NCBI RefSeq assembly: GCF_001939115.1
Contig: NZ_MQTZ01000003.1
Span: 1 to 64,000, forward strand
Length of the DNA: 64,000 bases
Origin: Leptolyngbya sp. 'hensonii'
Lineage (GTDB): Bacteria; Cyanobacteriota; Cyanobacteriia; GCF-001939115
Direction: 5' to 3'
Within the stretch, counting starts at the first letter, position 1. The number at the start of each line of letters is the position of its first letter. The notes under the pieces were generated by a model that saw only the letters and a list, made by a program, of their open reading frames with translations, searched no databases and had not been told where the DNA came from. Position numbers and translations under genes: made by a program. Of this stretch, positions 1 to 64,000 are shown in pieces.

Positions 1-67
1 GGGAGAGGGGGCAGGGGGGTGAGGGCAAGCAGAAGTTTATCGGTGTTATTTAATTCTCATTCCTAAG
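1..67. repeat. right part of a MITE-like palindromic element (cut by window edge)
   Basis: A G-rich arm (1-25, GGGAGAGGGG...GTGAGGG) is followed by a 22-bp end at 46-67 running from TTATTTAATT to TTCCTAAG. Both parts recur in the complete element at 54960-55090; the 22-bp end differs at two positions. The left half lies outside the window. The stop codon of the neighbouring minus-strand gene (63-65) lies inside this end. Confidence 0.7.
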
Positions 68-1166
68 CCAGTCGATACTTGAGCCAAAAAGCCAGCATGG
101 GCAGCGCAATCCGATAGCCATGCTTGGGACCATACACCAAGCCTTTCTGCTCCAAACTGGTCAGAGCCCCCTGCAATCCCCCTCCCCGAGAGAGTTGATG
201 CCTGCGAATATATTCACGGGAGTGGGGACTATCCGTAGGATCAAGGGCCAAACTTTCCAAAACTCGAACCTGACTGGGGGGCAGGAGAAGAATGAGGGAT
301 TCAAAGGTGACAGACAAATCTTCAACCAGTTCCAGGGCACTCTGATAAACCTGGTGAGCCTGAATCAACCCCGCACCCATGCTTTGCAGACTGTCACCCA
401 TCCGTCTATTCAAGCAGATCCGTCGGAGCAGTGCGAGAGCATCCCCGAAATGCCCCTGAACAAAGCTCAGAAATAGCTGCAGGGCCTGACCTTCTGGGTC
501 AAAGGTCAATCCTTTGAGGGCCAGAGTAGATTCAACCCAATCCCAGAGATCCTGATCAGCCAGGGGTGCGAGAGAAAGCACCTGTAAAGTACTGTCCTGA
601 ACCCAAGATTCTGCGATCGTAGCAATCAGGGCATAGCTAACCCGGCTCTGACACTGGATTTCCTGGCGTAGATAGGCCTCCCATTTACCATGCCGATCCC
701 AGGAACGAATGTGGGGAAAGTTCTGGAAAACCATCACAACGCGACAATCCAGTACCTCAGCCAAATGTTGGGGCAGGCTCAGCAGAATTTGGAACAGCGT
801 CCATTCTCCACCTGCGAAGAGGTTCCAGGTCAGTTGTAGCGCCTCACCGGGGCGTTGTTCTAAACCCAGAGGCTGATGGGCAATCCACTGTTGGATGATC
901 GTCAACTCCTGCTCTTGGCTAAATACCGTCATTAAACTTTCAGCCAGAAGGGTCAGAAAACGGATCGGATCTGTAGCCCGTAAACAATCAATTTCTAAAA
1001 CTCTCGCCCCGACTTGATAGGCTGCTGCTCGAATCAGGGTTCTACGTCCAATCCCGGGAACACCAGCAATCAAGACATCCCCGTCTTCTGCCAGAATTTG
1101 GCTCAATTGCTGCAGTTCACCCTGCCGCCCGATTAAGGAGTGTGGTTCGAATGGATTTTGTGCCAT
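63..1166 (-). CDS. ATP-binding protein with degenerate P-loop and C-terminal winged-helix-like region
   Basis: The 367-residue protein resembles the AAA/Orc-like ATP-binding family: an opening FxRQxEL-type segment, a P-loop near residues 34-42, and a C-terminal part that looks like a winged helix (LTSLEQKGLVYG). The P-loop reads GVPGIGRRT, so the usual GKT lysine is arginine, and the Walker B strand (VVMVFQNF) lacks its acidic residue. ATP hydrolysis is therefore doubtful. I chose the ATG at 1166 because the 54 codons upstream look non-coding and the ordinary family start follows it. The gene is divergent from the P-type ATPase. The stop codon is provided by the repeat end at 46-67. Function unknown. 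Confidence 0.75.
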   Translation of the reverse strand: MAQNPFEPHSLIGRQGELQQLSQILAEDGDVLIAGVPGIGRRTLIRAAAYQVGARVLEIDCLRATDPIRFLTLLAESLMTVFSQEQELTIIQQWIAHQPLGLEQRPGEALQLTWNLFAGGEWTLFQILLSLPQHLAEVLDCRVVMVFQNFPHIRSWDRHGKWEAYLRQEIQCQSRVSYALIATIAESWVQDSTLQVLSLAPLADQDLWDWVESTLALKGLTFDPEGQALQLFLSFVQGHFGDALALLRRICLNRRMGDSLQSMGAGLIQAHQVYQSALELVEDLSVTFESLILLLPPSQVRVLESLALDPTDSPHSREYIRRHQLSRGGGLQGALTSLEQKGLVYGPKHGYRIALPMLAFWLKYRLA

Positions 1167-1366
1167 TACTGCAATGTCATCTCCTGCAGGCCAGGTAATC
1201 AGATTATAGTTAACTCTAATTATTAGTGCCAGATTGCCTGGATTGGCACTATGATCAGGGATGGATCCCTTGCCATTCTTGATCCCATAAACTGGTAAGG
1301 ACAAGATCTTTAGTTCCCCTGCAGGCAAATTCCCTTGCTGTGCATTCTTTCCCCGGACCTTGTGCT

Positions 1367-4198
1367 ATGGTGCTAACCTCTTTACCCGATCCAATGACCG
1401 CATGGCAGAGTCTGGAAGCAGACAAAGCAGTTGCCCTGCTGGACAGTAACGCCCAGATGGGACTGACTTCCCAGCAAGTTGCAGAAAGACTGCAACAATA
1501 TGGCCCTAACGAGCTACAGGAGACCGGTGGGCGCAGCGCGCTCTCGATTCTGATTGATCAGTTCACTAACATTATGTTGCTGATGCTGATCGCGGTGGCG
1601 ATCGTGTCGGGGGTATTGGATTTTGTCGATTTACAGAAGAAGCTGGCTGATGGGGATATCCCTTTCAAAGATACGATCGCCATTTTTGCCATTGTGATTC
1701 TGAATGGCCTTCTAGGCTATGCCCAGGAAAGTAAAGCCGAGAAGGATCTGGCCGCATTGAAAAAGCTTTCTTCCCCCAAAGTCAGGGTTGTGCGGGATGG
1801 GAAACCCTTAGAATTAGCGGCCAAGGATCTGGTACCCGGTGATGTCATGCAGTTGGAGGCGGGGGTCCAGGTCCCAGCAGATGGACGACTCCTGGAAGCG
1901 GCCAACCTACAGGTGCGGGAAGCAGCCCTGACCGGTGAAGCTCAGGCGGTGGATAAGGAAACAGATATCCTACTATCCGAAGATACGCCGATCGGGGACT
2001 GTAACAATCTGGTGTTTCAGGGAACTGAAGTGGTCTATGGACGGGGCACTGTGTTAGTGACCAAGACCGCCATGCAAACTGAATTAGGCAAAATTGCCAC
2101 CATGATTCAGTCTGTTGAATCGGAACCCACCCCCCTCCAGAAACGGATGGGACAACTGAGTAACGCCTTGGTCAGCGGATCGTTGATTCTGGTTGCTTTC
2201 GTCGTGGTGGGTGGGGTCATCCGTGCCGGATTTGGATCTCTGAATGCACTTCTGGAAGTCTCCCTGAGTATGGCTGTGGCGATCGTCCCGGAAGGCTTAC
2301 CAGCGGTGATCACCGTCACACTAGCCCTGGGCACCCAGCGAATGGTGCGGCGGCACGCTCTGATCCGTAAATTGCCAGCCGTTGAAACCCTCGGTTCCGT
2401 CACCACAATTTGTTCAGATAAAACAGGCACCCTGACCCAGAATAAGATGGTGGTGCAGTTGGTTCGTACAGCCAGTCATTCCCTCCACGTTACCGGCGAG
2501 GGGTATGACCCCCAGGGAGATTTTGTTGCTGAAGCCGGAGCGATTACGGTAGGAGAGCAGCCGGAAGTGGGAGCTCTGCTTCTAGCCTGCGCCATCTGTA
2601 ATGATGCTGTGCTGCAACAACAGGAGGGGCAATGGAAAATTCTGGGAGATCCGACAGAAGGAGCCCTGCTCACCCTGGCCGCCAAAGCTGGGTTCGAAAA
2701 AGATCAGTGGAGCAGTAAGCTTCCCCGCATCCATGAATTTCCCTTCTCCTCAGAGCGCAAGCGGATGAGTGTGATTGTGAAGGATGAAGCCAGCTCCTTA
2801 AAGACAGAGGCTGCTTTCTGCTCTGCTTCTGCAACCCATTTGGTCATGTTTACCAAGGGATCCCCAGAATTAATTCTGGAACGATGTACCCTAATCCAGG
2901 TGGGCCAGGAACCCCAACCCCTAACGGACGCTCAACGGGCTGAGATTCTGGAACAAAATAACCAAATGGCGGGGAGAGGTCTGCGGGTCTTGGGTTTTGC
3001 AGGCAAACCCCTGAGTGAAGAATCGATCAAGCTATCGGATGAGGTCGTCGAGCAGAACCTGGTCTGGATTGGCCTGGTTGGCATGCTGGATGCCCCTCGA
3101 CCGGAAGTCCGCGATGCAGTCAAGCGTTGTCTGGAAGCTGGCATTCGTCCCATTATGATTACAGGTGACCACCAGTTGACAGCCCAGGCGATCGCTGAAG
3201 ATCTGGGGATTGCCAAACCCGGTGATCGGGTCCTTGTAGGCCGAGATCTGGAAAAGATGAGTCCAGAGGACCTGGCTGATCAAGTTGAACGGGTGAGCGT
3301 TTACGCTAGGGTGGCCCCTGAACACAAGCTACGGATTGTGCAAACCCTCCAGCGAAAACGGCACGTCGTTGCCATGACTGGGGATGGGGTCAATGATGCA
3401 CCAGCCCTGAAGCAAGCAGATATCGGTGTGGCCATGGGAATTACCGGTACCGATGTCAGCAAGGAAGCGAGCGATATGGTGCTGCTGGATGACAACTTTG
3501 CCACGATCGTGGCGGCGACCGAAGAAGGCCGAGTCGTTTACACCAATATTCGTCGGTTCATCAAATACATTCTCGGCTCCAACATTGGAGAGTTGCTGAC
3601 GATCGCGGCAGCACCGATTCTTTTGCCTACCGGCGGCGGGGTTCCCCTTTCTCCCTTGCAAATTCTCTGGATGAATCTGGTAACGGATGGATTACCAGCC
3701 CTGGCCCTGGCCGTTGAACCAGCAGAACCCAATGTCATGCAACGGCCCCCCTATGATCCGCAGGAGAGTATCTTTGCACGCGGGTTAGGGTCTTACATGA
3801 TTCGAGTTGGGGTCATTTTTTCCATTCTCTCGATCGCCCTGATGCTCTGGTCCTTTGAATATACCCATACAACTGGGACGGAACCTGATCGCTGGAAAAC
3901 GATGGTTTTTACAACCCTGTGTTTGGCGCAAATGGGGCATGCTCTGGCCATCCGTTCCAATACCCGGTTGACGATCGAATTGAATCCTATTTCCAATCCC
4001 TTTGTGCTGGCTGCCGTAGCCTTAACAACTCTGTTGCAATTAGCTCTAATTTACATCGCCCCCCTACGGAGCTTCTTCGGCACCCATTATCTCTCTCCCA
4101 CTGAATTGCTGGTTTGTCTGGGCTTCAGTGCCTTAATGTTTATCTGGATTGAAGCAGAGAAAATTTTCATTCGCATCTATAAGGCAATTCGCCCCTAG
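1367..4198 (+). CDS. P-type Ca2+-transporting ATPase (PacL/SERCA-like)
   Basis: A full-length P2A-type cation ATPase of about 943 residues in the inner membrane; it should pump Ca2+ (less likely Mn2+) out of the cytoplasm. Visible motifs in order: TGEA in the actuator domain (TGES in most relatives), PEGLP in M4, the phosphorylation site DKTGTLT with Asp351, KGSPE in the nucleotide domain, [22 protein letters not shown] in M5 and NLVTDG in M6. PEGLP, NIGE and NLVTD carry the ligands expected of Ca2+ pumps. The frame opens at a GTG at 1340, but the ATG at 1367 is preferred; a third start at 1394 is possible. recF follows after 27 bp, so co-transcription is likely. Confidence 0.92.
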
Positions 4199-4225
4199 GT
4201 CTGTCCACCGCTGTTTTGTCCAGGT

Positions 4226-5440
4226 ATGTTTTTGAAAACTCTCCACCTGCGTCAGTTTCGCAATTACCTGGATCAGCATGTTTACCTGAAAGCTCCAAAA
4301 ACCATTCTGGTGGGGGATAATGCCCAGGGTAAATCCAATCTGCTGGAAGCTGTAGGGTTACTCTCTTCGCTACGATCGCACCGAACCAGCCGGGATCGAG
4401 ACCTGATTTGGGAAGGGGCATCGATTGGACAGATCACAGCTTTACTGGAGCGAGACAGTGGGCCTGTCGAACTAGCCCTGACGCTCCGCCAGAGCGGTCG
4501 TCGAACGGTGGGCCTGAATGGGGAAACCCTGCGCCGCCATCTGGATTTCCTGGGCGTCTTGAACACAGTTCAATTCTCCAGTCTGGACCTGGATCTAGTG
4601 CGCGGTGGCCCAGAACATCGCCGTCACTGGATGGATGCCCTGCTGATTCAACTGGAACCAGTCTATTCCCACCTGCTGCAGCAGTATAACCAAGTTCTGA
4701 AGCAGCGCAATGCCCTACTGAAAGAAAAGCAGAAGTCAGCCCTAAGAGGGCAATCAGGGGAAACCCACTCCTCCGATTCCACCCTGATCTCGCCCATCTC
4801 AGAACTGGCTTTGTGGGATGCCCAACTAGCTGCATCCGGGTCTCGCCTGATCCGCCGTCGGGCCCGGATGATTGAACGGCTGGCTCCTCTGGCTCAGACC
4901 TGGCATCAGGCCATCAGCAACCGGATCGAGCAGCTAGAGGTCCAATATGCCCCCAATGTTCAGGTGTGTGCTGGAGACGCGCCCGACTGGCTGAAATCGG
5001 GAGCAGATCCTGGTTCCGATCGTTCAGACAGTCCAGAAGCCGTTCAGCAAGCGTTCTTAGATAAAATCCAGGCCAGGGCCTTAGCTGAACATCACCAGGG
5101 CACCAGTCTGGTTGGCCCCCATCGAGATGAAGTAGAGCTAATCATCAATGGCACCCCCGCGCGCCATTACGGTTCCCAGGGACAGCAAAGAACCCTGGTG
5201 CTTGCTTTGAAGCTGGCGGAACTAAAGCTGATTGAAGAAGTTATTGGGGAGGCCCCCCTCTTGCTCCTGGATGATGTGTTGGCAGAACTCGATTTACATC
5301 GCCAGAATCAGTTACTAGAAGCGATTCAAGAGCGATTTCAAACCTTGATTACAACCACCCATCTGGGAGCCTTTGATGCCCAGTGGTTGAAATCCGCTCA
5401 AATCCTGACCGTCCAGGCTGGCCTCATTGCCCCTCACTGA
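4226..5440 (+). CDS. recF: DNA replication and repair protein RecF
   Basis: RecF loads RecA at single-strand gaps together with RecO and RecR. The 404-residue protein has the RecF start ([13 protein letters not shown]), Walker [10 protein letters not shown] near residue 31, the ABC-type signature [18 protein letters not shown] near 320, and Walker [13 protein letters not shown]. Length and motif order are normal; residues of about 165-185 form a polar insertion, as in other cyanobacterial RecF proteins. It is not next to dnaA/dnaN here, which is usual for cyanobacteria. Its stop is only three bases from the end of the convergent small membrane gene. Confidence 0.95.
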
Positions 5441-5443
5441 ACC

Positions 5444-5752
5444 TCACCGACCTGGGCGGGGGGGCTTCTGCTTCGCCACCGTTAACATGGGCATCTGGGG
5501 TCGGGACGATTGAGCCGGGAGATAGCGCTGAGAAACGGGTTCCGGAAGCTGGGTCCGACTCCGCTGCATCAGCCACCAGCGAAGCATAACCGCCACACCG
5601 ACTGTTCCAATTCCCACTGTGGCTAGGGACCAGCTACTATCTAACCCACCGATGGCGACATCCACCGCACCCGCTATCAAGATAAAGCTCGAAATGGGTT
5701 CCTTCCTGTAGGCTAACTTCAAGAACCGGGGCCAAACAACATTCATGAGCAT
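5444..5752 (-). CDS. small two-helix membrane protein, cyanobacterial, unknown function
   Basis: A protein of about 102 residues with a short basic start (WPRFLKLAYRKEP), two hydrophobic segments (about 18-36 and 42-60), and a polar, proline-rich tail likely in the cytoplasm. I place the start at the ATG at 5752, five bases after a GGCGG; an ATG six bases further in is an alternative. I do not recognise a named family, though this type of short two-helix protein is common in cyanobacteria. It is convergent with recF. Confidence 0.6.
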   Translation of the reverse strand: MLMNVVWPRFLKLAYRKEPISSFILIAGAVDVAIGGLDSSWSLATVGIGTVGVAVMLRWWLMQRSRTQLPEPVSQRYLPAQSSRPQMPMLTVAKQKPPRPGR

Positions 5753-5766
5753 TTGCCGCCACAACT

Positions 5767-5818
5767 TGGTCTAAACGATTGGTCTAAACGATTGGTCTAA
5801 ACGATTGGTCTAAACGAT
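5767..5818. repeat. four perfect tandem copies of a 13-bp unit
   Basis: The unit TGGTCTAAACGAT occurs four times without change at 5767, 5780, 5793 and 5806, just upstream of the small membrane gene on the minus strand. Thirteen is not a multiple of three, and the array lies outside any supported gene. Copy number is likely variable between strains. Confidence 0.9.
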
Positions 5819-6177
5819 CGACATTGAGATTCTATGCCATAGATACCCCAAATCATACCCTTCCAAACCTGGGTCACTCTTGATGCAATAGGCGCTGATG
5901 AAACGACCTCTCCTCTCCCATTGTACTTAACCGATTCAGGTTGCCTGCTCCAGTAGCGTGACAAACCTAAAATGCTGGTTTCGCTTTGCAGGAAGCCAGT
6001 CCCTGCCAACCCCAATGGAGGAAACCGTGCGTCCCCCGCAACTCCTCCGTAAAAAAGGCAACCACCTCAGAGGCAAGTGGCATCGAAAATTAATCAGCTC
6101 AATCGTAATCGATAGCCCTACTCTAGAGCGCTAGACAACAGAAACGCTGTGAGATCAATCATAAATTTTGAGAAGTG
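5819..6177. other. intergenic stretch without a clear gene
   Basis: About 360 bases between the 13-bp array and the HLIP terminator-like hairpin. The only coding hint is a GTG-initiated 35-codon reading frame at 6027-6134 (plus strand) with a GGAGG five bases before it; the peptide is basic and matches nothing I know. No RNA gene or promoter stands out. Confidence 0.4.
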
Positions 6178-6203
6178 ATCGTTCTGGGCTCCCCCAGAAC
6201 GAT
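6178..6203 (-). terminator. hairpin downstream of the HLIP gene
   Basis: A perfect 11-bp stem (ATCGTTCTGGG with its complement) closes a four-base CTCC loop, starting eight bases after the HLIP stop codon. A strong U-run does not follow immediately, so it may be a terminator or an mRNA-stabilising 3' hairpin. Confidence 0.6.
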
Positions 6204-6210
6204 AAAAGCC

Positions 6211-6381
6211 CTACTGTAAACCCAACCAGGCCAGAATCCCGGTACCTGTGACATATTCGATCACCAGGATCACCGTTATGCCAACCATAGCGGCGCGACC
6301 ATTCAGACGCTCAGCGTACTCATTAAAACCAAATTTGGGATCTTCTAACTTGGGAGCGACAGAAGGTTGGGGCTGCGTCAT
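6211..6381 (-). CDS. high-light-inducible protein (HLIP, one-helix chlorophyll-binding protein)
   Basis: A 56-residue protein. The segment FGFNEYAERLNGRAAMVGI contains the chlorophyll-binding ExxNGRxAMxG motif of the CAB/ELIP/HLIP superfamily, followed by one hydrophobic helix to the C-terminus. HLIPs bind chlorophyll a and carotenoid in thylakoids, quench excess energy and protect newly made chlorophyll-proteins under high light. The proline-rich N-terminus (TQPQPSVAPKLEDPK) is typical. The gene stands alone, divergent from alanine dehydrogenase, and ends before a strong hairpin. The E-N-R-M residues are intact, so I am confident of the family but not of the hli paralogue. Confidence 0.9.
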   Translation of the reverse strand: MTQPQPSVAPKLEDPKFGFNEYAERLNGRAAMVGITVILVIEYVTGTGILAWLGLQ

Positions 6382-6479
6382 TTTAGTTACAATTCTTTAC
6401 TTCGCTTTCCATTGTAGGCAAGCTTGCCCCCCCGTCAAGCTAAAAAACCAATCAAAATGAAGGAAAGGGGCGATCGTTG

Positions 6480-7580
6480 ATGAGGTCATTCATGGAAATT
6501 GGTGTTCCAAAGGAAACAAAAGATCAGGAATTCCGGGTGGGCTTGAGTCCAGTCAGTGTCCGGGCCTTGTGTGACAATGGCCACTCGGTTTATGTGGAGC
6601 AGCAAGCCGGTATGGGCTCCGGCTTTACCGACGCAGACTACAGACAGGCTGGGGCGATCATCGTGGCCCAGCCCTCGGCAGCCTGGGATCGGGAACTAGT
6701 CATAAAGGTCAAAGAACCCTTGCCGTCAGAATATGACCTGCTGCAAAAAGGGCAATTGCTGTTTACTTACCTGCATCTGGCTGCCGATCGCCCCCTGGCC
6801 GAGCAGTTAATTCGCACCGGGGTGAGCGCCATTGCCTATGAAAGTGTTGAGTTGCCCGATCGCAGGCTTCCGTTGCTGACCCCAATGAGCATCATCGCTG
6901 GACGCCTGTCGGTGCAATTTGGGGCCAGATTCCTGGAGCGGCAACAGGGAGGCCGAGGGGTTCTACTAGGTGGAATTCCTGGAGTCCGCCCCGGCCATGT
7001 GGTGATTCTGGGTGGGGGGATTGTGGGGACAGAGGCTGCCCGCATGGCGATCGGCCTGGGAGCTCAGGTGACTATTTTTGACATCAATGTGGAGCGATTG
7101 GCCTACCTGGAAACCCTCTTTGATTCCCGGGTGACCCTGCTCTACAGTAGCGCCCGGGACATTGAAGCGATGGTGCCCCAGGCGGATCTGCTGATTGGGG
7201 CAGTGCTCGTTCCGGGGCGTCGATCGCCGGTCCTGGTTTCCCGGTCACTGGTACAGCAGATGCACCCCGGTTCCGTAATCGTGGACGTAGCTGTAGACCA
7301 AGGGGGATGCATTGAGACGGTGCATCCGACATCCCACACCACTCCCACCTATGTCGAGGCAGGAGTGGTTCACTATGGGGTGCCAAACATGCCCGGTGCC
7401 GTTCCTTGGACTGCCACCCAGGCCCTTAATAACAGCACTCTGCCCTATGTGCTCAAACTGGCGAACTATGGGGCAGAGGCTTTGAAACTAGATAGCGGAT
7501 TGGCCAAAGGTTTAAACGTACACAATCACCAGTTGGTGCATCCCGTTATACAGGAAGTGTTTCCCGATCTGGTGCCTTGA
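6480..7580 (+). CDS. ald: alanine dehydrogenase
   Basis: Catalyses NAD-dependent interconversion of L-alanine with pyruvate plus ammonium. The N-terminus MEIGVPKETKDQEFRVGLSP and the NAD-binding segment VVILGGGIVGTEAARMAIGLGAQV near residue 168 are characteristic; about 366 residues is normal. A Shine-Dalgarno AGGAAAGGGG at 6461-6470 supports the ATG at 6480 (a TTG just before it is also possible; the ATG at 6492 is nearer the usual N-terminus but farther from the SD). The 3' end overlaps the convergent CADD-like gene by 35 bases. Confidence 0.93.
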   Translation: MRSFMEIGVPKETKDQEFRVGLSPVSVRALCDNGHSVYVEQQAGMGSGFTDADYRQAGAIIVAQPSAAWDRELVIKVKEPLPSEYDLLQKGQLLFTYLHLAADRPLAEQLIRTGVSAIAYESVELPDRRLPLLTPMSIIAGRLSVQFGARFLERQQGGRGVLLGGIPGVRPGHVVILGGGIVGTEAARMAIGLGAQVTIFDINVERLAYLETLFDSRVTLLYSSARDIEAMVPQADLLIGAVLVPGRRSPVLVSRSLVQQMHPGSVIVDVAVDQGGCIETVHPTSHTTPTYVEAGVVHYGVPNMPGAVPWTATQALNNSTLPYVLKLANYGAEALKLDSGLAKGLNVHNHQLVHPVIQEVFPDLVP

Positions 7581-8259
7581 GATCCTGGCAATATTGCTCA
7601 TAGACCCCATCCAGGAATTGCCAGAGGGCATCCGCTGCTTGACCCGCTACCTGCAGCACTTCAGCCTGTTTTTCAGGGGAATCCGCGTGTTGCTCAATCA
7701 ACTGCATTTCGGCATCAGCATGCCAAACATCTGCTGTCTGATGAACGGTAAAGAATTCATAGGCAGCGGGGTCTTGCATGCCGTAGAACTGTTGCAAACC
7801 ACTGATCTTGGTGGCGGCGATTTCGGGAATCTGAGATTCATAGACATACAGTGCTGCCAGCCCCGCATAGAAAGGAGACTCAATACAGAGCCGCCGGAAG
7901 GTGTTAACCAGGTTTTCTGTGGTGGGCAGGGGGGCCGTTTCAGTTAGTTCACGGTCCGTTGCTCCCAGGGCAGTGGCAAAAGTTTGCCAGAGGGCCGGAT
8001 GGTTACGAGGCCCCTGCTCTTCACTAACCAAGTTCTCCAGAATTTCCTGACGAACCGCGATCGACCCACCAAAGTGGGGCGTATTAAAGTGAACACCACT
8101 GACATAGGTCGGAAAAGCCAGGACATTTTGGAAGTACTGGACAGCATATTGCCGCAACTGGTCTTGGGTCAACTTACCTTCTGTCCAGGCGACATAAAAC
8201 GGGTGGGTCAGCAGATGTTTGTTGTGGATCAGCTCGTTCAGTTGAGCCCGTAAGGTCAT
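7546..8259 (-). CDS. CADD-like TenA/PqqC-family diiron/heterometal protein, putative self-sacrificing pABA synthase
   Basis: A 237-residue helical protein of the TENA/THI-4/PqqC superfamily, closest by eye to Chlamydia CADD. Metal ligands are present: EEQGPRNH, YESQIPEIA and HQTADVWH (HxxxDxxH). In the characterised CADD and Nitrosomonas homologues, a tyrosine of the enzyme itself is cleaved to give p-aminobenzoate for folate. Equivalents of CADD Tyr27 (Tyr22, in HPFYVAW) and Tyr43 (Tyr38, in LRQYAVQY) are kept, while the residue before FTVH is Phe where CADD has Tyr. The start at 8259 is fixed by AGGAGAGGGG just upstream. The pABA role is inferred from the family. Confidence 0.8.
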   Translation of the reverse strand: MTLRAQLNELIHNKHLLTHPFYVAWTEGKLTQDQLRQYAVQYFQNVLAFPTYVSGVHFNTPHFGGSIAVRQEILENLVSEEQGPRNHPALWQTFATALGATDRELTETAPLPTTENLVNTFRRLCIESPFYAGLAALYVYESQIPEIAATKISGLQQFYGMQDPAAYEFFTVHQTADVWHADAEMQLIEQHADSPEKQAEVLQVAGQAADALWQFLDGVYEQYCQDLKAPDRETLPV

Positions 8260-8387
8260 ATCCCCTCTCCTGAAGAAAATGGAGTAATTTTCGCCATCAT
8301 ATAGCAAATCTTATTTGAATGCGGTGGCTGGGAAGTCGCCCTGTCATCGCCTGAACAGATGGGTGAACAAGCTCGATCGACCGCGCT

Positions 8388-9161
8388 TCAAAACTGATCT
8401 TTCAGCCCTCGCAAGCGGGCAAAAGTTTGAATGGGATCGGAACTCTGGACAGCCGCCTGAAGGACCGGGTGATCCCAACGCAGGAAAGGGTTGGTTCGCT
8501 TCTCCAGACTCAGCCAGCAAGGTATCGTCGGCTGGGCATGGGATCGGGCATTTTGCACCGACTCATAGTAGCGTTGCAGGTCTGAATTTTCTCGATCGAC
8601 GGTTAAGGCAAACTGGAGGTTCTTCAGCGTGTACTCATGGGCACACCAGACCCGGGTGTGATCAGGCAGGCCCCGCAACTTTGTCAGTGAATCCACCATT
8701 TGAGCCGGTGTTCCTTCGAATAAACGCCCACAACTTCCAGAAAACAGCGTGTCTCCGCAGAAAAGCTCTCCCTGGTCATGGGCAGCAACCGGAGGAAAGT
8801 AATAGGCAATATGGGCATAGGTATGACCGGGCACAAAGAGAATCGTGCCCAGTCGATCGGCAAAGGTGACCCGATCTCCATCTTCCAGGAATACCTGCTG
8901 GCCTGGAATCCGGCCTCGATCCCTGGCTCCTCCATAAACCACAGCCTGGGGAAAGTGCTGCAGGAGGTGGGTATTCCCGCCCACATGATCGGAGTGATGG
9001 TGGGTATTGAAGATTGCAATCAAATCAGCCTGCAGAAAACTCAGGTAACGCAAAACCGGTTCAGCATCAGATGGATCAACCACCGCAGCCAGATGGTTTT
9101 GGGGATCATGCAGGAGAAAAATATAATTATCCGATCGAGCTGGAAGAGAATGAATTTGCAT
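8388..9161 (-). CDS. gloB: hydroxyacylglutathione hydrolase (glyoxalase II)
   Basis: A cytoplasmic metallo-beta-lactamase-fold hydrolase that releases D-lactate and glutathione from S-lactoylglutathione, the second step of methylglyoxal detoxification. The 257-residue protein has THHHSDH at 53-59, the VPGHTYAH segment, [23 protein letters not shown], and the glyoxalase-II C-terminal domain (EKRTNPFLR). All binuclear metal ligands are present and the length is typical. Confidence 0.94.
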
Positions 9162-9217
9162 AGCACCGTTAATTCAGTAGGATAGGACGTGAGGGAGCAC
9201 ATCCTGGGAGTCAGGCA

Positions 9218-9424
9218 ATGGCAAAAGCAGCAAGAGACAGAGCCGAGCCGGATATCAGATATATCTTAGATTGGACCCTCAACTCCGGGCAGTTGAAGCG
9301 GCAGCATCATATTCGACTGACGTTAGAAATGCTTTCTGGAAAAGGGATTACTGAAATCGATCGTCGCCAGATCAATCGTATTTTCGACTATATTCAAACA
9401 GGCCGAATTAAGTTAGTAGACTAA
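9218..9424 (+). CDS. conserved small cyanobacterial protein, unknown function
   Basis: A 68-residue charged, probably helical protein (ILDWTLNSGQLKRQHHIRLTLEMLSGKGITEIDRRQINRIFDYIQTGRIKLVD) without membrane segment or signal peptide. The start is preceded by GGGAG at a suitable distance. Composition and codon usage match neighbouring genes. I do not recognise a named domain; it lies just upstream of galE on the same strand with a 34-base gap and could be co-transcribed. Confidence 0.65.
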   Translation: MAKAARDRAEPDIRYILDWTLNSGQLKRQHHIRLTLEMLSGKGITEIDRRQINRIFDYIQTGRIKLVD

Positions 9425-9458
9425 GCCCTAGGCCATCACAAAACAGGAAATCCTTGTC

Positions 9459-10463
9459 GTGACACAGACCCCATCCACCATCCTGGTTACGGGAGGAGCA
9501 GGATATATTGGCTCTCACGCCGTTCTGGCCCTACAGCAGGCTGGTTATTCGGTAATCATCCTCGATAATCTGGTCTATGGACATCGTGACTTGGTAGAAA
9601 CGGTGTTGCAGGTAGAGTTGATTGTGGGGGACACGACCGATCGAACCCTGCTGGATCACCTGTTTGCCCAACAGGATATTGCGGCTGTCATGCATTTCGC
9701 AGGCTATGCCTATGTGGGTGAGTCTGTCCAGAATCCCGGCAAATACTATCGTAACAATGTGGTTGGAACCCTGACCCTGCTGGAGGCCATGGCCGCAGCT
9801 TCAATTCAGAACTTTGTCTTTTCCTCCACCTGTGCCACCTATGGCATGCCCAAAACAGTTCCGATTCCAGAAGCGCATCCCCAGTCTCCGATCAATCCCT
9901 ATGGGGCCAGTAAGCTGATGGTGGAGCACATTCTAGCCGACTTTGAGGTAGCCCATGGGTTGAGATCGGTCTGTTTCCGCTACTTCAATGCCGCAGGGGC
10001 CGATCCGGCAGGGCGTCTGGGAGAGGATCACAATCCTGAAACCCATTTGATTCCCCTGGTCCTACTGACCGCACTGGGGCAACGAGACTGCATTTCCATC
10101 TTTGGGACCGACTATCCTACCCCTGATGGTACCTGCATTCGAGACTATATCCATGTCGCCGATCTGGCTGCGGCCCATGTGGCGGGACTGGAATACCTGA
10201 TGCAGGGTGGCCGGAGCGAAGCCTTTAATTTAGGGAATGGCAGTGGGTTTTCAGTCAGAGAGGTGATTGAGGCAGCGCAAGAGATTACCGGGCAGCCCAT
10301 CTCTGTGGTGGAACAAGATCGCCGTCCAGGTGATCCGCCTGTTTTGGTCGGCAGCAGTGACAAGGCCCGTCAAATTCTCCACTGGCAGCCCCAATATAGC
10401 GATCTCAACACCATCCTGAAGCATGCCTGGCAATGGCATCAGTTAAGGCACAACCATGGATAA
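9459..10463 (+). CDS. galE: UDP-glucose 4-epimerase
   Basis: Interconverts UDP-glucose and UDP-galactose, feeding cell-surface polysaccharide synthesis. Extended SDR enzyme of 334 residues with the NAD motif GGAGYIGSH at 12-20, the SSTCATYG segment and catalytic YGASK, then FRYFNAAGADP and YIHVADLA, all typical of GalE. Starts with GTG after AGGAA. The GT-C glycosyltransferase follows after six bases, so the two probably form an operon that supplies a surface glycan. Confidence 0.94.
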   Translation: MTQTPSTILVTGGAGYIGSHAVLALQQAGYSVIILDNLVYGHRDLVETVLQVELIVGDTTDRTLLDHLFAQQDIAAVMHFAGYAYVGESVQNPGKYYRNNVVGTLTLLEAMAAASIQNFVFSSTCATYGMPKTVPIPEAHPQSPINPYGASKLMVEHILADFEVAHGLRSVCFRYFNAAGADPAGRLGEDHNPETHLIPLVLLTALGQRDCISIFGTDYPTPDGTCIRDYIHVADLAAAHVAGLEYLMQGGRSEAFNLGNGSGFSVREVIEAAQEITGQPISVVEQDRRPGDPPVLVGSSDKARQILHWQPQYSDLNTILKHAWQWHQLRHNHG

Positions 10464-10469
10464 GGTCAT

Positions 10470-12149
10470 ATGGAAAAAGGCTGGACGGTAAAAGCAAGTA
10501 TTTCTCTCGCGACCTTGCTGGCTTTCACGATCGGACTGGCCGTTCTCCTAAGAGTTTTAAATCTGGGTAGCCGAGAATTCTGGTACGACGAGGTGCTCTC
10601 CCTGGCCCTGTCCACCAGTCAGAGATCCCTCTACGAAACCCCCGGTGACCTCCCTGTTGCTCTGGCTGATCTGGTACCTGCCTTGCAACTGCCGGTTGAA
10701 TTAAGCTTTGGGGATGGGATTCAGTCCCTCCGGAGACTCCTCCTCAGCCTCACAGGGGGAGAACCCCATCCCCCCCTATTTTTCCTGGCCCAGCATGTCT
10801 GGTTGCGGGGCTTCGGTGCCGGAGAAGCTGCCATGCGGAGTCTCAATACCCTACTCAGTTTGGCCGCGATCGCCAGCACCTATGGATTGGGGCGGCTCCT
10901 GCTGGGGCATCTGGGGGGATTAACCCTGGCCGCCCTACTCAGCGTTAATCCCTTTTTTTTATTTCATTCCCTGAACGTCCGCATGTATGCGCCACTGGTT
11001 CTCTGGGCTACCCTCAGTGCCTGGGCCATGCTGCATTTGACGGGCTGGGCTACCCCTGCGCCCCCCACTTCAGAGGCGGCTGCCCCATCCATCTGGCAGC
11101 GTCGTGCCCCTTGGTTCTGGAGCCTAATCTTAATCGCTTCCATCGCAGCAGGGCTGATGACGTTCTATCTATTTTTTTACTGGATTATCACCCTGGCCGC
11201 GATCGCCCTGTTTCTGGATCGACGACGCTGGTGGCAGCATGGGTTGCGGTTGACGATCGGCTTCTTGCTCACCACTCCCTGGCTGCTGTGGGGTTTCACC
11301 AAGCAGTTGCGGAATGCAGACCTGAAACGCTTCAACACTGCGCTGGGTCCGATCGCCACCACCCTCCGCCATCTGCAAGATGTGCTGCAAACCCTGGGCA
11401 ATCACTTAGTGATCGGAGATTGGGCCACCAGTCTGCCTCCTGTCATAGGAATAGTGGATGGCATCGGGGTTCTGCTGCTGTTATTGACCTGTCTCCCCCA
11501 ACTACGCCTTCAGGAACAGCGGCGCTTGGTGGGGGTGGCGCTGATGCTGGGTCTTCTTCCCATGGCCCTGGCCTTAGGCGTGGATATCCTCACAGGCAAA
11601 TTTACAGTCGGGTTCGGTTGGGGTCGCAGTTTGATTTTTATCCTCCCTGGTTGTCTACTACTGCTGATGCTGGCAGTCAGGCAACTCCCACCTCGCTGGA
11701 ATAATCTGGCCCTCACCGGCCTGCTCTTAATTTATCTGAGTAGCAACATCGCCGACTATAGCCTGAGAAGTCGCCAAATCTTTCATGGCATGGCCGCAAT
11801 GATCCAGCCACCGGCTCCGACGCTGATTGTCATGAACTCCAAAGCTTGGGGCCATGTCCTGCGGCTGGCCTATTACCTGCCCAGCAGTCCAGCTAGTTTT
11901 TTGCTGGCCCAAAGATCCTCCGATCTGGCCTCCAGCCTGCAGCAAGTCCTGGCTGCTAACCCCCGCAAGTACGATCGGGTGCTCTGGTTAGACAGTGCTG
12001 CTCCGATCTGGTCTCCTCCCAGCACGGAGGATGAACGATCGACAGTGGCAGCGGTGTTAGCCCGCAGCTTTAAGTTAATTCAGGCCAGGGAGCTGACTGG
12101 CACGATGGAGATTGACCAATTTACGGCCCAACTGTATCAACGTCGCTGA
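10470..12149 (+). CDS. GT-C-fold membrane glycosyltransferase (GT39/ArnT-like)
   Basis: An integral membrane protein of 559 residues with about a dozen hydrophobic segments. After the first helix, the loop SREFWYDEVLSL places Asp40-Glu41 where GT-C enzymes carry their catalytic acid; a second periplasmic motif, PHPPLFFLAQHVWLRGFG, is also typical of polyprenyl-phosphate-sugar-dependent transferases. Acceptor and donor cannot be told from sequence. The gene directly follows galE, which suggests exopolysaccharide or glycoprotein assembly. Its 3' end overlaps upstream in-frame codons of the next gene, but probably not that gene's true start. Confidence 0.82.
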   Translation: MEKGWTVKASISLATLLAFTIGLAVLLRVLNLGSREFWYDEVLSLALSTSQRSLYETPGDLPVALADLVPALQLPVELSFGDGIQSLRRLLLSLTGGEPHPPLFFLAQHVWLRGFGAGEAAMRSLNTLLSLAAIASTYGLGRLLLGHLGGLTLAALLSVNPFFLFHSLNVRMYAPLVLWATLSAWAMLHLTGWATPAPPTSEAAAPSIWQRRAPWFWSLILIASIAAGLMTFYLFFYWIITLAAIALFLDRRRWWQHGLRLTIGFLLTTPWLLWGFTKQLRNADLKRFNTALGPIATTLRHLQDVLQTLGNHLVIGDWATSLPPVIGIVDGIGVLLLLLTCLPQLRLQEQRRLVGVALMLGLLPMALALGVDILTGKFTVGFGWGRSLIFILPGCLLLLMLAVRQLPPRWNNLALTGLLLIYLSSNIADYSLRSRQIFHGMAAMIQPPAPTLIVMNSKAWGHVLRLAYYLPSSPASFLLAQRSSDLASSLQQVLAANPRKYDRVLWLDSAAPIWSPPSTEDERSTVAAVLARSFKLIQARELTGTMEIDQFTAQLYQRR

Positions 12150-12210
12150 TTGTAGTGAATTGGAGCAGAGCCCTGACCACGACTTAAAGCGTCTCCTGAA
12201 TAGATGTGTT

Positions 12211-15200
12211 ATGGACACCGTGAATCCTGATAATCACTCCCCCCCCCTAGAGGGTTATCGCCTCACCCAACTCTTGCACGCCGGGAGCCGCAGCCTGGTC
12301 TATCGGGGGATACGCCTAACGGATGAACTGGCTGTAGTGCTGAAGTTCTCCCAGGATGCACGGCCCTGGCTGCAAGACTTGCTGCAATTGCGCAATCACT
12401 ACATCATCACCAAAAACTTGAATTTACCAGGCGTGGTGCAACCCCTTGGATTGGAACCTTATGGTCATGGGTTTGTGCTGGTCATGGCCGATGAGGGCTA
12501 TATCGCACTCTCAGATTACATTAAGGCCCATCCTCTCAATCTGGCTGAGTTTTTGGCGATCGCCATACAGCTTGCTGACATTCTGCATCACTTGTATCAA
12601 CACCGGGTCATCCATAAAGACATTAAACCTGCCAACATTTTGATCCACCCGGAGTCAAAGCACATCCAGCTAATCGACTTCAGTAGTGCATCCCTATTGC
12701 CCAAGGAAACAGAAGATGTCAAACCCCCTTCTATCTTAGAAGGAACACTGGCTTATTTAGCGCCAGAGCAAACGGGACGAATGAATCGGGGAATTGACTA
12801 CCGGACTGATTTTTATGCCTTGGGTGTGACGTTCTTCGAATTGTTAACGGGACAATTACCCTTCCGATCGAACGATCCTCTGGAACTACTGCATGGCCAT
12901 ATCGCAAAGCCAGCACCATCGGTCTGTGAATTCCAACCAGACATCCCGCCTGGGATGGGGCAGATCGTAGCCAAACTGCTGGCCAAAAATGCAGAGGACC
13001 GCTATCAAAGTGCCCTCGGCCTGAGGTATGACCTAAACCAGATCCGGCATCGTTGGGAACAATCCGAGGACATTGAAGCATTTGAGCTTGGCTCCAGGGA
13101 TATGAGCGATCGGTTTCTGATTCCTGAAAAGCTCTATGGCAGGGAATTCGAAATTAACACCCTGCTGCATACTTTTAGCCAGGTCAGTCAGGGTATCACC
13201 GCACTCATCCTGGTCAAGGGTTTCTCTGGCATTGGCAAAACTGCGATCGTCCATGAAGTTCACAAGCCCATTGTTCAACAACGGGGCTATTTCATTCAAG
13301 GAAAGTTTGACCAGTTCAATCGCAATATTCCCTTTTCTGCTTTTGTCCAAGCCTTTCGCAATTTGATGGGACAACTACTCAGTGAAAGCGAGGCTCAGTT
13401 GCAGGTCTGGAAATCCCAGATCCTCGCAGCTGTTGGTGAAAATGGCCAAGTGATAATCGATGTAGTTCCGGAATTAGAGCAGATTATTGGTGCACAGCCT
13501 GAGGCAATGGAACTATCCGGCACAGCAGCCCAGCATCGGTTTAATCTGTTATTCCAAAAATTCATTCAAGTCTTCGCCACAGCCGCTCATCCCCTGGTCA
13601 TGTTTTTGGATGACTTACAGTGGGCTGATTCTACCTCCTTGCATTTTCTCCAACGGCTAATAGCGGAGTTGGAAACGGGCTACCTGCTGCTGATTGGAGC
13701 ATACCGAGATCACGAAGTCTCCCCCGTTCATCCATTGATGCTAACCCTGGAAACCCTGAGCCAAACACAGGCAAAGATAACCACGATCGCCCTACCCCCA
13801 TTAAGCCTGAGCAGTTTAAACCATTGGGTTGCCGATACGCTTAATTGTTCTCAGGCCCTGGCACAACCCTTAACCGAACTGGTCTTTCAGAAAACCCAGG
13901 GCAATCCGTTCTTTGCCACACAGTTCCTTCAGTCCCTGCATCAAGACGGGCTGATTGAATTTGACCTGCAAGCCGGACATTGGCAGTGCGATATTGTCCG
14001 GGTGCGGGAAGCGGCCCTGACGGATGATGTGGTCGAGTTTATGACATTGCAGTTACAAAAACTGCCCCCAGCCACCCAAGCTGCTCTAAAGTTAGCAGCC
14101 TGTATTGGTAACCCATTTGATTTGGCGACCCTAGCGATCGTGCGAGATCCACGAGATGGGAACACCTCTGAACAATCTGAAATCGAAACAGCCACTGTTC
14201 TATGGGCTGCGTTACAACAGGGAGTCATCCTACCCCTGAGCGAAATCTACAAATTTTTCCAGGAGGGGGCAGACATTGGAAGAGAACCCACTTCTGAGTT
14301 TTGGATGCTGGATTCTGCCACCTGCACCTACCGGTTCTTGCACGATCGCGTGCAAGAGGCCGCTTATTCAATGATTCCAGCCTCTCAAAAAGAAGCCGTC
14401 CACCTCCAGATCGGTCGCTTGCTTTTAGAGCGCATCCCCCCCAACGATCGTGAGCTGCAACTCTTTCAGATTGTCAATCAACTGAATCACGGCATCACTC
14501 TCATTCGCACTGGCAGGGAACGGGAGGAACTGGCCCATCTCAACTGGCGGGCTGGCGCGAAAGCCCGGGCCGCTTCAGCCTACGAGGCTGCCATGAATTA
14601 TCTGGATATTGGGATCCAGCTTTTATCACCTCAAAGCTGGAAACACCAGTACAGTCTCAGCCTGAGACTGCATCATCTGGCCACTGAGGTTGCCTATCTT
14701 TGCGGTGCCTATGACCGTATGGCAGCACTGATTACAGCCGGGCTACAGCACAGCAACAATCATCTGGATCGGGCCAAATTCTACGAAATTCAGATTCTGG
14801 CCCTAGTGGCCCAGAACCAAACCCGGGCGGCGGTCGATTATGCCCGTCATGTTCTGCCAAACTTCGGCGTTCAACTTCCCCAAAACCTCTCTAAACCGCG
14901 TATCCTCCTGGGTTTCTTCGCCACCCTCTATCGCATGGCAGGCAAAACTCCCAGAGATTTGCTCACCCTACCTGTCATGTTAGACCCTGACAAATTAGCA
15001 GCCTGCACCCTGATCAATGCGATTGGCGCAGCAACGGAAAGGGGTCTGCCAGAGATTCTGCCCTTTATAACGTTTACAGGTATTTCTTTATACCTGCGTT
15101 ATGGCAATATTCCCAAGTCATCACTGGCTTACACCATCTATGCCTTCTTGCTCTGCGAAAAGCTCGGTCGCGTAGACGCTGGATATGCGATCGGCAAAGC

Positions 15201-17835
15201 TGCGATCGCATTATGTCACCGGACTTCTTCCAAAGCAGCACTGGCCTCCACCCTGTTTCTCTGGAATCGCTTTATTGCCTATCGCAAGGAATCTTTAAGC
15301 AGCACACTACAGTTCTTGTTAGAAGCCTATCAGGTGAGTCTGGAGGTCGGAGATGTTGAGTATGCAGCCTACAGCCTCTGTTTCTATTTTTCCCAGGCTT
15401 TTTGGGCTGGCCAAAATTTGGTGGACTTACGTAAGGAAGCGATCGCTAGCCGTCCCACATTTCAGAAACTCCAGCAACAAGCAATGGCAGCCCTGCAGGA
15501 TCTCAACTGCCAGGGCTTGGACAATCTCACCACAGACACAGGTGATGCTTGCCAGTTGGTAGGCCGTTTTTTTGATGAGACCGCTATCACCGCCGCCGAT
15601 GGGCACTTGCAAGCCTATACCAGTATCCGCAAACTCCAGTTGGCTTGCCTGTTTCGTCGCTATGCCATGGCGATGGAACAGATCGCGATCGTCGAGACCC
15701 GTCTGGGGGCTATTGAGGGGACGTTCAACAAGAGCCTGTTCTATTTTTATGCTGCACTAGTCCGGTTGGGGCAGTATCCCAATCTACCCCCAAAACAACA
15801 AAGAGCCTGTCTGAATAAGGTCAAAGCTGCGCTCAAACACCTTTCTCGGTTAGCAAAATCGGCTCCGATGAATTATCAGCATAAGGCTTGTCTGGTAGAA
15901 GCCGAACGCCTGCGCGTTCTAGGTCAAATGAGCCCAGCCGAAGACCGGTACGATCGGGCGATCTCCGGTGCAAAAGCCCAGGGTTACCTGCAGGAAGAAG
16001 CCTTAGCCAACGAACTTGCGGCTCAGTTCTACCTGGATCGAGGGAAAGAAAAAATTGCCCAAGTTTATCTGATTGAGGCGTACTATTGCTATGCCCGTTG
16101 GGGCGCAGTCGCCAAAGTCACCGACCTGGAAATCCGTTATCCCCAACTGCTGCTGTCTGTTCTACAGCCAGAAAGAGCTGTCAGCCCTGCCAGAACAACA
16201 TCATCGACCTATATTAGTCATGGACCTCAGGCGCTCGATTTGGAGACCCTCCTCAAAGTTTGCCAGGCTATTTCTGGAGAAATCGAACTTGATCAACTCC
16301 TGGCAACACTCTTGACCATTGTAATTACCAATGCTGGTGCCGATAAGTGTGTTTTACTGCTGCAAACAGAACAAGGGTTGCAGATCGTGGCCCAGGTGGA
16401 AACTGGACAGCAGCCGCACATCCTGCCATCTCCAACCCCTCTGGACTTAAGTCCAAATGTGGCGATCGGTTTGGTGAGTTGGGTCCAGCGGCATTTGGAG
16501 CCATTAGTGCTGAGCCATGGCAGGCAAAATCCTCAGTTTGTTAGAGATCGCTACTTAATTGAACATCAACCCAAAAGTGTTATGTGCAGCCCCATTATGA
16601 ATCAAGGCCAGCTTCTTGGTGTCTTGTATTTGGAAAACAATCTGATGGTAGATGCGTTTACCCACGATCGCATTGAACTACTCAACCTCCTCTGCACCCA
16701 GGCTGCTATTTCCCTGGAGAATGCCCAACTCTATCACCAGCTAGAACAGGCAAATCTACAATTAGCTGAGTATTCCCAAACCTTAACGGATAAGGTGGCA
16801 GAACGGACCCAGGAACTGTCCCAGGCCATCATCCATCTGCAATCAACGCAGCAGGAACTGATTCAATCTGAAAAAATGGCTGCCCTGGGACAACTCACTG
16901 CCAGTGTTGCCCACGAAATTAATACGCCGCTGGGAGTGATTTGCGGTGCAACGGCCAACATTATGGCCGCCTTTGAAACCACCCTCCGAAAGTTGCCCCC
17001 TCTCCTACAACAGTTGTCTCCCCAACAACAGGCTGACTTTCTAGCCCTAGTCAACAGGGCTCTCCAGCAACAGCACCCCCCCTCTACCCAAGCAGAACGA
17101 CAACTGCGACAGCAATTGCAAAGCCAGCTCGCCGATCGGGGACTGGCCGAGGCACCCCGCATCGCTAGCCAACTGACCCTGCTGCGCTTAGGCACCGACT
17201 TTGACCCCTACCAATCCCTTCTCTTCGATCCCAACGCTGTGGCAATTCTGGAAACTGCTTACAACCTGGTATTACAGCACCAGAATGCTCAGAGTATTCA
17301 ACAAGAAGTCGATCGGGCCGCCAAGATTGTCTTTGCCCTCAAAACCTATAGCCATCCAGCCAAGAGTGGGGAGAAAAGCCTTGTTGCGGTTACGGAGAGC
17401 ATTGAAGTGGCTTTAACGCTCTATCATAATCGCCTGAAGCAAGGGATTGAGGTGATTCGTCGGTATGCACCTGGGGTGGCCAACATTCTCTGCAATCCTG
17501 ACGAGCTGACCCAGGTATGGGTCAATTTAATTGACAATGCCATCTATGCCATGGGAGAACAGGGCATTCTAGAGATTACAGTCACCCAACAAACAGATCG
17601 GGTGGTTGTTGAAATTACAGACTCCGGCTGTGGGATTCCCGCAGAGTTACAATCTCGCATTTTTGATCCACTTTTTACGACCAAACCCCGAGGTGAGGGC
17701 AGTGGCTTAGGGTTGGATATTGTTCGACAGTTGCTTCACAAACACGCAGGCGAGATCCAGGTCCAGAGTCAGCCCAATCGCACCACCTTTACTGTGGGCT
17801 TACCTTTATTGATGACTGAGGGACAGCCTGGGTGA
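12211..17835 (+). CDS. multi-sensor signal transduction multi-kinase (Ser/Thr kinase - AAA ATPase - GAF - histidine kinase)
   Basis: A giant 1,874-residue signalling protein. Residues of about 15-290 are a Ser/Thr kinase domain (VIHKDIKPANIL; DFS in place of DFG; GTLAYLAPEQTGRMNRGIDYRTDFYALG). About 315-620 is a PknK/MalT-like ATPase (Walker A GFSGIGKT near 340, Walker B VMFLDDLQWAD). A helical TPR-like region follows, then GAF (about 1350-1510), a coiled coil, HisKA with His near 1567 (VAHEINTPLG) and HATPase (DNAIYAM, GSGLGLDIV). Such proteins are common in filamentous cyanobacteria; in Anabaena similar ones act in nitrogen and stress signalling. Inputs here are unknown. The ATG at 12211 avoids overlap with the upstream gene and fits the kinase start. 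Confidence 0.9.
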   Translation: MDTVNPDNHSPPLEGYRLTQLLHAGSRSLVYRGIRLTDELAVVLKFSQDARPWLQDLLQLRNHYIITKNLNLPGVVQPLGLEPYGHGFVLVMADEGYIALSDYIKAHPLNLAEFLAIAIQLADILHHLYQHRVIHKDIKPANILIHPESKHIQLIDFSSASLLPKETEDVKPPSILEGTLAYLAPEQTGRMNRGIDYRTDFYALGVTFFELLTGQLPFRSNDPLELLHGHIAKPAPSVCEFQPDIPPGMGQIVAKLLAKNAEDRYQSALGLRYDLNQIRHRWEQSEDIEAFELGSRDMSDRFLIPEKLYGREFEINTLLHTFSQVSQGITALILVKGFSGIGKTAIVHEVHKPIVQQRGYFIQGKFDQFNRNIPFSAFVQAFRNLMGQLLSESEAQLQVWKSQILAAVGENGQVIIDVVPELEQIIGAQPEAMELSGTAAQHRFNLLFQKFIQVFATAAHPLVMFLDDLQWADSTSLHFLQRLIAELETGYLLLIGAYRDHEVSPVHPLMLTLETLSQTQAKITTIALPPLSLSSLNHWVADTLNCSQALAQPLTELVFQKTQGNPFFATQFLQSLHQDGLIEFDLQAGHWQCDIVRVREAALTDDVVEFMTLQLQKLPPATQAALKLAACIGNPFDLATLAIVRDPRDGNTSEQSEIETATVLWAALQQGVILPLSEIYKFFQEGADIGREPTSEFWMLDSATCTYRFLHDRVQEAAYSMIPASQKEAVHLQIGRLLLERIPPNDRELQLFQIVNQLNHGITLIRTGREREELAHLNWRAGAKARAASAYEAAMNYLDIGIQLLSPQSWKHQYSLSLRLHHLATEVAYLCGAYDRMAALITAGLQHSNNHLDRAKFYEIQILALVAQNQTRAAVDYARHVLPNFGVQLPQNLSKPRILLGFFATLYRMAGKTPRDLLTLPVMLDPDKLAACTLINAIGAATERGLPEILPFITFTGISLYLRYGNIPKSSLAYTIYAFLLCEKLGRVDAGYAIGKAAIALCHRTSSKAALASTLFLWNRFIAYRKESLSSTLQFLLEAYQVSLEVGDVEYAAYSLCFYFSQAFWAGQNLVDLRKEAIASRPTFQKLQQQAMAALQDLNCQGLDNLTTDTGDACQLVGRFFDETAITAADGHLQAYTSIRKLQLACLFRRYAMAMEQIAIVETRLGAIEGTFNKSLFYFYAALVRLGQYPNLPPKQQRACLNKVKAALKHLSRLAKSAPMNYQHKACLVEAERLRVLGQMSPAEDRYDRAISGAKAQGYLQEEALANELAAQFYLDRGKEKIAQVYLIEAYYCYARWGAVAKVTDLEIRYPQLLLSVLQPERAVSPARTTSSTYISHGPQALDLETLLKVCQAISGEIELDQLLATLLTIVITNAGADKCVLLLQTEQGLQIVAQVETGQQPHILPSPTPLDLSPNVAIGLVSWVQRHLEPLVLSHGRQNPQFVRDRYLIEHQPKSVMCSPIMNQGQLLGVLYLENNLMVDAFTHDRIELLNLLCTQAAISLENAQLYHQLEQANLQLAEYSQTLTDKVAERTQELSQAIIHLQSTQQELIQSEKMAALGQLTASVAHEINTPLGVICGATANIMAAFETTLRKLPPLLQQLSPQQQADFLALVNRALQQQHPPSTQAERQLRQQLQSQLADRGLAEAPRIASQLTLLRLGTDFDPYQSLLFDPNAVAILETAYNLVLQHQNAQSIQQEVDRAAKIVFALKTYSHPAKSGEKSLVAVTESIEVALTLYHNRLKQGIEVIRRYAPGVANILCNPDELTQVWVNLIDNAIYAMGEQGILEITVTQQTDRVVVEITDSGCGIPAELQSRIFDPLFTTKPRGEGSGLGLDIVRQLLHKHAGEIQVQSQPNRTTFTVGLPLLMTEGQPG

Positions 17836-17890
17836 TCATTGCGCTTCTCCAGAGGCCAATACCCAGGCTGGGAAAGCCCCATCGGTTCCC

Positions 17891-18955
17891 CTATGCAACC
17901 GGTTGAGCTGCATACAGGGCTGCCCCCAACAATCCTACCTCCGGATTTAAAACGACGTGGACAGGGATCTCCTGCAACAGGGGAGTGAGTCGCCCTTTGT
18001 GGAGAAAAGAGGCCAGGAATCCGCCTTGCTGAATCAGCGTCAGGATCTTGGCGGCAATCCCACCTGCAACATAGAGGCCCCCATAGGGAAGTAATTTGAG
18101 GGCCAGGTTACCCGCTTCTGCACCATAAGCTTCCAGAAAGATCTCCATAGTTCTCTGGCAAAGGTAATCCTGCCCTGCCATCGCAACCCGTGAAATGGCA
18201 GCCGCCGGGTCCACCGTTTTTTCCTCCTCCCCAATCTCGCGCTTCCAGGTCCGGAAGACTTCCATCAGTTCAGGAGATTCGGGTGCAACCTCCCGATCGC
18301 GCAGAAATTCGTAGATGGGTACAATGCCCTGCCCAGACACCACCCGTTCTACTGAGACACGGGTAATGTTGTGCTTCTCCAGCAGATAATGCATGAGTTG
18401 AAATTCCAGTTCGGATCGGGGCGCAAAATCAGCATGGCCCCCTTCAGTCGGGAAAACCCGATAGCCCCCCGGAAGCGGCACCAGGAAGCCTTGTCCTAGC
18501 CCTGTCCCAGCACCAATCACTGCGATCGGAGCCTGGGGATTGGGTTGCCCCATCTGCAAGGTACAGAGGTCTGCTGGGGTCAACCCCAAAATCCCATAAC
18601 CTACCGCCATAAAATCATTAATCAACTGCACCTGGGAAATCTGAAGTTCCCGCTCCAATCGATCGGAGGTCAAAAACCAGCTCAGGTTCGTCAACTTAGA
18701 GGTCTGATCCACCACAGGACCCGCGATACCGAAGCAGGCTCGTTCAGGCTGTAAGGTCTCACCCAGGCGCGTTTCAGCCTCAGCCAGAAACTGTTTGACT
18801 AGGGGAACTAGATCGGGAAATTCCCGACTGGGGTAAGTCTGTCTATGCAGCGTGGTCAGTTCAGGAAACAGTTTCCCTGGCTGTATGGCATCAGCCTTAA
18901 TCAGCCGCAGAATAGTTTTTGTGCCGCCAATATCACCTGCTAAGAGGACAGTCAT
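17891..18955 (-). CDS. glk: glucokinase
   Basis: Phosphorylates glucose at C6 with ATP. The 354-residue protein belongs to the bacterial glucokinase family: phosphate motif GDIGGTKT at 7-14, PERACFGIAGPVVD, NDFMAVGYG, IGAGTGLGQGFLVP, EGGHADFAPRSELE, VERVVSGQGI and a C-terminal LYVAGGIAAKI. Length is normal for the cyanobacterial subgroup. Monocistronic; convergent with the multi-kinase. Confidence 0.94.
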   Translation of the reverse strand: MTVLLAGDIGGTKTILRLIKADAIQPGKLFPELTTLHRQTYPSREFPDLVPLVKQFLAEAETRLGETLQPERACFGIAGPVVDQTSKLTNLSWFLTSDRLERELQISQVQLINDFMAVGYGILGLTPADLCTLQMGQPNPQAPIAVIGAGTGLGQGFLVPLPGGYRVFPTEGGHADFAPRSELEFQLMHYLLEKHNITRVSVERVVSGQGIVPIYEFLRDREVAPESPELMEVFRTWKREIGEEEKTVDPAAAISRVAMAGQDYLCQRTMEIFLEAYGAEAGNLALKLLPYGGLYVAGGIAAKILTLIQQGGFLASFLHKGRLTPLLQEIPVHVVLNPEVGLLGAALYAAQPVA

Positions 18956-19048
18956 AGAGAACCTTCAGCGTCCAGTTACAGTGGAGTGTGCGCATCCCAG
19001 CTTATAGCAGTTTCACTCTCATGCCTCCCCATCCAGGGACGGAGCCTC

Positions 19049-19423
19049 TCAATATTGCTCAGCGCTATATAAGTAAAAGCGCATAGCTCCAGCAAAAGTT
19101 TCGAACCGGTAAGAAGGCAGAACAGGGGTAATCGTTAATTCAGTTGTATAAATGCTAAAGAAAATATAATTTTGTCGCCGGGTATTACGGGCAATGAGTT
19201 GCTTAATTTGAAATTTATTCACATCAACTAGGGAAAGACATTCTTTGCGCAAGGAATTCCCTAATATTTCAGGAGCCTTGCTGCAGACATTTTCCTTGAG
19301 ATACCAGGTCAACTGGTGGACAGCAAAGTCTTCGTAGGCTTGAGAACCAGGGTTAGTCAGAGCTACACCAACTCCAAGTCCTGCCAGAACGAGAGTCAGT
19401 ATGGTCAGACTAGCGCGCTTCAT
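19049..19423 (-). CDS. DUF4359 family protein
   Basis: A 124-residue protein with an N-terminal hydrophobic segment (about 5-25; signal anchor or signal peptide) and a soluble remainder ([22 protein letters not shown]...[19 protein letters not shown]) typical of DUF4359, known mainly from cyanobacteria; function unknown. Its start overlaps the ribH stop by four bases, which points to translational coupling with lumazine synthase. Confidence 0.82.
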
Positions 19424-20034
19424 GGGGCTTGCAATCGCGGCTCGGAGGAAGATTCGTAACCAGGCAACTGGCTAGAAGCACTGAGGGTAGAGGGGGGTAA
19501 AGTCTGCGTCGAACTGGAGTCTGGAAAATTGGGATTTGGAACGATGTTAGTGGTTTGATGGCGGAGCTGGCGCATCAGTGCTGCCATTTCGATCGCGCTC
19601 ATGGCATAGTCCCAACCCTTGTTACTCTTAATGCCAGCCCGCTCCAGAGCTTGCTGCAGGGTATCTGCTGTAATAATACCGAAAATTACCGGAGTCCCTG
19701 TTTGGTATCCTACAGATGCAATGCCCTTAGCAACTTCAGCCGCAACGTAATCAAAATGAGGAGTCTGACCGCGAATCACTGCCCCCAGGCAAATAATCGC
19801 GTCATAGCGAGCCATCAAAGCCATCTGCCGAGCCACGAGAGGCACCTCAAAACTACCAGGAACCCAGACATAATCAACCTGAGTTCCCTGCAGATCAACG
19901 TCCACACCATGGCGTTTGAGGCAATCTTGACAGCCTTCCAGTAACTTACTGGTGATCAGGTCATTAAACCGACCAATGACAATAGCAAACCGTAGATCTC
20001 CGGTCTGGGTAAAACTTCCCTCAAAAACTGCCAT
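19420..20034 (-). CDS. ribH: 6,7-dimethyl-8-ribityllumazine synthase
   Basis: Condenses 5-amino-6-ribitylamino-uracil with dihydroxybutanone phosphate in riboflavin synthesis. Residues 1-160 show the family's motifs: [67 protein letters not shown] and [14 protein letters not shown]. The protein is 204 residues because of a Ser/Pro/Thr-rich tail of about 40 residues beyond the usual end, as often seen in cyanobacteria. A DUF4359 gene overlaps its 3' end. The leader contains an unusual 16-bp tandem array starting about 70 bases upstream. Confidence 0.95.
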
Positions 20035-20102
20035 GGGTCTCTACACTTCTCGATCGGGCTCAGTTCTTCTTCGGTTTTGATAAACCTTCTTTGATAAATC
20101 TT

Positions 20103-20262
20103 CTTGATCAATCTTGGCTTTGATCAATCTTGGCTTTGATCAATCTTGGCTTTGATCAATCTTGGCTTTGATCAATCTTGGCTTTGATCAATCTTGGCTT
20201 TGATCAATCTTGGCTTTGATCAATCTTGGCTTTGATCAATCTTGGCCTTGATCAGCCTTGGG
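20103..20262. repeat. 16-bp tandem array between psbZ and ribH
   Basis: The unit TTTGATCAATCTTGGC is repeated eight times without change (20119-20246), with one slightly changed copy before it (20103-20118) and a degenerate one after (20247-20262). Each unit contains the self-complementary TTGATCAA. Stop codons occur in both directions and 16 is not a multiple of three, so it is not coding. It lies upstream of ribH and downstream of psbZ on the minus strand. Confidence 0.95.
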
Positions 20263-20365
20263 CTCTTCTTCTTGAAGATTTAACCGGAGCAGAAAATTCT
20301 TAAAGCTCTGCAGATTGTTGGGAGGAAATGGCTCCGCCACAACACTGCAGAAGCCGCAGAGTTAA

Positions 20366-20557
20366 TCAGGCAACCAGGTAGTTCAGTAAACCAACCAGAA
20401 TAACCAGAGCTGCCCATACACCAGAACCCAGGAAAAGCAGCCGTTTCGACTGATCCCAGTTCTGGGGTGATGCGTAAGCCACCGGCACGCCTACAACCAT
20501 AACAAAAGACACAAGCACTAAAGCAATCAAAGCAAGCTTGAAAATAAAGTCAAACAT
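20366..20557 (-). CDS. psbZ: photosystem II protein PsbZ (Ycf9)
   Basis: A 63-residue thylakoid membrane protein with two transmembrane helices, near the CP43 side of photosystem II, where it stabilises supercomplexes. The family's central signature is clear: [48 protein letters not shown] lies before the ATG. It is transcribed alone, ahead of the 16-bp repeat array and ribH. Confidence 0.96.
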
Positions 20558-20749
20558 TGTTTTCTCCCAAGACAGCAGTCAGGAATGCAGTCAAGCATTT
20601 CTAAATGATCCCTGACTAGTACGCTACCAGAAATCAGCCCATTTTCTTTAACGGGGTTGAGAAAACTTTTGAACTCTATTTGAACGCTAAGTACTATGGC
20701 CCTTAATGCCTCGATCGAAGCAGTTACTATTGACCTAATGCAATTTCAG

Positions 20750-20818
20750 TCACCCTCCCTCACGCCCGAGCAGACCCACCCCGGCCCTGCGGGTCACCCC
20801 TCCCAAGAGGGGATTTAA
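20750..20818. repeat. interspersed GC-rich repeat fragment
   Basis: The word CCCTCCCTCACGCCC followed by CAGACCCACCCC also occurs in the repeat region at 54715-54795. A short hairpin (CCCCTCCCAAGAGGGG) closes the copy just before the start of the tRNA nucleotidyltransferase gene. This looks like a degenerate member of a dispersed intergenic family. Confidence 0.55.
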
Positions 20819-20833
20819 AGCGAGTCTCCACCC

Positions 20834-23200
20834 ATGCACCTGATTCTCTGCCCGATCGCTGCTAACTTCGATGCTCTGGGAGCCGCGATCGGATTGCGGT
20901 TACTGCAACCGGAGGCTCGGATTCTACTGACTGGTGACGTACTGCCTGCGGTTCAGACCTGGTTGACCCAATCCTGGCTGGCCCAGGATCTGATGACCCC
21001 TCACCAGATCAAACCGGAGGCCATCCAGACCCTGACGATCGTCAATACCCAACGCTGCGATCGACTGGGACAGGCGGCACAATGGCTGAATCTCCCCCAG
21101 ATTGAGGTCATTCTCTACGACCATGCCCCGGACCCAGAGGGAACCCTGGTTGCGACCAAATCTTACCTGGAGCCGGTAGGAGCCACTACCACCCTGGTGG
21201 CGGAACAGGTGCAAATCCAGCCAGTTCCGATCGTGGCTGCCACAGCAACCCTCATGGCTCTGGGCCTTCATAGTGAAACGGCATCCCTGACATCTGCTAC
21301 AACCACCCCCAGAGATAGCATGGCCCTGGCCTGGTTGATGAATCAGGGGGCCAATCCGATCGAAATTGGGCGCTACCTGACCCCCCAGCCCATCCTGCCC
21401 ACAGCCCGGGAGCTGATGTCTTCCCCGGTGCGGACGGTGCGCCCAGAGACCACGATCGCTGAAGCCCAGCGGATTCTGTTGCGGTATGGCCATTCGGGCC
21501 TCTCGGTCGTAGATTCAGCAGGCCAGCTCGTTGGGCTGATCTCCCGGCGGGACATTGACATTGCCCTGCATCATCACTTCGGTCAGGCTCCAGTCAAAGC
21601 TTACATGACCACCAACCTGAAAACGATTAACCCTGACACCCGATTGCCAGAGATTGAATTCCTGATGGTGACCTACGATATTGGTCGGCTCCCAGTGCTG
21701 GAGCAGGGGCAACTGGTGGGCATTGTCACCCGAACGGATGTCCTGCGGCAACTCTACTGGATGCAGGTTCAGGGCGATGGGCGCGAGGCTGGGGGGGGTG
21801 CCTCCGATCTTCACTGTCCCTTGCCGATCGCCCGACTGAACCAGGCCCTGATTCCTGAACTCTGGGCTATTCTGGATCTGGCGGCTCGCGAGGCAGAGCG
21901 TCAGGGCTGGCATCTCTATCTGGTAGGGGGTGGGGTTCGAGACACGCTGATGTCAGGACCAGGAGAACCTTTGGCCCTGACCGATATTGATCTGGTGGTG
22001 GATAGCTTCCATCAACCAGTGGGGCAGGGCGCAGGGGTGGTGCTGGCCCAAACCTTGCTGCAGTTCCATCCGGACGCTCGCCTCCAGATCCATGGTCAGT
22101 TTCAAACTGCTGCCCTGCTCTGGCATCACCATCCAGTCCTCGATTCTCTCTGGGTGGATATCGCCACGGCCCGGACAGAGTTCTACCCCTACCCGGCAGC
22201 GAACCCGGAAGTGGAAGCCAGTTCCATTCAGCAAGATCTGTACCGGCGAGACTTTACCATCAACGCCATGGCCCTCCGGTTGACCGAGCCAGGAGCCGGA
22301 CAGTTACTGGATTTCTTCGGCGGTTGGCTGGATCTGCAGATGGGGCAGATTCGGGTGCTCCATGCCAATAGCTTTATCGAGGATCCGACCCGGATGTATC
22401 GAGCCGTGCGGTTCGCCGTCAAACTGGAATTTGAGATTGAACCCCAAACAGAGCGGTATATCCGCTATGCGATCGCCACCGGGGTTTACGATCGCATCCA
22501 GGGAGAACAGAGTCGGGCTCCGGCGTTACAGACCCGACTAAAATCTGAGCTGAAGTACATCCTGCAAGCTCCTTACTGGCAACCTGCCCTGCGCCTTCTG
22601 GATCATCTGGAGGCCCTCCGCTGTCTGCATCCCACCCTGCAGTTGGATAAGGTCCTGTGGCGGCAGCTCCGGTTGGCGGGTCACCTGCTCTGGCGATTTG
22701 ACCCCCAGCAGAAACGATGGATCCACTGGCAGATGCTCCTGGAAGTGCTACTGGCCCATCTACCCCCAGAGACCCGGGGGCCAGTGGCTACCAATCTCCA
22801 ACTCCCAACGGATAGTATTACCCGCCTCACCCACCTGGCCCAGATTGAGGCAGAACTGGCAGAACAATTCCTGAGTTTGGGTCGAGGCGCTGCCACAACA
22901 TTTCCGCGTCCCAGTCAGATGGTTCAGATCTTCCGCCCCTATGATGAATCCACCCTCTGCCTGGTGGCCATCCGCAGTACCCGTCCCCTGCGACGGCAAA
23001 TTGGGCTGTTTTTAAGCCGCTGGTCCCAGACCCGATCGCCCCTGGATGGCCATGCTCTGAAGCGATTGGGTTACAAGCCTGGTCAACGCTTTAAAACAAT
23101 TCTGGAAGATCTGACCATCGCTTTCCTAGATGGGGTGATCCAGGATCAACCCACCGCTGAAGCTTACCTGGTCGAGCATTATCCCCTACCCCCAGAGTGA
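20834..23200 (+). CDS. CBS-domain tRNA nucleotidyltransferase/poly(A) polymerase-family protein
   Basis: A 788-residue fusion. Residues 1-180 resemble a DHH phosphoesterase, but key residues are altered (CPIAANFDALGAA; YDHAPDP, with DHA for DHH). About 190-300 is a CBS pair (MSSPVRTVRPETTIAEA...; YMTTNLKTINPDTRLPE). About 350 onwards is a class II nucleotidyltransferase: LYLVGGGVRD, the DID acidic pair, RRDFTINAMAL and DPTRMYRAVRFAVKLEFEIEPQT. Cyanobacteria such as Synechocystis are known to split CCA addition between CC- and A-adding enzymes; fusions of this layout are usually one of that pair. I cannot say which. Acts on tRNA 3' ends in the cytoplasm. Confidence 0.88.
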   Translation: MHLILCPIAANFDALGAAIGLRLLQPEARILLTGDVLPAVQTWLTQSWLAQDLMTPHQIKPEAIQTLTIVNTQRCDRLGQAAQWLNLPQIEVILYDHAPDPEGTLVATKSYLEPVGATTTLVAEQVQIQPVPIVAATATLMALGLHSETASLTSATTTPRDSMALAWLMNQGANPIEIGRYLTPQPILPTARELMSSPVRTVRPETTIAEAQRILLRYGHSGLSVVDSAGQLVGLISRRDIDIALHHHFGQAPVKAYMTTNLKTINPDTRLPEIEFLMVTYDIGRLPVLEQGQLVGIVTRTDVLRQLYWMQVQGDGREAGGGASDLHCPLPIARLNQALIPELWAILDLAAREAERQGWHLYLVGGGVRDTLMSGPGEPLALTDIDLVVDSFHQPVGQGAGVVLAQTLLQFHPDARLQIHGQFQTAALLWHHHPVLDSLWVDIATARTEFYPYPAANPEVEASSIQQDLYRRDFTINAMALRLTEPGAGQLLDFFGGWLDLQMGQIRVLHANSFIEDPTRMYRAVRFAVKLEFEIEPQTERYIRYAIATGVYDRIQGEQSRAPALQTRLKSELKYILQAPYWQPALRLLDHLEALRCLHPTLQLDKVLWRQLRLAGHLLWRFDPQQKRWIHWQMLLEVLLAHLPPETRGPVATNLQLPTDSITRLTHLAQIEAELAEQFLSLGRGAATTFPRPSQMVQIFRPYDESTLCLVAIRSTRPLRRQIGLFLSRWSQTRSPLDGHALKRLGYKPGQRFKTILEDLTIAFLDGVIQDQPTAEAYLVEHYPLPPE

Positions 23201-23246
23201 CCTAGTCGGACCCCTGTACAATAAATTAGGCAAACCAGGCAATGGC

Positions 23247-24500
23247 ATGGATTTTATGAGCTTAGAAGCCGGTAAGGTCTTACAGAGTGGCAAATATATC
23301 CTGGGGCCAATGCTAGCTCAGGGAGATTACAGCGCAACCTACCGGGCCACTCAGGTAGAAGGAAACCAACCTGTAATCCTGACAGCTCTGAACGATCGCC
23401 TGCGGCGTCATCCCAACTTCGCCCAGTTTCAGAAACTATTTTTTGCGGAGGCCCGCTGTGTAGGCCGCTGCCATCATCCCAACCTGGTCAGAATTCTGGA
23501 CTTTTTTGAACAGGATCAGGGGTCTTTTATGGTGTCCGAATACATCCCTGGTCAAACCCTGATGGCGATCGTGCAGGCCACAGGCCCCTTCTCAGAAGCC
23601 AGAGCCATCCACTATATCCGACAGGTCGGGATGGCCTTAACGGTGGTACACCAGAATGGCATGCTCCATCGAGACATTACCCCTCAAAACCTGATCCGGC
23701 GACAACCGGAAGATCGGGTTGTGCTGGTCAACTTTGGGGTGGCCCGAGAAGCAGCCCTGGAGATCCTGAAAAGTCGAGAAAGCTCCTTCCTGGCCGGTTA
23801 TGCCCCACCAGAACAGTATGATCTAAGCGTGAAGCGGACGATTTCAGCCGATCTCTACGCCCTGGCAGCAACCCTGTACACGCTGGTAACCGGGCAGGTT
23901 CCGATCGCCGCTCCTCTGCGCGATCGGGTTCCCCTGCCAGACCTACAGCAATTCAGTCGTGATTTCAGCCCTCCTCTGATGGCAGCCATTCAACAGGGGA
24001 TGGCCCTGGACGCAGGCCAGCGCCCTTCCTCTGTTGAGGCCTGGCTGGCGCTCCTACCCCAGACGATCTCTCCCCCGCAGGAAGCAGCCCCAAAAACTGG
24101 CACCTACCCTTGGCTGGCAGCCAGCCCTGGTTTCCATCTGGCTGGGCAACCAGCAGTTCCCTTGTCCCCTCCTATCCCCTCCGCCTCAATCGAAGCAACA
24201 ACGGCGACTCAACTGCCACCAGAGCTAGTTGCAGTGCAAACACCGATTGCTACCCCCACCCCCATAGTCTCCAAGTCTGCTCCAGAACCTGCTCCAAAAC
24301 GTTGGTTCCCCCAGGCTCTTCTGCTCAGCTCGGTGATTTCTATTTTGCTAGGGATGGGAGTCGGTCTAGCGATTCGGTTTGGCTGGTTGGGTTCCCGCAG
24401 CAATCTGCTCAACGCAGAGCAAACCTTTCCCCCGCTTAAAGACATGCCCTTAGGGGCTCAGGTGAAACCGGCCTCCCCCCCAGACAAAAGTTCCCCCTGA
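23247..24500 (+). CDS. Ser/Thr protein kinase-like protein, probable pseudokinase, membrane-anchored
   Basis: A 417-residue protein: kinase-like domain (about 15-275), a proline-rich linker, one transmembrane helix (about 352-375) and a short tail. The fold is clear (HRDITPQNLI at 141-150, GYAPPEQY, ADLYALAATLYTLVTGQVPI). However, the glycine loop is AQGDYSATY, the ATP-binding lysine is replaced (PVILTALND, Thr45 at the usual position), the lysine of HRDxKPxN is Thr145, and DFG is NFG (Asn162). Only the HRD Asp143 remains. I expect weak or no phosphotransfer and a scaffold or sensor role. It precedes a DUF6825-like protein, an ABC1 kinase and a PP2C gene on the same strand. Confidence 0.85.
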   Translation: MDFMSLEAGKVLQSGKYILGPMLAQGDYSATYRATQVEGNQPVILTALNDRLRRHPNFAQFQKLFFAEARCVGRCHHPNLVRILDFFEQDQGSFMVSEYIPGQTLMAIVQATGPFSEARAIHYIRQVGMALTVVHQNGMLHRDITPQNLIRRQPEDRVVLVNFGVAREAALEILKSRESSFLAGYAPPEQYDLSVKRTISADLYALAATLYTLVTGQVPIAAPLRDRVPLPDLQQFSRDFSPPLMAAIQQGMALDAGQRPSSVEAWLALLPQTISPPQEAAPKTGTYPWLAASPGFHLAGQPAVPLSPPIPSASIEATTATQLPPELVAVQTPIATPTPIVSKSAPEPAPKRWFPQALLLSSVISILLGMGVGLAIRFGWLGSRSNLLNAEQTFPPLKDMPLGAQVKPASPPDKSSP

Positions 24501-24550
24501 AGATTGGGAGGTTAATGGTTTCCGCAGAAACATCCTTTGGGTAAGCAAGT

Positions 24551-24556
24551 TATAAT
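24551..24556 (+). promoter_or_regulatory. possible -10 box (TATAAT)
   Basis: A perfect TATAAT lies 27 bases before the preferred start of the 24583 gene. No good -35 box is visible at 16-18 bases upstream, so this is only a likely promoter element. Confidence 0.4.
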
Positions 24557-24582
24557 TTTTGCGGACGCATGTGAAGTTTTTT

Positions 24583-24927
24583 ATGAGTAATCCTCTGGTT
24601 CATGCTTTTTTCCTCGGTAGGGCCGTCGCTGAAGTGCTCAGTGAGCAACTGGAGTATGCTCTGACTAATGCTCTAAGTGATTTGGGTAAATTTGATGCGG
24701 AACAGCGTGAGCGGATCCGACAGTTCACAGAAGAGGTTCTGGAGCGAGCCAGACGGGAAGAAGAAGCGGCGATGCAATCCCGCCCAACCACCGGTCAAGG
24801 TGCTACTGGCTTCACAACTGCAGCCGGGTTTCAATCTGGAGATCTGCAGGCCACGATCGATGATCTGCGGGCTGAGATCGCCCGCTTACGCTCCGAACTC
24901 CAGCGCTACCGTAATCGGACGCCTTAA
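24583..24927 (+). CDS. small conserved cyanobacterial protein (DUF6825-like)
   Basis: A 114-residue soluble protein: MSNPLVHAFFLGRAVAEVLSEQLEYALTNAL region, a charged helical stretch (FDAEQRERIRQFTEEVLERARREEEAA), a flexible middle, then a C-terminal coiled coil (LQATIDDLRAEIARLRSELQRY). The N-terminal pattern matches my memory of DUF6825, found in cyanobacteria and plastid-bearing plants; function unknown. An in-frame ATG eight codons upstream is possible, but MSNPLV is the usual start. Confidence 0.75.
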   Translation: MSNPLVHAFFLGRAVAEVLSEQLEYALTNALSDLGKFDAEQRERIRQFTEEVLERARREEEAAMQSRPTTGQGATGFTTAAGFQSGDLQATIDDLRAEIARLRSELQRYRNRTP

Positions 24928-25007
24928 CTTGAGGTTCAACCCTCCCCATTAAGCTCTGGTAGCCCGCTTTCAAATCTTTAATTTACCTGCATCGGTCAAA
25001 ACCCCGC

Positions 25008-26771
25008 GTGTCTGTTCTTCCTAATGATTCTCTCAAACTTCAACGTCCTGCAGAGTCTGGTCCTTACCGGAACGATCGCTCTGTAGAAAAAACCTATATT
25101 GATAAAACCTATCGCTGGAACCGGGAACGGTATTCTCGCAGACGGCGGACCTTTGACATCTGGTCTTTTGTCCTCCAGTTACTGGCTTCCAGTTGGTTGA
25201 ATGGGAAAACCTGGAGTTATCTGGGAGGCAAGACTCCAGCCAGGGCTGCCGCTCGACGTCGGGCCCAAGCCAGTTGGATTCGAGAGTCCATCCTAGAATT
25301 AGGGCCAACTTTCATTAAGGTTGGGCAGCTCTTTTCGACCAGGGCCGATATTCTACCGGTCGAATATGTGGAAGAGCTGGCCAAACTGCAGGATAAGGTT
25401 CCAGCCTTCAGCTACGAGCAGGTCGAAAAAATTATCCTCCAGGATTCAGGCAAGCCAGTTCATGAGCTATACCGTAGCTTTGACCCTATTCCCCTGGCTG
25501 CAGCCAGTTTAGGCCAGGTTCACAAAGCCCAACTTCACTCCGACGAGGAAGTGGTGGTGAAAGTCCAGCGCCCTGGGTTGAAACAACTCTTTGAAATCGA
25601 TCTGGCCATTCTTAAAAGCATTGCTTATTATTTCCAAAACAATCCCCCAGACTGGGCCCAAGGAATTGATTGGTTGGGAATTTATGAAGAGTGCTATAAG
25701 ATCCTCTACGAGGAAATTGACTACCTGATGGAAGGCCAGAACGCTGATCTCTTTCGGCGTAACTTTCGGGCTTTCAATTGGGCTCGAATTCCCCGGGTCT
25801 ATTGGCGATACACATTCCCCCGGGTTCTCACCCTGGAGTATGTGCCCGGGATCAAGATCAGCCATTACGAAGCCCTTGATGCTGCGGGCATTGATCGCAA
25901 ACTGATGGCTAATCGGGGAGCAGAAGCCTATCTTCGGCAATTACTGAATGATGGCTTCTTCCATGCCGATCCCCACCCCGGTAATATTGCGGTTAGCCCT
26001 GAAGGGGAGTTAATTTTCTACGATTTCGGCATGATGGGCAGAATTAAGCCCATTACGCGGGAAAAATTGATGGATACGCTGTTTGGCATTGCTCAAAAGG
26101 ATGCCGAGCGGGTCATGAACTCCCTGACCGAACTGGGAGCCCTGGCCGAAGTGGAAGATATGGGTCCGGTGCGCCGTTCGATCCAGTACATGCTGGATAA
26201 CTTCATGGACCGTCCCTTTGAGGATCAGTCCGTCGATGCCATCATTGATGATCTCTATGAAGTTGCCTACGGTCGCCCCTTTCGTTTTCCGGCTACGTTC
26301 ACGTTTGTCATGCGGGCTTTCTCAACCTTACAAAGTGTGGGGAAGGGTCTGGATCCGGAATTTAACTTCATGGAGGTTGCAAAACCCTTTGCAATGGAAA
26401 TTATGACCAACGGTAACTCTTCCGAAGACAACAGTTTGTTTGGTGAACTCAGTCGTCAGGCCGTCCAGGTTGGGAGTACAGCCCTGGGATTACCCAGGCG
26501 GATTGAGGATACCCTCGACAAGCTGGAACGCGGGGATTTGCGGGTCCGGGTTCGATCGACGGAAACCGATCGACTGATTCGTCGCCTTAGTAGCGTTAAC
26601 ATGGGAACCAACTATACTTTATTAATCGGTGCTTTTACGCTGTCAGCCACAATTCTGTTGGTCAACCATTATTGGTGGCTAGCTTTGGTTGTCGCCCTAG
26701 CAGCAGCACTCGTTGCAGTTGCCTTAATTCGATTGCTCATCCGCCTCGATCGGTTTGAGCGTATGATGTGA
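25008..26771 (+). CDS. ABC1/UbiB-family atypical kinase
   Basis: A 587-residue ABC1K protein. Motifs: KVGQLFSTRADILP (KxGQ signature), AAASLGQVHKAQL (A-rich loop), VVVKVQRPG (lysine), DGFFHADPHPGNIAV (catalytic loop) and YDFGMMGR (metal site), followed by two C-terminal hydrophobic segments (about 528-580). Members support quinone or isoprenoid-lipid synthesis and homeostasis; in cyanobacteria and plastids they associate with plastoquinone/tocopherol metabolism. Starts at GTG. All catalytic residues are present, unlike the kinase-like gene two positions upstream. Confidence 0.92.
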   Translation: MSVLPNDSLKLQRPAESGPYRNDRSVEKTYIDKTYRWNRERYSRRRRTFDIWSFVLQLLASSWLNGKTWSYLGGKTPARAAARRRAQASWIRESILELGPTFIKVGQLFSTRADILPVEYVEELAKLQDKVPAFSYEQVEKIILQDSGKPVHELYRSFDPIPLAAASLGQVHKAQLHSDEEVVVKVQRPGLKQLFEIDLAILKSIAYYFQNNPPDWAQGIDWLGIYEECYKILYEEIDYLMEGQNADLFRRNFRAFNWARIPRVYWRYTFPRVLTLEYVPGIKISHYEALDAAGIDRKLMANRGAEAYLRQLLNDGFFHADPHPGNIAVSPEGELIFYDFGMMGRIKPITREKLMDTLFGIAQKDAERVMNSLTELGALAEVEDMGPVRRSIQYMLDNFMDRPFEDQSVDAIIDDLYEVAYGRPFRFPATFTFVMRAFSTLQSVGKGLDPEFNFMEVAKPFAMEIMTNGNSSEDNSLFGELSRQAVQVGSTALGLPRRIEDTLDKLERGDLRVRVRSTETDRLIRRLSSVNMGTNYTLLIGAFTLSATILLVNHYWWLALVVALAAALVAVALIRLLIRLDRFERMM

Positions 26772-26805
26772 TTCTTCTTAGCTACCAGATGAAAGCAGCC
26801 AGTTT

Positions 26806-27546
26806 ATGAAAAGCCTCTTCACCGGTTTGACCGATCCGGGTCTCATCCGAACCGTCAATCAGGATGCTTTCTATATAGACCAGGATGGCCGATTCTTCAT
26901 CGTTGCCGACGGAATGGGGGGGCATGCTGGCGGTCAGGAAGCAAGTCGGCTGGCAACCCAGGCGATTCAAAAGTATCTAGCGGACCATTGGGATTCTCCA
27001 CGTAATTCCCAGACCCTGCTGGAAGGGGCTCTTCTGGAAGCAAATCGAGCCATTCTACAAGATCAGCGCAAGCATCCCGAACGAGCGGATATGGGCACCA
27101 CAGCCGTCGTGGTCATTTTCAGAGATGAAAATCAGCCCTGGTGTGCCCACATTGGTGACTCTCGCCTCTATCGTCTGCGTGGCCCCAAGCTAGATCAGAT
27201 CACGGAAGATCATACCTGGGTCGCCCGGGCGATGAAACTGGGTGACCTGACCCCGGATCAAGCGAGGGTGCATCCATGGCGACATGTACTGTCCCAATGT
27301 TTGGGGCGGGAAGACCTGCGGCAAATCGATACGCAATCTTTTGATTTGCAACCGGGCGATCGCCTGCTCCTCTGCAGTGATGGCCTGACCGAAGAACTCT
27401 CTGATCCGTTGATTGCCTCCCACCTCAAATCCATCCGGGCTTGTGAAAAGGCCGCCATGGCTCTGGTCAAGGCTGCGAAAGATAAAGGTGGGCGGGACAA
27501 TATTACTGTTGTGATTGTGGTATTCGATCCGTTGATCGTGAACTAG
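26806..27546 (+). CDS. PP2C-family Ser/Thr protein phosphatase
   Basis: A metal-dependent protein phosphatase of 246 residues, complete for the bacterial PrpC/PphA type: [76 protein letters not shown] and [11 protein letters not shown]. The Asp and Gly metal-site motifs are intact. Its position after two kinase-like genes on the same strand suggests it reverses Ser/Thr phosphorylation in the same pathway, but this is inference. Confidence 0.92.
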
Positions 27547-27588
27547 ATTTTATGGATTCTCGGGTAAGTCAGGGCTTCCCGATCATGC

Positions 27589-27828
27589 ATGCCAGAGACC
27601 AGTGTTAAACCACCAGATTACACCAGTGTCTCGATCGAAGGTTACGGGGCGTTGCTGAACTTCTCTATGAAACGATTTCTGGAAGCCTTGGCAGTCCATC
27701 GGGAATCCAGCGAAATCATAGTGGTATTCAGCAACGCCCAACGAGATTGGGTCAGGCTCCCGAATGGAGGATGGATCTCTGCCAGATATATTGAATACCT
27801 GAATCAACCATTGAGCACTTCTGTATAA
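27589..27828 (+). CDS. small protein ending in an SH3b-like segment
   Basis: A 79-residue reading frame starting at ATG with no clear Shine-Dalgarno. The C-terminal part (DWVRLPNGGWISARYIEYL) looks like the last strands of a bacterial SH3 domain, where WV-L-NG-W(I/V)SA-Y(I/L) is typical. The full SH3b would need more N-terminal strands, so this may be a diverged domain or the remnant of a longer gene. Moderate support only. Confidence 0.4.
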   Translation: MPETSVKPPDYTSVSIEGYGALLNFSMKRFLEALAVHRESSEIIVVFSNAQRDWVRLPNGGWISARYIEYLNQPLSTSV

Positions 27829-27845
27829 CGCAATAAATGAACTGA

Positions 27846-28379
27846 CTATCGACGATAGAAATTACGTTTTAATCCTTTAAATTCAGAAATTTGATCTTCA
27901 AGAATAGTTTGTTCAAAATTATTACTTGCCTTCCATTCTATGCGGCTTTTTCTGTCATTTCCGATCGAGTCTTTTTCCATTAGAACATCACCCAAATATT
28001 GCCAGGTATACGATACAGGCGGCTGTACTCGGCTGTCTATAACAAGCTGGACAGAACTTGTGTTATCAGCCTGTATTGTCCAGATAATTTGAGTGCGTTT
28101 GCCAAATTCGGTCACATCAGCTTCCCAGACACCAGTTAGTTCATAGCTTTTCGGAGATTCTGATGAGGTAGGCGTAGGACTTGTCGGGGCAGGACTTGTC
28201 GGGCTACTGCTGGGCATCGGCCCACCAATATCAGGAATTTTAATTGTTCCATTTTCTATTAATTTGACAAGCGTGTTGGCTCCTATACCAATTACGACCG
28301 TCATAACGGCACCAGCTAATATCTGAAGTGCTTTCTTAAAACAACCTTCCTGATTCTGCGGATTGTTTGTGTTGGTCAT
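27846..28379 (-). CDS. membrane-anchored protein with P/S/T-rich linker, unknown function
   Basis: A 177-residue protein: polar Asn-rich start, one transmembrane helix (about 17-42), a linker of repeated PTSPAPTSPTP-like residues (about 54-75), and a C-terminal domain of about 95 residues rich in beta-strand pattern (LTGVWEADVTEFGKRTQIIWTIQADNTSSVQLVIDS...) that resembles small lipocalin-like or DUF modules with a GxW start. Lower G+C than its neighbours. No named family recognised. Confidence 0.65.
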   Translation of the reverse strand: MTNTNNPQNQEGCFKKALQILAGAVMTVVIGIGANTLVKLIENGTIKIPDIGGPMPSSSPTSPAPTSPTPTSSESPKSYELTGVWEADVTEFGKRTQIIWTIQADNTSSVQLVIDSRVQPPVSYTWQYLGDVLMEKDSIGNDRKSRIEWKASNNFEQTILEDQISEFKGLKRNFYRR

Positions 28380-28486
28380 ACCTGCCGTAATATCTATCTG
28401 GAAATTCTGACTGAGGGAGACCCACTGACTTTAAATAATATAAATTTCCACTACGATATCCGATAGGTTTATTCAGGCAGTCAAGC

Positions 28487-29398
28487 ATGTCAAAACCCTA
28501 TCCGAGAGATATGGTCGGTTACGGAGGCCAGACCCCTCACCCTCAGTGGCCAGGACAGGCCCGCATCGCCGTCCAGTTTGTGATCAACTATGAAGAAGGG
28601 GGCGAGAGCTCGATTTTACATGGGGATGACGCCTCAGAAACGTTTCTTTCTGAAATCGTTGGTGCGACGCCTCTGCAGGGATTGCGCCACATGAACATGG
28701 AGTCCATCTACGAGTATGGTAGTCGGGCCGGATTCTGGAGATTGCATCGCATTTTCACCGATCGGGGTATCCCGGTTACCGTCTATGGCATCGCCATGGC
28801 CCTCGATCGCAATCCGGAAGCCGTGGCTGCCATGCTGGAGGCCGAGTGGGAAATCGCCAGCCACGGCTACCGCTGGATCGACTACAAGTATTTCTCAGAA
28901 GAGACTGAGCGGGAACATCTGGAGCAAGCGATCGCCCTCCACACCCAGGTCACGGGCAGCCGTCCCCTGGGCTGGTATACAGGGCGCACCAGTCCCCACA
29001 CCCGGCGGCTGGTAGTGGAGGCCGGGGGCTTCCTCTACGATGCCGACAGCTACGCCGATGACCTGCCCTACTGGGTGCATGACTACGGCAGCCCCCATCT
29101 GGTGATTCCCTATACCCTAGACAACAATGACATGCGCTTCGCCACCAACCAGGGCTTTAACTCTGGTGATCAGTTCTTTGCTTACCTGCAGGATGCCTTC
29201 GATGTCCTGTACGAGGAAGGGGCCACGGCTCCCAAGATGATGAGTGTGGGATTGCACTGCCGCTTAGTCGGGCGGCCTGGTCGGGCGGCGGCTCTGATCC
29301 GCTTTTTAGACTATATCAGGGGCCACGATCGGGTCTGGTGCTGCCGCCGTATCGACATTGCCCGTCACTGGCATGCCCATCATCGACCGCCAGCATAG
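28487..29398 (+). CDS. puuE: allantoinase PuuE (polysaccharide-deacetylase fold)
   Basis: Hydrolyses allantoin to allantoate, metal-independently in the characterised PuuE. The 303-residue sequence shows PuuE hallmarks: YPRDMVGYGGQTPHPQWPG, FVINYEEGGE, STY-like MNMESIYEYGSRAGFWRL, EIASHGYRWIDY, GWYTGRTSPHTRRL, YDADSYADDLPYW and SVGLHCRLVGRPGR. It is convergent with allC and shares 19 bases with it at the 3' ends. Together with allC and uraD it forms a partial uric-acid degradation route. Confidence 0.92.
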   Translation: MSKPYPRDMVGYGGQTPHPQWPGQARIAVQFVINYEEGGESSILHGDDASETFLSEIVGATPLQGLRHMNMESIYEYGSRAGFWRLHRIFTDRGIPVTVYGIAMALDRNPEAVAAMLEAEWEIASHGYRWIDYKYFSEETEREHLEQAIALHTQVTGSRPLGWYTGRTSPHTRRLVVEAGGFLYDADSYADDLPYWVHDYGSPHLVIPYTLDNNDMRFATNQGFNSGDQFFAYLQDAFDVLYEEGATAPKMMSVGLHCRLVGRPGRAAALIRFLDYIRGHDRVWCCRRIDIARHWHAHHRPPA

Positions 29399-30633
29399 TA
29401 TTGGTCCAGGGCCAGCAGGGTATGCAGCAATACGGTTGTGCCCTGGACGCACTGTTCCGGGGTCGTATATTCGGTAGCGGAATGGCTAATCCCCGCCTGA
29501 CTGGGAACAAAGATCATGCCCATGTCGGTGAAGGCGGCCATCTCCTGGGCATCATGACTGGCTCGACTGGGGAGATGGTGATAACCCAACCCCAGGGTCT
29601 CGCAGACCTGGACGATCGCCTGCTGAATGTGCTCCTGGGCTGGAGCTGGTTCATTCCGCAATCGGATCTGGGAATCGATCTCTGTACCAGTCTGGGCCGC
29701 GATCGTGGCTATCTCCCGTTGCAACTGGTTGAGCAGCTCATCAATCCGGTCATTGGACAGATCCCGGATATCCAGGCTCATCTCCACCCGACCGGGAATA
29801 ACATTAGCCGCATTGGGGAAAACCTGCAATTGCCCCACAGTAGCAACCTGCTCCCCATGGGCATTGGCCAGTCGGTTCACAGCCAGCACGATCTGGGCGG
29901 CAGCAACCATGGCATCCTGCCGCATGGACATGGGCGTTGAACCGGCATGGCTGGCCCGGCCCCTGACCGTGATCAGGTAGCGCCGCTGGCCGACAATCCC
30001 GGTCACGACCCCAATCTCTTGCCCCAGGGATTCCAGCATCGGCCCCTGTTCCACATGCAATTCGAGGAAGGCGACCATATCCTGGCGATGGCGCTGGGCC
30101 AGATGCAAATCCCCCCAGGAGCCCCCCACCTGCTCCAGGCAACTCTGAATATTGATACCCTCCAGGGTGACATAACCGGTAGGGTCAGCCACGGTTCTGC
30201 CGGAAATCGCCTTGCTCCCAATCATGCTGCTCTCCTCATCGGAGAAGACAATCACCTCAAAGGGATGGTTCAGCCGCAGATTCTGCTCCTGCAGCACTCG
30301 CGCCACCTCCAACCCGGCCAGCACACCCAAAGCCCCATCGTACCGTCCACCGGTAGGGACCGTATCAATATGAGAGCCCGTCGCCAAAGCTGGAGCTTCA
30401 GGTAAAAGGCCCGAAGAGCGACCGATAATATTCCCTGCCGCATCAACGCGGACTATCATCCCCGCCTCCGTCATCCAGTGCTGGACCAGGTTGCGGGCGC
30501 AAATATCTTCGGCACTGAAGGCCAGTCGTCGCACCCCCCCACTACCAATTTGACCAATCTGGGCTAATTCCTCAATGCTATGGATGAGGCGATCGCGGTT
30601 AATCACAGGGAAAGAAATCAGGCGGCTAGACAT
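29380..30633 (-). CDS. allC: allantoate amidohydrolase (M20 family)
   Basis: A 417-residue dimetal M20 amidase: GSHIDTVPTGGRYDGALGVLAGLE (His88, Asp99), FSDEESSMIGS (Glu133/134), LHVEQGPMLES, GRASHAGSTPM and the C-terminal PSRASHDAQEMA. The sequence alone cannot separate allantoate amidohydrolase from N-carbamoyl-amino-acid hydrolase or ureidoglycolate amidohydrolase; adjacent puuE and nearby uraD favour allantoate. Product would be ureidoglycine plus CO2 and ammonia, a nitrogen-scavenging step. The promoter side faces a strong 23-bp palindrome. Confidence 0.87.
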   Translation of the reverse strand: MSSRLISFPVINRDRLIHSIEELAQIGQIGSGGVRRLAFSAEDICARNLVQHWMTEAGMIVRVDAAGNIIGRSSGLLPEAPALATGSHIDTVPTGGRYDGALGVLAGLEVARVLQEQNLRLNHPFEVIVFSDEESSMIGSKAISGRTVADPTGYVTLEGINIQSCLEQVGGSWGDLHLAQRHRQDMVAFLELHVEQGPMLESLGQEIGVVTGIVGQRRYLITVRGRASHAGSTPMSMRQDAMVAAAQIVLAVNRLANAHGEQVATVGQLQVFPNAANVIPGRVEMSLDIRDLSNDRIDELLNQLQREIATIAAQTGTEIDSQIRLRNEPAPAQEHIQQAIVQVCETLGLGYHHLPSRASHDAQEMAAFTDMGMIFVPSQAGISHSATEYTTPEQCVQGTTVLLHTLLALDQYYAGGR

Positions 30634-30720
30634 AAAAATTCAACATTGAAAATGATGGGCACAGTGACGGGGACTGGGTGGACTGAACTTGAGCGCAAGA
30701 CTTTACAATACAACACAACT

Positions 30721-30743
30721 ACATTGTATACTGTATACAATGT
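30721..30743. promoter_or_regulatory. perfect 23-bp palindromic operator between allC and the next gene
   Basis: ACATTGTATAC, one T, then the exact reverse complement. It sits 88 bases before the allC start and 18 bases before the GTG of the divergent gene, so one bound repressor could control both. The TTGTATACAA-type core is like sites of GntR-family (FadR/VanR-type) repressors. It is not an NtcA site: the GTA and TAC halves are seven bases apart, not eight. Confidence 0.8.
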
Positions 30744-30760
30744 AGCCGGGAGATAACTCA

Positions 30761-31156
30761 GTGACCGTCAAGCGTATTTTTATCTGTGGTTCGGCCTTAC
30801 AGGGCCAGCCTGACCACGGCAATCTTCAATCAGCCACATTCATTAAACCAGCGCACACCCGCCCGCTATACCGGTTACATGCTGCCGGAGAGGGCTGGCA
30901 CCCAGCTATTTATGAGGTGGCGCAAGGCGGCATCAGCATTCCGGGCGAGGTGTATGAGCTGACCCCAGAACAGTATGACTATCTCCTGGCCAACGAACCT
31001 CCTCACATGTATCCGGGAGATGTGGTGCTGGAAGAAGGAGACACGCTCACCGCCATGCTCTATCCCCAGGAACTGGTAGAACAATACCACTGGCCTGACA
31101 TTTCCCATTATGGGGGCTGGGCAGCCTACAAAGCTGCTACCGCACCCAGCCAATGA
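30761..31156 (+). CDS. gamma-glutamylcyclotransferase-like / allophanate-hydrolase C-terminal-like protein
   Basis: A 131-residue single-domain protein with an opening strand IFICGSALQGQPDHGNL, matching the (Y/F)xxGSxL glycine loop of GGCT-like folds and of the C-terminal domain of allophanate hydrolase (AtzF/Dur1). Also visible: LYRLHAAGEGWHPAIYEV and a central GEVYELTPEQYDYLLANEP. The GTG start follows GGGAGA. Its place divergent from allC and next to the operator suggests a role in ureide or allophanate breakdown; this is inference from context. Confidence 0.72.
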   Translation: MTVKRIFICGSALQGQPDHGNLQSATFIKPAHTRPLYRLHAAGEGWHPAIYEVAQGGISIPGEVYELTPEQYDYLLANEPPHMYPGDVVLEEGDTLTAMLYPQELVEQYHWPDISHYGGWAAYKAATAPSQ

Positions 31157-31309
31157 CCCTCAGTTTGGGAAGCCATACCCCTGAGGGGATATTGAAACAA
31201 AATTTATCCGTTCTTCCCAGAGTCACCTGTTAGGGTTCCAGGGAAAAAGCCAACAATAAGGGTCAGGTGTTGTCATCAAACAGTCTCTAAACCCTTAGGG
31301 CAAAATTCT

Positions 31310-34300
31310 ATGGACCCGATCAAAATTCTGCTGGTTGGAGAAGATGCAGATGGCCCAGGAGGATCTGAGCACCAAATTCAGGAAGCTGGTTATTCCTACG
31401 AAATCACGATCGCAACTTCTCTGGCTGCGGCTCAACTCATCCTCACCCGCCAGAATTTTGACATTGCCATTCTCGATCATCGCTGGGAGTGGCCTACACT
31501 AGAGGTCTGGCCTGATCTTCAGGCTCGGCAGATTCCAGTCATTCTGGCGGTTCAACCGGGCCAGGACGACATCGCCCTGCAGTTCTTACAGCAAGGCATC
31601 CAGGATTATCTGATCAAAGACAGCGATCGCAAGGATTACCGACTCCTACCCCTGAAAATTTACCCGGTTCTCAGAGCCTGGCAGACCCAGCAAGCGCTGG
31701 AAAAGGCCCAACGGGAGTTGCAGCAATATCAGCAGGCGGCTCTGGTCCCTCAGCCATCCCAGGAACTGCATCGCAGGATCCTCGACCAAATTTCTGATGC
31801 GGTATTTGTCACGGACGATAGGGGCAAGTTTACCTTTATCTCTCCAGCAGTGGCTGACCTGTTCGGGTATTCCACTGAGGATGTTGCCCAGATGGGCACG
31901 ATCGACCTTTTGATTGGCATGGCTCTGTTCGATCGAACCCAATTGATCGCAGAGGGTGAGATTAAAAACCTGGAACGGGACATCCTCGACAAGTTTGGCA
32001 AACCGCATACCCTCCTAATTAGTGTGAAACGGGTCTGCATTAACGGGGGGACTGTCCTCTATACCTGCCGGGACATCACGGAACGCAGGCAGACAGAAAT
32101 TGCTCTGAGTGCGCATGAGGCGTGTTTACAAACGATCGTGTTCACCAGTACGACCGGTCTGGTCGTCGTGGATCTGGATGGGCAAATCCTGCTGGCTAAC
32201 CCTGCAGCGGAGAAAATGCTGGGCAAGACCTCGGAAAACCTTGTCGGTCAACCTTTTGGGATACCCGCCATTCGAGATGGGCAGATTCAGGAAGTCGGCC
32301 TGCTGCAGCCCAATCATCGGTGTCGCTTTGCCGAAATGCAGACCGCTGAAATCGAATGGGAAAAGCAATCAGCTTATTTGATCTCCATGGCCGATATTAC
32401 GGCCCGCAAGCAAGCGGAGGAAAAGCTCTATCACCTGAATCAGGAGCTAGAGCGTCGGGTGATCGATCGAACGATCGAGTTAGAACAGGCCAATATTCAG
32501 CTACACCGGGAGATGGATGAACGCACCCGGATCGATCAGGAACTCCAACATATAAACCAGTTCCTTACCCTGGTGATGGACAATGTGCCGCAACGGATTT
32601 TCTGGAAAGATAGAAATTTGGTCCTGTTGGGATGCAATCGCACCTTTGCCCTGGATGTTGGGCTATCCCCAGAAGAAATTGTGGGTAAGAGTTCTGCTGC
32701 CCTCTCCATGACCCCGGAAGAGGTCGATCGGTATCACACCTGCGATCTCCAGGTGATGGAGTCGGGCGAGCCTCAGTTGCACCAGATTGAAACTCTGCAT
32801 CGATCGGATGGATCCTACATTTGGATTGAGACCAATAAAATCCCGCTCCGGAATGCTGAAGGCAGCATTATCGGTCTACTGGGAACTTATGAAGACATCA
32901 CCATCCGCCGAGAAGCGGAATCGGCTTTGCAGGAGAGTGAAGCCCGCTATCGTCGGATTGTAGAAACAGCCGGTGAGGGAATTTGGATTTTGGATGCAGC
33001 AGACCAGACTATCTTTGTGAATGAGAAAATGGCCCAAATGCTGGGCGTGTTGCCGGAAGATTTACTGGGACATAACCTGTCCAATTTTATGGATCAGGAG
33101 AGCCAACAACTGGCTGAGGCCCATCTGGACCAGCGCCATCAGGGGCTGAAAGAACAATACGATTTCAAATTCAGGCGGCGGGATGGCTCAGACCTGTGGA
33201 CCATCATTGAGGCCACACCGATCCTGGATGAATCGGGTCACTATGCCGGAACCTTGAAAATGGTGATGGATATTAGCGATCGCAAACAGATGGAAGACAC
33301 GCTACAGCAGCAGCTCGAAAAAGAACAATTGCTGATTTCCACAGTCCAACGGATTCGAGATTCGCTGAACCTGGATGCCATCTTGCGTACAACCGTTGAA
33401 GAAGTCCAACAATTGATTCAGGCCGATCGGGTGCTGGTCTATCAGTTATTCGAGGATGGGACGGGAAAAGCCGTGGCAGAATCAGGAGTGGCTCCCTGGC
33501 AGCAAGTGCTGAATATCAGCTTTCCGGCAGAAGCCTTCCCCCCATCCTGCTACCAGCGTTATGTCCAGGGCGAGACCTATATTATTAACGATCGCGATCA
33601 AGATCCCGTGCTGGATTGTATGACCCAGTTCATGCAGGACTTTGACATTCAGGCCAAACTGGTGGTGCCGATCGTCCAGCAGGAAAATGAACAACTCTGG
33701 GGCCTGTTAATTGCCCACCATTGTTCCCAGGCCCGTCAATGGCAGGAATGGGAAGTCAACCTGTTGCAACAGTTGGCCAGTCAGCTCGCGGTGGGGATTA
33801 AGCAATCAGAATTGTACTATCAGTTGCAGGCGGAACTGGGTGAGCGGAAGCAGGTGGAAGCCAATCTGCAGGCAGCAAATGACCAGCTCCAGATCATGAA
33901 TAGGGAATTGGCCCGAGCCACTCGCCTGAAGGATGAGTTTCTGGCCAACATGAGCCACGAACTCCGCACACCTCTCAATGCCATTTTGGGATTATCGGAG
34001 GGGTTACTGGATGAGTTGTTCGGTCCCTTGAATGAGAAGCAGAAAAAATTCATGGCCACAGTGGAGCGCAGCGGTCGGCACCTGCTGGATCTGATCAACG
34101 ATATTTTGGACCTGGCCAAGATTGAAGCAGGCAAACTGGAACTGGATAAGGAGATCTTCTCAGTCCGTGGCCTTTGCGATGCCTGTATGCCCTTTGTGAA
34201 ACAACAGGCACTGAAAAAAGACATTCAACTCAATCTAGAAATTCCAGCAACCCTGACGCCGATCGAAGCAGACGAACGCCGCATGAAACAGGTTCTGATC

Positions 34301-35092
34301 AACTTGCTGACGAATGCTGTAAAGTTCACGCCTCAAGGGGGAAGGGTAACGCTGCGAGTCAGGCAGACGGTTCCTCCCCCTTCCTCCGTACTCTCCACTC
34401 TCTCTGTCTTGATCTTTGAGGTAGAAGACAGTGGCATCGGCATCGCCCCAGAAGATATGGACAAACTGTTTCAGTCTTTCTCACAGATCGATAGCGGTCT
34501 GTCCCGATCGCAGGAGGGAACAGGTCTGGGTCTGGCACTAGTCAAACGGATTATTGAGTTACACGGGGGCAAGATTGAGGTTGCCAGTGAAGTGGAGAAG
34601 GGTAGCCGCTTCACCGTCAGTTTGCCCTACCTCCCACCGGAGGGAAATTGGCAGCCAGCCCCGGAGTCTCAACTAGAAACTACGCAGGGAGCAGAGACGC
34701 TGGTTTTCTTTGATCAGCAGGCTCAGGGGCCTCTGGTGCTTTTAGCAGAAGATAATGAGGCGAATGTGGCGACGATCGTCCCCTACCTGGAAGCCATTGG
34801 CTGTCGCATTCTCCTGGCCGCCAATGGCGTGGAAGCGATCGAGAAAACGAAAGCCCATCGCCCAGAGTTAATTCTGATGGATATCCACATGCCTCAACTG
34901 GATGGGCTGGAGGCGATCCGTCGGATTCGGGCGGACAGTGAGATTGCCCACACCCCCATCATTGCCCTGACAGCCTTGGCCATGGCGGGCGATCGGGAAA
35001 AATGTATCGCCGCCGGGGCAAATGAATATATCACCAAACCCATTCAACTCAAACAATTGGTTATGGCCATGGCGGTTTTTTTGCAGGTTTAA
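31310..35092 (+). CDS. hybrid sensor histidine kinase: REC-like - PAS x4 - phytochrome-type GAF - HisKA - HATPase - REC
   Basis: A soluble 1,260-residue sensor. Order: receiver-like domain (1-120; keeps LDH aspartate and IKD lysine but with altered surroundings), about four PAS modules (155-670), GAF (about 685-840), HisKA with His883 (MSHELRTPLN), HATPase (DSGIGIAPEDMDKLF, GTGLGLALV) and a complete REC (LAEDNEAN, LMDIHMP, LTALAM, TKP). The GAF belongs to the phytochrome/CBCR-like group (RVLVYQLFEDGTGKAVAES, AKLVVPI, LWGLLIAHHCS), and Cys770 aligns with the bilin-binding cysteine, though followed by Met rather than the usual His. Its stop overlaps the convergent uraD by four bases. Output partner unknown. 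Confidence 0.9.
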   Translation: MDPIKILLVGEDADGPGGSEHQIQEAGYSYEITIATSLAAAQLILTRQNFDIAILDHRWEWPTLEVWPDLQARQIPVILAVQPGQDDIALQFLQQGIQDYLIKDSDRKDYRLLPLKIYPVLRAWQTQQALEKAQRELQQYQQAALVPQPSQELHRRILDQISDAVFVTDDRGKFTFISPAVADLFGYSTEDVAQMGTIDLLIGMALFDRTQLIAEGEIKNLERDILDKFGKPHTLLISVKRVCINGGTVLYTCRDITERRQTEIALSAHEACLQTIVFTSTTGLVVVDLDGQILLANPAAEKMLGKTSENLVGQPFGIPAIRDGQIQEVGLLQPNHRCRFAEMQTAEIEWEKQSAYLISMADITARKQAEEKLYHLNQELERRVIDRTIELEQANIQLHREMDERTRIDQELQHINQFLTLVMDNVPQRIFWKDRNLVLLGCNRTFALDVGLSPEEIVGKSSAALSMTPEEVDRYHTCDLQVMESGEPQLHQIETLHRSDGSYIWIETNKIPLRNAEGSIIGLLGTYEDITIRREAESALQESEARYRRIVETAGEGIWILDAADQTIFVNEKMAQMLGVLPEDLLGHNLSNFMDQESQQLAEAHLDQRHQGLKEQYDFKFRRRDGSDLWTIIEATPILDESGHYAGTLKMVMDISDRKQMEDTLQQQLEKEQLLISTVQRIRDSLNLDAILRTTVEEVQQLIQADRVLVYQLFEDGTGKAVAESGVAPWQQVLNISFPAEAFPPSCYQRYVQGETYIINDRDQDPVLDCMTQFMQDFDIQAKLVVPIVQQENEQLWGLLIAHHCSQARQWQEWEVNLLQQLASQLAVGIKQSELYYQLQAELGERKQVEANLQAANDQLQIMNRELARATRLKDEFLANMSHELRTPLNAILGLSEGLLDELFGPLNEKQKKFMATVERSGRHLLDLINDILDLAKIEAGKLELDKEIFSVRGLCDACMPFVKQQALKKDIQLNLEIPATLTPIEADERRMKQVLINLLTNAVKFTPQGGRVTLRVRQTVPPPSSVLSTLSVLIFEVEDSGIGIAPEDMDKLFQSFSQIDSGLSRSQEGTGLGLALVKRIIELHGGKIEVASEVEKGSRFTVSLPYLPPEGNWQPAPESQLETTQGAETLVFFDQQAQGPLVLLAEDNEANVATIVPYLEAIGCRILLAANGVEAIEKTKAHRPELILMDIHMPQLDGLEAIRRIRADSEIAHTPIIALTALAMAGDREKCIAAGANEYITKPIQLKQLVMAMAVFLQV

Positions 35093-35586
35093 ACCACCTG
35101 GTCGAATAACCGAAATCGGGCGATTTCACCAATTTCAGTCAAGGCCTGGGCCATTTCTGCCGTTGGATTGTTCTGCAGGCGGCGGGTAAATGCCTCCAGA
35201 ATGGTGGCTCTGGTGTTGTTGCGGACGGCGATGATGAAGGGAAAGGCAAATTTATCCCGATAAGCCTGATTTAGCATTTGGAAGCGATCGTACTCCTCCG
35301 ATGTCAGTTGGTCCAATCCTAACCCGGCCTGCTCCTGCACCGATGCCTCCGCCATCTTGACCCGACTACCCAGATCGGGATGGGCTCGAATCAGGGCTAA
35401 TTGCTCTGCCTGGGCCAGACCAGCGACCACCGTTATCATTTTCTGGTGCAGGTCAGTCCGATCGGTAAAAGGTCGCTGATGCCAGGTCCGACGGGCAATT
35501 TCAGGCGTCTCCTCAAAAATAGCCCCCAGGGCTGCGACAAATTCCTCCTCGGTCATCGCATTGAGGTCGCCAATGGCATAAGGCAT
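35089..35586 (-). CDS. uraD: OHCU decarboxylase (2-oxo-4-hydroxy-4-carboxy-5-ureidoimidazoline decarboxylase)
   Basis: Third step of uricase-dependent purine breakdown, giving S-allantoin. The 165-residue protein has IGDLNAMTEEEFVAALG, the HPDLG motif with His69, GLDQLTSEEYDRFQMLNQAYRDKFAFPFIIAVR and TRATILEAFTRRLQN, all characteristic. Length is typical for the stand-alone enzyme. It lies about 4 kb from puuE and allC with the hybrid kinase in between. Uricase and HIU hydrolase are not in the window. Confidence 0.92.
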   Translation of the reverse strand: MPYAIGDLNAMTEEEFVAALGAIFEETPEIARRTWHQRPFTDRTDLHQKMITVVAGLAQAEQLALIRAHPDLGSRVKMAEASVQEQAGLGLDQLTSEEYDRFQMLNQAYRDKFAFPFIIAVRNNTRATILEAFTRRLQNNPTAEMAQALTEIGEIARFRLFDQVV

Positions 35587-35621
35587 GGTTTATCCCCAGA
35601 TAGTTGACAATGGAACGTGCT

Positions 35622-36278
35622 TCAATCTTCCTGGAGTTCAACATACACCGGTTTCTTGGACGGCAGCAGATATAGAAACGTTAGCCCAACGGCGATCGCC
35701 AGCCCCAGCACCGGTTGAATTAGAGCAAGAATCAGGGCAAAGGTATAGATGACGGTGGAAAGTCCATATTTCCGGGTCAGATACCGGACAAACTTGGGGC
35801 TCAAACGTAGATCAATCAGCCGATAGTTAAAGCAGGCATAGATCCAGGTTAAAAACCAGGAGAAAGCAGGTAAAAACAACCCGAACACATAAAAGGCAAC
35901 AACGGTTCGTTGTTCGTCTACATCCAGCAAATGGCTGCCCAGCACAGCCGTTGGAAAGGGCAAAAACGAAATGCACATGAGGAAGAACACGTTCAATAAG
36001 TTAAACCCGTGATCGGTCTTCCGGTAAATCTTGAAGATGTAATGGTGATTGACCCAGTAGATCCCAATCATCACAAAGCTAAAGATATAAGCAAAATAGG
36101 AGGGCCAGAGTGCCCACAAGCTCGCAGCAAGGCTTTCATGGGAAGCTTCCGAATGGGGCAGGCGAATTTCCAGGATCAGCAAGGTGATGGCGATCGCAAA
36201 CACCCCATCACTGAAGGCTTCAATCCGATCGGTGGTTAACTCCCCTTCCTGGGGTTCGGGTCGTTTCATAAACTGCAT
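35622..36278 (-). CDS. TMEM175-family (DUF1211) potassium-channel-like membrane protein
   Basis: A 218-residue protein with six hydrophobic segments. The first helix carries RIEAFSDGVFAIAITLLILEIRLP, the conserved RxxxFSDGVFAIAxTLL signature of TMEM175/DUF1211. The length fits a single repeat, as in bacterial tetrameric channels that conduct K+. GGAGAGA lies upstream of the start. Upstream of uraD on the same strand with a 35-base gap; no functional link is evident. Confidence 0.85.
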   Translation of the reverse strand: MQFMKRPEPQEGELTTDRIEAFSDGVFAIAITLLILEIRLPHSEASHESLAASLWALWPSYFAYIFSFVMIGIYWVNHHYIFKIYRKTDHGFNLLNVFFLMCISFLPFPTAVLGSHLLDVDEQRTVVAFYVFGLFLPAFSWFLTWIYACFNYRLIDLRLSPKFVRYLTRKYGLSTVIYTFALILALIQPVLGLAIAVGLTFLYLLPSKKPVYVELQED

Positions 36279-36571
36279 GGTTTTTTCTCTCCATAGCCGG
36301 GATGCTGATCAATTTTCAGCCGGGTTCGCCATTTTGCCATCTCCACTCCAGGAAAATATGGGCATTATTTTAGAAGGATCTGCATAAATTTTATGGATAA
36401 CCCGGCTGGGGATTTTCTCTAGCTTCAGGGCCTGATCTGACTCTTGTTTAATCACTTGGAACTGTAGCTGTAGGGGGCCACTACTCTTACTCAAGTCGTT
36501 AACATGATATCCATAATGTCTGGTTTTAACCCGGTTAAAGCCCCGTTATCTTGGCAGAAGGCTTAGAACGT

Positions 36572-39484
36572 ATGCCGGAAATTTTTCAAACTCTCTTTGA
36601 TCATCATTTTATTCCCCATGGCCATTGCTATCTTTGGCAACCGGAACTGGTAGGACTCCATCTCATTGGCGATATCCTGATTGCTATCTCGTATTATTCC
36701 ATTCCCCTGGCCCTCCTCTACTTTGTGGGCAAGCGTGGGGATATTCCGTTTAATCGGATTTTCTTGCTATTTAGTGCTTTCATTGTCGCCTGTGGAACCA
36801 CGCACCTGTTATCGGTCTGGACGCTGTGGTATCCGATTTATTGGCTATCCGGGGTGGTTAAAGCGACCACGGCGGGCATTTCCCTCTATACGGCGATCGT
36901 CCTGGTGTTCCTGCTCCCCAAAGCCCTGACCCTGCCCAGTCTGGCCGCCACCAATCAGAAACTGGAAGCTGAAATTGCAGAGCGCCGGAGGACAGAATCC
37001 GCCCTGGCTGAAAGTGAAGCCAAAAGCCGAGCGATCCTGGCTGCCATTCCAGATTTAATGTTCCGAGTTAATGGCAATGGGGTTTATCTGGGATACGTAA
37101 GTAGCAACCAGATGATTGACCTGGTTCCCTCCAGTGCTCATTCGGTGGGGAAACGGATGGCTGATATCCTGCCGCCTGAGATTGCCCAGCGGCAGCTCAA
37201 TTGCATTCACCAGGCCCTTAGCACAGGGGAACTACAAACCTATGAACAACAGGTCCAGATCGGGGACAGGTTACAGGATGAAGAAGTCAGGGTGATCAAA
37301 AGTGGGGAGGACGAGGTCCTCTTTATCATCCGGGATGTGAGTAAACAGCAGGCTGCGATGCGAGCGCGGGACCAGGCAGAAAGAGCCCTGCAACAGCTCA
37401 ATCAGGAGCTTGAGGCCAGGGTTGAACAACGGACGGCAGCACTCTGGGAAAGTGAGGAGCGCTGGCATCTAGCCCTACAGGGCAGCAATGATGGCATCTG
37501 GGACTGGAACCTGAAAACCAATCAGATGTTCTTCTCCAGCCGATGGAAGACCATGCGGGGCTTTACAGAGGATGACATTGGCCCCGATCCTGAAGAATGG
37601 TCAAGCCGAATCCATCCGGACGATCGGGATCGGGTCATGCAAGCTGTGGCTGATCATTTTGCTCATCAAACCCCTTTTTACCAGGAGGAGTACCGAGTCC
37701 AGCGCAAAGATGGCACCTACATCTGGGTGCTCGATCGGGGACAGGCCCTCTGGGATGAAGCGGGCAAACCCGTTCGCATGGCAGGGTCGGAAAGTGATAT
37801 CACCGATCGCAAACAGGCGGAAGCCCAACTCCGTCAGAATGCGGCTCACCTGGCTGCAGCCCAACGAATTGCCAATCTAGGAAGCTGGGAATTTGACCTG
37901 AAGACCCAAGAAGTGATCTGGTCGGCAGAGGTCTTTCGCATCTTTGGCCGCGATCCGGAGTTGGGTTCACCAACCTACGAGGAAGTCAACCGGAGCATTC
38001 ATCCCGACGATCGCAGCTACCATCAGCAGGTGGTCCAGCAGGCCATTGTCACCCCACAATCCTATGAACTTGAGTTTCGGGCAGTCCGCCCCGATGGAAG
38101 CTTGCGCCATCTCCAGGCCAGGGGGGAGCCTATTTTGAATCCTGAAGGCCAGCTCATCCGATTGGTAGGCACCATCCTGGATATTACCGATCGCAAACAG
38201 GCGGAGGAGCAACTTCGCCAGACCAATGAACAACTGGCCCTGAGCAACCTCGATCTGGCCCGAGCGACTCGCCTCAAAGACGAATTTCTAGCTACCATGA
38301 GTCACGAACTACGGACACCGCTCAATGCGGTTTTGGGCATGTCAGAGGGGCTGCAGGACGGGGTATTTGGCCCCTTAAACCCGCGTCAGTTGCAGGCCAT
38401 CACGATCATCGAACAGAGTGGTCAGCATTTGCTGGACCTGATTAACGACATCCTGGATTTATCCAAGATCGAGGCTGGTAAGTTGGATCTGGATCTCAAC
38501 GATGTTTCAGTGCAAATCCTGTGTGATACCAGCCTTACCTTTGTCCAACCGATGGCCACCAAGAAAAGGATTCACCTCAGCCTCCATTGTCCTCCCCACC
38601 CCGGCTATATTCAGGCCGACGATCGTCGTCTGCGACAAGTCCTGATCAATTTACTCAGCAATGCTATCAAGTTCACGCCAGAGGGAGGTGCTGTCACATT
38701 GGAAGTAACGAGGGTAAGCCAGCAGAGGGACGCCAACAATCCCGACCCTCTAGAGCCTGAATCCCCAGATTACCTCTGTTTCTCCATTACCGATACGGGA
38801 ATTGGAATTGCTCCAGAAAACATGTATAAACTCTTTCAGCCCTTTTCGCAGATTGATAGCAGCCTCAACCGCCAGTACAGTGGGACGGGGCTGGGATTGG
38901 CATTAGTGCGGCGGATTACAGAACTGCATCAGGGTGATGTGACTGTCAGAAGTAAGCTGGGTCAGGGCAGTTGCTTTACAGTGCAGATTCCTGCGCGGGT
39001 TTACCCCATGGCCGCAACGATTTCTCCCTCTACACCCGGACAACCCCGATCCCCGGCCACGATCGACCTGCCGGATGAACCCACCATCCCCATGGTGACA
39101 CCGGTTGCGCCCATGCCACTGATTCTGCTAGCCGAAGACAATCCGACCAATGTCCAGACCCTCACCCAGTATCTCAAAGCCCTGGGCTATCCCCTGGTAC
39201 TGGCCCGCGATGGCCAGGAAGCCATTGCTCTAGCCAGACTCCACCATCCCAACCTGATTTTGATGGATATTCAAATGCCCAAAATGGACGGCCTGAAAGC
39301 AATTCGCCGCATCCGAGCCGAACTTGACCAAGCCCAGGTTCCGATCATTGCCCTGACAGCCCTGGCCATGCCCGGCGATCGGGAACGATGTCTGGCAGCA
39401 GGGGCCAACGAGTACTTAACAAAGCCCGTCAAGCTCAAGCAACTAATTGCCCTGATGCAACAACTACTAGGCAGAAGAACCTGA
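36572..39484 (+). CDS. ethylene-receptor-like hybrid histidine kinase
   Basis: A membrane sensor of 970 residues: three N-terminal helices (about 25-125), three PAS modules, HisKA with His578 (MSHELRTPLN), HATPase (DTGIGIAPENMYKLF; GTGLGLALV) and REC (LAEDNPTN, LMDIQMP, LTALAM, TKP). The helices match the ETR1 ethylene-binding domain with a constant offset of nine: Asp34, Tyr41, Ile44, Pro45, Ile71, Cys74 and His78 correspond to ETR1 Asp25, Tyr32, Ile35, Pro36, Ile62, Cys65 and His69. Cys and His bind Cu(I). Synechocystis SynEtr1 has this domain and influences phototaxis. I prefer the ATG at 36572 over an upstream in-frame TTG at 36551. Confidence 0.92.
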   Translation: MPEIFQTLFDHHFIPHGHCYLWQPELVGLHLIGDILIAISYYSIPLALLYFVGKRGDIPFNRIFLLFSAFIVACGTTHLLSVWTLWYPIYWLSGVVKATTAGISLYTAIVLVFLLPKALTLPSLAATNQKLEAEIAERRRTESALAESEAKSRAILAAIPDLMFRVNGNGVYLGYVSSNQMIDLVPSSAHSVGKRMADILPPEIAQRQLNCIHQALSTGELQTYEQQVQIGDRLQDEEVRVIKSGEDEVLFIIRDVSKQQAAMRARDQAERALQQLNQELEARVEQRTAALWESEERWHLALQGSNDGIWDWNLKTNQMFFSSRWKTMRGFTEDDIGPDPEEWSSRIHPDDRDRVMQAVADHFAHQTPFYQEEYRVQRKDGTYIWVLDRGQALWDEAGKPVRMAGSESDITDRKQAEAQLRQNAAHLAAAQRIANLGSWEFDLKTQEVIWSAEVFRIFGRDPELGSPTYEEVNRSIHPDDRSYHQQVVQQAIVTPQSYELEFRAVRPDGSLRHLQARGEPILNPEGQLIRLVGTILDITDRKQAEEQLRQTNEQLALSNLDLARATRLKDEFLATMSHELRTPLNAVLGMSEGLQDGVFGPLNPRQLQAITIIEQSGQHLLDLINDILDLSKIEAGKLDLDLNDVSVQILCDTSLTFVQPMATKKRIHLSLHCPPHPGYIQADDRRLRQVLINLLSNAIKFTPEGGAVTLEVTRVSQQRDANNPDPLEPESPDYLCFSITDTGIGIAPENMYKLFQPFSQIDSSLNRQYSGTGLGLALVRRITELHQGDVTVRSKLGQGSCFTVQIPARVYPMAATISPSTPGQPRSPATIDLPDEPTIPMVTPVAPMPLILLAEDNPTNVQTLTQYLKALGYPLVLARDGQEAIALARLHHPNLILMDIQMPKMDGLKAIRRIRAELDQAQVPIIALTALAMPGDRERCLAAGANEYLTKPVKLKQLIALMQQLLGRRT

Positions 39485-39573
39485 AACAAATCCCTCCCGA
39501 ACCTTCTCAGACATTCACCACTCCCCCACAGGCATTAGGCCATGTCTCCCATAGAAACACCCCTAAATGCCGC

Positions 39574-40404
39574 CTAAGCCAAAATCTTCTCCAACCCATA
39601 CACCAGGGACTTTAACTGCCCAACCTTGCGAATCGCCAGTAAAACCCCCGGCATGTAACAGGCCCGATCGCTGGTGTCATGGCGCAAGGTATAAACCTGA
39701 CCGGGAGCCCCAAAAATCACTTCCTGATGGGCAATCAGACCCGGTAACCGAATACTGTGGATGCGGATGCCCTCCTCCGCCTGACAGCCCCTGGCTCCAG
39801 CCAGTTTCTCTGTTTCGGTCACCCCTGGCGGATTGAAAGGCTTGCCCAATTCAGCCAACATCTGGGCCGTCTGGATCGCAGTACCACTGGGAGCATCCGC
39901 TTTCTGGTTGTGGTGGAGTTCAATAATCTCCACATGGTCAAAGTACTGGGATGCCTGAATAGCCGCCTGTTGCAGTAGCACCATGCCGATCGAAAAATTG
40001 GGCACCAACAGGCAGCCGGTACTGGCCTTGTCAGCAAATTCGGCCAGGTCTTGAATTTGCTGGGGACTGAGGCCCGTGGTTCCCACTACAGGCCGCACCC
40101 CGTAGGCGATCGCCGAACGAATATTGTCATAGACCCCATCGGGATGGGTAAAGTCCACCATCACCCCAGGTTGCCGCTCCTGAGAAGTTAGGGCCAGCAT
40201 GGGCTCAAAATCATTGGTAATCGGAACCTCCAGGGTGCCACAGCCCGCCAATTCCCCAGCATCCTGGCCAAAATAGTCAGGATTGCGATCGACCGCACCA
40301 ATCAGGGTCATATCCTGAGCCTGGCTGACGGCCTTAACCACCTCGCGGCCCATTTTGCCAGCCGCACCATTAACGAGAACAGGGATCGGAGATTGGCTTG
40401 CCAT
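39574..40404 (-). CDS. dapB: 4-hydroxy-tetrahydrodipicolinate reductase
   Basis: Lysine and meso-diaminopimelate synthesis, feeding peptidoglycan. 276 residues from the chosen start ([18 protein letters not shown], the NAD(P) glycine motif), then [56 protein letters not shown] (catalytic His pair and Lys) and [18 protein letters not shown]. The frame runs 22 codons further upstream to 40470, but that part is unlike the family. Convergent with the ethylene-receptor-like kinase. Confidence 0.95.
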
Positions 40405-40642
40405 AATGAATACAGGTATCAATGAATCGTGATTGGGTGAACCAGTAGTGTCGTCCGTAGAGGGTATCATGCTATGCCTTCCCAGGCCACACCACCCACA
40501 AAATTTCCATGAATGACCGGATAGGCCCCCCAGAACTCAGAAAAACTTCAAAATACTCGGTCCCCTGACAATCAGAGCTACATTTTAAAGAATTAGGCCA
40601 TCTTTTCTGGCGTTTTCACAAATTTAAAACCTACCATCCTCC

Positions 40643-42919
40643 GTGCTTAAGTTTTTGCAGCCTTCTCCAGTGACTTCGTCTCCTCAGCCTCGTTGGCGTG
40701 CAGTAGCCAAAACCCTGGCCCATCCAGTGTTACTGGCCAGCGCGATCGTCACGGGATTAGTCACCGCAGGCTGGCAACTGGGGAGGTTTCAATACCTGGA
40801 ATTGATCACCCTGGACCAGATGGTGCGCTGGCAGGGCGATCGGGGTCCCGATCCTCGGCTTCTGGTTGTAACCATCACGGAGAATGATCTGACCCGGTAT
40901 TCGTTTCCCGTGTCCGATCAGGTACTGGCCCAGGCCCTGGAGAAACTCCAACAGCATCAACCCAGGGTGATTGGTCTGGATATCTTTCGCAATTTACCCA
41001 AAGAACCAGGCCATGCTGAATTATTATCCCAGTTGGCTCAATCGAATGTCATTGGTATTACCCGATTGAGCACGGAAAAGGATCCAACGATCGCCCCCCC
41101 ACCCAAAATACCGCCGGAAAGAGTCGGCTTTAACGATGTGGTAACGGACCCAGACGGAGTCCTGCGGCGCAATTGGATTTATGGCGATACGGAAACAAGC
41201 CAGCACTACTCCCTGGCACTCCGGCTGGCTCAGGTTTACCTGGCGAAGCAGGGATCGCTGCCCCAGGCTGACTGGCGGAGCTATGGGGCTATCCCCTGGG
41301 GCAAAGCGGTTTTGACACCCCTGCAGAGCAACTCTGGTGGCTATCAGAATATCGATGCGGCAGGGTATCAACTTTTGCTGAATTACCGTTCCCCCGATCG
41401 GGTTGCAGGCCAGATCACCCTGACCCAGTTACTCAAGGGTCAGGTAGAGGGTCATCGCATCAGAGACAAAATCGTCCTGATTGGGACGACCGCCCCCAGT
41501 GTCCGGGATGTCTTCTTTACCCCTTACAGCGCAGCGGAGAAAGATACCCCCAAAATGCCAGGGGTGTTGATTCATGCCCAGATGGTCAGCCAGCTTCTGG
41601 ATGCGGCAATGGGGAGTCAATCCCTGATCCGCTTCTGGCCAGAAGGGGTCGAGGCCCTGTGGATTTTGAGCTGGTCCCTGGTGGGAGGTGTCCTGGCCTG
41701 GTGGATGCGCCATCCCATCCGGTTAGCCCTGGTCGATGGCATAGCGCTGACCGGGTTAACGGGGATTAGCTTTGGTTTGCTGGTGTCTGGGCTCTGGGTA
41801 CCCCTGGTGACCCCGACAGTCACCCTGATCCTGACCAGCGGGAGCGTGCTCGCCTACACCGCCTATCAAGCCCAGAAAATGCATCGATCGATCGCCCTGC
41901 AAGCCAGGGAACAGGAGAAAACGATCGCCCTATTACGTACCCTGTTAACTGAAAGCACCCACCCCATAACCGAAATGACCCGTCCGAATCCGAATGATCT
42001 GACGGCGACCATTATGACCGGTGGTCTGGAGCCAAGTGCAGAAGAAACTGCTCCGTTGCTGGTTCCCGGTCCTTCTACCCAGACTGTGGAGCGAGATCGG
42101 ATCCAATCCCTTTTAGGAGGTCGCTATCGCATCGTGCGTGTGCTGGGTTCGGGGGGATTCAGCCTCACCTATCTGGCAGAAGATACCCAACGCCCAGGCA
42201 ATCCCATCTGCGTGGTAAAACATCTCCTGCCAGCCCGCAGCGACGCCAAGTTCCTCTACACCGCCAGACGGTTGTTTCGCACGGAGGCGGAAATTTTAGA
42301 AAAGTTGGGAGGTCACCCTCAAATTCCCCAACTGTTTGCTTCTTTTGAGGAAAACGGCAGATTTTATCTGGTTCAGGAGTTTATTGAAGGTCCTTCCCTG
42401 AGTGATGAACTGGGAGAAGGTCACATCCTGACAGAACCTCAGGTACTCAGCCTATTGCGGGATGTCCTGGAAGTTCTACTGTTTGTTCATAGCTATCAGG
42501 TGATTCATCGGGATATCAAACCCAGCAACATTATTCGTCGCAAGAAAGATAACCGTCTAGTCTTGATTGATTTTGGGGCAGTGAAGCAAATGCAGCCGCC
42601 TCTATATGCCGATCGGGAAGGCCCCACGGTTGCGATCGGCACCCGGGGCTATGCACCTGCTGAACAGTTGGCTGGGCATCCAGGACTGAACAGCGATATC
42701 TATGCCCTCGGCATGATTGCGATCCAGGCTTTGACCGGGGTGCAACCACAACAATTGCAGCAAGACCAGGAGACTGGAACGGTGCTCTGGTCCCACCTGA
42801 CCCAGGCCACTCCGGGACTGGTGACGCTCCTCGAACGCATGGTCCGGTACTATTTCAATGAACGCTATCAATCTGCCAGCGAGGTGATGCAGGATCTAAA
42901 GCACCTGACTGGGGAATAA
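40643..42919 (+). CDS. CHASE2-domain Ser/Thr protein kinase
   Basis: A 758-residue membrane kinase. A first transmembrane helix (about 28-46) leads to an extracytoplasmic CHASE2 sensor (about 50-320: TLDQMVRWQGDRGPDPRLLVVTITENDLTRY, VIGLDIFRN, KIVLIGTTAPSVRDVFFTPYS), then three helices (about 330-410). The cytoplasmic kinase (from about 492) has LGSGGFSLTYLAED, lysine in VVKHLLP, HRDIKPSNII near 622, DFGAVKQM and GTRGYAPAEQ, so it should be active, unlike the kinase-like protein at 23247. Starts with GTG. The activating ligand is unknown. Confidence 0.9.
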   Translation: MLKFLQPSPVTSSPQPRWRAVAKTLAHPVLLASAIVTGLVTAGWQLGRFQYLELITLDQMVRWQGDRGPDPRLLVVTITENDLTRYSFPVSDQVLAQALEKLQQHQPRVIGLDIFRNLPKEPGHAELLSQLAQSNVIGITRLSTEKDPTIAPPPKIPPERVGFNDVVTDPDGVLRRNWIYGDTETSQHYSLALRLAQVYLAKQGSLPQADWRSYGAIPWGKAVLTPLQSNSGGYQNIDAAGYQLLLNYRSPDRVAGQITLTQLLKGQVEGHRIRDKIVLIGTTAPSVRDVFFTPYSAAEKDTPKMPGVLIHAQMVSQLLDAAMGSQSLIRFWPEGVEALWILSWSLVGGVLAWWMRHPIRLALVDGIALTGLTGISFGLLVSGLWVPLVTPTVTLILTSGSVLAYTAYQAQKMHRSIALQAREQEKTIALLRTLLTESTHPITEMTRPNPNDLTATIMTGGLEPSAEETAPLLVPGPSTQTVERDRIQSLLGGRYRIVRVLGSGGFSLTYLAEDTQRPGNPICVVKHLLPARSDAKFLYTARRLFRTEAEILEKLGGHPQIPQLFASFEENGRFYLVQEFIEGPSLSDELGEGHILTEPQVLSLLRDVLEVLLFVHSYQVIHRDIKPSNIIRRKKDNRLVLIDFGAVKQMQPPLYADREGPTVAIGTRGYAPAEQLAGHPGLNSDIYALGMIAIQALTGVQPQQLQQDQETGTVLWSHLTQATPGLVTLLERMVRYYFNERYQSASEVMQDLKHLTGE

Positions 42920-42988
42920 GAGGGCTGCAGTGCGAGGCCCGTCCTGTGGCACAATTAAATTTTGTGTCGTGACTGTACAGGTAATCCC

Positions 42989-44116
42989 GTGACTTCAACC
43001 GCTCCCATCCCTGCCTCCAAATCAGATTTTCGTCGGCCAGTCTTTCCTTTCACAGCGATCGTTGGCCAGGAAGAAATGAAGCTGGCTCTACTGCTGAACG
43101 TGATTGACCCCAAAGTGGGAGGGGTGATGATTATGGGCGATCGGGGCACGGGGAAATCCACCACCATTCGCGCCCTGGCCGATTTGCTGCCCGAAATTGA
43201 AGTCATTGCGGACGATCCTTTCAATAGCCATCCTTCCGATCCAGAGCTGATGGGGGATGAGGTCAAGCAGGCCGCTGAGCAGAATCAGTCCCTGAGGACG
43301 ACCAGAATTAAAGTTCCCATGGTAGACCTGCCCCTGGGGGCAACGGAAGACCGGGTCTGCGGCACGATCGACATTGAGAAAGCTCTGTCTGAAGGGGTCA
43401 AAGCCTTTGAACCCGGATTGCTGGCAAAGGCCAACCGGGGCATTCTCTACGTGGATGAGGTCAACCTGCTGGATGATCACCTGGTGGATGTGCTGCTGGA
43501 TTCGGCGGCCTCTGGCTGGAACACGGTGGAACGGGAAGGGATTTCTATTCGCCATCCAGCTCGTTTTGTCCTAGTGGGTTCCGGCAACCCAGAAGAGGGG
43601 GAATTGCGACCCCAGTTACTGGACCGATTCGGCATGCACGCCGAAATTCGGACGGTGAAGGAACCGGCCCTGCGGGTGCAGATTGTGGAACAGCGAACAG
43701 ACTTCGATCGCAATCCTCATCAGTTTCTAGAGCAGTATCAACCCCAGCAGACGGCCTTACAGGACCGCTTAATCCGGGCTCAGGAACAGTTGAAACTGGT
43801 CACGATCGACCATGATCTGAAGGTGAAGATTTCCCAGGTCTGTGCTGAACTCGATGTCGATGGCCTGCGGGGAGACATCGTGATCAACCGGGCTGCTAGA
43901 GCCCTTTGCGCCTTCGAAGGGCGAAGCAAAGTCACCATTGACGATATCCGGCAAGTGGCGGTCCTTTGTCTGCGCCATCGTCTGCGCAAAGATCCCTTGG
44001 AGTCGATCGACTCTGGCTACAAAGTCGCCAAAGTCTTCAACCAGGTCTTCGGACTGGATACCTCTGCGGAAGAGAATCAAACCAACGGTGTCAACCAGCC
44101 TTCTGGCGTGCGATAA
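42989..44116 (+). CDS. chlI: magnesium chelatase subunit ChlI
   Basis: AAA+ motor subunit of Mg-chelatase, which with ChlD and ChlH inserts Mg2+ into protoporphyrin IX, the first committed step of chlorophyll synthesis. 375 residues: [19 protein letters not shown], Walker [10 protein letters not shown] near 51, the ChlI insertion with [21 protein letters not shown], Walker [39 protein letters not shown] and arginine-finger region. The GTG at 42989 gives the normal N-terminus; an upstream in-frame TTG would add nine atypical residues. Confidence 0.96.
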
Positions 44117-44121
44117 GGCAT

Positions 44122-44230
44122 GGGTCATTAGTCATTTGGTCATTAGTCGGGAATCAGGGATTGTCTTTGATAGTATTGATGAACTATTCAAAGCATCTCT
44201 GGTAAAACAATTCATCCATGACCAATGACC
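44122..44230. repeat. TCATTAGTC-type short repeats running into the ruvC start
   Basis: Near-copies of GGTCATTAGTC occur twice at 44122-44150 and in inverted form at 44214-44235 (ATGACCAATGACCATGACCC). The inverted copy overlaps the first codons of ruvC, which explains the unusual leading residues TNDHDPS of that protein. Confidence 0.55.
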
Positions 44231-44721
44231 ATGACCCATCACTAAAACGCATCTTAGGCATTGATCCGGGATTGGCGACTTTGGGATTTGGGGTAATTCT
44301 GGGGAAGGTTGACCAACCGGAGAAAACCCCCGCTCTGCTGGACTTTGGCGTGATTCAAACCCCAGCCCATACTGAGATTGGCGATCGCCTCTGTATCATT
44401 TACGATGACCTGCACACGCTGATGCAGGAGTGGCAACCAGATCTGGTGGCGATCGAAAAGTTCTTCTTCTACCGCATGGGCAATACCATCCTGGTGGCTC
44501 AGGCGCGCGGTGTGGTCATGCTGGTGTTGGCTCAATTCAAAGTGCCGCTGGTGGAATTCACTCCGGCGCAGGTAAAGCAGGCTCTGACGGGCTATGGGGG
44601 GGCCGAGAAGCGGGAGGTGCAACAGGCCGTAGCCAATGAACTACACCTGGAGCATATTCCCAAACCGGATGACGCAGCCGATGCGATCGCCCTGGCCCTG
44701 ACGGCCTGGTTCCAACGGTAA
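44218..44721 (+). CDS. ruvC: Holliday junction resolvase RuvC
   Basis: Cuts Holliday junctions with RuvAB. 167 residues: [17 protein letters not shown] (first catalytic Asp), [30 protein letters not shown] (catalytic Glu), [26 protein letters not shown] and the C-terminal [11 protein letters not shown] (two Asp). All four acidic residues are present. The N-terminal seven residues before LKRIL are from repeat sequence, so the start may be functional only by chance. Separated by about 100 bases from chlI. Confidence 0.94.
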
Positions 44722-44734
44722 ATCAAGCTGATAA

Positions 44735-44968
44735 TTTTCTCAAGCGAGAATTGAGGACCAAGAGATCATTGGCATCGACCTGAGGTATAGGGATGTAATT
44801 ACAATCTTTGAAGCTAAGAACGAAAATATCAAAGATGGATTAGCCCAATGTGTTGCTGCCATGGTAGCGGCCAGAACCTTTAATCAACGGGCTGGAAATC
44901 CAACTGAACTGATTTATGGCGCAGTCACTACCGGGAATCAATGGAAGTTTTTGAAACGGCTTTGCTGA
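44735..44968 (+). pseudogene. remnant of a PD-(D/E)xK-like cyanobacterial hypothetical gene (C-terminal part only)
   Basis: An open frame without a start codon, ending at TGA 44966-44968, encodes a coherent protein end: IIGIDLRYRDVITIFEAKNE (ExK of a PD-(D/E)xK nuclease-like core), then GLAQCVAAMVAARTFNQRAG and LIYGAVTTGNQWKFLKRL. This matches the end of a frequent cyanobacterial hypothetical family in which an E(A/I)KNE...YGAVT-G--W-FL pattern is usual. The N-terminal part is missing, replaced by ruvC and a stop at 44732-44734. It looks like a decayed gene. Confidence 0.6.
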
Positions 44969-44981
44969 ATGCAAATATGAA

Positions 44982-45073
44982 TTACCCTCATCCCCAACCC
45001 TTCTCCCGCAGGAGAAGGGAGCTAAAACTCTTGTTCCCTCTCCTTTGGGAGAGGGCTAGGGTGAGGGCTGCAT
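44982..45073. repeat. pyrimidine/purine palindromic repeat (CCTCA-CCC / GGG-TGAGG type)
   Basis: CCCTCATCCCCAACCCTTCTCCC..., a spacer containing an inner GGAGAAGGGAG/CTCTCC dyad, then GGGAGAGGGCTAGGGTGAGGG. The outer arms pair to form a long hairpin. Related arms occur at 1-25, 54648-54690 and 54990-55054. This copy lacks the TTAGGAACG-type ends of the MITE at 54960. Confidence 0.75.
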
Positions 45074-45223
45074 AAGGCTCAAGCACGAAAATCATCCTTC
45101 TATTCAGCAACGCCAGAATTTGCATCCATTAACCTGCTTGGCCCAGTCCAAGGAGATTTGTGGTATACCAGACCCATTCCTTCCCTTCTTATTTTTTGTT
45201 TACGGACTGACTGACAGATCGTT

Positions 45224-45595
45224 ATGGAATCTTCGGGTGCCGTTCCAGCAGGATTACGATGGGCCATGATCTTTTTGATCAGCTTTTTTCTGCTGGGATA
45301 TTCGGCACTCCTTTGCATTCTCCTGGCTATTATTGGGGGCTTCAGTGTAGGAGGGATTGTGGAATGGTGGAAGAGCAAGGACGAATTGCTCCAAAAACCA
45401 CCCCCCAAGGCAGAGCCGGGTACAATCGGATTCCTGGCAGAGGATGCTAAAGCCCGTGTGGAGGAGGGGAAACAGAGTTTGCAGCATGAAATCTCTCGAA
45501 TCGCTAAAGAGGGATTCGGCACCGTGTTTCGTCATACGGCAGGGATGCGTCGCCGCCGCCGATCGGTCGCTAAAAAGAGCCATGGACGACGGTGA
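45224..45595 (+). CDS. conserved membrane protein with basic C-terminus, unknown function
   Basis: A 123-residue protein with two close hydrophobic segments (about 12-45: LRWAMIFLISFFLLGYSALLCILLAIIGGFSVGGIVEWW), a polar middle and a strongly basic tail (MRRRRRSVAKKSHGRR) that could touch nucleic acid or acidic lipid on the cytoplasmic side. No named domain seen. Convergent with the NrtR-like gene. Confidence 0.65.
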   Translation: MESSGAVPAGLRWAMIFLISFFLLGYSALLCILLAIIGGFSVGGIVEWWKSKDELLQKPPPKAEPGTIGFLAEDAKARVEEGKQSLQHEISRIAKEGFGTVFRHTAGMRRRRRSVAKKSHGRR

Positions 45596-45615
45596 GTATG
45601 GCTGAACACCCTGAT

Positions 45616-46353
45616 TCAAATTTCGAAGTTAAATCCCCTCTGTTTAAGCTGCTGATATTTTTGTTCATCAAACTGGTAGAGTCGGGCAGCCCGATGACGC
45701 ACATTGGTTTGCATTTCATCCAGCTCTTGCAGGAGATCCATCTGCAAAATCTTCTTGCGGAAGTTACGTTTGTCCAGTTCCTGGCCCAACACCGTTTCAT
45801 AGAGTTGCTGGAGTTGGGAGAGGGTAAATTTGGGCGGCAAGAGTTCAAACCCGATCGGTTCGTACCGCACTTTGCCCTTCACCCGATTTAGCGCGGTGAT
45901 CAGAATGCGATCGTGGTCAAAGGCCAGTTTGGGCACCTGCTGAATTGAAAACCAGGCGGCATCACTGGCATCGGTTGTGGCTTGAATCTGATGGTCACTC
46001 AGATTGACCAGGGCATAGTAGGCCACCGTTACCACTCGTTCCCGAGGATCCCGATCGACCTCCCCAAAGGTATAGAGCTGCTCCAGAAAAACTTTTTCGA
46101 TCCCAGTTTCTTCCCGCAATTCCCGCAAGGCTGCAGCTTCAACGGATTCTTCTACCCGGACAAAGCCACCGGGCAAGGCCCATTGCCCCTCAAAGGGGGA
46201 CAACTTGCGCTGGATCAACATCACCTTCAGGTCCCTTTCGCTGAGGTCAAACCCAAAGACGACACAATCCACGGTCAGACTGGGACGAGGAAATTCGTAA
46301 GTGTAAGGCACAGATCTATTTAGAGACAGCCCCTGCGGCTGAGAAAAGTTCAT
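45616..46353 (-). CDS. NrtR-like Nudix-domain transcriptional regulator / ADP-ribose hydrolase
   Basis: Residues 25-150 form a Nudix domain; about 165-245 form a winged-helix domain of the NrtR type ([42 protein letters not shown]). NrtR proteins repress NAD-synthesis and salvage genes and sense ADP-ribose or related compounds. Here the Nudix box G-x5-E-x7-REUxEExGU is complete (residues 63-85), whereas many NrtR regulators have lost it, so the protein may also hydrolyse its ligand. The annotated start overlaps the upstream Uma2 gene by 38 bases; a GTG at 46311 (VPYTYEF) is an alternative. It is oriented away from the PP2C-ARH genes and their shared promoter motif. Confidence 0.88.
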
Positions 46354-46966
46354 CGGCAGTTAATTCCAGGTCTGGAAAGGTCGGAGATAGAAGCCGATCT
46401 CCCGTCCGAAACTGGGTGATCTGGTATTCTCCGTCTGTCAAGGAGTGGATTGAGACCGTTGGTTGCTTCGGGGAGCCGATATAGCGCACTGCTCCCAGAG
46501 CCAGATAGTCCACAATCCAGTATTCTGGAATGCCCATAAACTCATAATCTGTCAACTTGATCCCGTAATCATCCCGCCATTTGTTGCTAGCAACTTCAAC
46601 CACCAGGGCTACGGATTTCCCCTGAGTCATGGTCGATCGCTTAGCCCAAAGGGATTCTTCTGCCATCGCACCTTGAACCAACACCACAACATCTGGTTTG
46701 TAGCCGTGCTTCTCCCGATGAGGTTTTACGGTACAAGTTCGAGGAATGACATAGGGAAGCTGATGCTGCCAGATATGGATGTTCAGACAGTTGACAATAA
46801 ACCCTGAAATCTGTTCGTGGGGTCCGGTTGGGTTCATTGGAACAACAATGCCCCCATAGAGTTCATAAATGCCCCCATCTTCTGGGTACGCCTCCAAAAA
46901 TTCTTCAAAGGTGAATAAATGCCCTTGCTCTGCATCGTCCAGCAATTCTGCTTGAGTTGGAGTCAT
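46316..46966 (-). CDS. Uma2-family (DUF820) PD-(D/E)xK nuclease-like protein
   Basis: A 216-residue Uma2 protein: [47 protein letters not shown] (Asp of the PD motif), [13 protein letters not shown] (ExxxxxWRxD), [21 protein letters not shown]. The family is very numerous in cyanobacteria; nuclease activity is inferred from the fold. A paralogue lies at 52145 and shares the C-terminal region SPxFPxLxLTADxL. It is divergent from the PP2C gene and just upstream of the NrtR-like gene. Confidence 0.87.
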
Positions 46967-47035
46967 AACGCACTAAGCCTCAACGCATAAACCTAATAGT
47001 GGCACAGGGCTAGCCCTGATTAAATCGGTTCCACC

Positions 47036-47086
47036 TTGACATAGTGTCTAATATACACGATACTAGACTTAGTGTTGAATTAACAC
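47036..47086 (+). promoter_or_regulatory. sigma70 promoter with double GTGT-N7-ACAC operator (copy 1)
   Basis: -35 TTGACA (47036-47041), 17-bp spacer, -10 GATACT (47059-47064). GTGT-N7-ACAC dyads lie at 47044-47058 (in the spacer) and 47072-47086 (around +1), with ACTA-N4-TAGT at 47062-47073 between them. The start codon follows at 47089. A second copy with the same geometry is at 49059-49109. Confidence 0.8.
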
Positions 47087-47088
47087 CT

Positions 47089-47898
47089 ATGAAAGCGTTG
47101 TTTCAGATTGCTGCCGGATCGATCGCCGGACGAGACCATATCTTGACGGGAAAAAACAATCAGGATGCCCTGTACTACACCATTTCGGAGCATGCCATCC
47201 TGGCGATCGTGTGCGATGGGTGTGGCAGCGGTGCCTACAGTGAGGTGGGAGCCAGACTAGGGGCCAGGTTAACGGCAGCTACAATCGCTCAGATTCTGCA
47301 GGACACCCCAGACGCTCATCTGCAGGATGAAGACTTCTGGGATCGGGTCTATCGCACCCTGTTGCTCCAGTTCCAGGCTCTGGTACAGACCATGGGCGGC
47401 GACCGGGTACAGGCGATTCGAGATTATTTTCTGTTCACGATCGTGGGCACGGTGATCACCCCGGCAGGAGCCTCGATCTTTTCCCTGGGGGACGGTTGCC
47501 TGATTCTAAATGGCCAGGTGACTGAAATCGGTCCCTTCCCCAACAATGCGCCTCCGTATCTGGCTTACGGGTTATTGGAACAAACTTTGTCGTTCCATGT
47601 GCATGCCCAGATTCCTCTGGCTGAACTGCATACCCTGCTGATTGGCACAGATGGGGTGCTGGATTTGACCCAGGTAGCAGACAGTCCTGTTCCCGGCAGT
47701 ACGAAGCCCGTCGGCCCAATCTGTCAGTTCTGGGAGCAGGAGCACTATTTCACCAATCCCGATCGGGTGCGACGAACCCTGGCCCTGGCCAACCGGGAGG
47801 TAACCAAACCGGACTGGCAAAACCACCAGATGGTCAAGACGGCTGGACTTCTGCCTGATGATACGACTCTGATTGTGATTCGCAAACAGCTTCCCTGA
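47089..47898 (+). CDS. PP2C-like protein phosphatase (TerY-P triad type)
   Basis: A 269-residue PP2C-fold protein: KNNQDALYYT, AIVCDGCGSGAYSEVGARLGARL (Asp43 of the DG motif, with DGCGSG instead of DGMGG), IVGTVITPAGASIFSLGDGCLILNG, LLIGTDGVLDL and LLPDDTTLIVI. Metal-site aspartates are present. This divergent group with CGSG is known from TerY-P triads, where PP2C, a zinc-ribbon kinase and a vWA protein occur together; here the partners are at 49147 and 52867. The ATG at 47089 is preferred since the upstream in-frame GTG would lie inside the operator. Confidence 0.85.
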   Translation: MKALFQIAAGSIAGRDHILTGKNNQDALYYTISEHAILAIVCDGCGSGAYSEVGARLGARLTAATIAQILQDTPDAHLQDEDFWDRVYRTLLLQFQALVQTMGGDRVQAIRDYFLFTIVGTVITPAGASIFSLGDGCLILNGQVTEIGPFPNNAPPYLAYGLLEQTLSFHVHAQIPLAELHTLLIGTDGVLDLTQVADSPVPGSTKPVGPICQFWEQEHYFTNPDRVRRTLALANREVTKPDWQNHQMVKTAGLLPDDTTLIVIRKQLP

Positions 47899-47969
47899 GG
47901 GGACTTCAACTTTCACAGCCCTGATCTGAAGCTGGGTTTAATATTTACTTCCGTGATGAGGTGCAAACC

Positions 47970-48230
47970 ATGAAAGCTGTTCATTATTTACCGGAGACCC
48001 TCGATCGAGATTGCCTGTTTGTAGTCGATCCAGAGGATGACGATCGGTGTGTTTGCCTGCGCTGTGGGCGGGAGCGTCCTTCTCGACAGCCAGCCCAGCA
48101 GGATGGGTTCAGTGGGCTGACCCTCTTGGTCGCGATCGTGATTGGGATTGCCCTAGTCTGGCCAGCCTTTGAGCGCAAAACCTCGGAGGTCCAACCGGCG
48201 GCCACACCGACCCATCTGCAACGACATTGA
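47970..48230 (+). CDS. small CxxC protein with one transmembrane helix
   Basis: An 86-residue protein: polar N-terminus, CVCLRCGRERP (CxCxxC cluster, possible metal site), one hydrophobic helix (about 50-68, LTLLVAIVIGIALVWPAF) and a short tail. It lies between the PP2C and the ADP-ribosylglycohydrolase genes, with gaps of 71 and 16 bases, so is probably co-transcribed. The Cys cluster would be cytoplasmic in the usual topology. No family recognised. Confidence 0.7.
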   Translation: MKAVHYLPETLDRDCLFVVDPEDDDRCVCLRCGRERPSRQPAQQDGFSGLTLLVAIVIGIALVWPAFERKTSEVQPAATPTHLQRH

Positions 48231-48246
48231 AATCAAGGAGAAGCCT

Positions 48247-49062
48247 ATGCTGGGCGCGATCGCTGGAGACATTATTGGCTCTGTTTATGAAGCTGACAAT
48301 ATCAAAACCAAAGATTTTCCGCTCTGGAGTGAAGATAGCCAGTTTACCGATGATACGGTGATGACCGTTGCAATTGCCCAGGCGATTCTCACCGGGAGTC
48401 CGTATGTCGATAACCTCAAAGCCTACTATCACAACTATCCCGAGGTTGGGTATGGCGGAAGCTTTAGAAGCTGGGCCAAGTCCGAGAGTCGAGACCCCTA
48501 CAACAGTTGGGGCAATGGCTCGGCCATGCGGGTCAGTCCTGTGGGGTTTGCGTTCAATACCCTAGAGGAGGTGCTCCAGGAGGCGCGGCGATCGGCAGCA
48601 GTCACCCACAATCATCCCGAGGGGATTAAAGGGGCCCAGGCAACCGCAGCCGCGATTTTCTTGGCCCGCACAGGGAGCGACAAGGCTGAAATCAAGACCT
48701 ATGTTGAAAGCCAGTTTGGCTATGACCTGACCCAGACCCTGGACCAGATCCGGCCCACCTATCGATTTGATGTCTCCTGCCAGGGGTCGGTGCCCCCAGC
48801 GATCGTGGCTTTTCTGGAATCCACCGATGTTGAAGATGCGATTCGCAATGCCATCTCCCTGGGCGGGGACAGTGACACGATCGCCTGTATTGCTGGGGGA
48901 ATGGCCCAGGCCTTTTATGGCGGGGTGCCCGACAGCATGATTCAACTGCTACTGCATAAGCTGGATATCCCCCTCTGGAACGTGGTTGAGCAGTTTGCAG
49001 ATCGGTATAGCCTACCGATCTGCAAGGAAAATCCCTTGAAAAATGATCCCTCCCTACCTTGA
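48247..49062 (+). CDS. ADP-ribosylglycohydrolase (DraG/ARH family)
   Basis: A 271-residue enzyme expected to remove ADP-ribose from proteins, nucleic acids or small molecules. MLGAIAGDIIGSVYEAD is the family start; TDDT at 34-37 and GGDSDT near 206-211 are the Mg2+-binding motifs; NGSAMRVSPVGF and THNHPEGIKGAQA are also typical. AAGGAG before the ATG at 48247 fixes the start; the open frame runs 26 codons further upstream. The stop codon TGA (49060-49062) is part of the -35 box of the next promoter. Confidence 0.92.
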   Translation: MLGAIAGDIIGSVYEADNIKTKDFPLWSEDSQFTDDTVMTVAIAQAILTGSPYVDNLKAYYHNYPEVGYGGSFRSWAKSESRDPYNSWGNGSAMRVSPVGFAFNTLEEVLQEARRSAAVTHNHPEGIKGAQATAAAIFLARTGSDKAEIKTYVESQFGYDLTQTLDQIRPTYRFDVSCQGSVPPAIVAFLESTDVEDAIRNAISLGGDSDTIACIAGGMAQAFYGGVPDSMIQLLLHKLDIPLWNVVEQFADRYSLPICKENPLKNDPSLP

Positions 49063-49109
49063 CATAGTGTTTAATTTACACCATACTAGAGTTAGTGTAG
49101 ATAAAACAC
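49059..49109 (+). promoter_or_regulatory. sigma70 promoter with double GTGT-N7-ACAC operator (copy 2)
   Basis: -35 TTGACA (49059-49064), 17-bp spacer, -10 CATACT (49082-49087). Dyads GTGT-N7-ACAC at 49067-49081 and 49095-49109, with ACTA-N4-TAGT at 49085-49096. Spacing of each part equals that of copy 1; the two blocks agree at most positions. The -35 box overlaps the ARH stop codon, and the kinase start is at 49147. Confidence 0.8.
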
Positions 49110-49146
49110 TATATCTCTCACTGGCTTGGTGCCCCTGGAAACTGCC

Positions 49147-51015
49147 ATGGATGTCTACATCAACAACAAAAAAATTCGCATCGACCCGAAGCGGGCGATC
49201 GGTAAGGGTGGCGAGGCCGATATCTTTGATTTAGGCAAGGGACAGGCTCTGAAGCTGTTCAAGCAGCCCGGTCATCCCGACTATCAGGGGGCACCCCAGG
49301 AGCAGCAGGCAGCCCAGGCCCGTCTGGCGGAACACCAGCACAAGCTGCGCCAGTTTCCCGGTCAACTGCCGGGACGGGTGATCCATCCTGAAGCTCTGGC
49401 CACGGATGCCCAAGGTCAACAGGTGTTGGGCTATGCCATGCGGTTGGTGCAGGGGGCGGAGGTATTGGCTCGCTATGGCGATCGCAGCTTTCGGCAGGCT
49501 GGTATTCCCCAACAAACCGTCGTCGAGATCTTCCAGGATCTCCACGCCACCGTATCCAAGCTCCACTTTCACCAGGTGGTGATTGGGGATTTCAATGACC
49601 TGAATGTGCTGGTACAGGGCCAGTCAGCCTATCTAATCGATGCGGATTCATTTCAATATGGATCGTTTCTCTGCCAGGTGTTTACCTCTCGATTTGTCGA
49701 TCCGCTGCGATGTGATCCCCAGCAAAACCGACTGATCCTGCACCAGCCCCACAACTCGGATTCAGACTGGTATGCCTTTACCGTCATGCTGATGCAGTCC
49801 CTGCTGTTTGTCGATCCCTATGGAGGGGTGTATCGTCCCCAGAATCCGGCCCAGCGTCTGCCCCACGATGCTCGGCCCCTGCAGCGGATCACGGTCTTCC
49901 ACCCGGAAGTCCGCTATCCCAAGCCAGCCCTGCCTTACGGCATCCTGCCCGATGAACTGCTCCACCATTTCCACCAGGTGTTTGAACAAGATCAGCGGGG
50001 CGAATTTCCCCGATCGCTGCTCGATCGCCTGCGCTGGACTACCTGCACCACCTGCGGCAGGGAACATGCCCGCTCCGTCTGCCCGGACTGTGCCCAGGCC
50101 CAGCCTGGAGCTGTCAAGGAAGTAACAGTGGTGCGGGGAACCGTCGTGGCCACCAGGGTCTTTACCACTGCCGGAGTCATTCTGCAGGCTGGGATTGCAG
50201 GCGGAACCCTGCGTTGGCTGTATCACGATCGGGGCCATTTCTATCGGGAGGAGGGCACGATCGTCTTCAGTGGCGATCTCGATCCCCGGTTACGGTTTCG
50301 CTTCCAGGGAGCAGCGACCCTGGTCGGTCAGCAGGGGCAGGTGCTGACGCTGAAGCAGGGCCAGGTGAGCGATCGGCTAGCGGTTGATCTCTGGGGTCAA
50401 ACAGCCATGTTTGAGACGAATGAGGTTGGGCGCTACTGGCTACACAACGGTCAGTTGCTGCGAGATGGGCCTCTGGGACCAGAGTATATCGGGGATGTGC
50501 TCGCCCATCAGACCTGCTTCTGGGTTGGTTCTCACTTTGGGTTTGGCTTCTACCGGGCTGGGAATCTGAGCGTTGCCTTTGTGTTTGATACGCAACGGCG
50601 CGGTCTAAATGACAGCCTTAAACTGCCTCCAATTCCTGGCCAATTGCTGGATGCCCGCTGTGTCTTCAGTCAGCAGTACTGTTGGTTTCTGACCGCAAGC
50701 CAGACTCAGGGCAGAACGCTCCACCGCTGTACGTTGATCCAGTCCGACGGGACGGTGATTGCCGTAGCCGAGGCTGAAAAAGGAGATGGGTCCTGGCTCT
50801 CCAGTCTGAAGGGCCACTGTGCCGCCGGTAACTTCTTGCTGACAGCAACGGATGAGGGCATCGTTCGTCTCCAACCTGAGCAGGGGCAGATTGTCAAAAC
50901 TCGGGAGTTTCCTGACACGGAACCCTTTGTTGATACCGCCAGTCAGCTCTTTGCTGGTCAGCAGGGTCTTTACGTCGTCCGGCCCCAGGAGATCTTTTTG
51001 CTTAAGATCCACTAG
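49147..51015 (+). CDS. divergent protein kinase with zinc ribbon and beta-rich C-terminus (TerY-P triad type)
   Basis: A 622-residue protein. Kinase-like domain 1-285: glycine loop GKGGEADIF at 19-27, Lys36 in ALKLFK, catalytic-loop variant IGDFNDLNVLV with Asp148 and metal-site variant IDADSF with Asp165/Asp167, so activity is plausible despite divergence. A zinc ribbon follows (CTTCGREHARSVCPDC, from about 300), then about 300 residues of repeated short beta strands, perhaps a propeller. This is the architecture of kinases in TerY-P triads. It has its own promoter copy 2, and the nicotinamidase-like gene follows after 84 bases. Start at ATG 49147 chosen; an in-frame TTG lies at 49126. Confidence 0.83.
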   Translation: MDVYINNKKIRIDPKRAIGKGGEADIFDLGKGQALKLFKQPGHPDYQGAPQEQQAAQARLAEHQHKLRQFPGQLPGRVIHPEALATDAQGQQVLGYAMRLVQGAEVLARYGDRSFRQAGIPQQTVVEIFQDLHATVSKLHFHQVVIGDFNDLNVLVQGQSAYLIDADSFQYGSFLCQVFTSRFVDPLRCDPQQNRLILHQPHNSDSDWYAFTVMLMQSLLFVDPYGGVYRPQNPAQRLPHDARPLQRITVFHPEVRYPKPALPYGILPDELLHHFHQVFEQDQRGEFPRSLLDRLRWTTCTTCGREHARSVCPDCAQAQPGAVKEVTVVRGTVVATRVFTTAGVILQAGIAGGTLRWLYHDRGHFYREEGTIVFSGDLDPRLRFRFQGAATLVGQQGQVLTLKQGQVSDRLAVDLWGQTAMFETNEVGRYWLHNGQLLRDGPLGPEYIGDVLAHQTCFWVGSHFGFGFYRAGNLSVAFVFDTQRRGLNDSLKLPPIPGQLLDARCVFSQQYCWFLTASQTQGRTLHRCTLIQSDGTVIAVAEAEKGDGSWLSSLKGHCAAGNFLLTATDEGIVRLQPEQGQIVKTREFPDTEPFVDTASQLFAGQQGLYVVRPQEIFLLKIH

Positions 51016-51031
51016 ATCTGTCCATCGTCCC

Positions 51032-51057
51032 GTAGAGACGATTGATCGCGTCTCTAC
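51032..51057. repeat. GTAGAGACG hairpin (dispersed cyanobacterial repeat)
   Basis: A perfect 9-bp stem GTAGAGACG / CGTCTCTAC around an 8-base loop, between the kinase and the nicotinamidase-like gene. Hairpins with GTAGAGACG arms are a familiar dispersed repeat in cyanobacteria. It could weaken read-through between the two genes, but no U-run follows. Confidence 0.7.
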
Positions 51058-51099
51058 AGGCACACCCCCAACATCCCTATTGTAATAAGGAACAAACCC

Positions 51100-52155
51100 A
51101 TGACCCCTACCACAATGACCCAATTGCCGATCCCCTCCCATTTTGACCCCCGTACCGTGGGTGAAGTCTGGCGAGTCCCCTATCAGCAACGGGCGATCGA
51201 GGCCGAATCCTGGAGTAAACGGATGGGTCTGAAACCAGCAGCTAAGGACAAGACTCGCATTTGCCTGATGGCGATCGATGTTCAGAACACCTTCTGTATT
51301 CCCGACTTTGAACTGTTTGTCGGAGGCCGCTCTGGTAAAGGCGCGATCGAGGATAATGTGCGCCTGTGTGAGTTCATCTACCGTAACCTGGGTGTCCTGA
51401 CTGAGATTGCCCCAACCATGGATACTCACACGGCCATGCAAATCTTCCACCCTATGTTCTGGGTCAACGATGCCGGGGAGCATCCGACCCCAGCAGCTAC
51501 CATGATCACCGCCGAGGATGTGAAGAAGGGAGTGTGGAAGGTCAACCCTGCTGTGGCCTACAGCCTAGGCCGGGGCAACTATATGGCCCTGCAAAATCAT
51601 GCTTTGCATTATGTGGAGAAACTCAGTGCTGAAGGTAAGTATCCCCTGATTGTCTGGCCCTACCACTCTATGCTGGGTGGGATCGGCCATGCCCTGGTGT
51701 CTGCGGTGGAGGAAGCCATGTTTTTCCATAACATCGCCCGTCACAGCCAGACGGGGTTTGAAATCAAAGGGGGCAACCCGTTGACCGAGAACTATTCAGT
51801 GCTGCGCCCAGAGGTGATGGATGGGGCGGATGGCCGTCCGATCGCCCAGAAGAACACCCGCTTTATCCAGAAGCTGCTGGACTTCGATTACGTGTTGATT
51901 GCCGGTCAGGCTAAGAGCCATTGTGTCGCCTGGACGATCGATGACCTGCTAACAGAAATTCAGGCCCAGGATCCCAGCCTCACCCGCAAGGTCTACCTGC
52001 TGGAGGATTGCACCTCTCCGGTTGTAATTCCCGGTGTAATTGACTTTACGGATCAGGCAGAGGCTGCCTTCCAACGGTTTGCAGCGGCTGGAATGCACAT
52101 TGTGAAGTCTACCGATCCCCTGGATAGCTGGCCCAACCTGGAGATCAAAGGCTAA
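51100..52155 (+). CDS. nicotinamidase/isochorismatase-like cysteine hydrolase, long form
   Basis: A 351-residue cysteine hydrolase, much longer than ordinary nicotinamidases (about 200). Catalytic and metal residues can be placed: Asp60 in MAIDVQNTF, metal triad-like Asp108, His110 and His116 in [11 protein letters not shown], and nucleophile Cys275 in [11 protein letters not shown]. Long insertions lie between them (about 120-200). Nicotinamide is a likely but unproven substrate; position in a cluster with ADP-ribosylglycohydrolase and an NrtR-like regulator supports NAD-related chemistry. It ends overlapping the convergent Uma2 gene by 11 bases. Confidence 0.82.
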
Positions 52156-52750
52156 GGATCTGGTCGGCGGTCAGGTTCAATTCGGGAAAGGAGGGGGAGA
52201 GAATGCGATCGGTGTCCCGGAACTGGTTGACCTGATACTCCCCATCCACCAGATAGAACAGCGACAGGGTGGGGCGCTTGGGGGAGCCGATATCACGAAC
52301 GGCTCCCAGGGCCAGGTAATCCACAATCCAGTATTCCGGAATGCCCAGTTCCTCATAGTCTGTCAATTTTTTGTGGTAGTCGTCCCGCCAATTTGTACTG
52401 ACTATCTCAATGACCAAGTGTGCAGATTGTCCCAGAGAAATTGTTGAAGCTTTCTCCCAAAGCGGATCGTGGGTAATTGCTGATTCGTCTAAAACAGCTA
52501 CATCCGGAATATAGCCTCTGTTAGGGCTAGGGGGTTTAACAAGACAGGTTTTAGGGATGAAATAAGGCAACTTAAGGCGACGGATTTCTAAGCCTAATTC
52601 AAGCGCAATGAAGCCTGAAATCTTTTCATGACGACCAATTGGACGCACTTCTATAACCTCGCCGTCTGCTAGTTCGTACAGACCCCCATCTTCCGGATAC
52701 CACGCCAAAAATTCCTCAAAGTTGAGTAACTTATCAACGACTTGAACCAT
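52145..52750 (-). CDS. Uma2-family (DUF820) PD-(D/E)xK nuclease-like protein (second copy)
   Basis: A 201-residue paralogue of the protein at 46316: [96 protein letters not shown]. The two copies are close in their C-terminal halves, also at DNA level, but have different N-terminal halves. Sits between the nicotinamidase-like and vWA genes on the opposite strand. Nuclease role inferred only. Confidence 0.87.
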
Positions 52751-52866
52751 CTTGAACCTGCCAATTTAAGCGTTGATGACTGGGATAAAGCCAGAGCTTC
52801 ACTGATCTGATCAACACCATATCACCTTCCAAAGTAATTCAATTGTACCATAGGAGTCAAACCACG

Positions 52867-53658
52867 ATGAGTCAGAATACCCCCAACCTCAACAGTCTGT
52901 TCCAAACAGCCCAGGATGACGGCACCCTTTCCAGCGCTTCTATCCAGGCCCTGAATGTGCTGGATATCGGAGCCCAGATCCAGGCCGGATTGGGCATCCA
53001 TGTGGATGATGTCGCCGCCAGCGAGGTCGTGCTGGTCACCATGATGCCGGATGATTCCGGCTCGATCCGGTTTGGCAGCAATGCTCAGGCGGTGCGGGGC
53101 GGCCATAACGCCGTCCTGGATGCCCTGGCCACCTCCAAACAGCAAGACAATATCCTGGTCCACACCCGCTACCTGAATGGGTTTGTCCTCTATCCCTATT
53201 GCCCCTTGGCCCAGGCCGTGCGGATGGATACCCAGAACTACGATCCCAACCAGGGCACACCCCTATATGACCAGACGATCGTCCTGCTGGGAACGGTCCT
53301 GGCTAAGGCCCAGGAATTTGCCGATAATGGGGTGCCCGTAAGAACCGTAACCCTGATTATCACGGATGGGGCCGATGCCCACTCCATGAAAGCAACTGCC
53401 AAAGATGTGGCCACGATCGTCAAAGATATGCTGCGAGCTGAAACCCACATTGTTGCCGGAATGGGGATCGACGACGGCAGCACCGATTTCCGGCAGGTGT
53501 TCCGAGAAATGGGGATTCGGGATGAATGGGTCCTGACCCCCGGCAACAGTGAGGGTGAAATTCGCAAGGCATTTCAGGTTTTCTCCCAGTCTGCAGTCCG
53601 CGCCAGTCAAAGTGCAGCTAGTTTTAGCCAGTCGATCGGAGGTTTCGGAAATCCGTAG
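52867..53658 (+). CDS. vWA-domain protein (TerY-like) with intact MIDAS
   Basis: A 263-residue protein: about 50 N-terminal residues, then a vWA domain with the complete metal-ion-dependent adhesion site: DDSGS at 62-66 (DxSxS), the Thr in GTPLYDQ, and ITDGAD. After the domain comes a Ser/Gln-rich tail (SQSAVRASQSAASFSQS). GGAG precedes the ATG at 52867. Fits the third member of a TerY-P triad with PP2C and the zinc-ribbon kinase, though the Uma2 gene on the other strand separates it from them. Confidence 0.85.
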   Translation: MSQNTPNLNSLFQTAQDDGTLSSASIQALNVLDIGAQIQAGLGIHVDDVAASEVVLVTMMPDDSGSIRFGSNAQAVRGGHNAVLDALATSKQQDNILVHTRYLNGFVLYPYCPLAQAVRMDTQNYDPNQGTPLYDQTIVLLGTVLAKAQEFADNGVPVRTVTLIITDGADAHSMKATAKDVATIVKDMLRAETHIVAGMGIDDGSTDFRQVFREMGIRDEWVLTPGNSEGEIRKAFQVFSQSAVRASQSAASFSQSIGGFGNP

Positions 53659-53922
53659 AAGTGTTACTCTAGTGGCAGTTAACAGTTCATTGTAACCGGT
53701 CAATCATTCACAGTTTGTTGTAAACCGTCATCAGCTTTTGCTATTGGCGGTTTATCCATAGCTGATCGTGCAGTTGCCATCAGGCTGAGAAGAAATCAGA
53801 AAGAGGTCGGGGTAAAAATCCTGGGGTGGTGACGCCACTCCCCTCTCTAATCCTCACCTGGTTGACCCTGCAAGTGAAAGAGCACAACTCATGGCATCTT
53901 TACTGATAGCTAATAGCTGACA

Positions 53923-54612
53923 ATGCGTCTGACCATTCTTGTTGCGGATGATGATCCTGGGACTCGCCTTTCGATTAGTGATTATCTGGAGATGTCCGGC
54001 TATTCAGTCGTTGCGGCTGAGAACGGTCAGGAAGCTCTGGCCCTCGTAGAGGAATACCAACCCCATCTGATGGTGACGGATATTACCATGCCCCAGATGG
54101 ATGGCTACGAATTAGTCCGCCGGGTTCGCCAGAAACCCTCGTTTCGGCTACTGCCGGTGGTTTTTTTAACCGCCCGAACAGACACCCGTGACCGCATTCG
54201 GGGCTATCAATTGGGGTGTGATCTCTACCTCCCAAAGCCGTTTGAGTTAGATGAATTGGGCGCGGTTGTCCGAAATTTGTTAGAACGATCGCAGCTGATC
54301 CAAACCCAGATGATCAAGCAGCAGTGGCAGGCGGCAGAACAATCTGCAGGGGCCGTCCTGGAAGCGGAGAAAGTGGGCCTGATGAAAACCTCGGATGGTC
54401 CAGTGGAAGCTAGGATTATCCTGACGCAACGAGAACAGGAAGTCTTGAAACTGCTGGCCCATGGGCTATCGAATGCCCAGATAGGCGATCGTCTCCATCT
54501 CAGTCCGCGAACCGTAGAAAAGCATGTCAGTAGTCTGCTCCGAAAGAGTGATGCCAACAATCGGGCCGAACTGGTTCATTACGCGATGGGTCATGACCTG
54601 ATCCAGGACTAG
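53923..54612 (+). CDS. NarL/LuxR-family response regulator
   Basis: A 229-residue regulator. REC domain 1-120 with ADDDPG acidic pocket, phospho-acceptor in VTDITMPQMDG, FLTART and LPKPFE; LuxR-type helix-turn-helix near 165-225 (LTQREQEVLKLLAHGLSNAQIGDRLHLSPRTVEKHVSSLLRK). An orphan gene here with no adjacent kinase. Layout is like cyanobacterial/plastid Ycf29-type regulators, but that identity is not certain. Confidence 0.9.
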   Translation: MRLTILVADDDPGTRLSISDYLEMSGYSVVAAENGQEALALVEEYQPHLMVTDITMPQMDGYELVRRVRQKPSFRLLPVVFLTARTDTRDRIRGYQLGCDLYLPKPFELDELGAVVRNLLERSQLIQTQMIKQQWQAAEQSAGAVLEAEKVGLMKTSDGPVEARIILTQREQEVLKLLAHGLSNAQIGDRLHLSPRTVEKHVSSLLRKSDANNRAELVHYAMGHDLIQD

Positions 54613-54647
54613 TGGGTCATTTGCTACGGTTGTAGCCATAGCTGCCC

Positions 54648-54690
54648 TCACCCTACATCCCTCTCCTCTCCCTCTGGGAGAGCAGGGACT
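54648..54690. repeat. partial CCTCACCC/GGGAGAG palindromic repeat
   Basis: CCCTCACCCTACATCCCTCTCCTCTCCC followed by TGGGAGAG: the same arm sequences as the repeats at 44982 and 54990, but only the inner part of the hairpin is kept. Confidence 0.55.
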
Positions 54691-54714
54691 ATTCATTTTC
54701 CAGAGACAGTTTCC

Positions 54715-54900
54715 CTCCCTCACGCCCAGACTCCTCGCGCCCAGGCTCCTCGCACCCAGGCTCTGCTTGGGTGCCCCAGCAGACCCACCCCTACCCCAGA
54801 CTCCTCGCACCCAGGCAGAGCCTGGGTGCCCCAGCGGAATGATCCACTAGCCCAGACTCCTCGCACCCAGGCTCTGCCTGGGTGCCCCAGCGGAATGACC
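54715..54900. repeat. three tandem units of about 55 bp, each with a GCACCCAGGC hairpin
   Basis: Hairpins with 10-bp arms and a 3-base loop are at 54752-54774, 54807-54829 and 54863-54885, each preceded by CAGACTCCTC and followed by CCCAGC. The loop is TCT in copies 1 and 3 and AGA in copy 2; copy 2 is the exact reverse complement of copy 3 within the hairpin while the flanks keep their direction. Copy 1 has one mismatch (CTTGGG). The leading CCCTCCCTCACGCCC also occurs at 20750. Confidence 0.85.
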
Positions 54901-54959
54901 CCACTTGGGGAGTTCACCCCCGACCCTCTACCCTCTATCAAAACCCTTGTGGTGGAGTA

Positions 54960-55090
54960 CTAAGGAACGAGAATTAAATAAAATGTCAAACTCCTAATTG
55001 CCCTCACCCCCCTCCCCTTCTCCCAAATTTGGGAGAGGGGGAGGGGGTGAGGGCTGAAGAAATCCAGGTTATTTAATTCCCGTTCCTAAG
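54960..55090. mobile_element. 131-bp MITE-like element with 22-bp terminal inverted repeats
   Basis: The left end (54960-54981, CTAAGGAACGAGAATTAAAT...) and the right end (55069-55090, ...ATTTAATTCCCGTTCCTAAG) pair at 20 of 22 positions. Inside is a long hairpin with CCCTCACCCCCCTCCCC / GGGGAGGGGGTGAGGG arms around AAATTT. No coding capacity. The same end and G-rich arm occur at 1-67. Size, ends and lack of genes fit a non-autonomous element; no flanking duplication could be established with confidence. Confidence 0.75.
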
Positions 55091-55577
55091 GGCGTATCTT
55101 GAGCACCCGGCGCTGTTGCAGATCCTGCAATAACCCCTCACAGGCATCCTGCAGCAAATTAAGAACATAATTAAAGCCCTCCTGCCCCCCATAGTAAGGA
55201 TCAGGTACTTCCCGATCAGAATGGCGAGTGCAGAAATCGCACATAGATTTCACCTTCTCCCGATACCGATCCGTTGCATCCAGGTTCAGGATATTCCAGT
55301 AATTATCCCGATCCATAGCCAGAATCAGGTCAAAATCTTCAAAGTCAGCGGCACAAAACTGGCGAGCCTGTCCCTTCATTACAATGCCCCGCTGGGCCGC
55401 TGCTGCAGTCATGCGACGATCGGGCGGACTGCCCACATGATAACTACTCGTACCCGCAGAGTCGCAAATGACAACATCCGCGAGATTCTGCTGCTCCAGC
55501 AGGTGATTCATCAGATTTTCTGCTGCTGGGGAACGACAAATGTTCCCCAGGCAGACAAACAAGAGTTTGTAGGGCAT
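55086..55577 (-). CDS. low-molecular-weight protein-tyrosine phosphatase
   Basis: A 163-residue LMW-PTP with active-site loop CLGNICRS (Cys9 and Arg15), SAGTSSYHVGSPPDRR, and catalytic DPYYGG near 125. In cyanobacteria such enzymes (for example Slr0328) dephosphorylate tyrosine residues, including on phycobilisome and tyrosine-kinase proteins. The last codons and the stop codon TAG lie inside the right inverted repeat of the MITE-like element, so the element has set the end of the protein. ybaB-like gene follows 20 bases upstream on the same strand. Confidence 0.92.
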   Translation of the reverse strand: MPYKLLFVCLGNICRSPAAENLMNHLLEQQNLADVVICDSAGTSSYHVGSPPDRRMTAAAAQRGIVMKGQARQFCAADFEDFDLILAMDRDNYWNILNLDATDRYREKVKSMCDFCTRHSDREVPDPYYGGQEGFNYVLNLLQDACEGLLQDLQQRRVLKIRP

Positions 55578-55597
55578 GGAAGCTTTAGGTTAGAGGG

Positions 55598-55942
55598 CTA
55601 CATGCCGGGGATATTTAACCCACCGGTCAATTCTTCCATCCGCTCTCGCATTGTATTCGTGGATCGGAGATAGGCATCTTTCATAGCCGTCAGAACAAGG
55701 TCAGAGACAACTTCTGCCCCCTCTCCCATCACATCAGGGGAAAGCTCCACCCTGATCGGTTCCTGGTTGCCACTTAAAACCACCTTAACCAGACCACCTC
55801 CGGCCTGACCTTCGATTTCCATCTGCTCCAGTTCTTCCTGAAGCTTTTTGGCTCCCTCCTGAACTTGCTGGGCTTTTTTCAGAGCTTCTGTAAACTCTTT
55901 CATTTTGCCCAAGCCAAAGCCGAATCCCTTTCCTTGCGTCAT
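55598..55942 (-). CDS. YbaB/EbfC family nucleoid-associated protein
   Basis: A 114-residue protein: Gly/Phe-rich start, amphipathic helix ([32 protein letters not shown]), strand segment [25 protein letters not shown] and C-terminal helix. EbfC-type proteins form dimers with a tweezer shape and bind DNA. In cyanobacteria one copy commonly sits near mur genes, as here. Confidence 0.92.
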
Positions 55943-55992
55943 ATCACTTCTTTGAGAGGATGTTCGTAAATTATAGCTCTGTACCAGATTAC

Positions 55993-56985
55993 CTAAAATT
56001 CTCCCAGAATTTTCACCTCTGGATGGAGGAGGATAGACCAGCGCTGCTCAACCTGCTCCTGCACATGATGGATTAGGCAGTAAATATCCCTGGCACTCGC
56101 TCCTCCACAATTCAGGATAAAGTTGGCATGGCGATCGGCAACCTGAGCTCCACCAATCTGGTAGCCTTTCAACCCTGTTTGTTCAATCAGCTTGCCTGCC
56201 GTTTGAGGCTTGGGATTTCGGAACACACTCCCACAACTGGGCAGGTGATAGGGCTGGGTAGCCCGACGCTGATCCAGGTGGGTGGAGGTGACGTTAATCA
56301 CTTGCTCTGGATCTGCTCCGGGTTGCAATTGGAACGTGGCCTGAGTAACCAGATGATTGCTCCCTTGCAAAGATGAGCTGCGATAGCGATAGTTCAAATC
56401 ATCTGGGGTGAGAAGCTTGATTTCTCCTTCAGGGGTAACAACCTGAGCCCTGACCAGAATGTCAGCGGTGCACTCATTGTGTGCGCCAGCATTCATCACC
56501 ACTGCCCCACCCACAGTACCAGGGATCCCCACAGCCCATTCCAGTCCCTGCCAGCCCCGTTCAGCTGTTTGCCAGGCCAACCGGGGGATCGGTTCCCCAG
56601 CACTGACTGTTACCTGCCCTGCAATAGCATCAAACTCTGTATGCCGCAGATGACGGGTAGAAATGACTAATCCCGGGAGGCCCCGATCGCTGATCAATAC
56701 ATTAGAGCCAGCCCCCAAAATGGTTACCGGAATTCTCTCTGCCCTAGCCCAGGCCAGACTGGCTTGCAACTCCTCCAACCGCCGAGGGGCAACGTACCAC
56801 TCTGCCGGTCCTCCCACGCGGAAGGATGTCATACTGGCCAGGGAAACCTGAGGCCGGATTAAACAATCCACTTCAGGCAGGTAAATGGGAGGAATCTGAG
56901 ACACCTCGCCATAAGTACCGGCCCCAGATGTCGCAACTAATCTGGAAGCCTTAAGGATGTTCAGTGGTTCTTGAGATAAGGTCAT
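55993..56985 (-). CDS. murB: UDP-N-acetylenolpyruvoylglucosamine reductase
   Basis: FAD-dependent NADPH reductase that completes UDP-MurNAc. 330 residues: [42 protein letters not shown] (FAD pyrophosphate motif), [36 protein letters not shown], and [42 protein letters not shown] (catalytic Ser). Residues 1-30 precede the usual start, so initiation may be further in. Downstream of murC on the same strand after 122 bases. Confidence 0.95.
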
Positions 56986-57107
56986 GATTAAGTTGAATAT
57001 TTCTGAAGTGCCACAAGGCTATGCCATTGCAAGAGAACCGTCTTTGTCGTTGTAGGACTTCACTTCCCAGCCAGACCAGAGGTGTTCTCACTCTGCTGGC
57101 CAGTCCG

Positions 57108-58685
57108 CTATGCCTGATTGCACCACTTTTGAGGCAAACTGTTTTCCAGGTTCCGCTGGTATGCCAGAACATCCGGAATAATTTGGTTAAGGTTCCCAGC
57201 CCCCAGGAAGAGTGCCAGATCCCCTGCTTGTAAGACTTCATTCAAAAAAGCACTCACGGAGTTGAGCGACGGCTGAAAGTAAACTTCTCCGTGATAGGCC
57301 GCAATAGCATCGGCTACCTGTTGCCCAGTCAGGTTACCTGAGTTAGCTTCACCAGCACTGTAGATATCAGTTACCACAACCAGATCTGCGTCCTTGAAAG
57401 ATTGGGCAAACTCTGCCAGGAAAGTCTGGGTGCGGCTATAGCGATGGGGCTGAAAAATAGCTACAACTCTGCGCTGATCGACTCCGGTTAGTTTGCCCTG
57501 AATATGGAGTTGAGCCGCAGCCAGCGTCACTTCAATTTCACTGGGATGGTGGGCATAATCATCGACAAACAGAATCCGATTCGCTTCACCCCGATGCTCA
57601 AAGCGACGATGAGCACCCTGAAATGTAGAGATAGCACGGGCAATGACCGGAAAGTCTAGATCCAACAAACGACCCACCGCGATCGCGGCGAGAGCGTTAC
57701 TGAGATTATGTTTGCCCAATAGAGGTAACGTCAATTGCCCCAGAACTTCATGGCGTTCCCAAATGCGGGCTGTTGTTCCCGCAGGGCCATAGACCACCTT
57801 ATCTGCGATATAGTCTGCCCCTGATTCTCCATTCAAGCTGTAGGTCATCTGGGGCTTCAGATTCTGAACACCCTGACAATCCATACAGCCCACTACGATC
57901 TGGCACTGGCTGGCAAATTTTTGAAAGGTTTGGGTCAACTGTTCCAGGCTGTGGTAATGGTCTGGATGGTCTAACTCAATGTTAGTGATGACGCCAATAG
58001 CGGATTCAAACTTAACCAGAGAGCCATCTGACTCGTCAGCCTCCGCAACCAGATAAGGGCTTTCCCCCATGCGGGCATTACCACCCCAGGCGTCAACCTC
58101 GCCCCCAACCACGATCGTTGGGTCCAGTCCTGATTCCATCAAGAGATACCCAATCAGGCTACTGGTTGTTGTCTTACCATGGGTTCCAGCTACGGCAATG
58201 CTATGATGCTCTCGAATCAGGGCAGCCAGCACATCGGAGCGATGGAAGATCGGGCATCCCAGATCAAGTGCGGCCCGATACTCCGGATTATTGACCCCAA
58301 TAGCAGTAGAGCAAATCACCTGAGGAAGAAGACTGGCCTGGGATTTAAGATTGGGTTTTGCTTTGGGTTTGGAGCCATCAACAGCCCCATTCAGGGTGCC
58401 ATGGGATCGGGACCCATTAGACGAGCCGGAAACTTCAGTAGGAGCAGGTAGGGCTTCCGTCAGATTAGCGGTTGCCTGGAAGTACTCAAGATTAGTAGCT
58501 TCTTGATTCCAGAAAATGTGTGCACCCAGGTCCTGCAACTTCTGAGTGATATGGGTTAGACGAAGATCGGACCCTGATACAGGTAACTTGCGCTTCACCA
58601 GAATGTAGGCCAGAGCAGACATTCCAATTCCACCAATCCCAATGAAATGGAAGGGTCTCCCACTGAAATCAACAGAATCCGACAT
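57108..58685 (-). CDS. murC: UDP-N-acetylmuramate-L-alanine ligase
   Basis: Adds L-Ala to UDP-MurNAc with ATP in the cytoplasm. 525 residues, longer than the usual 460-490 because of a Gly/Ser/Lys-rich insertion at about 80-118 inside the N-terminal Rossmann domain. Motifs: FHFIGIGGIGMSALAYI, SGSDLR, VAGTHGKTTTSSLIG (ATP loop), EADESDGSLVKF, GKHNLSNALAAIAVG, FVDDYAHHPSEIEVTL and FQPHRYSRT. All catalytic motifs intact. murB follows. Confidence 0.96.
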   Translation of the reverse strand: MSDSVDFSGRPFHFIGIGGIGMSALAYILVKRKLPVSGSDLRLTHITQKLQDLGAHIFWNQEATNLEYFQATANLTEALPAPTEVSGSSNGSRSHGTLNGAVDGSKPKAKPNLKSQASLLPQVICSTAIGVNNPEYRAALDLGCPIFHRSDVLAALIREHHSIAVAGTHGKTTTSSLIGYLLMESGLDPTIVVGGEVDAWGGNARMGESPYLVAEADESDGSLVKFESAIGVITNIELDHPDHYHSLEQLTQTFQKFASQCQIVVGCMDCQGVQNLKPQMTYSLNGESGADYIADKVVYGPAGTTARIWERHEVLGQLTLPLLGKHNLSNALAAIAVGRLLDLDFPVIARAISTFQGAHRRFEHRGEANRILFVDDYAHHPSEIEVTLAAAQLHIQGKLTGVDQRRVVAIFQPHRYSRTQTFLAEFAQSFKDADLVVVTDIYSAGEANSGNLTGQQVADAIAAYHGEVYFQPSLNSVSAFLNEVLQAGDLALFLGAGNLNQIIPDVLAYQRNLENSLPQKWCNQA

Positions 58686-59075
58686 TTTAAATCCTCACGA
58701 ACCACACCACTCCAATATCACGCGATATCATATCAAGAATTGCTTTTTCGCGATAGAACTATCAGGCATGTCTCCTATTTAATTTCGGGGTTCAGGCAGG
58801 TTAGTTTCACCTTGAGCCCGGATGCAATCTCGGTAACAGCCATTCAAATCATTTGTTTCCCAAATGCCCTCAGTATTTTTATTGTTATATCAAGTCTCTA
58901 TTTTTACCAGATCCACCCTGGATGAGGAATAAAGTGTTGGCAAGGCTTGACCACAGGGCTGTGATCGGCAGTTGGAAAGGTCCCAAAGTTGCAGAAGAAC
59001 TGCAGCAATAACGCCATGGCGGCATCACGTCGGGGGTGAATGCTTGAACAGGGTTAACAGCCGTTTTGGGGGGCT
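58686..59075. other. intergenic region between murC and nadD
   Basis: About 390 bases with lower G+C than the flanks. It must hold the divergent promoters of murC and nadD, but I see no convincing -35/-10 pair. Short dyads (GATATC pairs at 58720-58735; TTGCAG...CTGCAG at about 58988-59006) are present. No coding region or RNA gene is supported. Confidence 0.5.
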
Positions 59076-59705
59076 ATGAAAAAGGTCGCTATCTTCGGAG
59101 GAACATTTAACCCAATCCACTGGGGTCACCTCCTAATGGCGGAAATAGCCCTCACTCAGGCAGAGTTAGATGTTGTGCTCTGGGTACCAAGCAGCCAGCC
59201 CCCCCATAAGGTTCAATCTGAGTTGGCCTGCTTTGAGCAGCGGTTGGAGATGGTTAAACGGGCGATCGCAGATCATCCTGCTTTTCACTGGTCCGACATT
59301 GAAGCCACCCGTGCTGGACCTTCCTATGCCATCCAGACCCTAAACGATCTGAAGCTGTATTACCCTGATGCTTGCTGGGCCTGGATTGTGGGTCTGGATG
59401 CTTTCCAGAGTTTACCCCACTGGTACCGCAGTTCGGACTTGATCGCCCAATGCCACTGGTTGGTTGCCCCTCGGCGGGAAAAGAGGCTGGAGAAGTGGGA
59501 TAAAACCCTGCCCCATTCCATAGGTTACCAAATCCTGGATATGCCTCAAATAGACCTCTCTTCTAGTCTGGTTCGTCAATTCTGTCAGCAAGGGAAATCC
59601 ATTCGCTATCTGGTACCAGAGGCAGTTAGAACCTATATTCAGGCATATCAGCTCTATGGGCATTTCCCCCAGAGGCGTGGAAAATGTACATTGCTTGATG
59701 AGTAG
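59076..59705 (+). CDS. nadD: nicotinate-nucleotide adenylyltransferase
   Basis: Makes nicotinate adenine dinucleotide from NaMN and ATP, the second-last step of NAD synthesis. 209 residues: FGGTFNPIHWGHLLMAE at 7-23 (HxGH), VPSSQPPHK, LACFEQRLEMVKRAI, AWIVGLDAFQSLPHWYR and the C-terminal DLSSSLVRQFCQQGKSIRYLVPEAV (SSxxR). Convergent with the isoaspartyl peptidase gene. Confidence 0.94.
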   Translation: MKKVAIFGGTFNPIHWGHLLMAEIALTQAELDVVLWVPSSQPPHKVQSELACFEQRLEMVKRAIADHPAFHWSDIEATRAGPSYAIQTLNDLKLYYPDACWAWIVGLDAFQSLPHWYRSSDLIAQCHWLVAPRREKRLEKWDKTLPHSIGYQILDMPQIDLSSSLVRQFCQQGKSIRYLVPEAVRTYIQAYQLYGHFPQRRGKCTLLDE

Positions 59706-59718
59706 CAGTTGACTAGGG

Positions 59719-60642
59719 TCAGGAGGAAAGGACAACCATGCCTTCGTCCAGCGTCAGGGTGTCCCCCAGGCTATCGCCAGTGTGGTAAGCCGCCAGCAGG
59801 ACTTCGCTGGTTTTGCCCCAGGCAATTGTTCCTGTAGCGTCCAGACCGATCGCGCCCAGGTCTCGACTTCTGGATTGAGCTTCCTGGAAGGACTTCCTGA
59901 AGGCAGCTTCCAGGGAAAACCCATCTGTCACCCGCACAACAATCTTGGCTGCCAGACACTCATCAATGATGTCTTCCCCAATTCCCGTACAACTGACAGC
60001 AGCCTGAGCGGTGGCGTAGTTGCCAGCAGGCATGGCAGAATCACTGACCCGCCCAATCCGTTCAAACCCTTTACCCCCAGTAGAAGTGCCAGCAGCCAGA
60101 TGCCCCCGACCATCCAGGGCTACCACCCCGATCGTACCCACTCCAGCACTTTCCGCCACAACCCCAGCCATTGACCTGACAAAATTCTCCTGTCGCTCCT
60201 GCAGCCATTCTTGCAGGCGCAAATCAGTAAGGGGATTGTAGAGGGGGATCTGGCGCTCACGAGCCAGTTCAGCCGCACCATAATCAGACAGGACATGATC
60301 AGAGGCCGTTTGGAGGGTCTGAGCCAGGTCGATCGGGTTCTGGACTCTGGAGACATTGATCACCCCACTAAAGCGCTGGGGGGTTCCATCCATCAGGGAA
60401 GCGCTCATCCGAATTTGCCCATCCGACTGCAGCACAGACCCTGTACCGGCGTTAAACCGGGGATCATCTTCCAGCAGACGACAGGCCGCAACCACTGCAG
60501 CCGCAGCCTCTGCCCCTGACAGGAGCAGGGGATAGACCTCCTGCAACACCTTAAATAGGGACTGGCGAACAGCCTCCGCTCCCCCCTTACCTTTCAGGGA
60601 ACTGCCTGCACCACCGTGAATAATGAGTTTGGGTTTGGACAT
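59719..60642 (-). CDS. isoaspartyl peptidase/L-asparaginase (plant type, Ntn hydrolase)
   Basis: A 307-residue precursor that cleaves itself before Thr170 in GVGTIGVVALDGRGHLAAGTSTGG to form the alpha and beta subunits. It hydrolyses beta-aspartyl dipeptides and asparagine; in cyanobacteria it also processes products of cyanophycin degradation. LIIHGGAGSS is the family start, and CTGIGEDIIDE is present. The ATG at 60642 is chosen; the frame continues upstream to 60723 but that part overlaps DUF2256 in another frame. DUF2256 precedes it by 11 bases. Confidence 0.93.
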   Translation of the reverse strand: MSKPKLIIHGGAGSSLKGKGGAEAVRQSLFKVLQEVYPLLLSGAEAAAAVVAACRLLEDDPRFNAGTGSVLQSDGQIRMSASLMDGTPQRFSGVINVSRVQNPIDLAQTLQTASDHVLSDYGAAELARERQIPLYNPLTDLRLQEWLQERQENFVRSMAGVVAESAGVGTIGVVALDGRGHLAAGTSTGGKGFERIGRVSDSAMPAGNYATAQAAVSCTGIGEDIIDECLAAKIVVRVTDGFSLEAAFRKSFQEAQSRSRDLGAIGLDATGTIAWGKTSEVLLAAYHTGDSLGDTLTLDEGMVVLSS

Positions 60643-60653
60643 GGAAACACCTT

Positions 60654-60803
60654 TTAGAGGGTCGATCGTCTGCGTCGGCAGCGTTCCGAGCAATATTTGA
60701 CTTCGTCCCAACAATCTTCCCATTTTTTACGCCAGGTAAAGGGTAGACCGCAAACCGGGCAGATTTTACTGGGCCGATTAGATTTGGAGGGGGTACGTCC
60801 CAT
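60654..60803 (-). CDS. DUF2256 small zinc-ribbon protein
   Basis: A 49-residue protein: basic start, [34 protein letters not shown]. The CPVC...YCSERC arrangement of four cysteines and the WRKKW core are the DUF2256 signature. Function unknown; probably binds Zn2+. It is just upstream of the isoaspartyl peptidase gene, so the two are likely one transcript. It is too short for many gene finders, and a longer out-of-phase frame overlaps it. Confidence 0.9.
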
Positions 60804-60925
60804 AAGATTTTGGCTCGCGATGACGGGCAAGGCTCTCTATCCATGAGGTGCGAGGAATTGCCCATCGCCTCTCATACCTGTGCAATCCCTTATTGTAGGG
60901 AAAGATAAAAATGTTTTTGTGATCG

Positions 60926-61705
60926 ATGGGAGAGATGTCTGAAGATGCTTTGGCCAGAATTCGGATTGTCCTGGTGGAACCAGCAGGACCACTGAATGTG
61001 GGATCGATCGCCCGGGTGATGAAAAATATGGGGATGCGCCATCTGCTTCTGGTGCAGCCCCAGTGCGATCCCCTGGGACCGGAAGCACGGCAGATGGCAG
61101 TGCATGGAGCCGATATTTTGGAGGCCGCGACGATCGTTCCCGATTTGCCAACGGCCCTGGCCGGTTGCCAGCGAGCAGTGGCCACCACGGGCCGAGATCG
61201 ATCGTTGCCAACTCGGCTGGAACCACCGCGCCAGGTCTTGCCCTGGCTGCTGGCTGATCCCGATGTCCCCTTACAATCAGCCCTGATTTTTGGTCCTGAA
61301 GATCGGGGGTTAAGCAACGAGGAATTGAAATACGGCCAGCGCTTTCTGCAAATCCCCGCCCATCGGGCATACCCTTCCTTGAATCTGGCTCAGGCTGTTG
61401 GGATTTGTGTTTACGAGTTGCATCAAATGGCTTACGGGGATCCGCTGCAATCGAGAAATTGGCTGGATGTTGCGGCAGAAGACAGGGCCGATCGGGCAAC
61501 CATGGATGAACTGGAAGGTTACTACGAGCAACTGGAAGCCCTTCTGCTCAGAATTGGCTATCTCTATCCCCACACTGCCGTGAGTCGGATGGAAAAATTT
61601 CGTCGCTTGTTCAACCGGATCGGCTTATCCAAAGCAGAACTGGCTATGCTTCGGGGGATTCTAAGCCAGGTGGGGTGGGCCTTGGAGCAAAAAGGCGACG
61701 AATAA
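60926..61705 (+). CDS. trmJ: tRNA/rRNA methyltransferase of the SpoU (TrmJ) family
   Basis: A SPOUT-fold 2'-O-ribose methyltransferase of 259 residues: RIVLVEPAGPLNVGSIARVMKNMG (motif 1), ALIFGPEDRGLSNEEL (motif 2), YPSLNLAQAVGICVYEL (motif 3) forming the trefoil-knot SAM site. The C-terminal helical extension after about 165 is of the TrmJ type, acting on nucleotide 32 of tRNA; exact target is inferred. Starts divergently from DUF2256. Confidence 0.88.
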   Translation: MGEMSEDALARIRIVLVEPAGPLNVGSIARVMKNMGMRHLLLVQPQCDPLGPEARQMAVHGADILEAATIVPDLPTALAGCQRAVATTGRDRSLPTRLEPPRQVLPWLLADPDVPLQSALIFGPEDRGLSNEELKYGQRFLQIPAHRAYPSLNLAQAVGICVYELHQMAYGDPLQSRNWLDVAAEDRADRATMDELEGYYEQLEALLLRIGYLYPHTAVSRMEKFRRLFNRIGLSKAELAMLRGILSQVGWALEQKGDE

Positions 61706-61840
61706 TTTTGTCTGTGCTAAAATCCAACCTTGATTCTGAACCCTTGATTACGGCTACGCCAGATCCTGCTTTTTTTAGGAACGGGGGAATTGAATCCCCG
61801 CTCCAGTCAAAACTTTTTATATCTTGGAAGAAACATTACT

Positions 61841-63055
61841 GTGGTTGTGCGCGATATCTCTAACGATCAGCCCTCTTCCTCAGGGACCCCTACCTCCCCC
61901 AGACTTCCTACTGTTCAGGGAAGACCTGTAGCCCCGTCTTCGGTCCCCGGTGGGGCCAGAAACTCCAGCAAACCCCCAGCTAATCGGCGATCAACAAGAA
62001 CCGGTGGCCGCGCTCGGTCCTCCCGTTCGAGTGCAGTGGTTCTGTACGGTATCCGCTTGCTCATCCTGGGAGTTGGCGTGGGCGTCATTGTCGGCAGTTT
62101 ATTGTCTGCCTGGGATCCCGCCACCCGGGCGACTGCTGGATCCTCCCAGGCTGGGTTCTTTCCCAGTTCCCCTACTCGAACTCAACCAACTGTCAGCAGC
62201 CCGATCGTATCTACTCCTGTGGAATTAAAGCTGGGTGAGGAACTAACCGCACTTAAGACAGAAGTTCAGGCTTTAACAGCCCAGAATTCTGGCCTGACGG
62301 CAGGAGTATTTTTCGTAGATCTGGATACTGGCGCTTACATTGACCTGAATGGCGACAGTACTTTCTCAGCCGCCAGTATGATTAAAGTACCCATTCTGGT
62401 AGCCTTTCTCCAGGATGTGGATGCCGGTAAGATTCGCCTGGATGAGATGTTGACCATGCGGCCTGATTTGATCGGCTCCGGGTCTGGGGTGATTCAGTAT
62501 CGCACACCAGGAACTCAGTTTACAGCCCTGGAGATAGCCACCAAGATGATCGTCATCAGTGACAATACGGCCACGAATATGTTGATCGATCGATTGGGTG
62601 GCATTGCTGCGCTGAACCAGCGATTCCAATCCTGGGGGTTAACCGGAACTCTGGTATACAATCTTCTTCCAGATCTGGAAGGAACGAATGTCACCCGACC
62701 CAAAGAGCTGGCGACCCTGATGTTTCGCGTCAGTCAGGGGGATCTACTGTCCATTCGTTCCCGCGATCGGATGCTGGATATCATGCGTCGTACCGAGACA
62801 GATACCCTGCTACCCCGTGGTCTGGACGACAATGCCACGATTTCCCACAAGACCGGAGATATCGGCTCCATGGTGGGGGATGTCGGGGTGATTGATGCTC
62901 CCAATGGCAAGCGATATGTTGCGGTGGCCATGGTCAAACGCCCCCACAATGATTCCCGCGCCCAGGAGATGATTCGCCGAATTTCCCGAGCAGCCTATCA
63001 GGCTTATAATCCTCCGGTGGCACCAGCCAAACCAGTCCGCAGTCCCAGTCTCTGA
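61841..63055 (+). CDS. membrane-anchored class A beta-lactamase-fold serine hydrolase
   Basis: 404 residues: a Ser/Pro/Arg-rich cytoplasmic start, a transmembrane helix (about 66-90: VVLYGIRLLILGVGVGVIVGSLLSAW), a linker, then a beta-lactamase-type domain in the periplasm. Motifs: SMIK with Ser179 and Lys182 (SxxK), SDN in MIVISDNTATNMLIDRLGG and KTG in SHKTGDIGSMVGDVG. Omega-loop Glu position is uncertain. It may act on peptidoglycan or a beta-lactam; substrate unknown. The GTG at 61841, preceded by GGAAGAAA, is preferred to an upstream ATG-like start at 61790. Confidence 0.85.
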   Translation: MVVRDISNDQPSSSGTPTSPRLPTVQGRPVAPSSVPGGARNSSKPPANRRSTRTGGRARSSRSSAVVLYGIRLLILGVGVGVIVGSLLSAWDPATRATAGSSQAGFFPSSPTRTQPTVSSPIVSTPVELKLGEELTALKTEVQALTAQNSGLTAGVFFVDLDTGAYIDLNGDSTFSAASMIKVPILVAFLQDVDAGKIRLDEMLTMRPDLIGSGSGVIQYRTPGTQFTALEIATKMIVISDNTATNMLIDRLGGIAALNQRFQSWGLTGTLVYNLLPDLEGTNVTRPKELATLMFRVSQGDLLSIRSRDRMLDIMRRTETDTLLPRGLDDNATISHKTGDIGSMVGDVGVIDAPNGKRYVAVAMVKRPHNDSRAQEMIRRISRAAYQAYNPPVAPAKPVRSPSL

Positions 63056-63163
63056 GACCCTGACCCGATCGCCATTCCTTAATCCAGACAGTGACAGGTG
63101 CTCCTGCAGGTGAGAAATAGGGGTCTCCAGTGGCACCTGAGCCTTGATTATTGAAGGACTCGA

Positions 63164-63904
63164 TCAAAGCTTGTGGCCAAACAGTTCCTGCACCTCCTCC
63201 CAGGCTGCCGTTGCCGCTGCCGGGTTATAGCTGGCCCGATGGTCACAGAAGAAGCCGTGCTCGGCATCGGGGTAGCGCAGAACTTTGTGGGGGATGTGGT
63301 GCTCCTGTAAGGCCGCTTCAATTTGGTTCACCTGCTCCACGGGAATGCTGGCATCCTGCATCCCGAAAAAGGCGTACAGGGTGCCTTGGATGTCTGCTGT
63401 GCGGCTAAGTGTGGGCGCACCCCCACCAGGCGTCATGGTCGTAATTCCGGCCCCGTAGAAGGACGCTGTGGCCTGGATATCGGGCAGGGTGGAGACCAGG
63501 TAGGCAACATGGCCCCCGAAACAGAAGCCAATACAACCAAACCCCTGCGATTTGATCGCGCAATGGGCTTTGACATAATCGATCGTGGCCTGAATATCCG
63601 CCAGTAGTTCAACTGCTTTGGTCTGATCTTTGTACTGGCGACCAATCTGGATGGCTTCCGGGGTGTAACCCGTCTCAAAGCCAGGAGCGAGCCGTTGGTA
63701 AATAGCCGGGGCGATCGCCCTATAGCCCGATCGGGCAAACCGTTCGGTCACCTCTCGAATGTGGGCATTGACCCCAAAGATCTCTTGAATCACCACCACT
63801 GTTGGGTAAGGCCCTTCCCCAACAGGCTCGGCCAGGTAAGCAGCAATCTTCAGATCTCCATTAGGAACATCTACCTGACGGGTCCGAATCTCCAGATTAG
63901 ACAT
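63164..63904 (-). CDS. dienelactone hydrolase family protein
   Basis: A 246-residue alpha/beta hydrolase. IQEIFGVNAHIREVTERFARSGYRAIAP, nucleophile elbow GCIGFCFGGHVAYL (Cys as in dienelactone hydrolase), Asp in FFGMQDASIP and His in DAEHGFFCD form the triad. Such proteins are widespread in cyanobacteria; the natural substrate is unknown. I chose the ATG at 63904 over one five codons upstream. Confidence 0.9.
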   Translation of the reverse strand: MSNLEIRTRQVDVPNGDLKIAAYLAEPVGEGPYPTVVVIQEIFGVNAHIREVTERFARSGYRAIAPAIYQRLAPGFETGYTPEAIQIGRQYKDQTKAVELLADIQATIDYVKAHCAIKSQGFGCIGFCFGGHVAYLVSTLPDIQATASFYGAGITTMTPGGGAPTLSRTADIQGTLYAFFGMQDASIPVEQVNQIEAALQEHHIPHKVLRYPDAEHGFFCDHRASYNPAAATAAWEEVQELFGHKL

Positions 63905-63984
63905 GGGTGAATCATCCATTGTTCAGGAAGGTACGAGGTAAATTGTAGTAGCCTGGAAGAAATAGAGTCACCACGGAGGCTCTA

Positions 63985-64000
63985 ATGATTCAATTTCACA
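63985..64000 (+). CDS. start of a gene cut by the window edge
   Basis: ATG at 63985 with a GGAGG nine bases upstream and an open frame (MIQFH) to the end of the window. Product cannot be determined. Confidence 0.5.

Follow-up and report, generated by a model that had tools for sequence, protein, structure and literature searches.

A conserved cyanobacterial operon that may couple NAD+ consumption, through NrtR, to a probable nicotinamidase and a TerY-P-type kinase triad

Related systems and the composition of the operon

In the published ARG-centric systems a Nudix (NrtR-type) regulator is found together with ARG, a phosphatase and, in many cases, a vWA protein; the Nudix- or WYL-regulated forms have been described from actinobacteria, planctomycetes and proteobacteria (PMC9503650 section 3.8). 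The inducer of characterised NrtR proteins is ADP-ribose (PMC3680494, PMC9503650). The operon described here lies in a 64,000-nucleotide stretch of the Leptolyngbya sp. 'hensonii' genome (the window). It resembles the ARG-centric systems in its Nudix-HTH repressor, ADP-ribosylglycohydrolase (ARH), phosphatase and vWA protein and in the absence of an ADP-ribosyltransferase gene, but the glycohydrolase is optional here rather than the constant core, the constant enzyme being nicotinamidase-like (Nic), and a PP2C with a partner kinase takes the place of the rhodanese-phosphatase type. With TerY-P and YegL-PphC-YegI the operon shares a vWA protein, a PP2C and a Ser/Thr kinase with a C-terminal zinc ribbon. 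It differs from them in that the nicotinamidase-like gene sits between kinase and vWA, the kinase carries a seven-bladed propeller, control by NrtR is predicted, and Ter, restriction and helicase genes are missing. As in the NrtR regulons of NAD metabolism, a Nudix-WHD regulator is paired with palindromic operators and the predicted targets include NAD genes (Nic and, in one genome, nadE), whereas here the reach extends to the kinase-phosphatase-vWA triad and ARH. The component kinds are already known; what seems to be new is a single operon joining NrtR, a probable vitamin-B3-recycling enzyme, an ADP-ribose-stripping enzyme and a kinase/phosphatase switch. An earlier note on this DNA knew of no description of the whole combination, and we found none in the literature covered, among which were neither the original NrtR paper nor the account of cyanobacterial NAD biosynthesis in Gerdes 2006.

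Table 1. Genes, promoters and predicted operators of the operon in the window
Feature	Position	Strand	Remarks
NrtR	45616-46353	-	Nudix + NrtR_WHD, E 5.6e-30 (Pfam, above cut-off)
Uma2 no. 1	46316-46966	-	
Promoter 1	47036..47064	+	TTGACA - 17 bp - GATACT; operator 1a within spacer
Predicted NrtR operator 1a	47042..47060	+	TAGTGTCTAATATACACGA
Predicted NrtR operator 1b	47070..47088	+	TAGTGTTGAATTAACACCT; directly abuts PP2C start codon
PP2C-type Ser/Thr phosphatase	47089-47898	+	PP2C_2, 1.2e-18
CxxC ORF	47970-48230		
ADP-ribosylglycohydrolase (ARH)	48247-49062	+	ADP_ribosyl_GH, 5.2e-39
Promoter 2	49059..49087	+	TTGACA - 17 bp - CATACT; overlaps ARH stop
Predicted NrtR operator 2a	49065..49083	+	
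Predicted NrtR operator 2b	49093..49111	+	TAGTGTAGATAAAACACTA, perfect match
Ser/Thr kinase (YegI/TerY-P type)	49147-51015	+	C4 zinc ribbon and C-terminal 7-bladed beta-propeller
Nic, divergent nicotinamidase-type cysteine hydrolase (predicted)	51100-52155	+	D-K-C triad, zinc ligands, WPxH motif
Uma2 no. 2	52145-52750	-	
vWA protein, third member of the triad	52867-53658	+	Intact MIDAS

All genes named by the earlier note within these 8 kb (45616-53658) are present, the true starts of PP2C, ARH, kinase and vWA lying inward of the longest-ORF starts (Table 1). The order of NrtR, on the opposite strand, then PP2C, zero to three copies of ARH, kinase, Nic and vWA was kept without departure in 80 loci and the window, with zero inversions across cyanobacterial families. 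Because this order recurs from family to family, chance clustering of the genes was rejected, and the homologues are linked well beyond the PP2C-kinase-vWA core rather than scattered. In a set of 291 genomes, 40 of the 42 strong kinase matches had Nic directly 3', co-oriented and no more than 4 kb away, and among 59 relatives the same genomes hold PP2C (12), the kinase (12 and one fragment) and vWA (11). ARH is found in about two thirds of operons and is absent from 9 of the 25 loci having NrtR, PP2C, kinase and Nic.

The membership first proposed holds for NrtR, PP2C, ARH (as an optional member), kinase, Nic and vWA. Both Uma2 genes fall outside it, as does the CxxC ORF; all three are local insertions missing in nearly all relatives, and the CxxC ORF had no homologue among the compared loci. 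Uma2 was rejected as a member of the system because most relatives lack it, and its suggested role as effector is at odds with this absence, although in three other loci (L033, L062, L063), as in the window, Uma2 recurs between Nic and vWA, a position that behaves as a cargo slot. An origin outside cyanobacteria was rejected: the only non-cyanobacterial copy came from a bin labelled Aminicenantes (L078), which is probably contamination.

The kinase gave no Pfam match but is homologous to YegI (hhalign 97.8%, 8.5e-13). Its catalytic residues and CxxC..CxxC ribbon (C307, C310, C319 and C322 in longest-ORF numbering) are invariant, and its propeller comprises 28 strands (residues 334-629). PP2C, with its real start at ATG 47089 (MKALFQIAAGS), has invariant metal-binding Asp motifs and is homologous to E. 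coli PphC (hhalign 2.5e-7). The MIDAS of the vWA protein is formed by D70, S72, S74, T139 and D175 (longest-ORF numbering); this protein had no Pfam vWA match and aligned weakly with YegL (hhalign probability 24%, E 8e-4). PDB sequence searches with vWA, kinase and PP2C returned nothing useful. Judged from these alignments, the triad is a homologue of E. coli YegL-PphC-YegI/TerY-P whose vWA aligns weakly. In ARH both metal-binding Asp motifs are invariant, and ARH3 is the closest solved relative.

NrtR and its predicted operators

NrtR is a Nudix domain fused to an NrtR winged helix, with a complete Nudix box (G63-x5-E69-x7-R77-E78-L79-x-E81-E82-x-G84) and a score under the narrow NCBIfam equivalog cut-off. 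The closest solved structures are AraR (5bs6, 3.8e-68) and the Nudix protein 3gz5 (3.9e-39). The tandem palindrome TAGTGT-N7-ACACTA is present in all 28 testable NrtR-side promoters, which hold 47 sites with at most one mismatch and a spacer of 7; spacers of 3-6 and 8-10 gave zero palindrome sites in these promoters, as did shuffled sequences. The palindrome falls within the -35/-10 spacer in 25 of the 28. The only four sites in the window with at most two mismatches all lie in the operon, one pair preceding PP2C and the other the kinase, against 0.64 expected, and three of the four sites with at most one mismatch in the 5.94 Mb genome fall there too. A genome-wide NrtR regulon was not seen in this genome, the one other such site being near no NAD gene. 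The main NAD cluster, pncB-nadD::Nudix-nadE, holds zero sites with at most two mismatches, and NrtR would therefore be mostly a local regulator in this genome. By analogy with characterised homologues, NrtR is a predicted ADP-ribose-responsive repressor of the operon; in many cyanobacteria it stands before the conserved operon and appears to control it.

A likely response to NAD consumption and its alternatives

We consider it likely that the locus is an operon under NrtR control that responds to NAD+ consumption and is induced by ADP-ribose. The conserved order, common operators, catalytic residues, Nic-PncB profile and triad homology are the sequence-based parts of this reading; repression by NrtR and the inducing role of ADP-ribose are inferred from characterised NrtR proteins. 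Cleavage of NAD+ by ADP-ribosylation or NADases would free ADP-ribose and nicotinamide. ADP-ribose would bind the Nudix domain of NrtR, which would then leave the tandem operators and free the promoter. Nic would convert nicotinamide to nicotinate for PncB and NAD re-synthesis, the ARH3-like hydrolase, where present, would take ADP-ribose off macromolecules, and the YegI/PphC/YegL-type switch would add reversible Ser/Thr phosphorylation to the response. The suggestion that a TerY-P-like triad is tied to NAD/ADP-ribose turnover gains support from the common operators, from split operons that retain them and from the Nic-pncB profile. Counting against the response reading are the operons that lack ARH, the main NAD cluster of this genome with its zero sites, the site-free PP2C and kinase contigs of G008, the poor Nic model, and the many cyanobacteria that have Nic on its own, with neither NrtR nor operator nor triad. 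We give about even chances to the broader proposal of a dedicated cyanobacterial signalling pathway in which free ADP-ribose, via NrtR, induces as a single transcriptional programme a new family of nicotinamidases, an ADP-ribosyl hydrolase and a switch of the TerY-P type, passing NAD turnover on to protein phosphorylation. For TerY-P-type kinase triads, ADP-ribose would become a candidate signal with a defined promoter to go with it, and one regulon with explicit predicted operators would tie together NAD salvage, ADP-ribosylation and phosphorylation.

The operon might instead be a conflict system countering ADP-ribosylation or NAD depletion by phages or rival toxins, with the triad switching defence on and off as stand-alone TerY-P-like modules would. 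Defence has been proposed for the ARG-centric Nudix/phosphatase/vWA systems (PMC9503650 section 3.8), and TerY-P-like modules work in defence (PMC11090510). PIN/antitoxin, DUF4917 (SIR2-like), DUF6615 and Uma2 genes in variable operon slots fit such a role, as does frequent gain or loss, some 10 such changes being placed on the Nic tree. However, the operon is flanked in the window by housekeeping genes (chlI, ruvC, murB, murC) rather than by a defence island, and Nic, with 75-81% identity, is the best-conserved protein, which is contrary to rapid evolution. With ARH optional and no plasmid copy matched for the vWA protein, we regard a defence function as doubtful.

It is improbable, in our view, that an unrelated TerY-P module was inserted between NrtR and Nic and merely uses a convenient promoter. 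The triad is indeed positioned around Nic, and triad-free loci exist in which NrtR lies opposite ARH-Nic (G009, G044, G045), Nic (G053, G058) or ARH (G027), with predicted operator sites in all except G058. Against a lack of functional tie, every one of the 42 genomes that gave a strong kinase match also holds Nic, and the second predicted operator pair in the window stands just before the kinase. Triad pieces of split operons also retain operators: sites precede both Nic-vWA and PP2C-kinase in G016, and Nic, vWA and nadE in G008, where the contigs bearing PP2C and kinase showed no site.

Nic as a candidate nicotinamidase

Similar to the PncA nicotinamidases of the isochorismatase superfamily, Nic has an Asp-Lys-Cys triad (D60/K223/C275), zinc ligands (D108/H110/H117) and a pairing with PncB; the six residues, their roles assigned by motif, are invariant in 79 of 79 sequences. 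Contrary to PncA, Nic is about 350 aa, much longer than known members, and falls outside the Pfam PF00857 and NCBIfam PncA models. A PDB sequence search gave nothing useful, and the structure model was poor (pLDDT 50), its top Foldseek match being the nicotinamidase 2wta (prob 0.96, E 6e-3). Homologues elsewhere are annotated 'cysteine hydrolase' or hypothetical.

Among the 59 relatives, pncB occurs in 40 of 42 genomes with Nic and 2 of 17 without (Fisher 4e-10, kinship among genomes ignored), and NadV is restricted to Nic-less genomes. Both Nic-less pncB genomes hold PncA-like genes, in one case (G019) adjoining pncB; hhalign of a narrow Nic profile against the G019 protein was uninformative. 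Since Nic tracks pncB and both exceptions carry PncA-like genes, the sequences indicate that Nic is very probably the cyanobacterial nicotinamidase. It would then be the probable nicotinamidase of most larger cyanobacteria, which have no recognisable PncA (the cut-off of the PncA model was exceeded in none of the 59 genomes), and would fill a gap in NAD salvage. The unusual length, missing Pfam and PDB sequence matches and low-confidence model would also suit some other cysteine hydrolase, tied to NAD via NrtR and ARH only, but the invariant residues, the PncB profile with PncA-like genes replacing Nic, and the gene neighbourhoods make this very improbable. In G042 Nic and PncB are divergent neighbours, and in Variovorax a distant Nic homologue, itself a weak match to PF00857, faces an NrtR in whose neighbourhood a macro domain, a Nudix hydrolase and an NAD kinase are encoded.

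Recurrence of the cluster across cyanobacteria

The cluster lies between ruvC on one side and murB/murC on the other, and all genes named in the earlier note are present; the order of NrtR, PP2C, kinase, Nic and vWA recurs across cyanobacterial families. The vWA protein occurs in 11 of 59 cyanobacterial genomes, its relatives (73-80% identity) coming from different families; PP2C and the kinase share the same 12 genomes, vWA being found in 11 of them. Eight of the ten vWA-bearing relatives keep the window order of NrtR, PP2C, kinase, Nic and vWA, and five of these eight also carry ARH.

Genes of the cluster, with the outcome of the Pfam search
Gene	Position	Strand	Pfam match
NrtR (Nudix regulator with winged helix)	45616-46353	-, divergent from PP2C-vWA genes	yes
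Uma2, first	46316-46966 (overlapping NrtR 5' end)	-	yes
PP2C	47089-47898	+	yes
Small CxxC membrane ORF	47970-48230	+	
ARH (ADP-ribosylglycohydrolase)	48247-49062	+	yes
Kinase (Kin)	49147-51015	+	none
Nic (divergent nicotinamidase-like hydrolase)	51100-52155	+	none
Uma2, second	52145-52750	-	yes
vWA protein	52867-53658	+	none

Order and strand follow <NrtR >PP2C (>ARH)0-3 >Kin >Nic >vWA without departure in the window and in 80 loci retrieved from named genomes by means of Nic. The window included, 24 loci run from NrtR through vWA and one further locus from NrtR onward without vWA; the others are partial copies, several ending at a contig edge, and Nic stands alone at about half of the fetched loci. 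Of 291 sampled genomes, 199 have Nic, and 40 of 42 strong kinase matches have it no more than 4 kb downstream in the same orientation. The operon label requires ~10 changes on the Nic tree, so the operon has been repeatedly lost or gained; because one Pseudanabaena-like group supplies 13 of 34 operon rows, the locus counts are not independent.

Predicted NrtR operators

The palindrome TAGTGT-N7-ACACTA, the predicted operator, was present in 28/28 promoter regions tested, usually in two copies; each region reaches from NrtR to the next operon gene, except that in the window the Uma2 insert takes the place of NrtR as the boundary. In these regions a spacer of 7 gave 47 sites with at most one mismatch, spacers of 3-6 and 8-10 gave zero, and spacers of 11-12 gave a few where the half-sites of a tandem pair meet; shuffled sequences gave zero TAGTGT/ACACTA sites. 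In 25 of the 28 regions one copy falls between the TTGACA (-35) and -10 elements of a promoter, which are 17 bp apart. The whole window holds exactly four sites with at most two mismatches (0.64 expected), two 5' of PP2C and two between ARH and the kinase, and three of the four sites with at most one mismatch in the whole genome belong to this operon. The first Uma2 gene sits between NrtR and its operators.

Split operons keep sites: before Nic-vWA and PP2C-kinase in genome G016, and before Nic, vWA and nadE (NAD synthetase) in G008, with none found on the G008 contigs carrying PP2C and kinase. NrtR faces ARH-Nic in G009, G044 and G045 (sites present), Nic alone in G053 (site present) and G058 (no site), and ARH alone in Nic-less G027 (site present). 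Neither NrtR nor sites were found at solo Nic genes of the more divergent kind. A second NrtR copy in G053 has a DUF4917 (SIR2-like) gene opposite (L188:1100-2131) and two operators.

Nic, the triad and a proposed mechanism

Nic residues D60, K223, C275, D108, H110 and H117 and the WPxH motif are invariant in 79/79 sequences (proline left out of the count), a pattern assigned by motif as that of nicotinamidases. The structure model is poor (pLDDT 50); A. baumannii nicotinamidase is its top match nonetheless. PncB occurs in 40/42 Nic genomes versus 2/17 Nic-less ones (59 genomes; Fisher 4e-10, uncorrected for phylogeny), and both of the latter, G019 and G027, have PncA-like genes, the G019 copy adjoining pncB. 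NadV, an alternative route starting at nicotinamide, exceeded its cut-off solely in Nic-less genomes, and the PncA model exceeded its own in 0/59. In Variovorax a distant Nic (~34% identity) stands opposite NrtR, close to genes for a macro-domain protein, a Nudix protein and an NAD kinase, which is an independent instance of the Nic-NrtR association. This locus (L192, Variovorax sp. WDL1 plasmid 2, 3529-9773) also has a nucleoside deoxyribosyltransferase gene, and inverted repeats GTTAGT/ACTAAC lie between NrtR and Nic.

Profile comparison shows homology of the kinase to YegI (hhalign 97.8%, 8.5e-13) and of PP2C to PphC (2.5e-7); the vWA protein aligns only weakly with YegL. E. coli YegL-PphC-YegI and Sphingobium vWA-PP2C-kinase have the TerY-P layout defined in PMC11090510. 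Unlike the E. coli system, the cyanobacterial kinase has an extra all-beta domain, confidently modelled with 28 strands, which by strand count is a predicted 7-bladed propeller; Foldseek matches were propeller proteins and kinases.

Common operators, split operons keeping sites and the Nic-PncB profile bear out the core of the earlier note, a TerY-P-like triad tied to NAD/ADP-ribose turnover; its suggestion of Uma2 as possible effectors found no support. No description of NrtR, Nic, ARH and triad combined was found in the searchable literature, which leaves out most subscription papers. Characterised NrtR repressors are released by ADP-ribose (PMC3680494), and the nearest solved relative of ARH is ARH3. 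NAD+ cleavage would yield ADP-ribose, which would induce the operon, and nicotinamide, the putative Nic substrate; ARH would release further ADP-ribose, NrtR, with its complete Nudix box, could slowly break down the inducer, and through the triad reversible phosphorylation would become part of the response. A defence role has been argued for ARG-centric systems (PMC9503650), and by that analogy the operon would itself be a defence system, which we consider the less likely reading.

Cargo and neighbouring loci

The kinase-Nic interval is a variable cargo slot in L025, L034-L039 and L044, and in Pseudanabaena operons it holds a conserved 200-aa protein without assigned family and PIN/antitoxin-like pairs. 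In L041 a DUF4917 (SIR2-like) gene (8953-9960) lies there; this gene and its G053 counterpart are possible NAD-linked effectors. L078, a contig binned as Candidatus Aminicenantes, has kinase-Nic-vWA, probably through cyanobacterial contamination, possibly through transfer. Beside solo Nic in Microcoleaceae-type genomes (L069, L077, L079, L081, L083, L086-L090, L094, L095, L097, L098) stands a conserved DedA-like protein, followed in most by a pyridine-nucleotide-disulfide oxidoreductase-like gene, both named by eye from sequences, not by family search. In L181 (5748-7067; G000 contig C45) a single 439-aa protein joins NadD and a second Nudix-NrtR_WHD domain, its gene being part of a pncB-nadD::Nudix-nadE cluster; G019 (L177) encodes NadD and Nudix-NrtR_WHD as two separate genes.

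Follow-up and report, generated by a model that had tools for sequence, protein, structure and literature searches.

The MITE and the two genes that end at its copies

The window analysed here, a 64,000-nucleotide stretch of the Leptolyngbya sp. 'hensonii' genome in which a codon-bias gene finder written for this analysis placed 45 genes over 54 kb, contains a complete MITE abutting the end of a low-molecular-weight phosphatase gene. A partial copy from another MITE subfamily similarly abuts the first gene of the window, which encodes an AAA-type ATPase-like protein (Table 1). This second copy is only 63 bp long because window position 1 is also position 1 of contig C3; contigs C4 and C30 are equally good candidates for carrying its other half. 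Alignments of the ATPase-like protein with its orthologues begin only at about residue 40-64, which makes it probable that the true start lies downstream of the annotated TTG at 1328. Immediately left of the complete MITE, positions 54730-54900 harbor several occurrences of a repeat unit of about 50-60 bp (CCCAGACTCCTCGCACCCAGGCTCTGCCTGGGTGCCCCAGC...).

Table 1. Features of the window at the two gene ends and their MITE copies
Feature	Position	Strand	Remarks
Partial second MITE copy, other subfamily	1..63	-	TIR match at 46-63
AAA-type ATPase-like gene, first in window	63..1328	-	weak PF13191 match, below cut-off; stop TAG 65-63
Target copy of second MITE (minus strand TTA)	64..66	.	
Left target copy TAA	54961..54963	.	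identical to 55087-55089
Complete MITE, 123 bp	54964..55086	.	paired TIRs and target duplication
Left TIR, 18 bp	54964..54981	+	GGAACGAGAATTAAATAA
Internal G+C-rich palindrome	55000..55054	.	GCCCTCACCCC...GGGGTGAGGGC
Right TIR, 18 bp	55069..55086	-	GGAACGGGAATTAAATAA
Low-molecular-weight phosphatase gene, 163 aa	55086..55577	-	PF01451, E = 1.4e-42; stop TAG 55088-55086
Right target copy TAA (minus strand TTA)	55087..55089	.	first two bases (T, A) of the phosphatase stop lie here

The 123-bp element has the anatomy of a MITE, being short, non-coding, bounded by 18-bp terminal inverted repeats (TIRs) and devoid of a transposase gene. Folding of its entire length yielded -79.8 kcal/mol, with a z-score of -10.7 relative to dinucleotide shuffles. 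The TIR end pattern was matched three times in the window and more than 100 times in the 5.94-Mb genome, whereas shuffles of the window gave an expectation of zero and a reversed-pattern control no match in the genome, which places the end repeat far above chance. The TIRs, the target duplication and the copy number confirm the first-pass annotation, which had described a MITE-like element and had correctly positioned both the repeat end and the two stop codons. The 22-bp end with CTTAGG that it had delineated is a genuine repeat end but not the element's own end, as it consists of a C, the TTA of the target and the 18-bp TIR.

A superfamily with a preferred palindromic target

Genome-wide, the superfamily comprises 78 two-ended copies distributed over several subfamilies, mainly 71-150 bp in size with a few longer, together with unpaired ends, several of which are located at contig ends. 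Most of the 78 two-ended copies display the short target duplication expected of MITEs, here 3 bp of sequence TTA or TAA, preceded mostly by C and followed mostly by G. The target is TWA (TTA or TAA), preferably within the palindrome CTTAG/CTAAG, and CTTAGG therefore reads as the target CTTA followed by the first bases of the element, GG.

Since every insertion recreates CTTAG/CTAAG targets at both ends, abutting or nested copies are expected, and such arrangements occur at C17:10799-11088, C20:53114-53271, C27:86-169, C28:26202-26342 and C29:47207-47344. The repeat also breaks the assembly, as contigs C3, C4, C9, C17, C27, C30, C51 and C62 terminate within MITE copies. Ends of the same type were found in 13 of 59 genomes of the same class, and a distant cyanobacterial genome (G016) contains at least 45.

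Stop codons at element junctions

The first-pass annotation had proposed that the element supplies stop codons to its neighbors and trims or sets their C-termini, in which case a gene should end earlier or later once the element is absent. We compared filled sites with empty sites reconstructed by removing the element in silico, and with relatives drawn from the 59 genomes, all of the same class. Fifteen stops lie within one base of a junction, at 14 elements genome-wide, and 14 of these 15, including that of the phosphatase gene, fall on the same codon after removal. The exception, at C69:13657-13727, lacks an intact duplication, and its empty site ends 11 residues later (302 aa vs 313).

A common phase, xxT TAG, had also been suggested from two cases; tabulation over all copies instead gives eight TAA stops lying entirely in the target copy and seven of the T-TA|x type. 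Six of the latter keep their position, four of them with a swap between TAA and TAG. At both named genes, the T and the A of the TAG stop belong to the target copy and the G alone is the terminal base of the MITE. What the element contributes is at most the last base of the codon, which still reads as a stop.

The gene ends of orthologues were read in the same perspective. Matches to the phosphatase occur in 58 of the 59 genomes, and none of the 29 orthologues whose ends were read carries an element there; all stop within seven residues of the last residue of the Leptolyngbya protein, six of them at exactly the same column (L161, L163, L171, L172, L173 and L181). Among the 21 ATPase-like orthologues (two from one genome), all share the same terminal residue except one, which has one additional residue. 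Element-free orthologues ending at the same residue, which the first-pass annotation had itself designated as evidence against C-terminus setting, hence exist for both genes.

Distribution of copies relative to genes

Target occupancy was surveyed at 11,291 TWA sites over 615 kb of element-free sequence, covering stretches around 88 element sites. Sampling was thus centred on elements, the site classes were defined with the data already in view and genes were called with our own finder. CTWAG sites were occupied at 26 of 175 intergenic positions and at 4 of 20 stops, compared with 2 of 188 within genes, while TWA sites with neither the C nor the G were occupied at 4 of 2573. After correction for context, the ratio of observed to expected copies was 0.05 in coding sequence and about 1 near gene starts, where many copies lie. 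It rose to 2.66 times the intergenic average on stops (13 observed vs 4.9 expected, Poisson 0.0016) and to 1.75 times within 100 bp after stops (16 vs 9.2).

Because sites just after stops are also enriched, much of the excess on stops reflects a general tolerance of gene 3' ends, and measured against the 3'-proximal rate the excess has a Poisson value of about 0.09. The excess is thus real when compared with intergenic sites on average, but does not clearly exceed what a general tolerance of 3' ends would give. The sparsity of coding copies and the modest excess on and after stops are best explained by the loss of harmful insertions. From the earlier suggestion that the element either inserts at gene ends or is lost elsewhere, the loss elsewhere is retained, coding insertions being nearly absent, and the setting of C-termini is abandoned.

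A matching insertion sequence of the ISAzo13 family

The assembly, made up of 77 contigs and fragmented at repeats, yielded no intact transposase flanked by these ends. The sole PF07592 match of this genome, an ISAzo13-like copy at C74, was rejected as a partner because it is partial and its ends have diverged, as were the genome's IS5-type transposases (PF13586, PF01609), whose loci show no matching ends. IS5-family elements targeting TNA or YTAR also use a short AT-rich palindromic target, with a transposase of a different family; a link to this family was considered first and dropped.

The transposase with the same ends that the first-pass annotation recommended looking for does occur in related cyanobacteria. 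Two genomes of the same class contain a degenerate or shortened insertion sequence (IS) bearing these ends (L193 and L207), and the protein of this IS type is an ISAzo13 transposase (PF07592, E = 1.4e-78). A scan of named genomes returned 38 loci, including at least 12 copies of a 1298-bp IS in Calothrix sp. NIES-4101, whose TIR is GGATCGTGGATTAAATAA and whose TTA/TAA duplications are mostly perfect; similar ISAzo13-family IS are present in Hydrococcus, Myxacorys and others.

The genome of the window has ends identical to the IS TIR over 18 bases, and for some MITE ends the 18-bp TIR is identical to that of the Calothrix IS or differs by one mismatch. The outer bases GG...CC, the TTA/TAA duplication and, at many copies, the C and G flanks are also shared, so that both the TIRs and the target duplication are those of the autonomous IS, as expected of an ISAzo13 derivative. 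In contrast to the IS, the MITE has no transposase and its interior is a G+C-rich palindrome in which only the subterminal bases are related. These likenesses in sequence suggest that an ISAzo13-family IS sharing its ends and target probably mobilised the MITE. Of the ten Calothrix copies with a duplication that were scored, four are located within genes and no copy coincides with a stop, indicating that young insertions of these ends are not restricted to stops.

Two further features of the ISAzo13-type transposase were observed. Its gene consists of two overlapping frames, of which the second is the -1 frame (L244, L245, L246-L258, L260 and L266; at about positions 587-657 of the IS), and six to eight consecutive A, reading AAAAAAG in several cases, sit right before the first stop, making this overlap a candidate for programmed -1 frameshifting. 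Moreover, the TAA stop of the transposase is located in the right TIR (…LQVI* or …LHFI*, for example in L244-L260), and the IS end therefore does supply the stop of its own gene.

Discussion

We consider it very probable that the element is a non-autonomous MITE, probably mobilised by an ISAzo13-family IS, whose insertion is stop-neutral: the host gene owns the stop and the element preserves it. The transposase would cut at TWA, preferably inside CTTAG/CTAAG, and duplicate 3 bp. A stop can overlap such a target in two ways only, either as a TAA that is the target itself or as a TAA or TAG whose TA ends a TTA target. In the first case the TAA survives insertion intact; in the second, TA is joined to G, the outermost base of the element, to form TAG. 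Any hit on a stop is therefore neutral for the protein, since the TWA target and the G-first end keep a stop. Mobilisation would occur in trans through an ISAzo13 transposase, and genic insertions would be removed by selection, leaving survivors in intergenic regions and on stops.

The element could alternatively be retained at gene ends as a putative terminator or a hairpin stabilising mRNA 3' ends, a role suggested by its very stable fold and by the excess of copies near gene 3' ends. We regard this as unlikely, as the perfect-palindrome anatomy by itself predicts the fold, and many copies lie closer to gene starts, where they occur at the average rate. There is also a small chance that stop neutrality and steering coexist, TWA-target, G-first elements of the ISAzo13 type forming a stop-neutral class that is in addition directed to gene ends, with a real preference for stops.

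A transposase that actively favours gene ends or stops beyond its TWA preference, for example by recognising a transcription-end structure, would account for the roughly 2.7-fold and 1.75-fold excesses on stops and within 100 bp downstream, relative to the intergenic average. Such targeting is nevertheless very unlikely: the excess on stops is about equal to that just after them, as tolerance predicts, and the near-identical Calothrix IS, albeit in a small sample, enters coding sequence without having been seen on stops. The supply of stops by the element, trimming or setting the C-termini of the genes entered, can draw on the terminal G that completes TAG at both named genes, on the exceptional site on C69, which may be a true case, on two copies within likely genes (C11:104122 and C77:2437) and on the fact that all three reading frames are closed within seven codons by TTA/TAA and the TIR together, which means that a gene interrupted by the element would be terminated there. 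The unchanged codon of nearly all junction stops and the ends of the element-free orthologues nevertheless make this reading most improbable, and for the two named genes it is refuted.

The stop-neutral MITE resembles other bacterial MITEs (Chunjie, QMITE2, Correia and others), which are likewise short, non-coding and mainly intergenic, with TIRs, a target duplication and a strong hairpin (PMC10969869). QMITE2 was found mainly in 3' untranslated regions, and the text of the same review mentions neither stop codons nor ISAzo13 (PMC10969869). Compared by description, the MITEs of Anabaena sp. 90 are also cyanobacterial, folded and mostly intergenic (132 of 147), but differ in that 15 of 147 disrupt genes and that their parent IS was not found (PMC3542288). 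Our search of the open literature found no paper on ISAzo13-derived MITEs or stop-neutral insertion, which is weak evidence of absence since most subscription journals lay outside its reach.

The combination of a TWA target and an outer G sets a trap for annotation, because insertion into a stop leaves the protein unchanged and yet mimics a stop supplied by the element. The analysis further links an orphan, high-copy MITE superfamily of cyanobacteria to an ISAzo13-family IS with named intact copies, making mobilisation directly testable.
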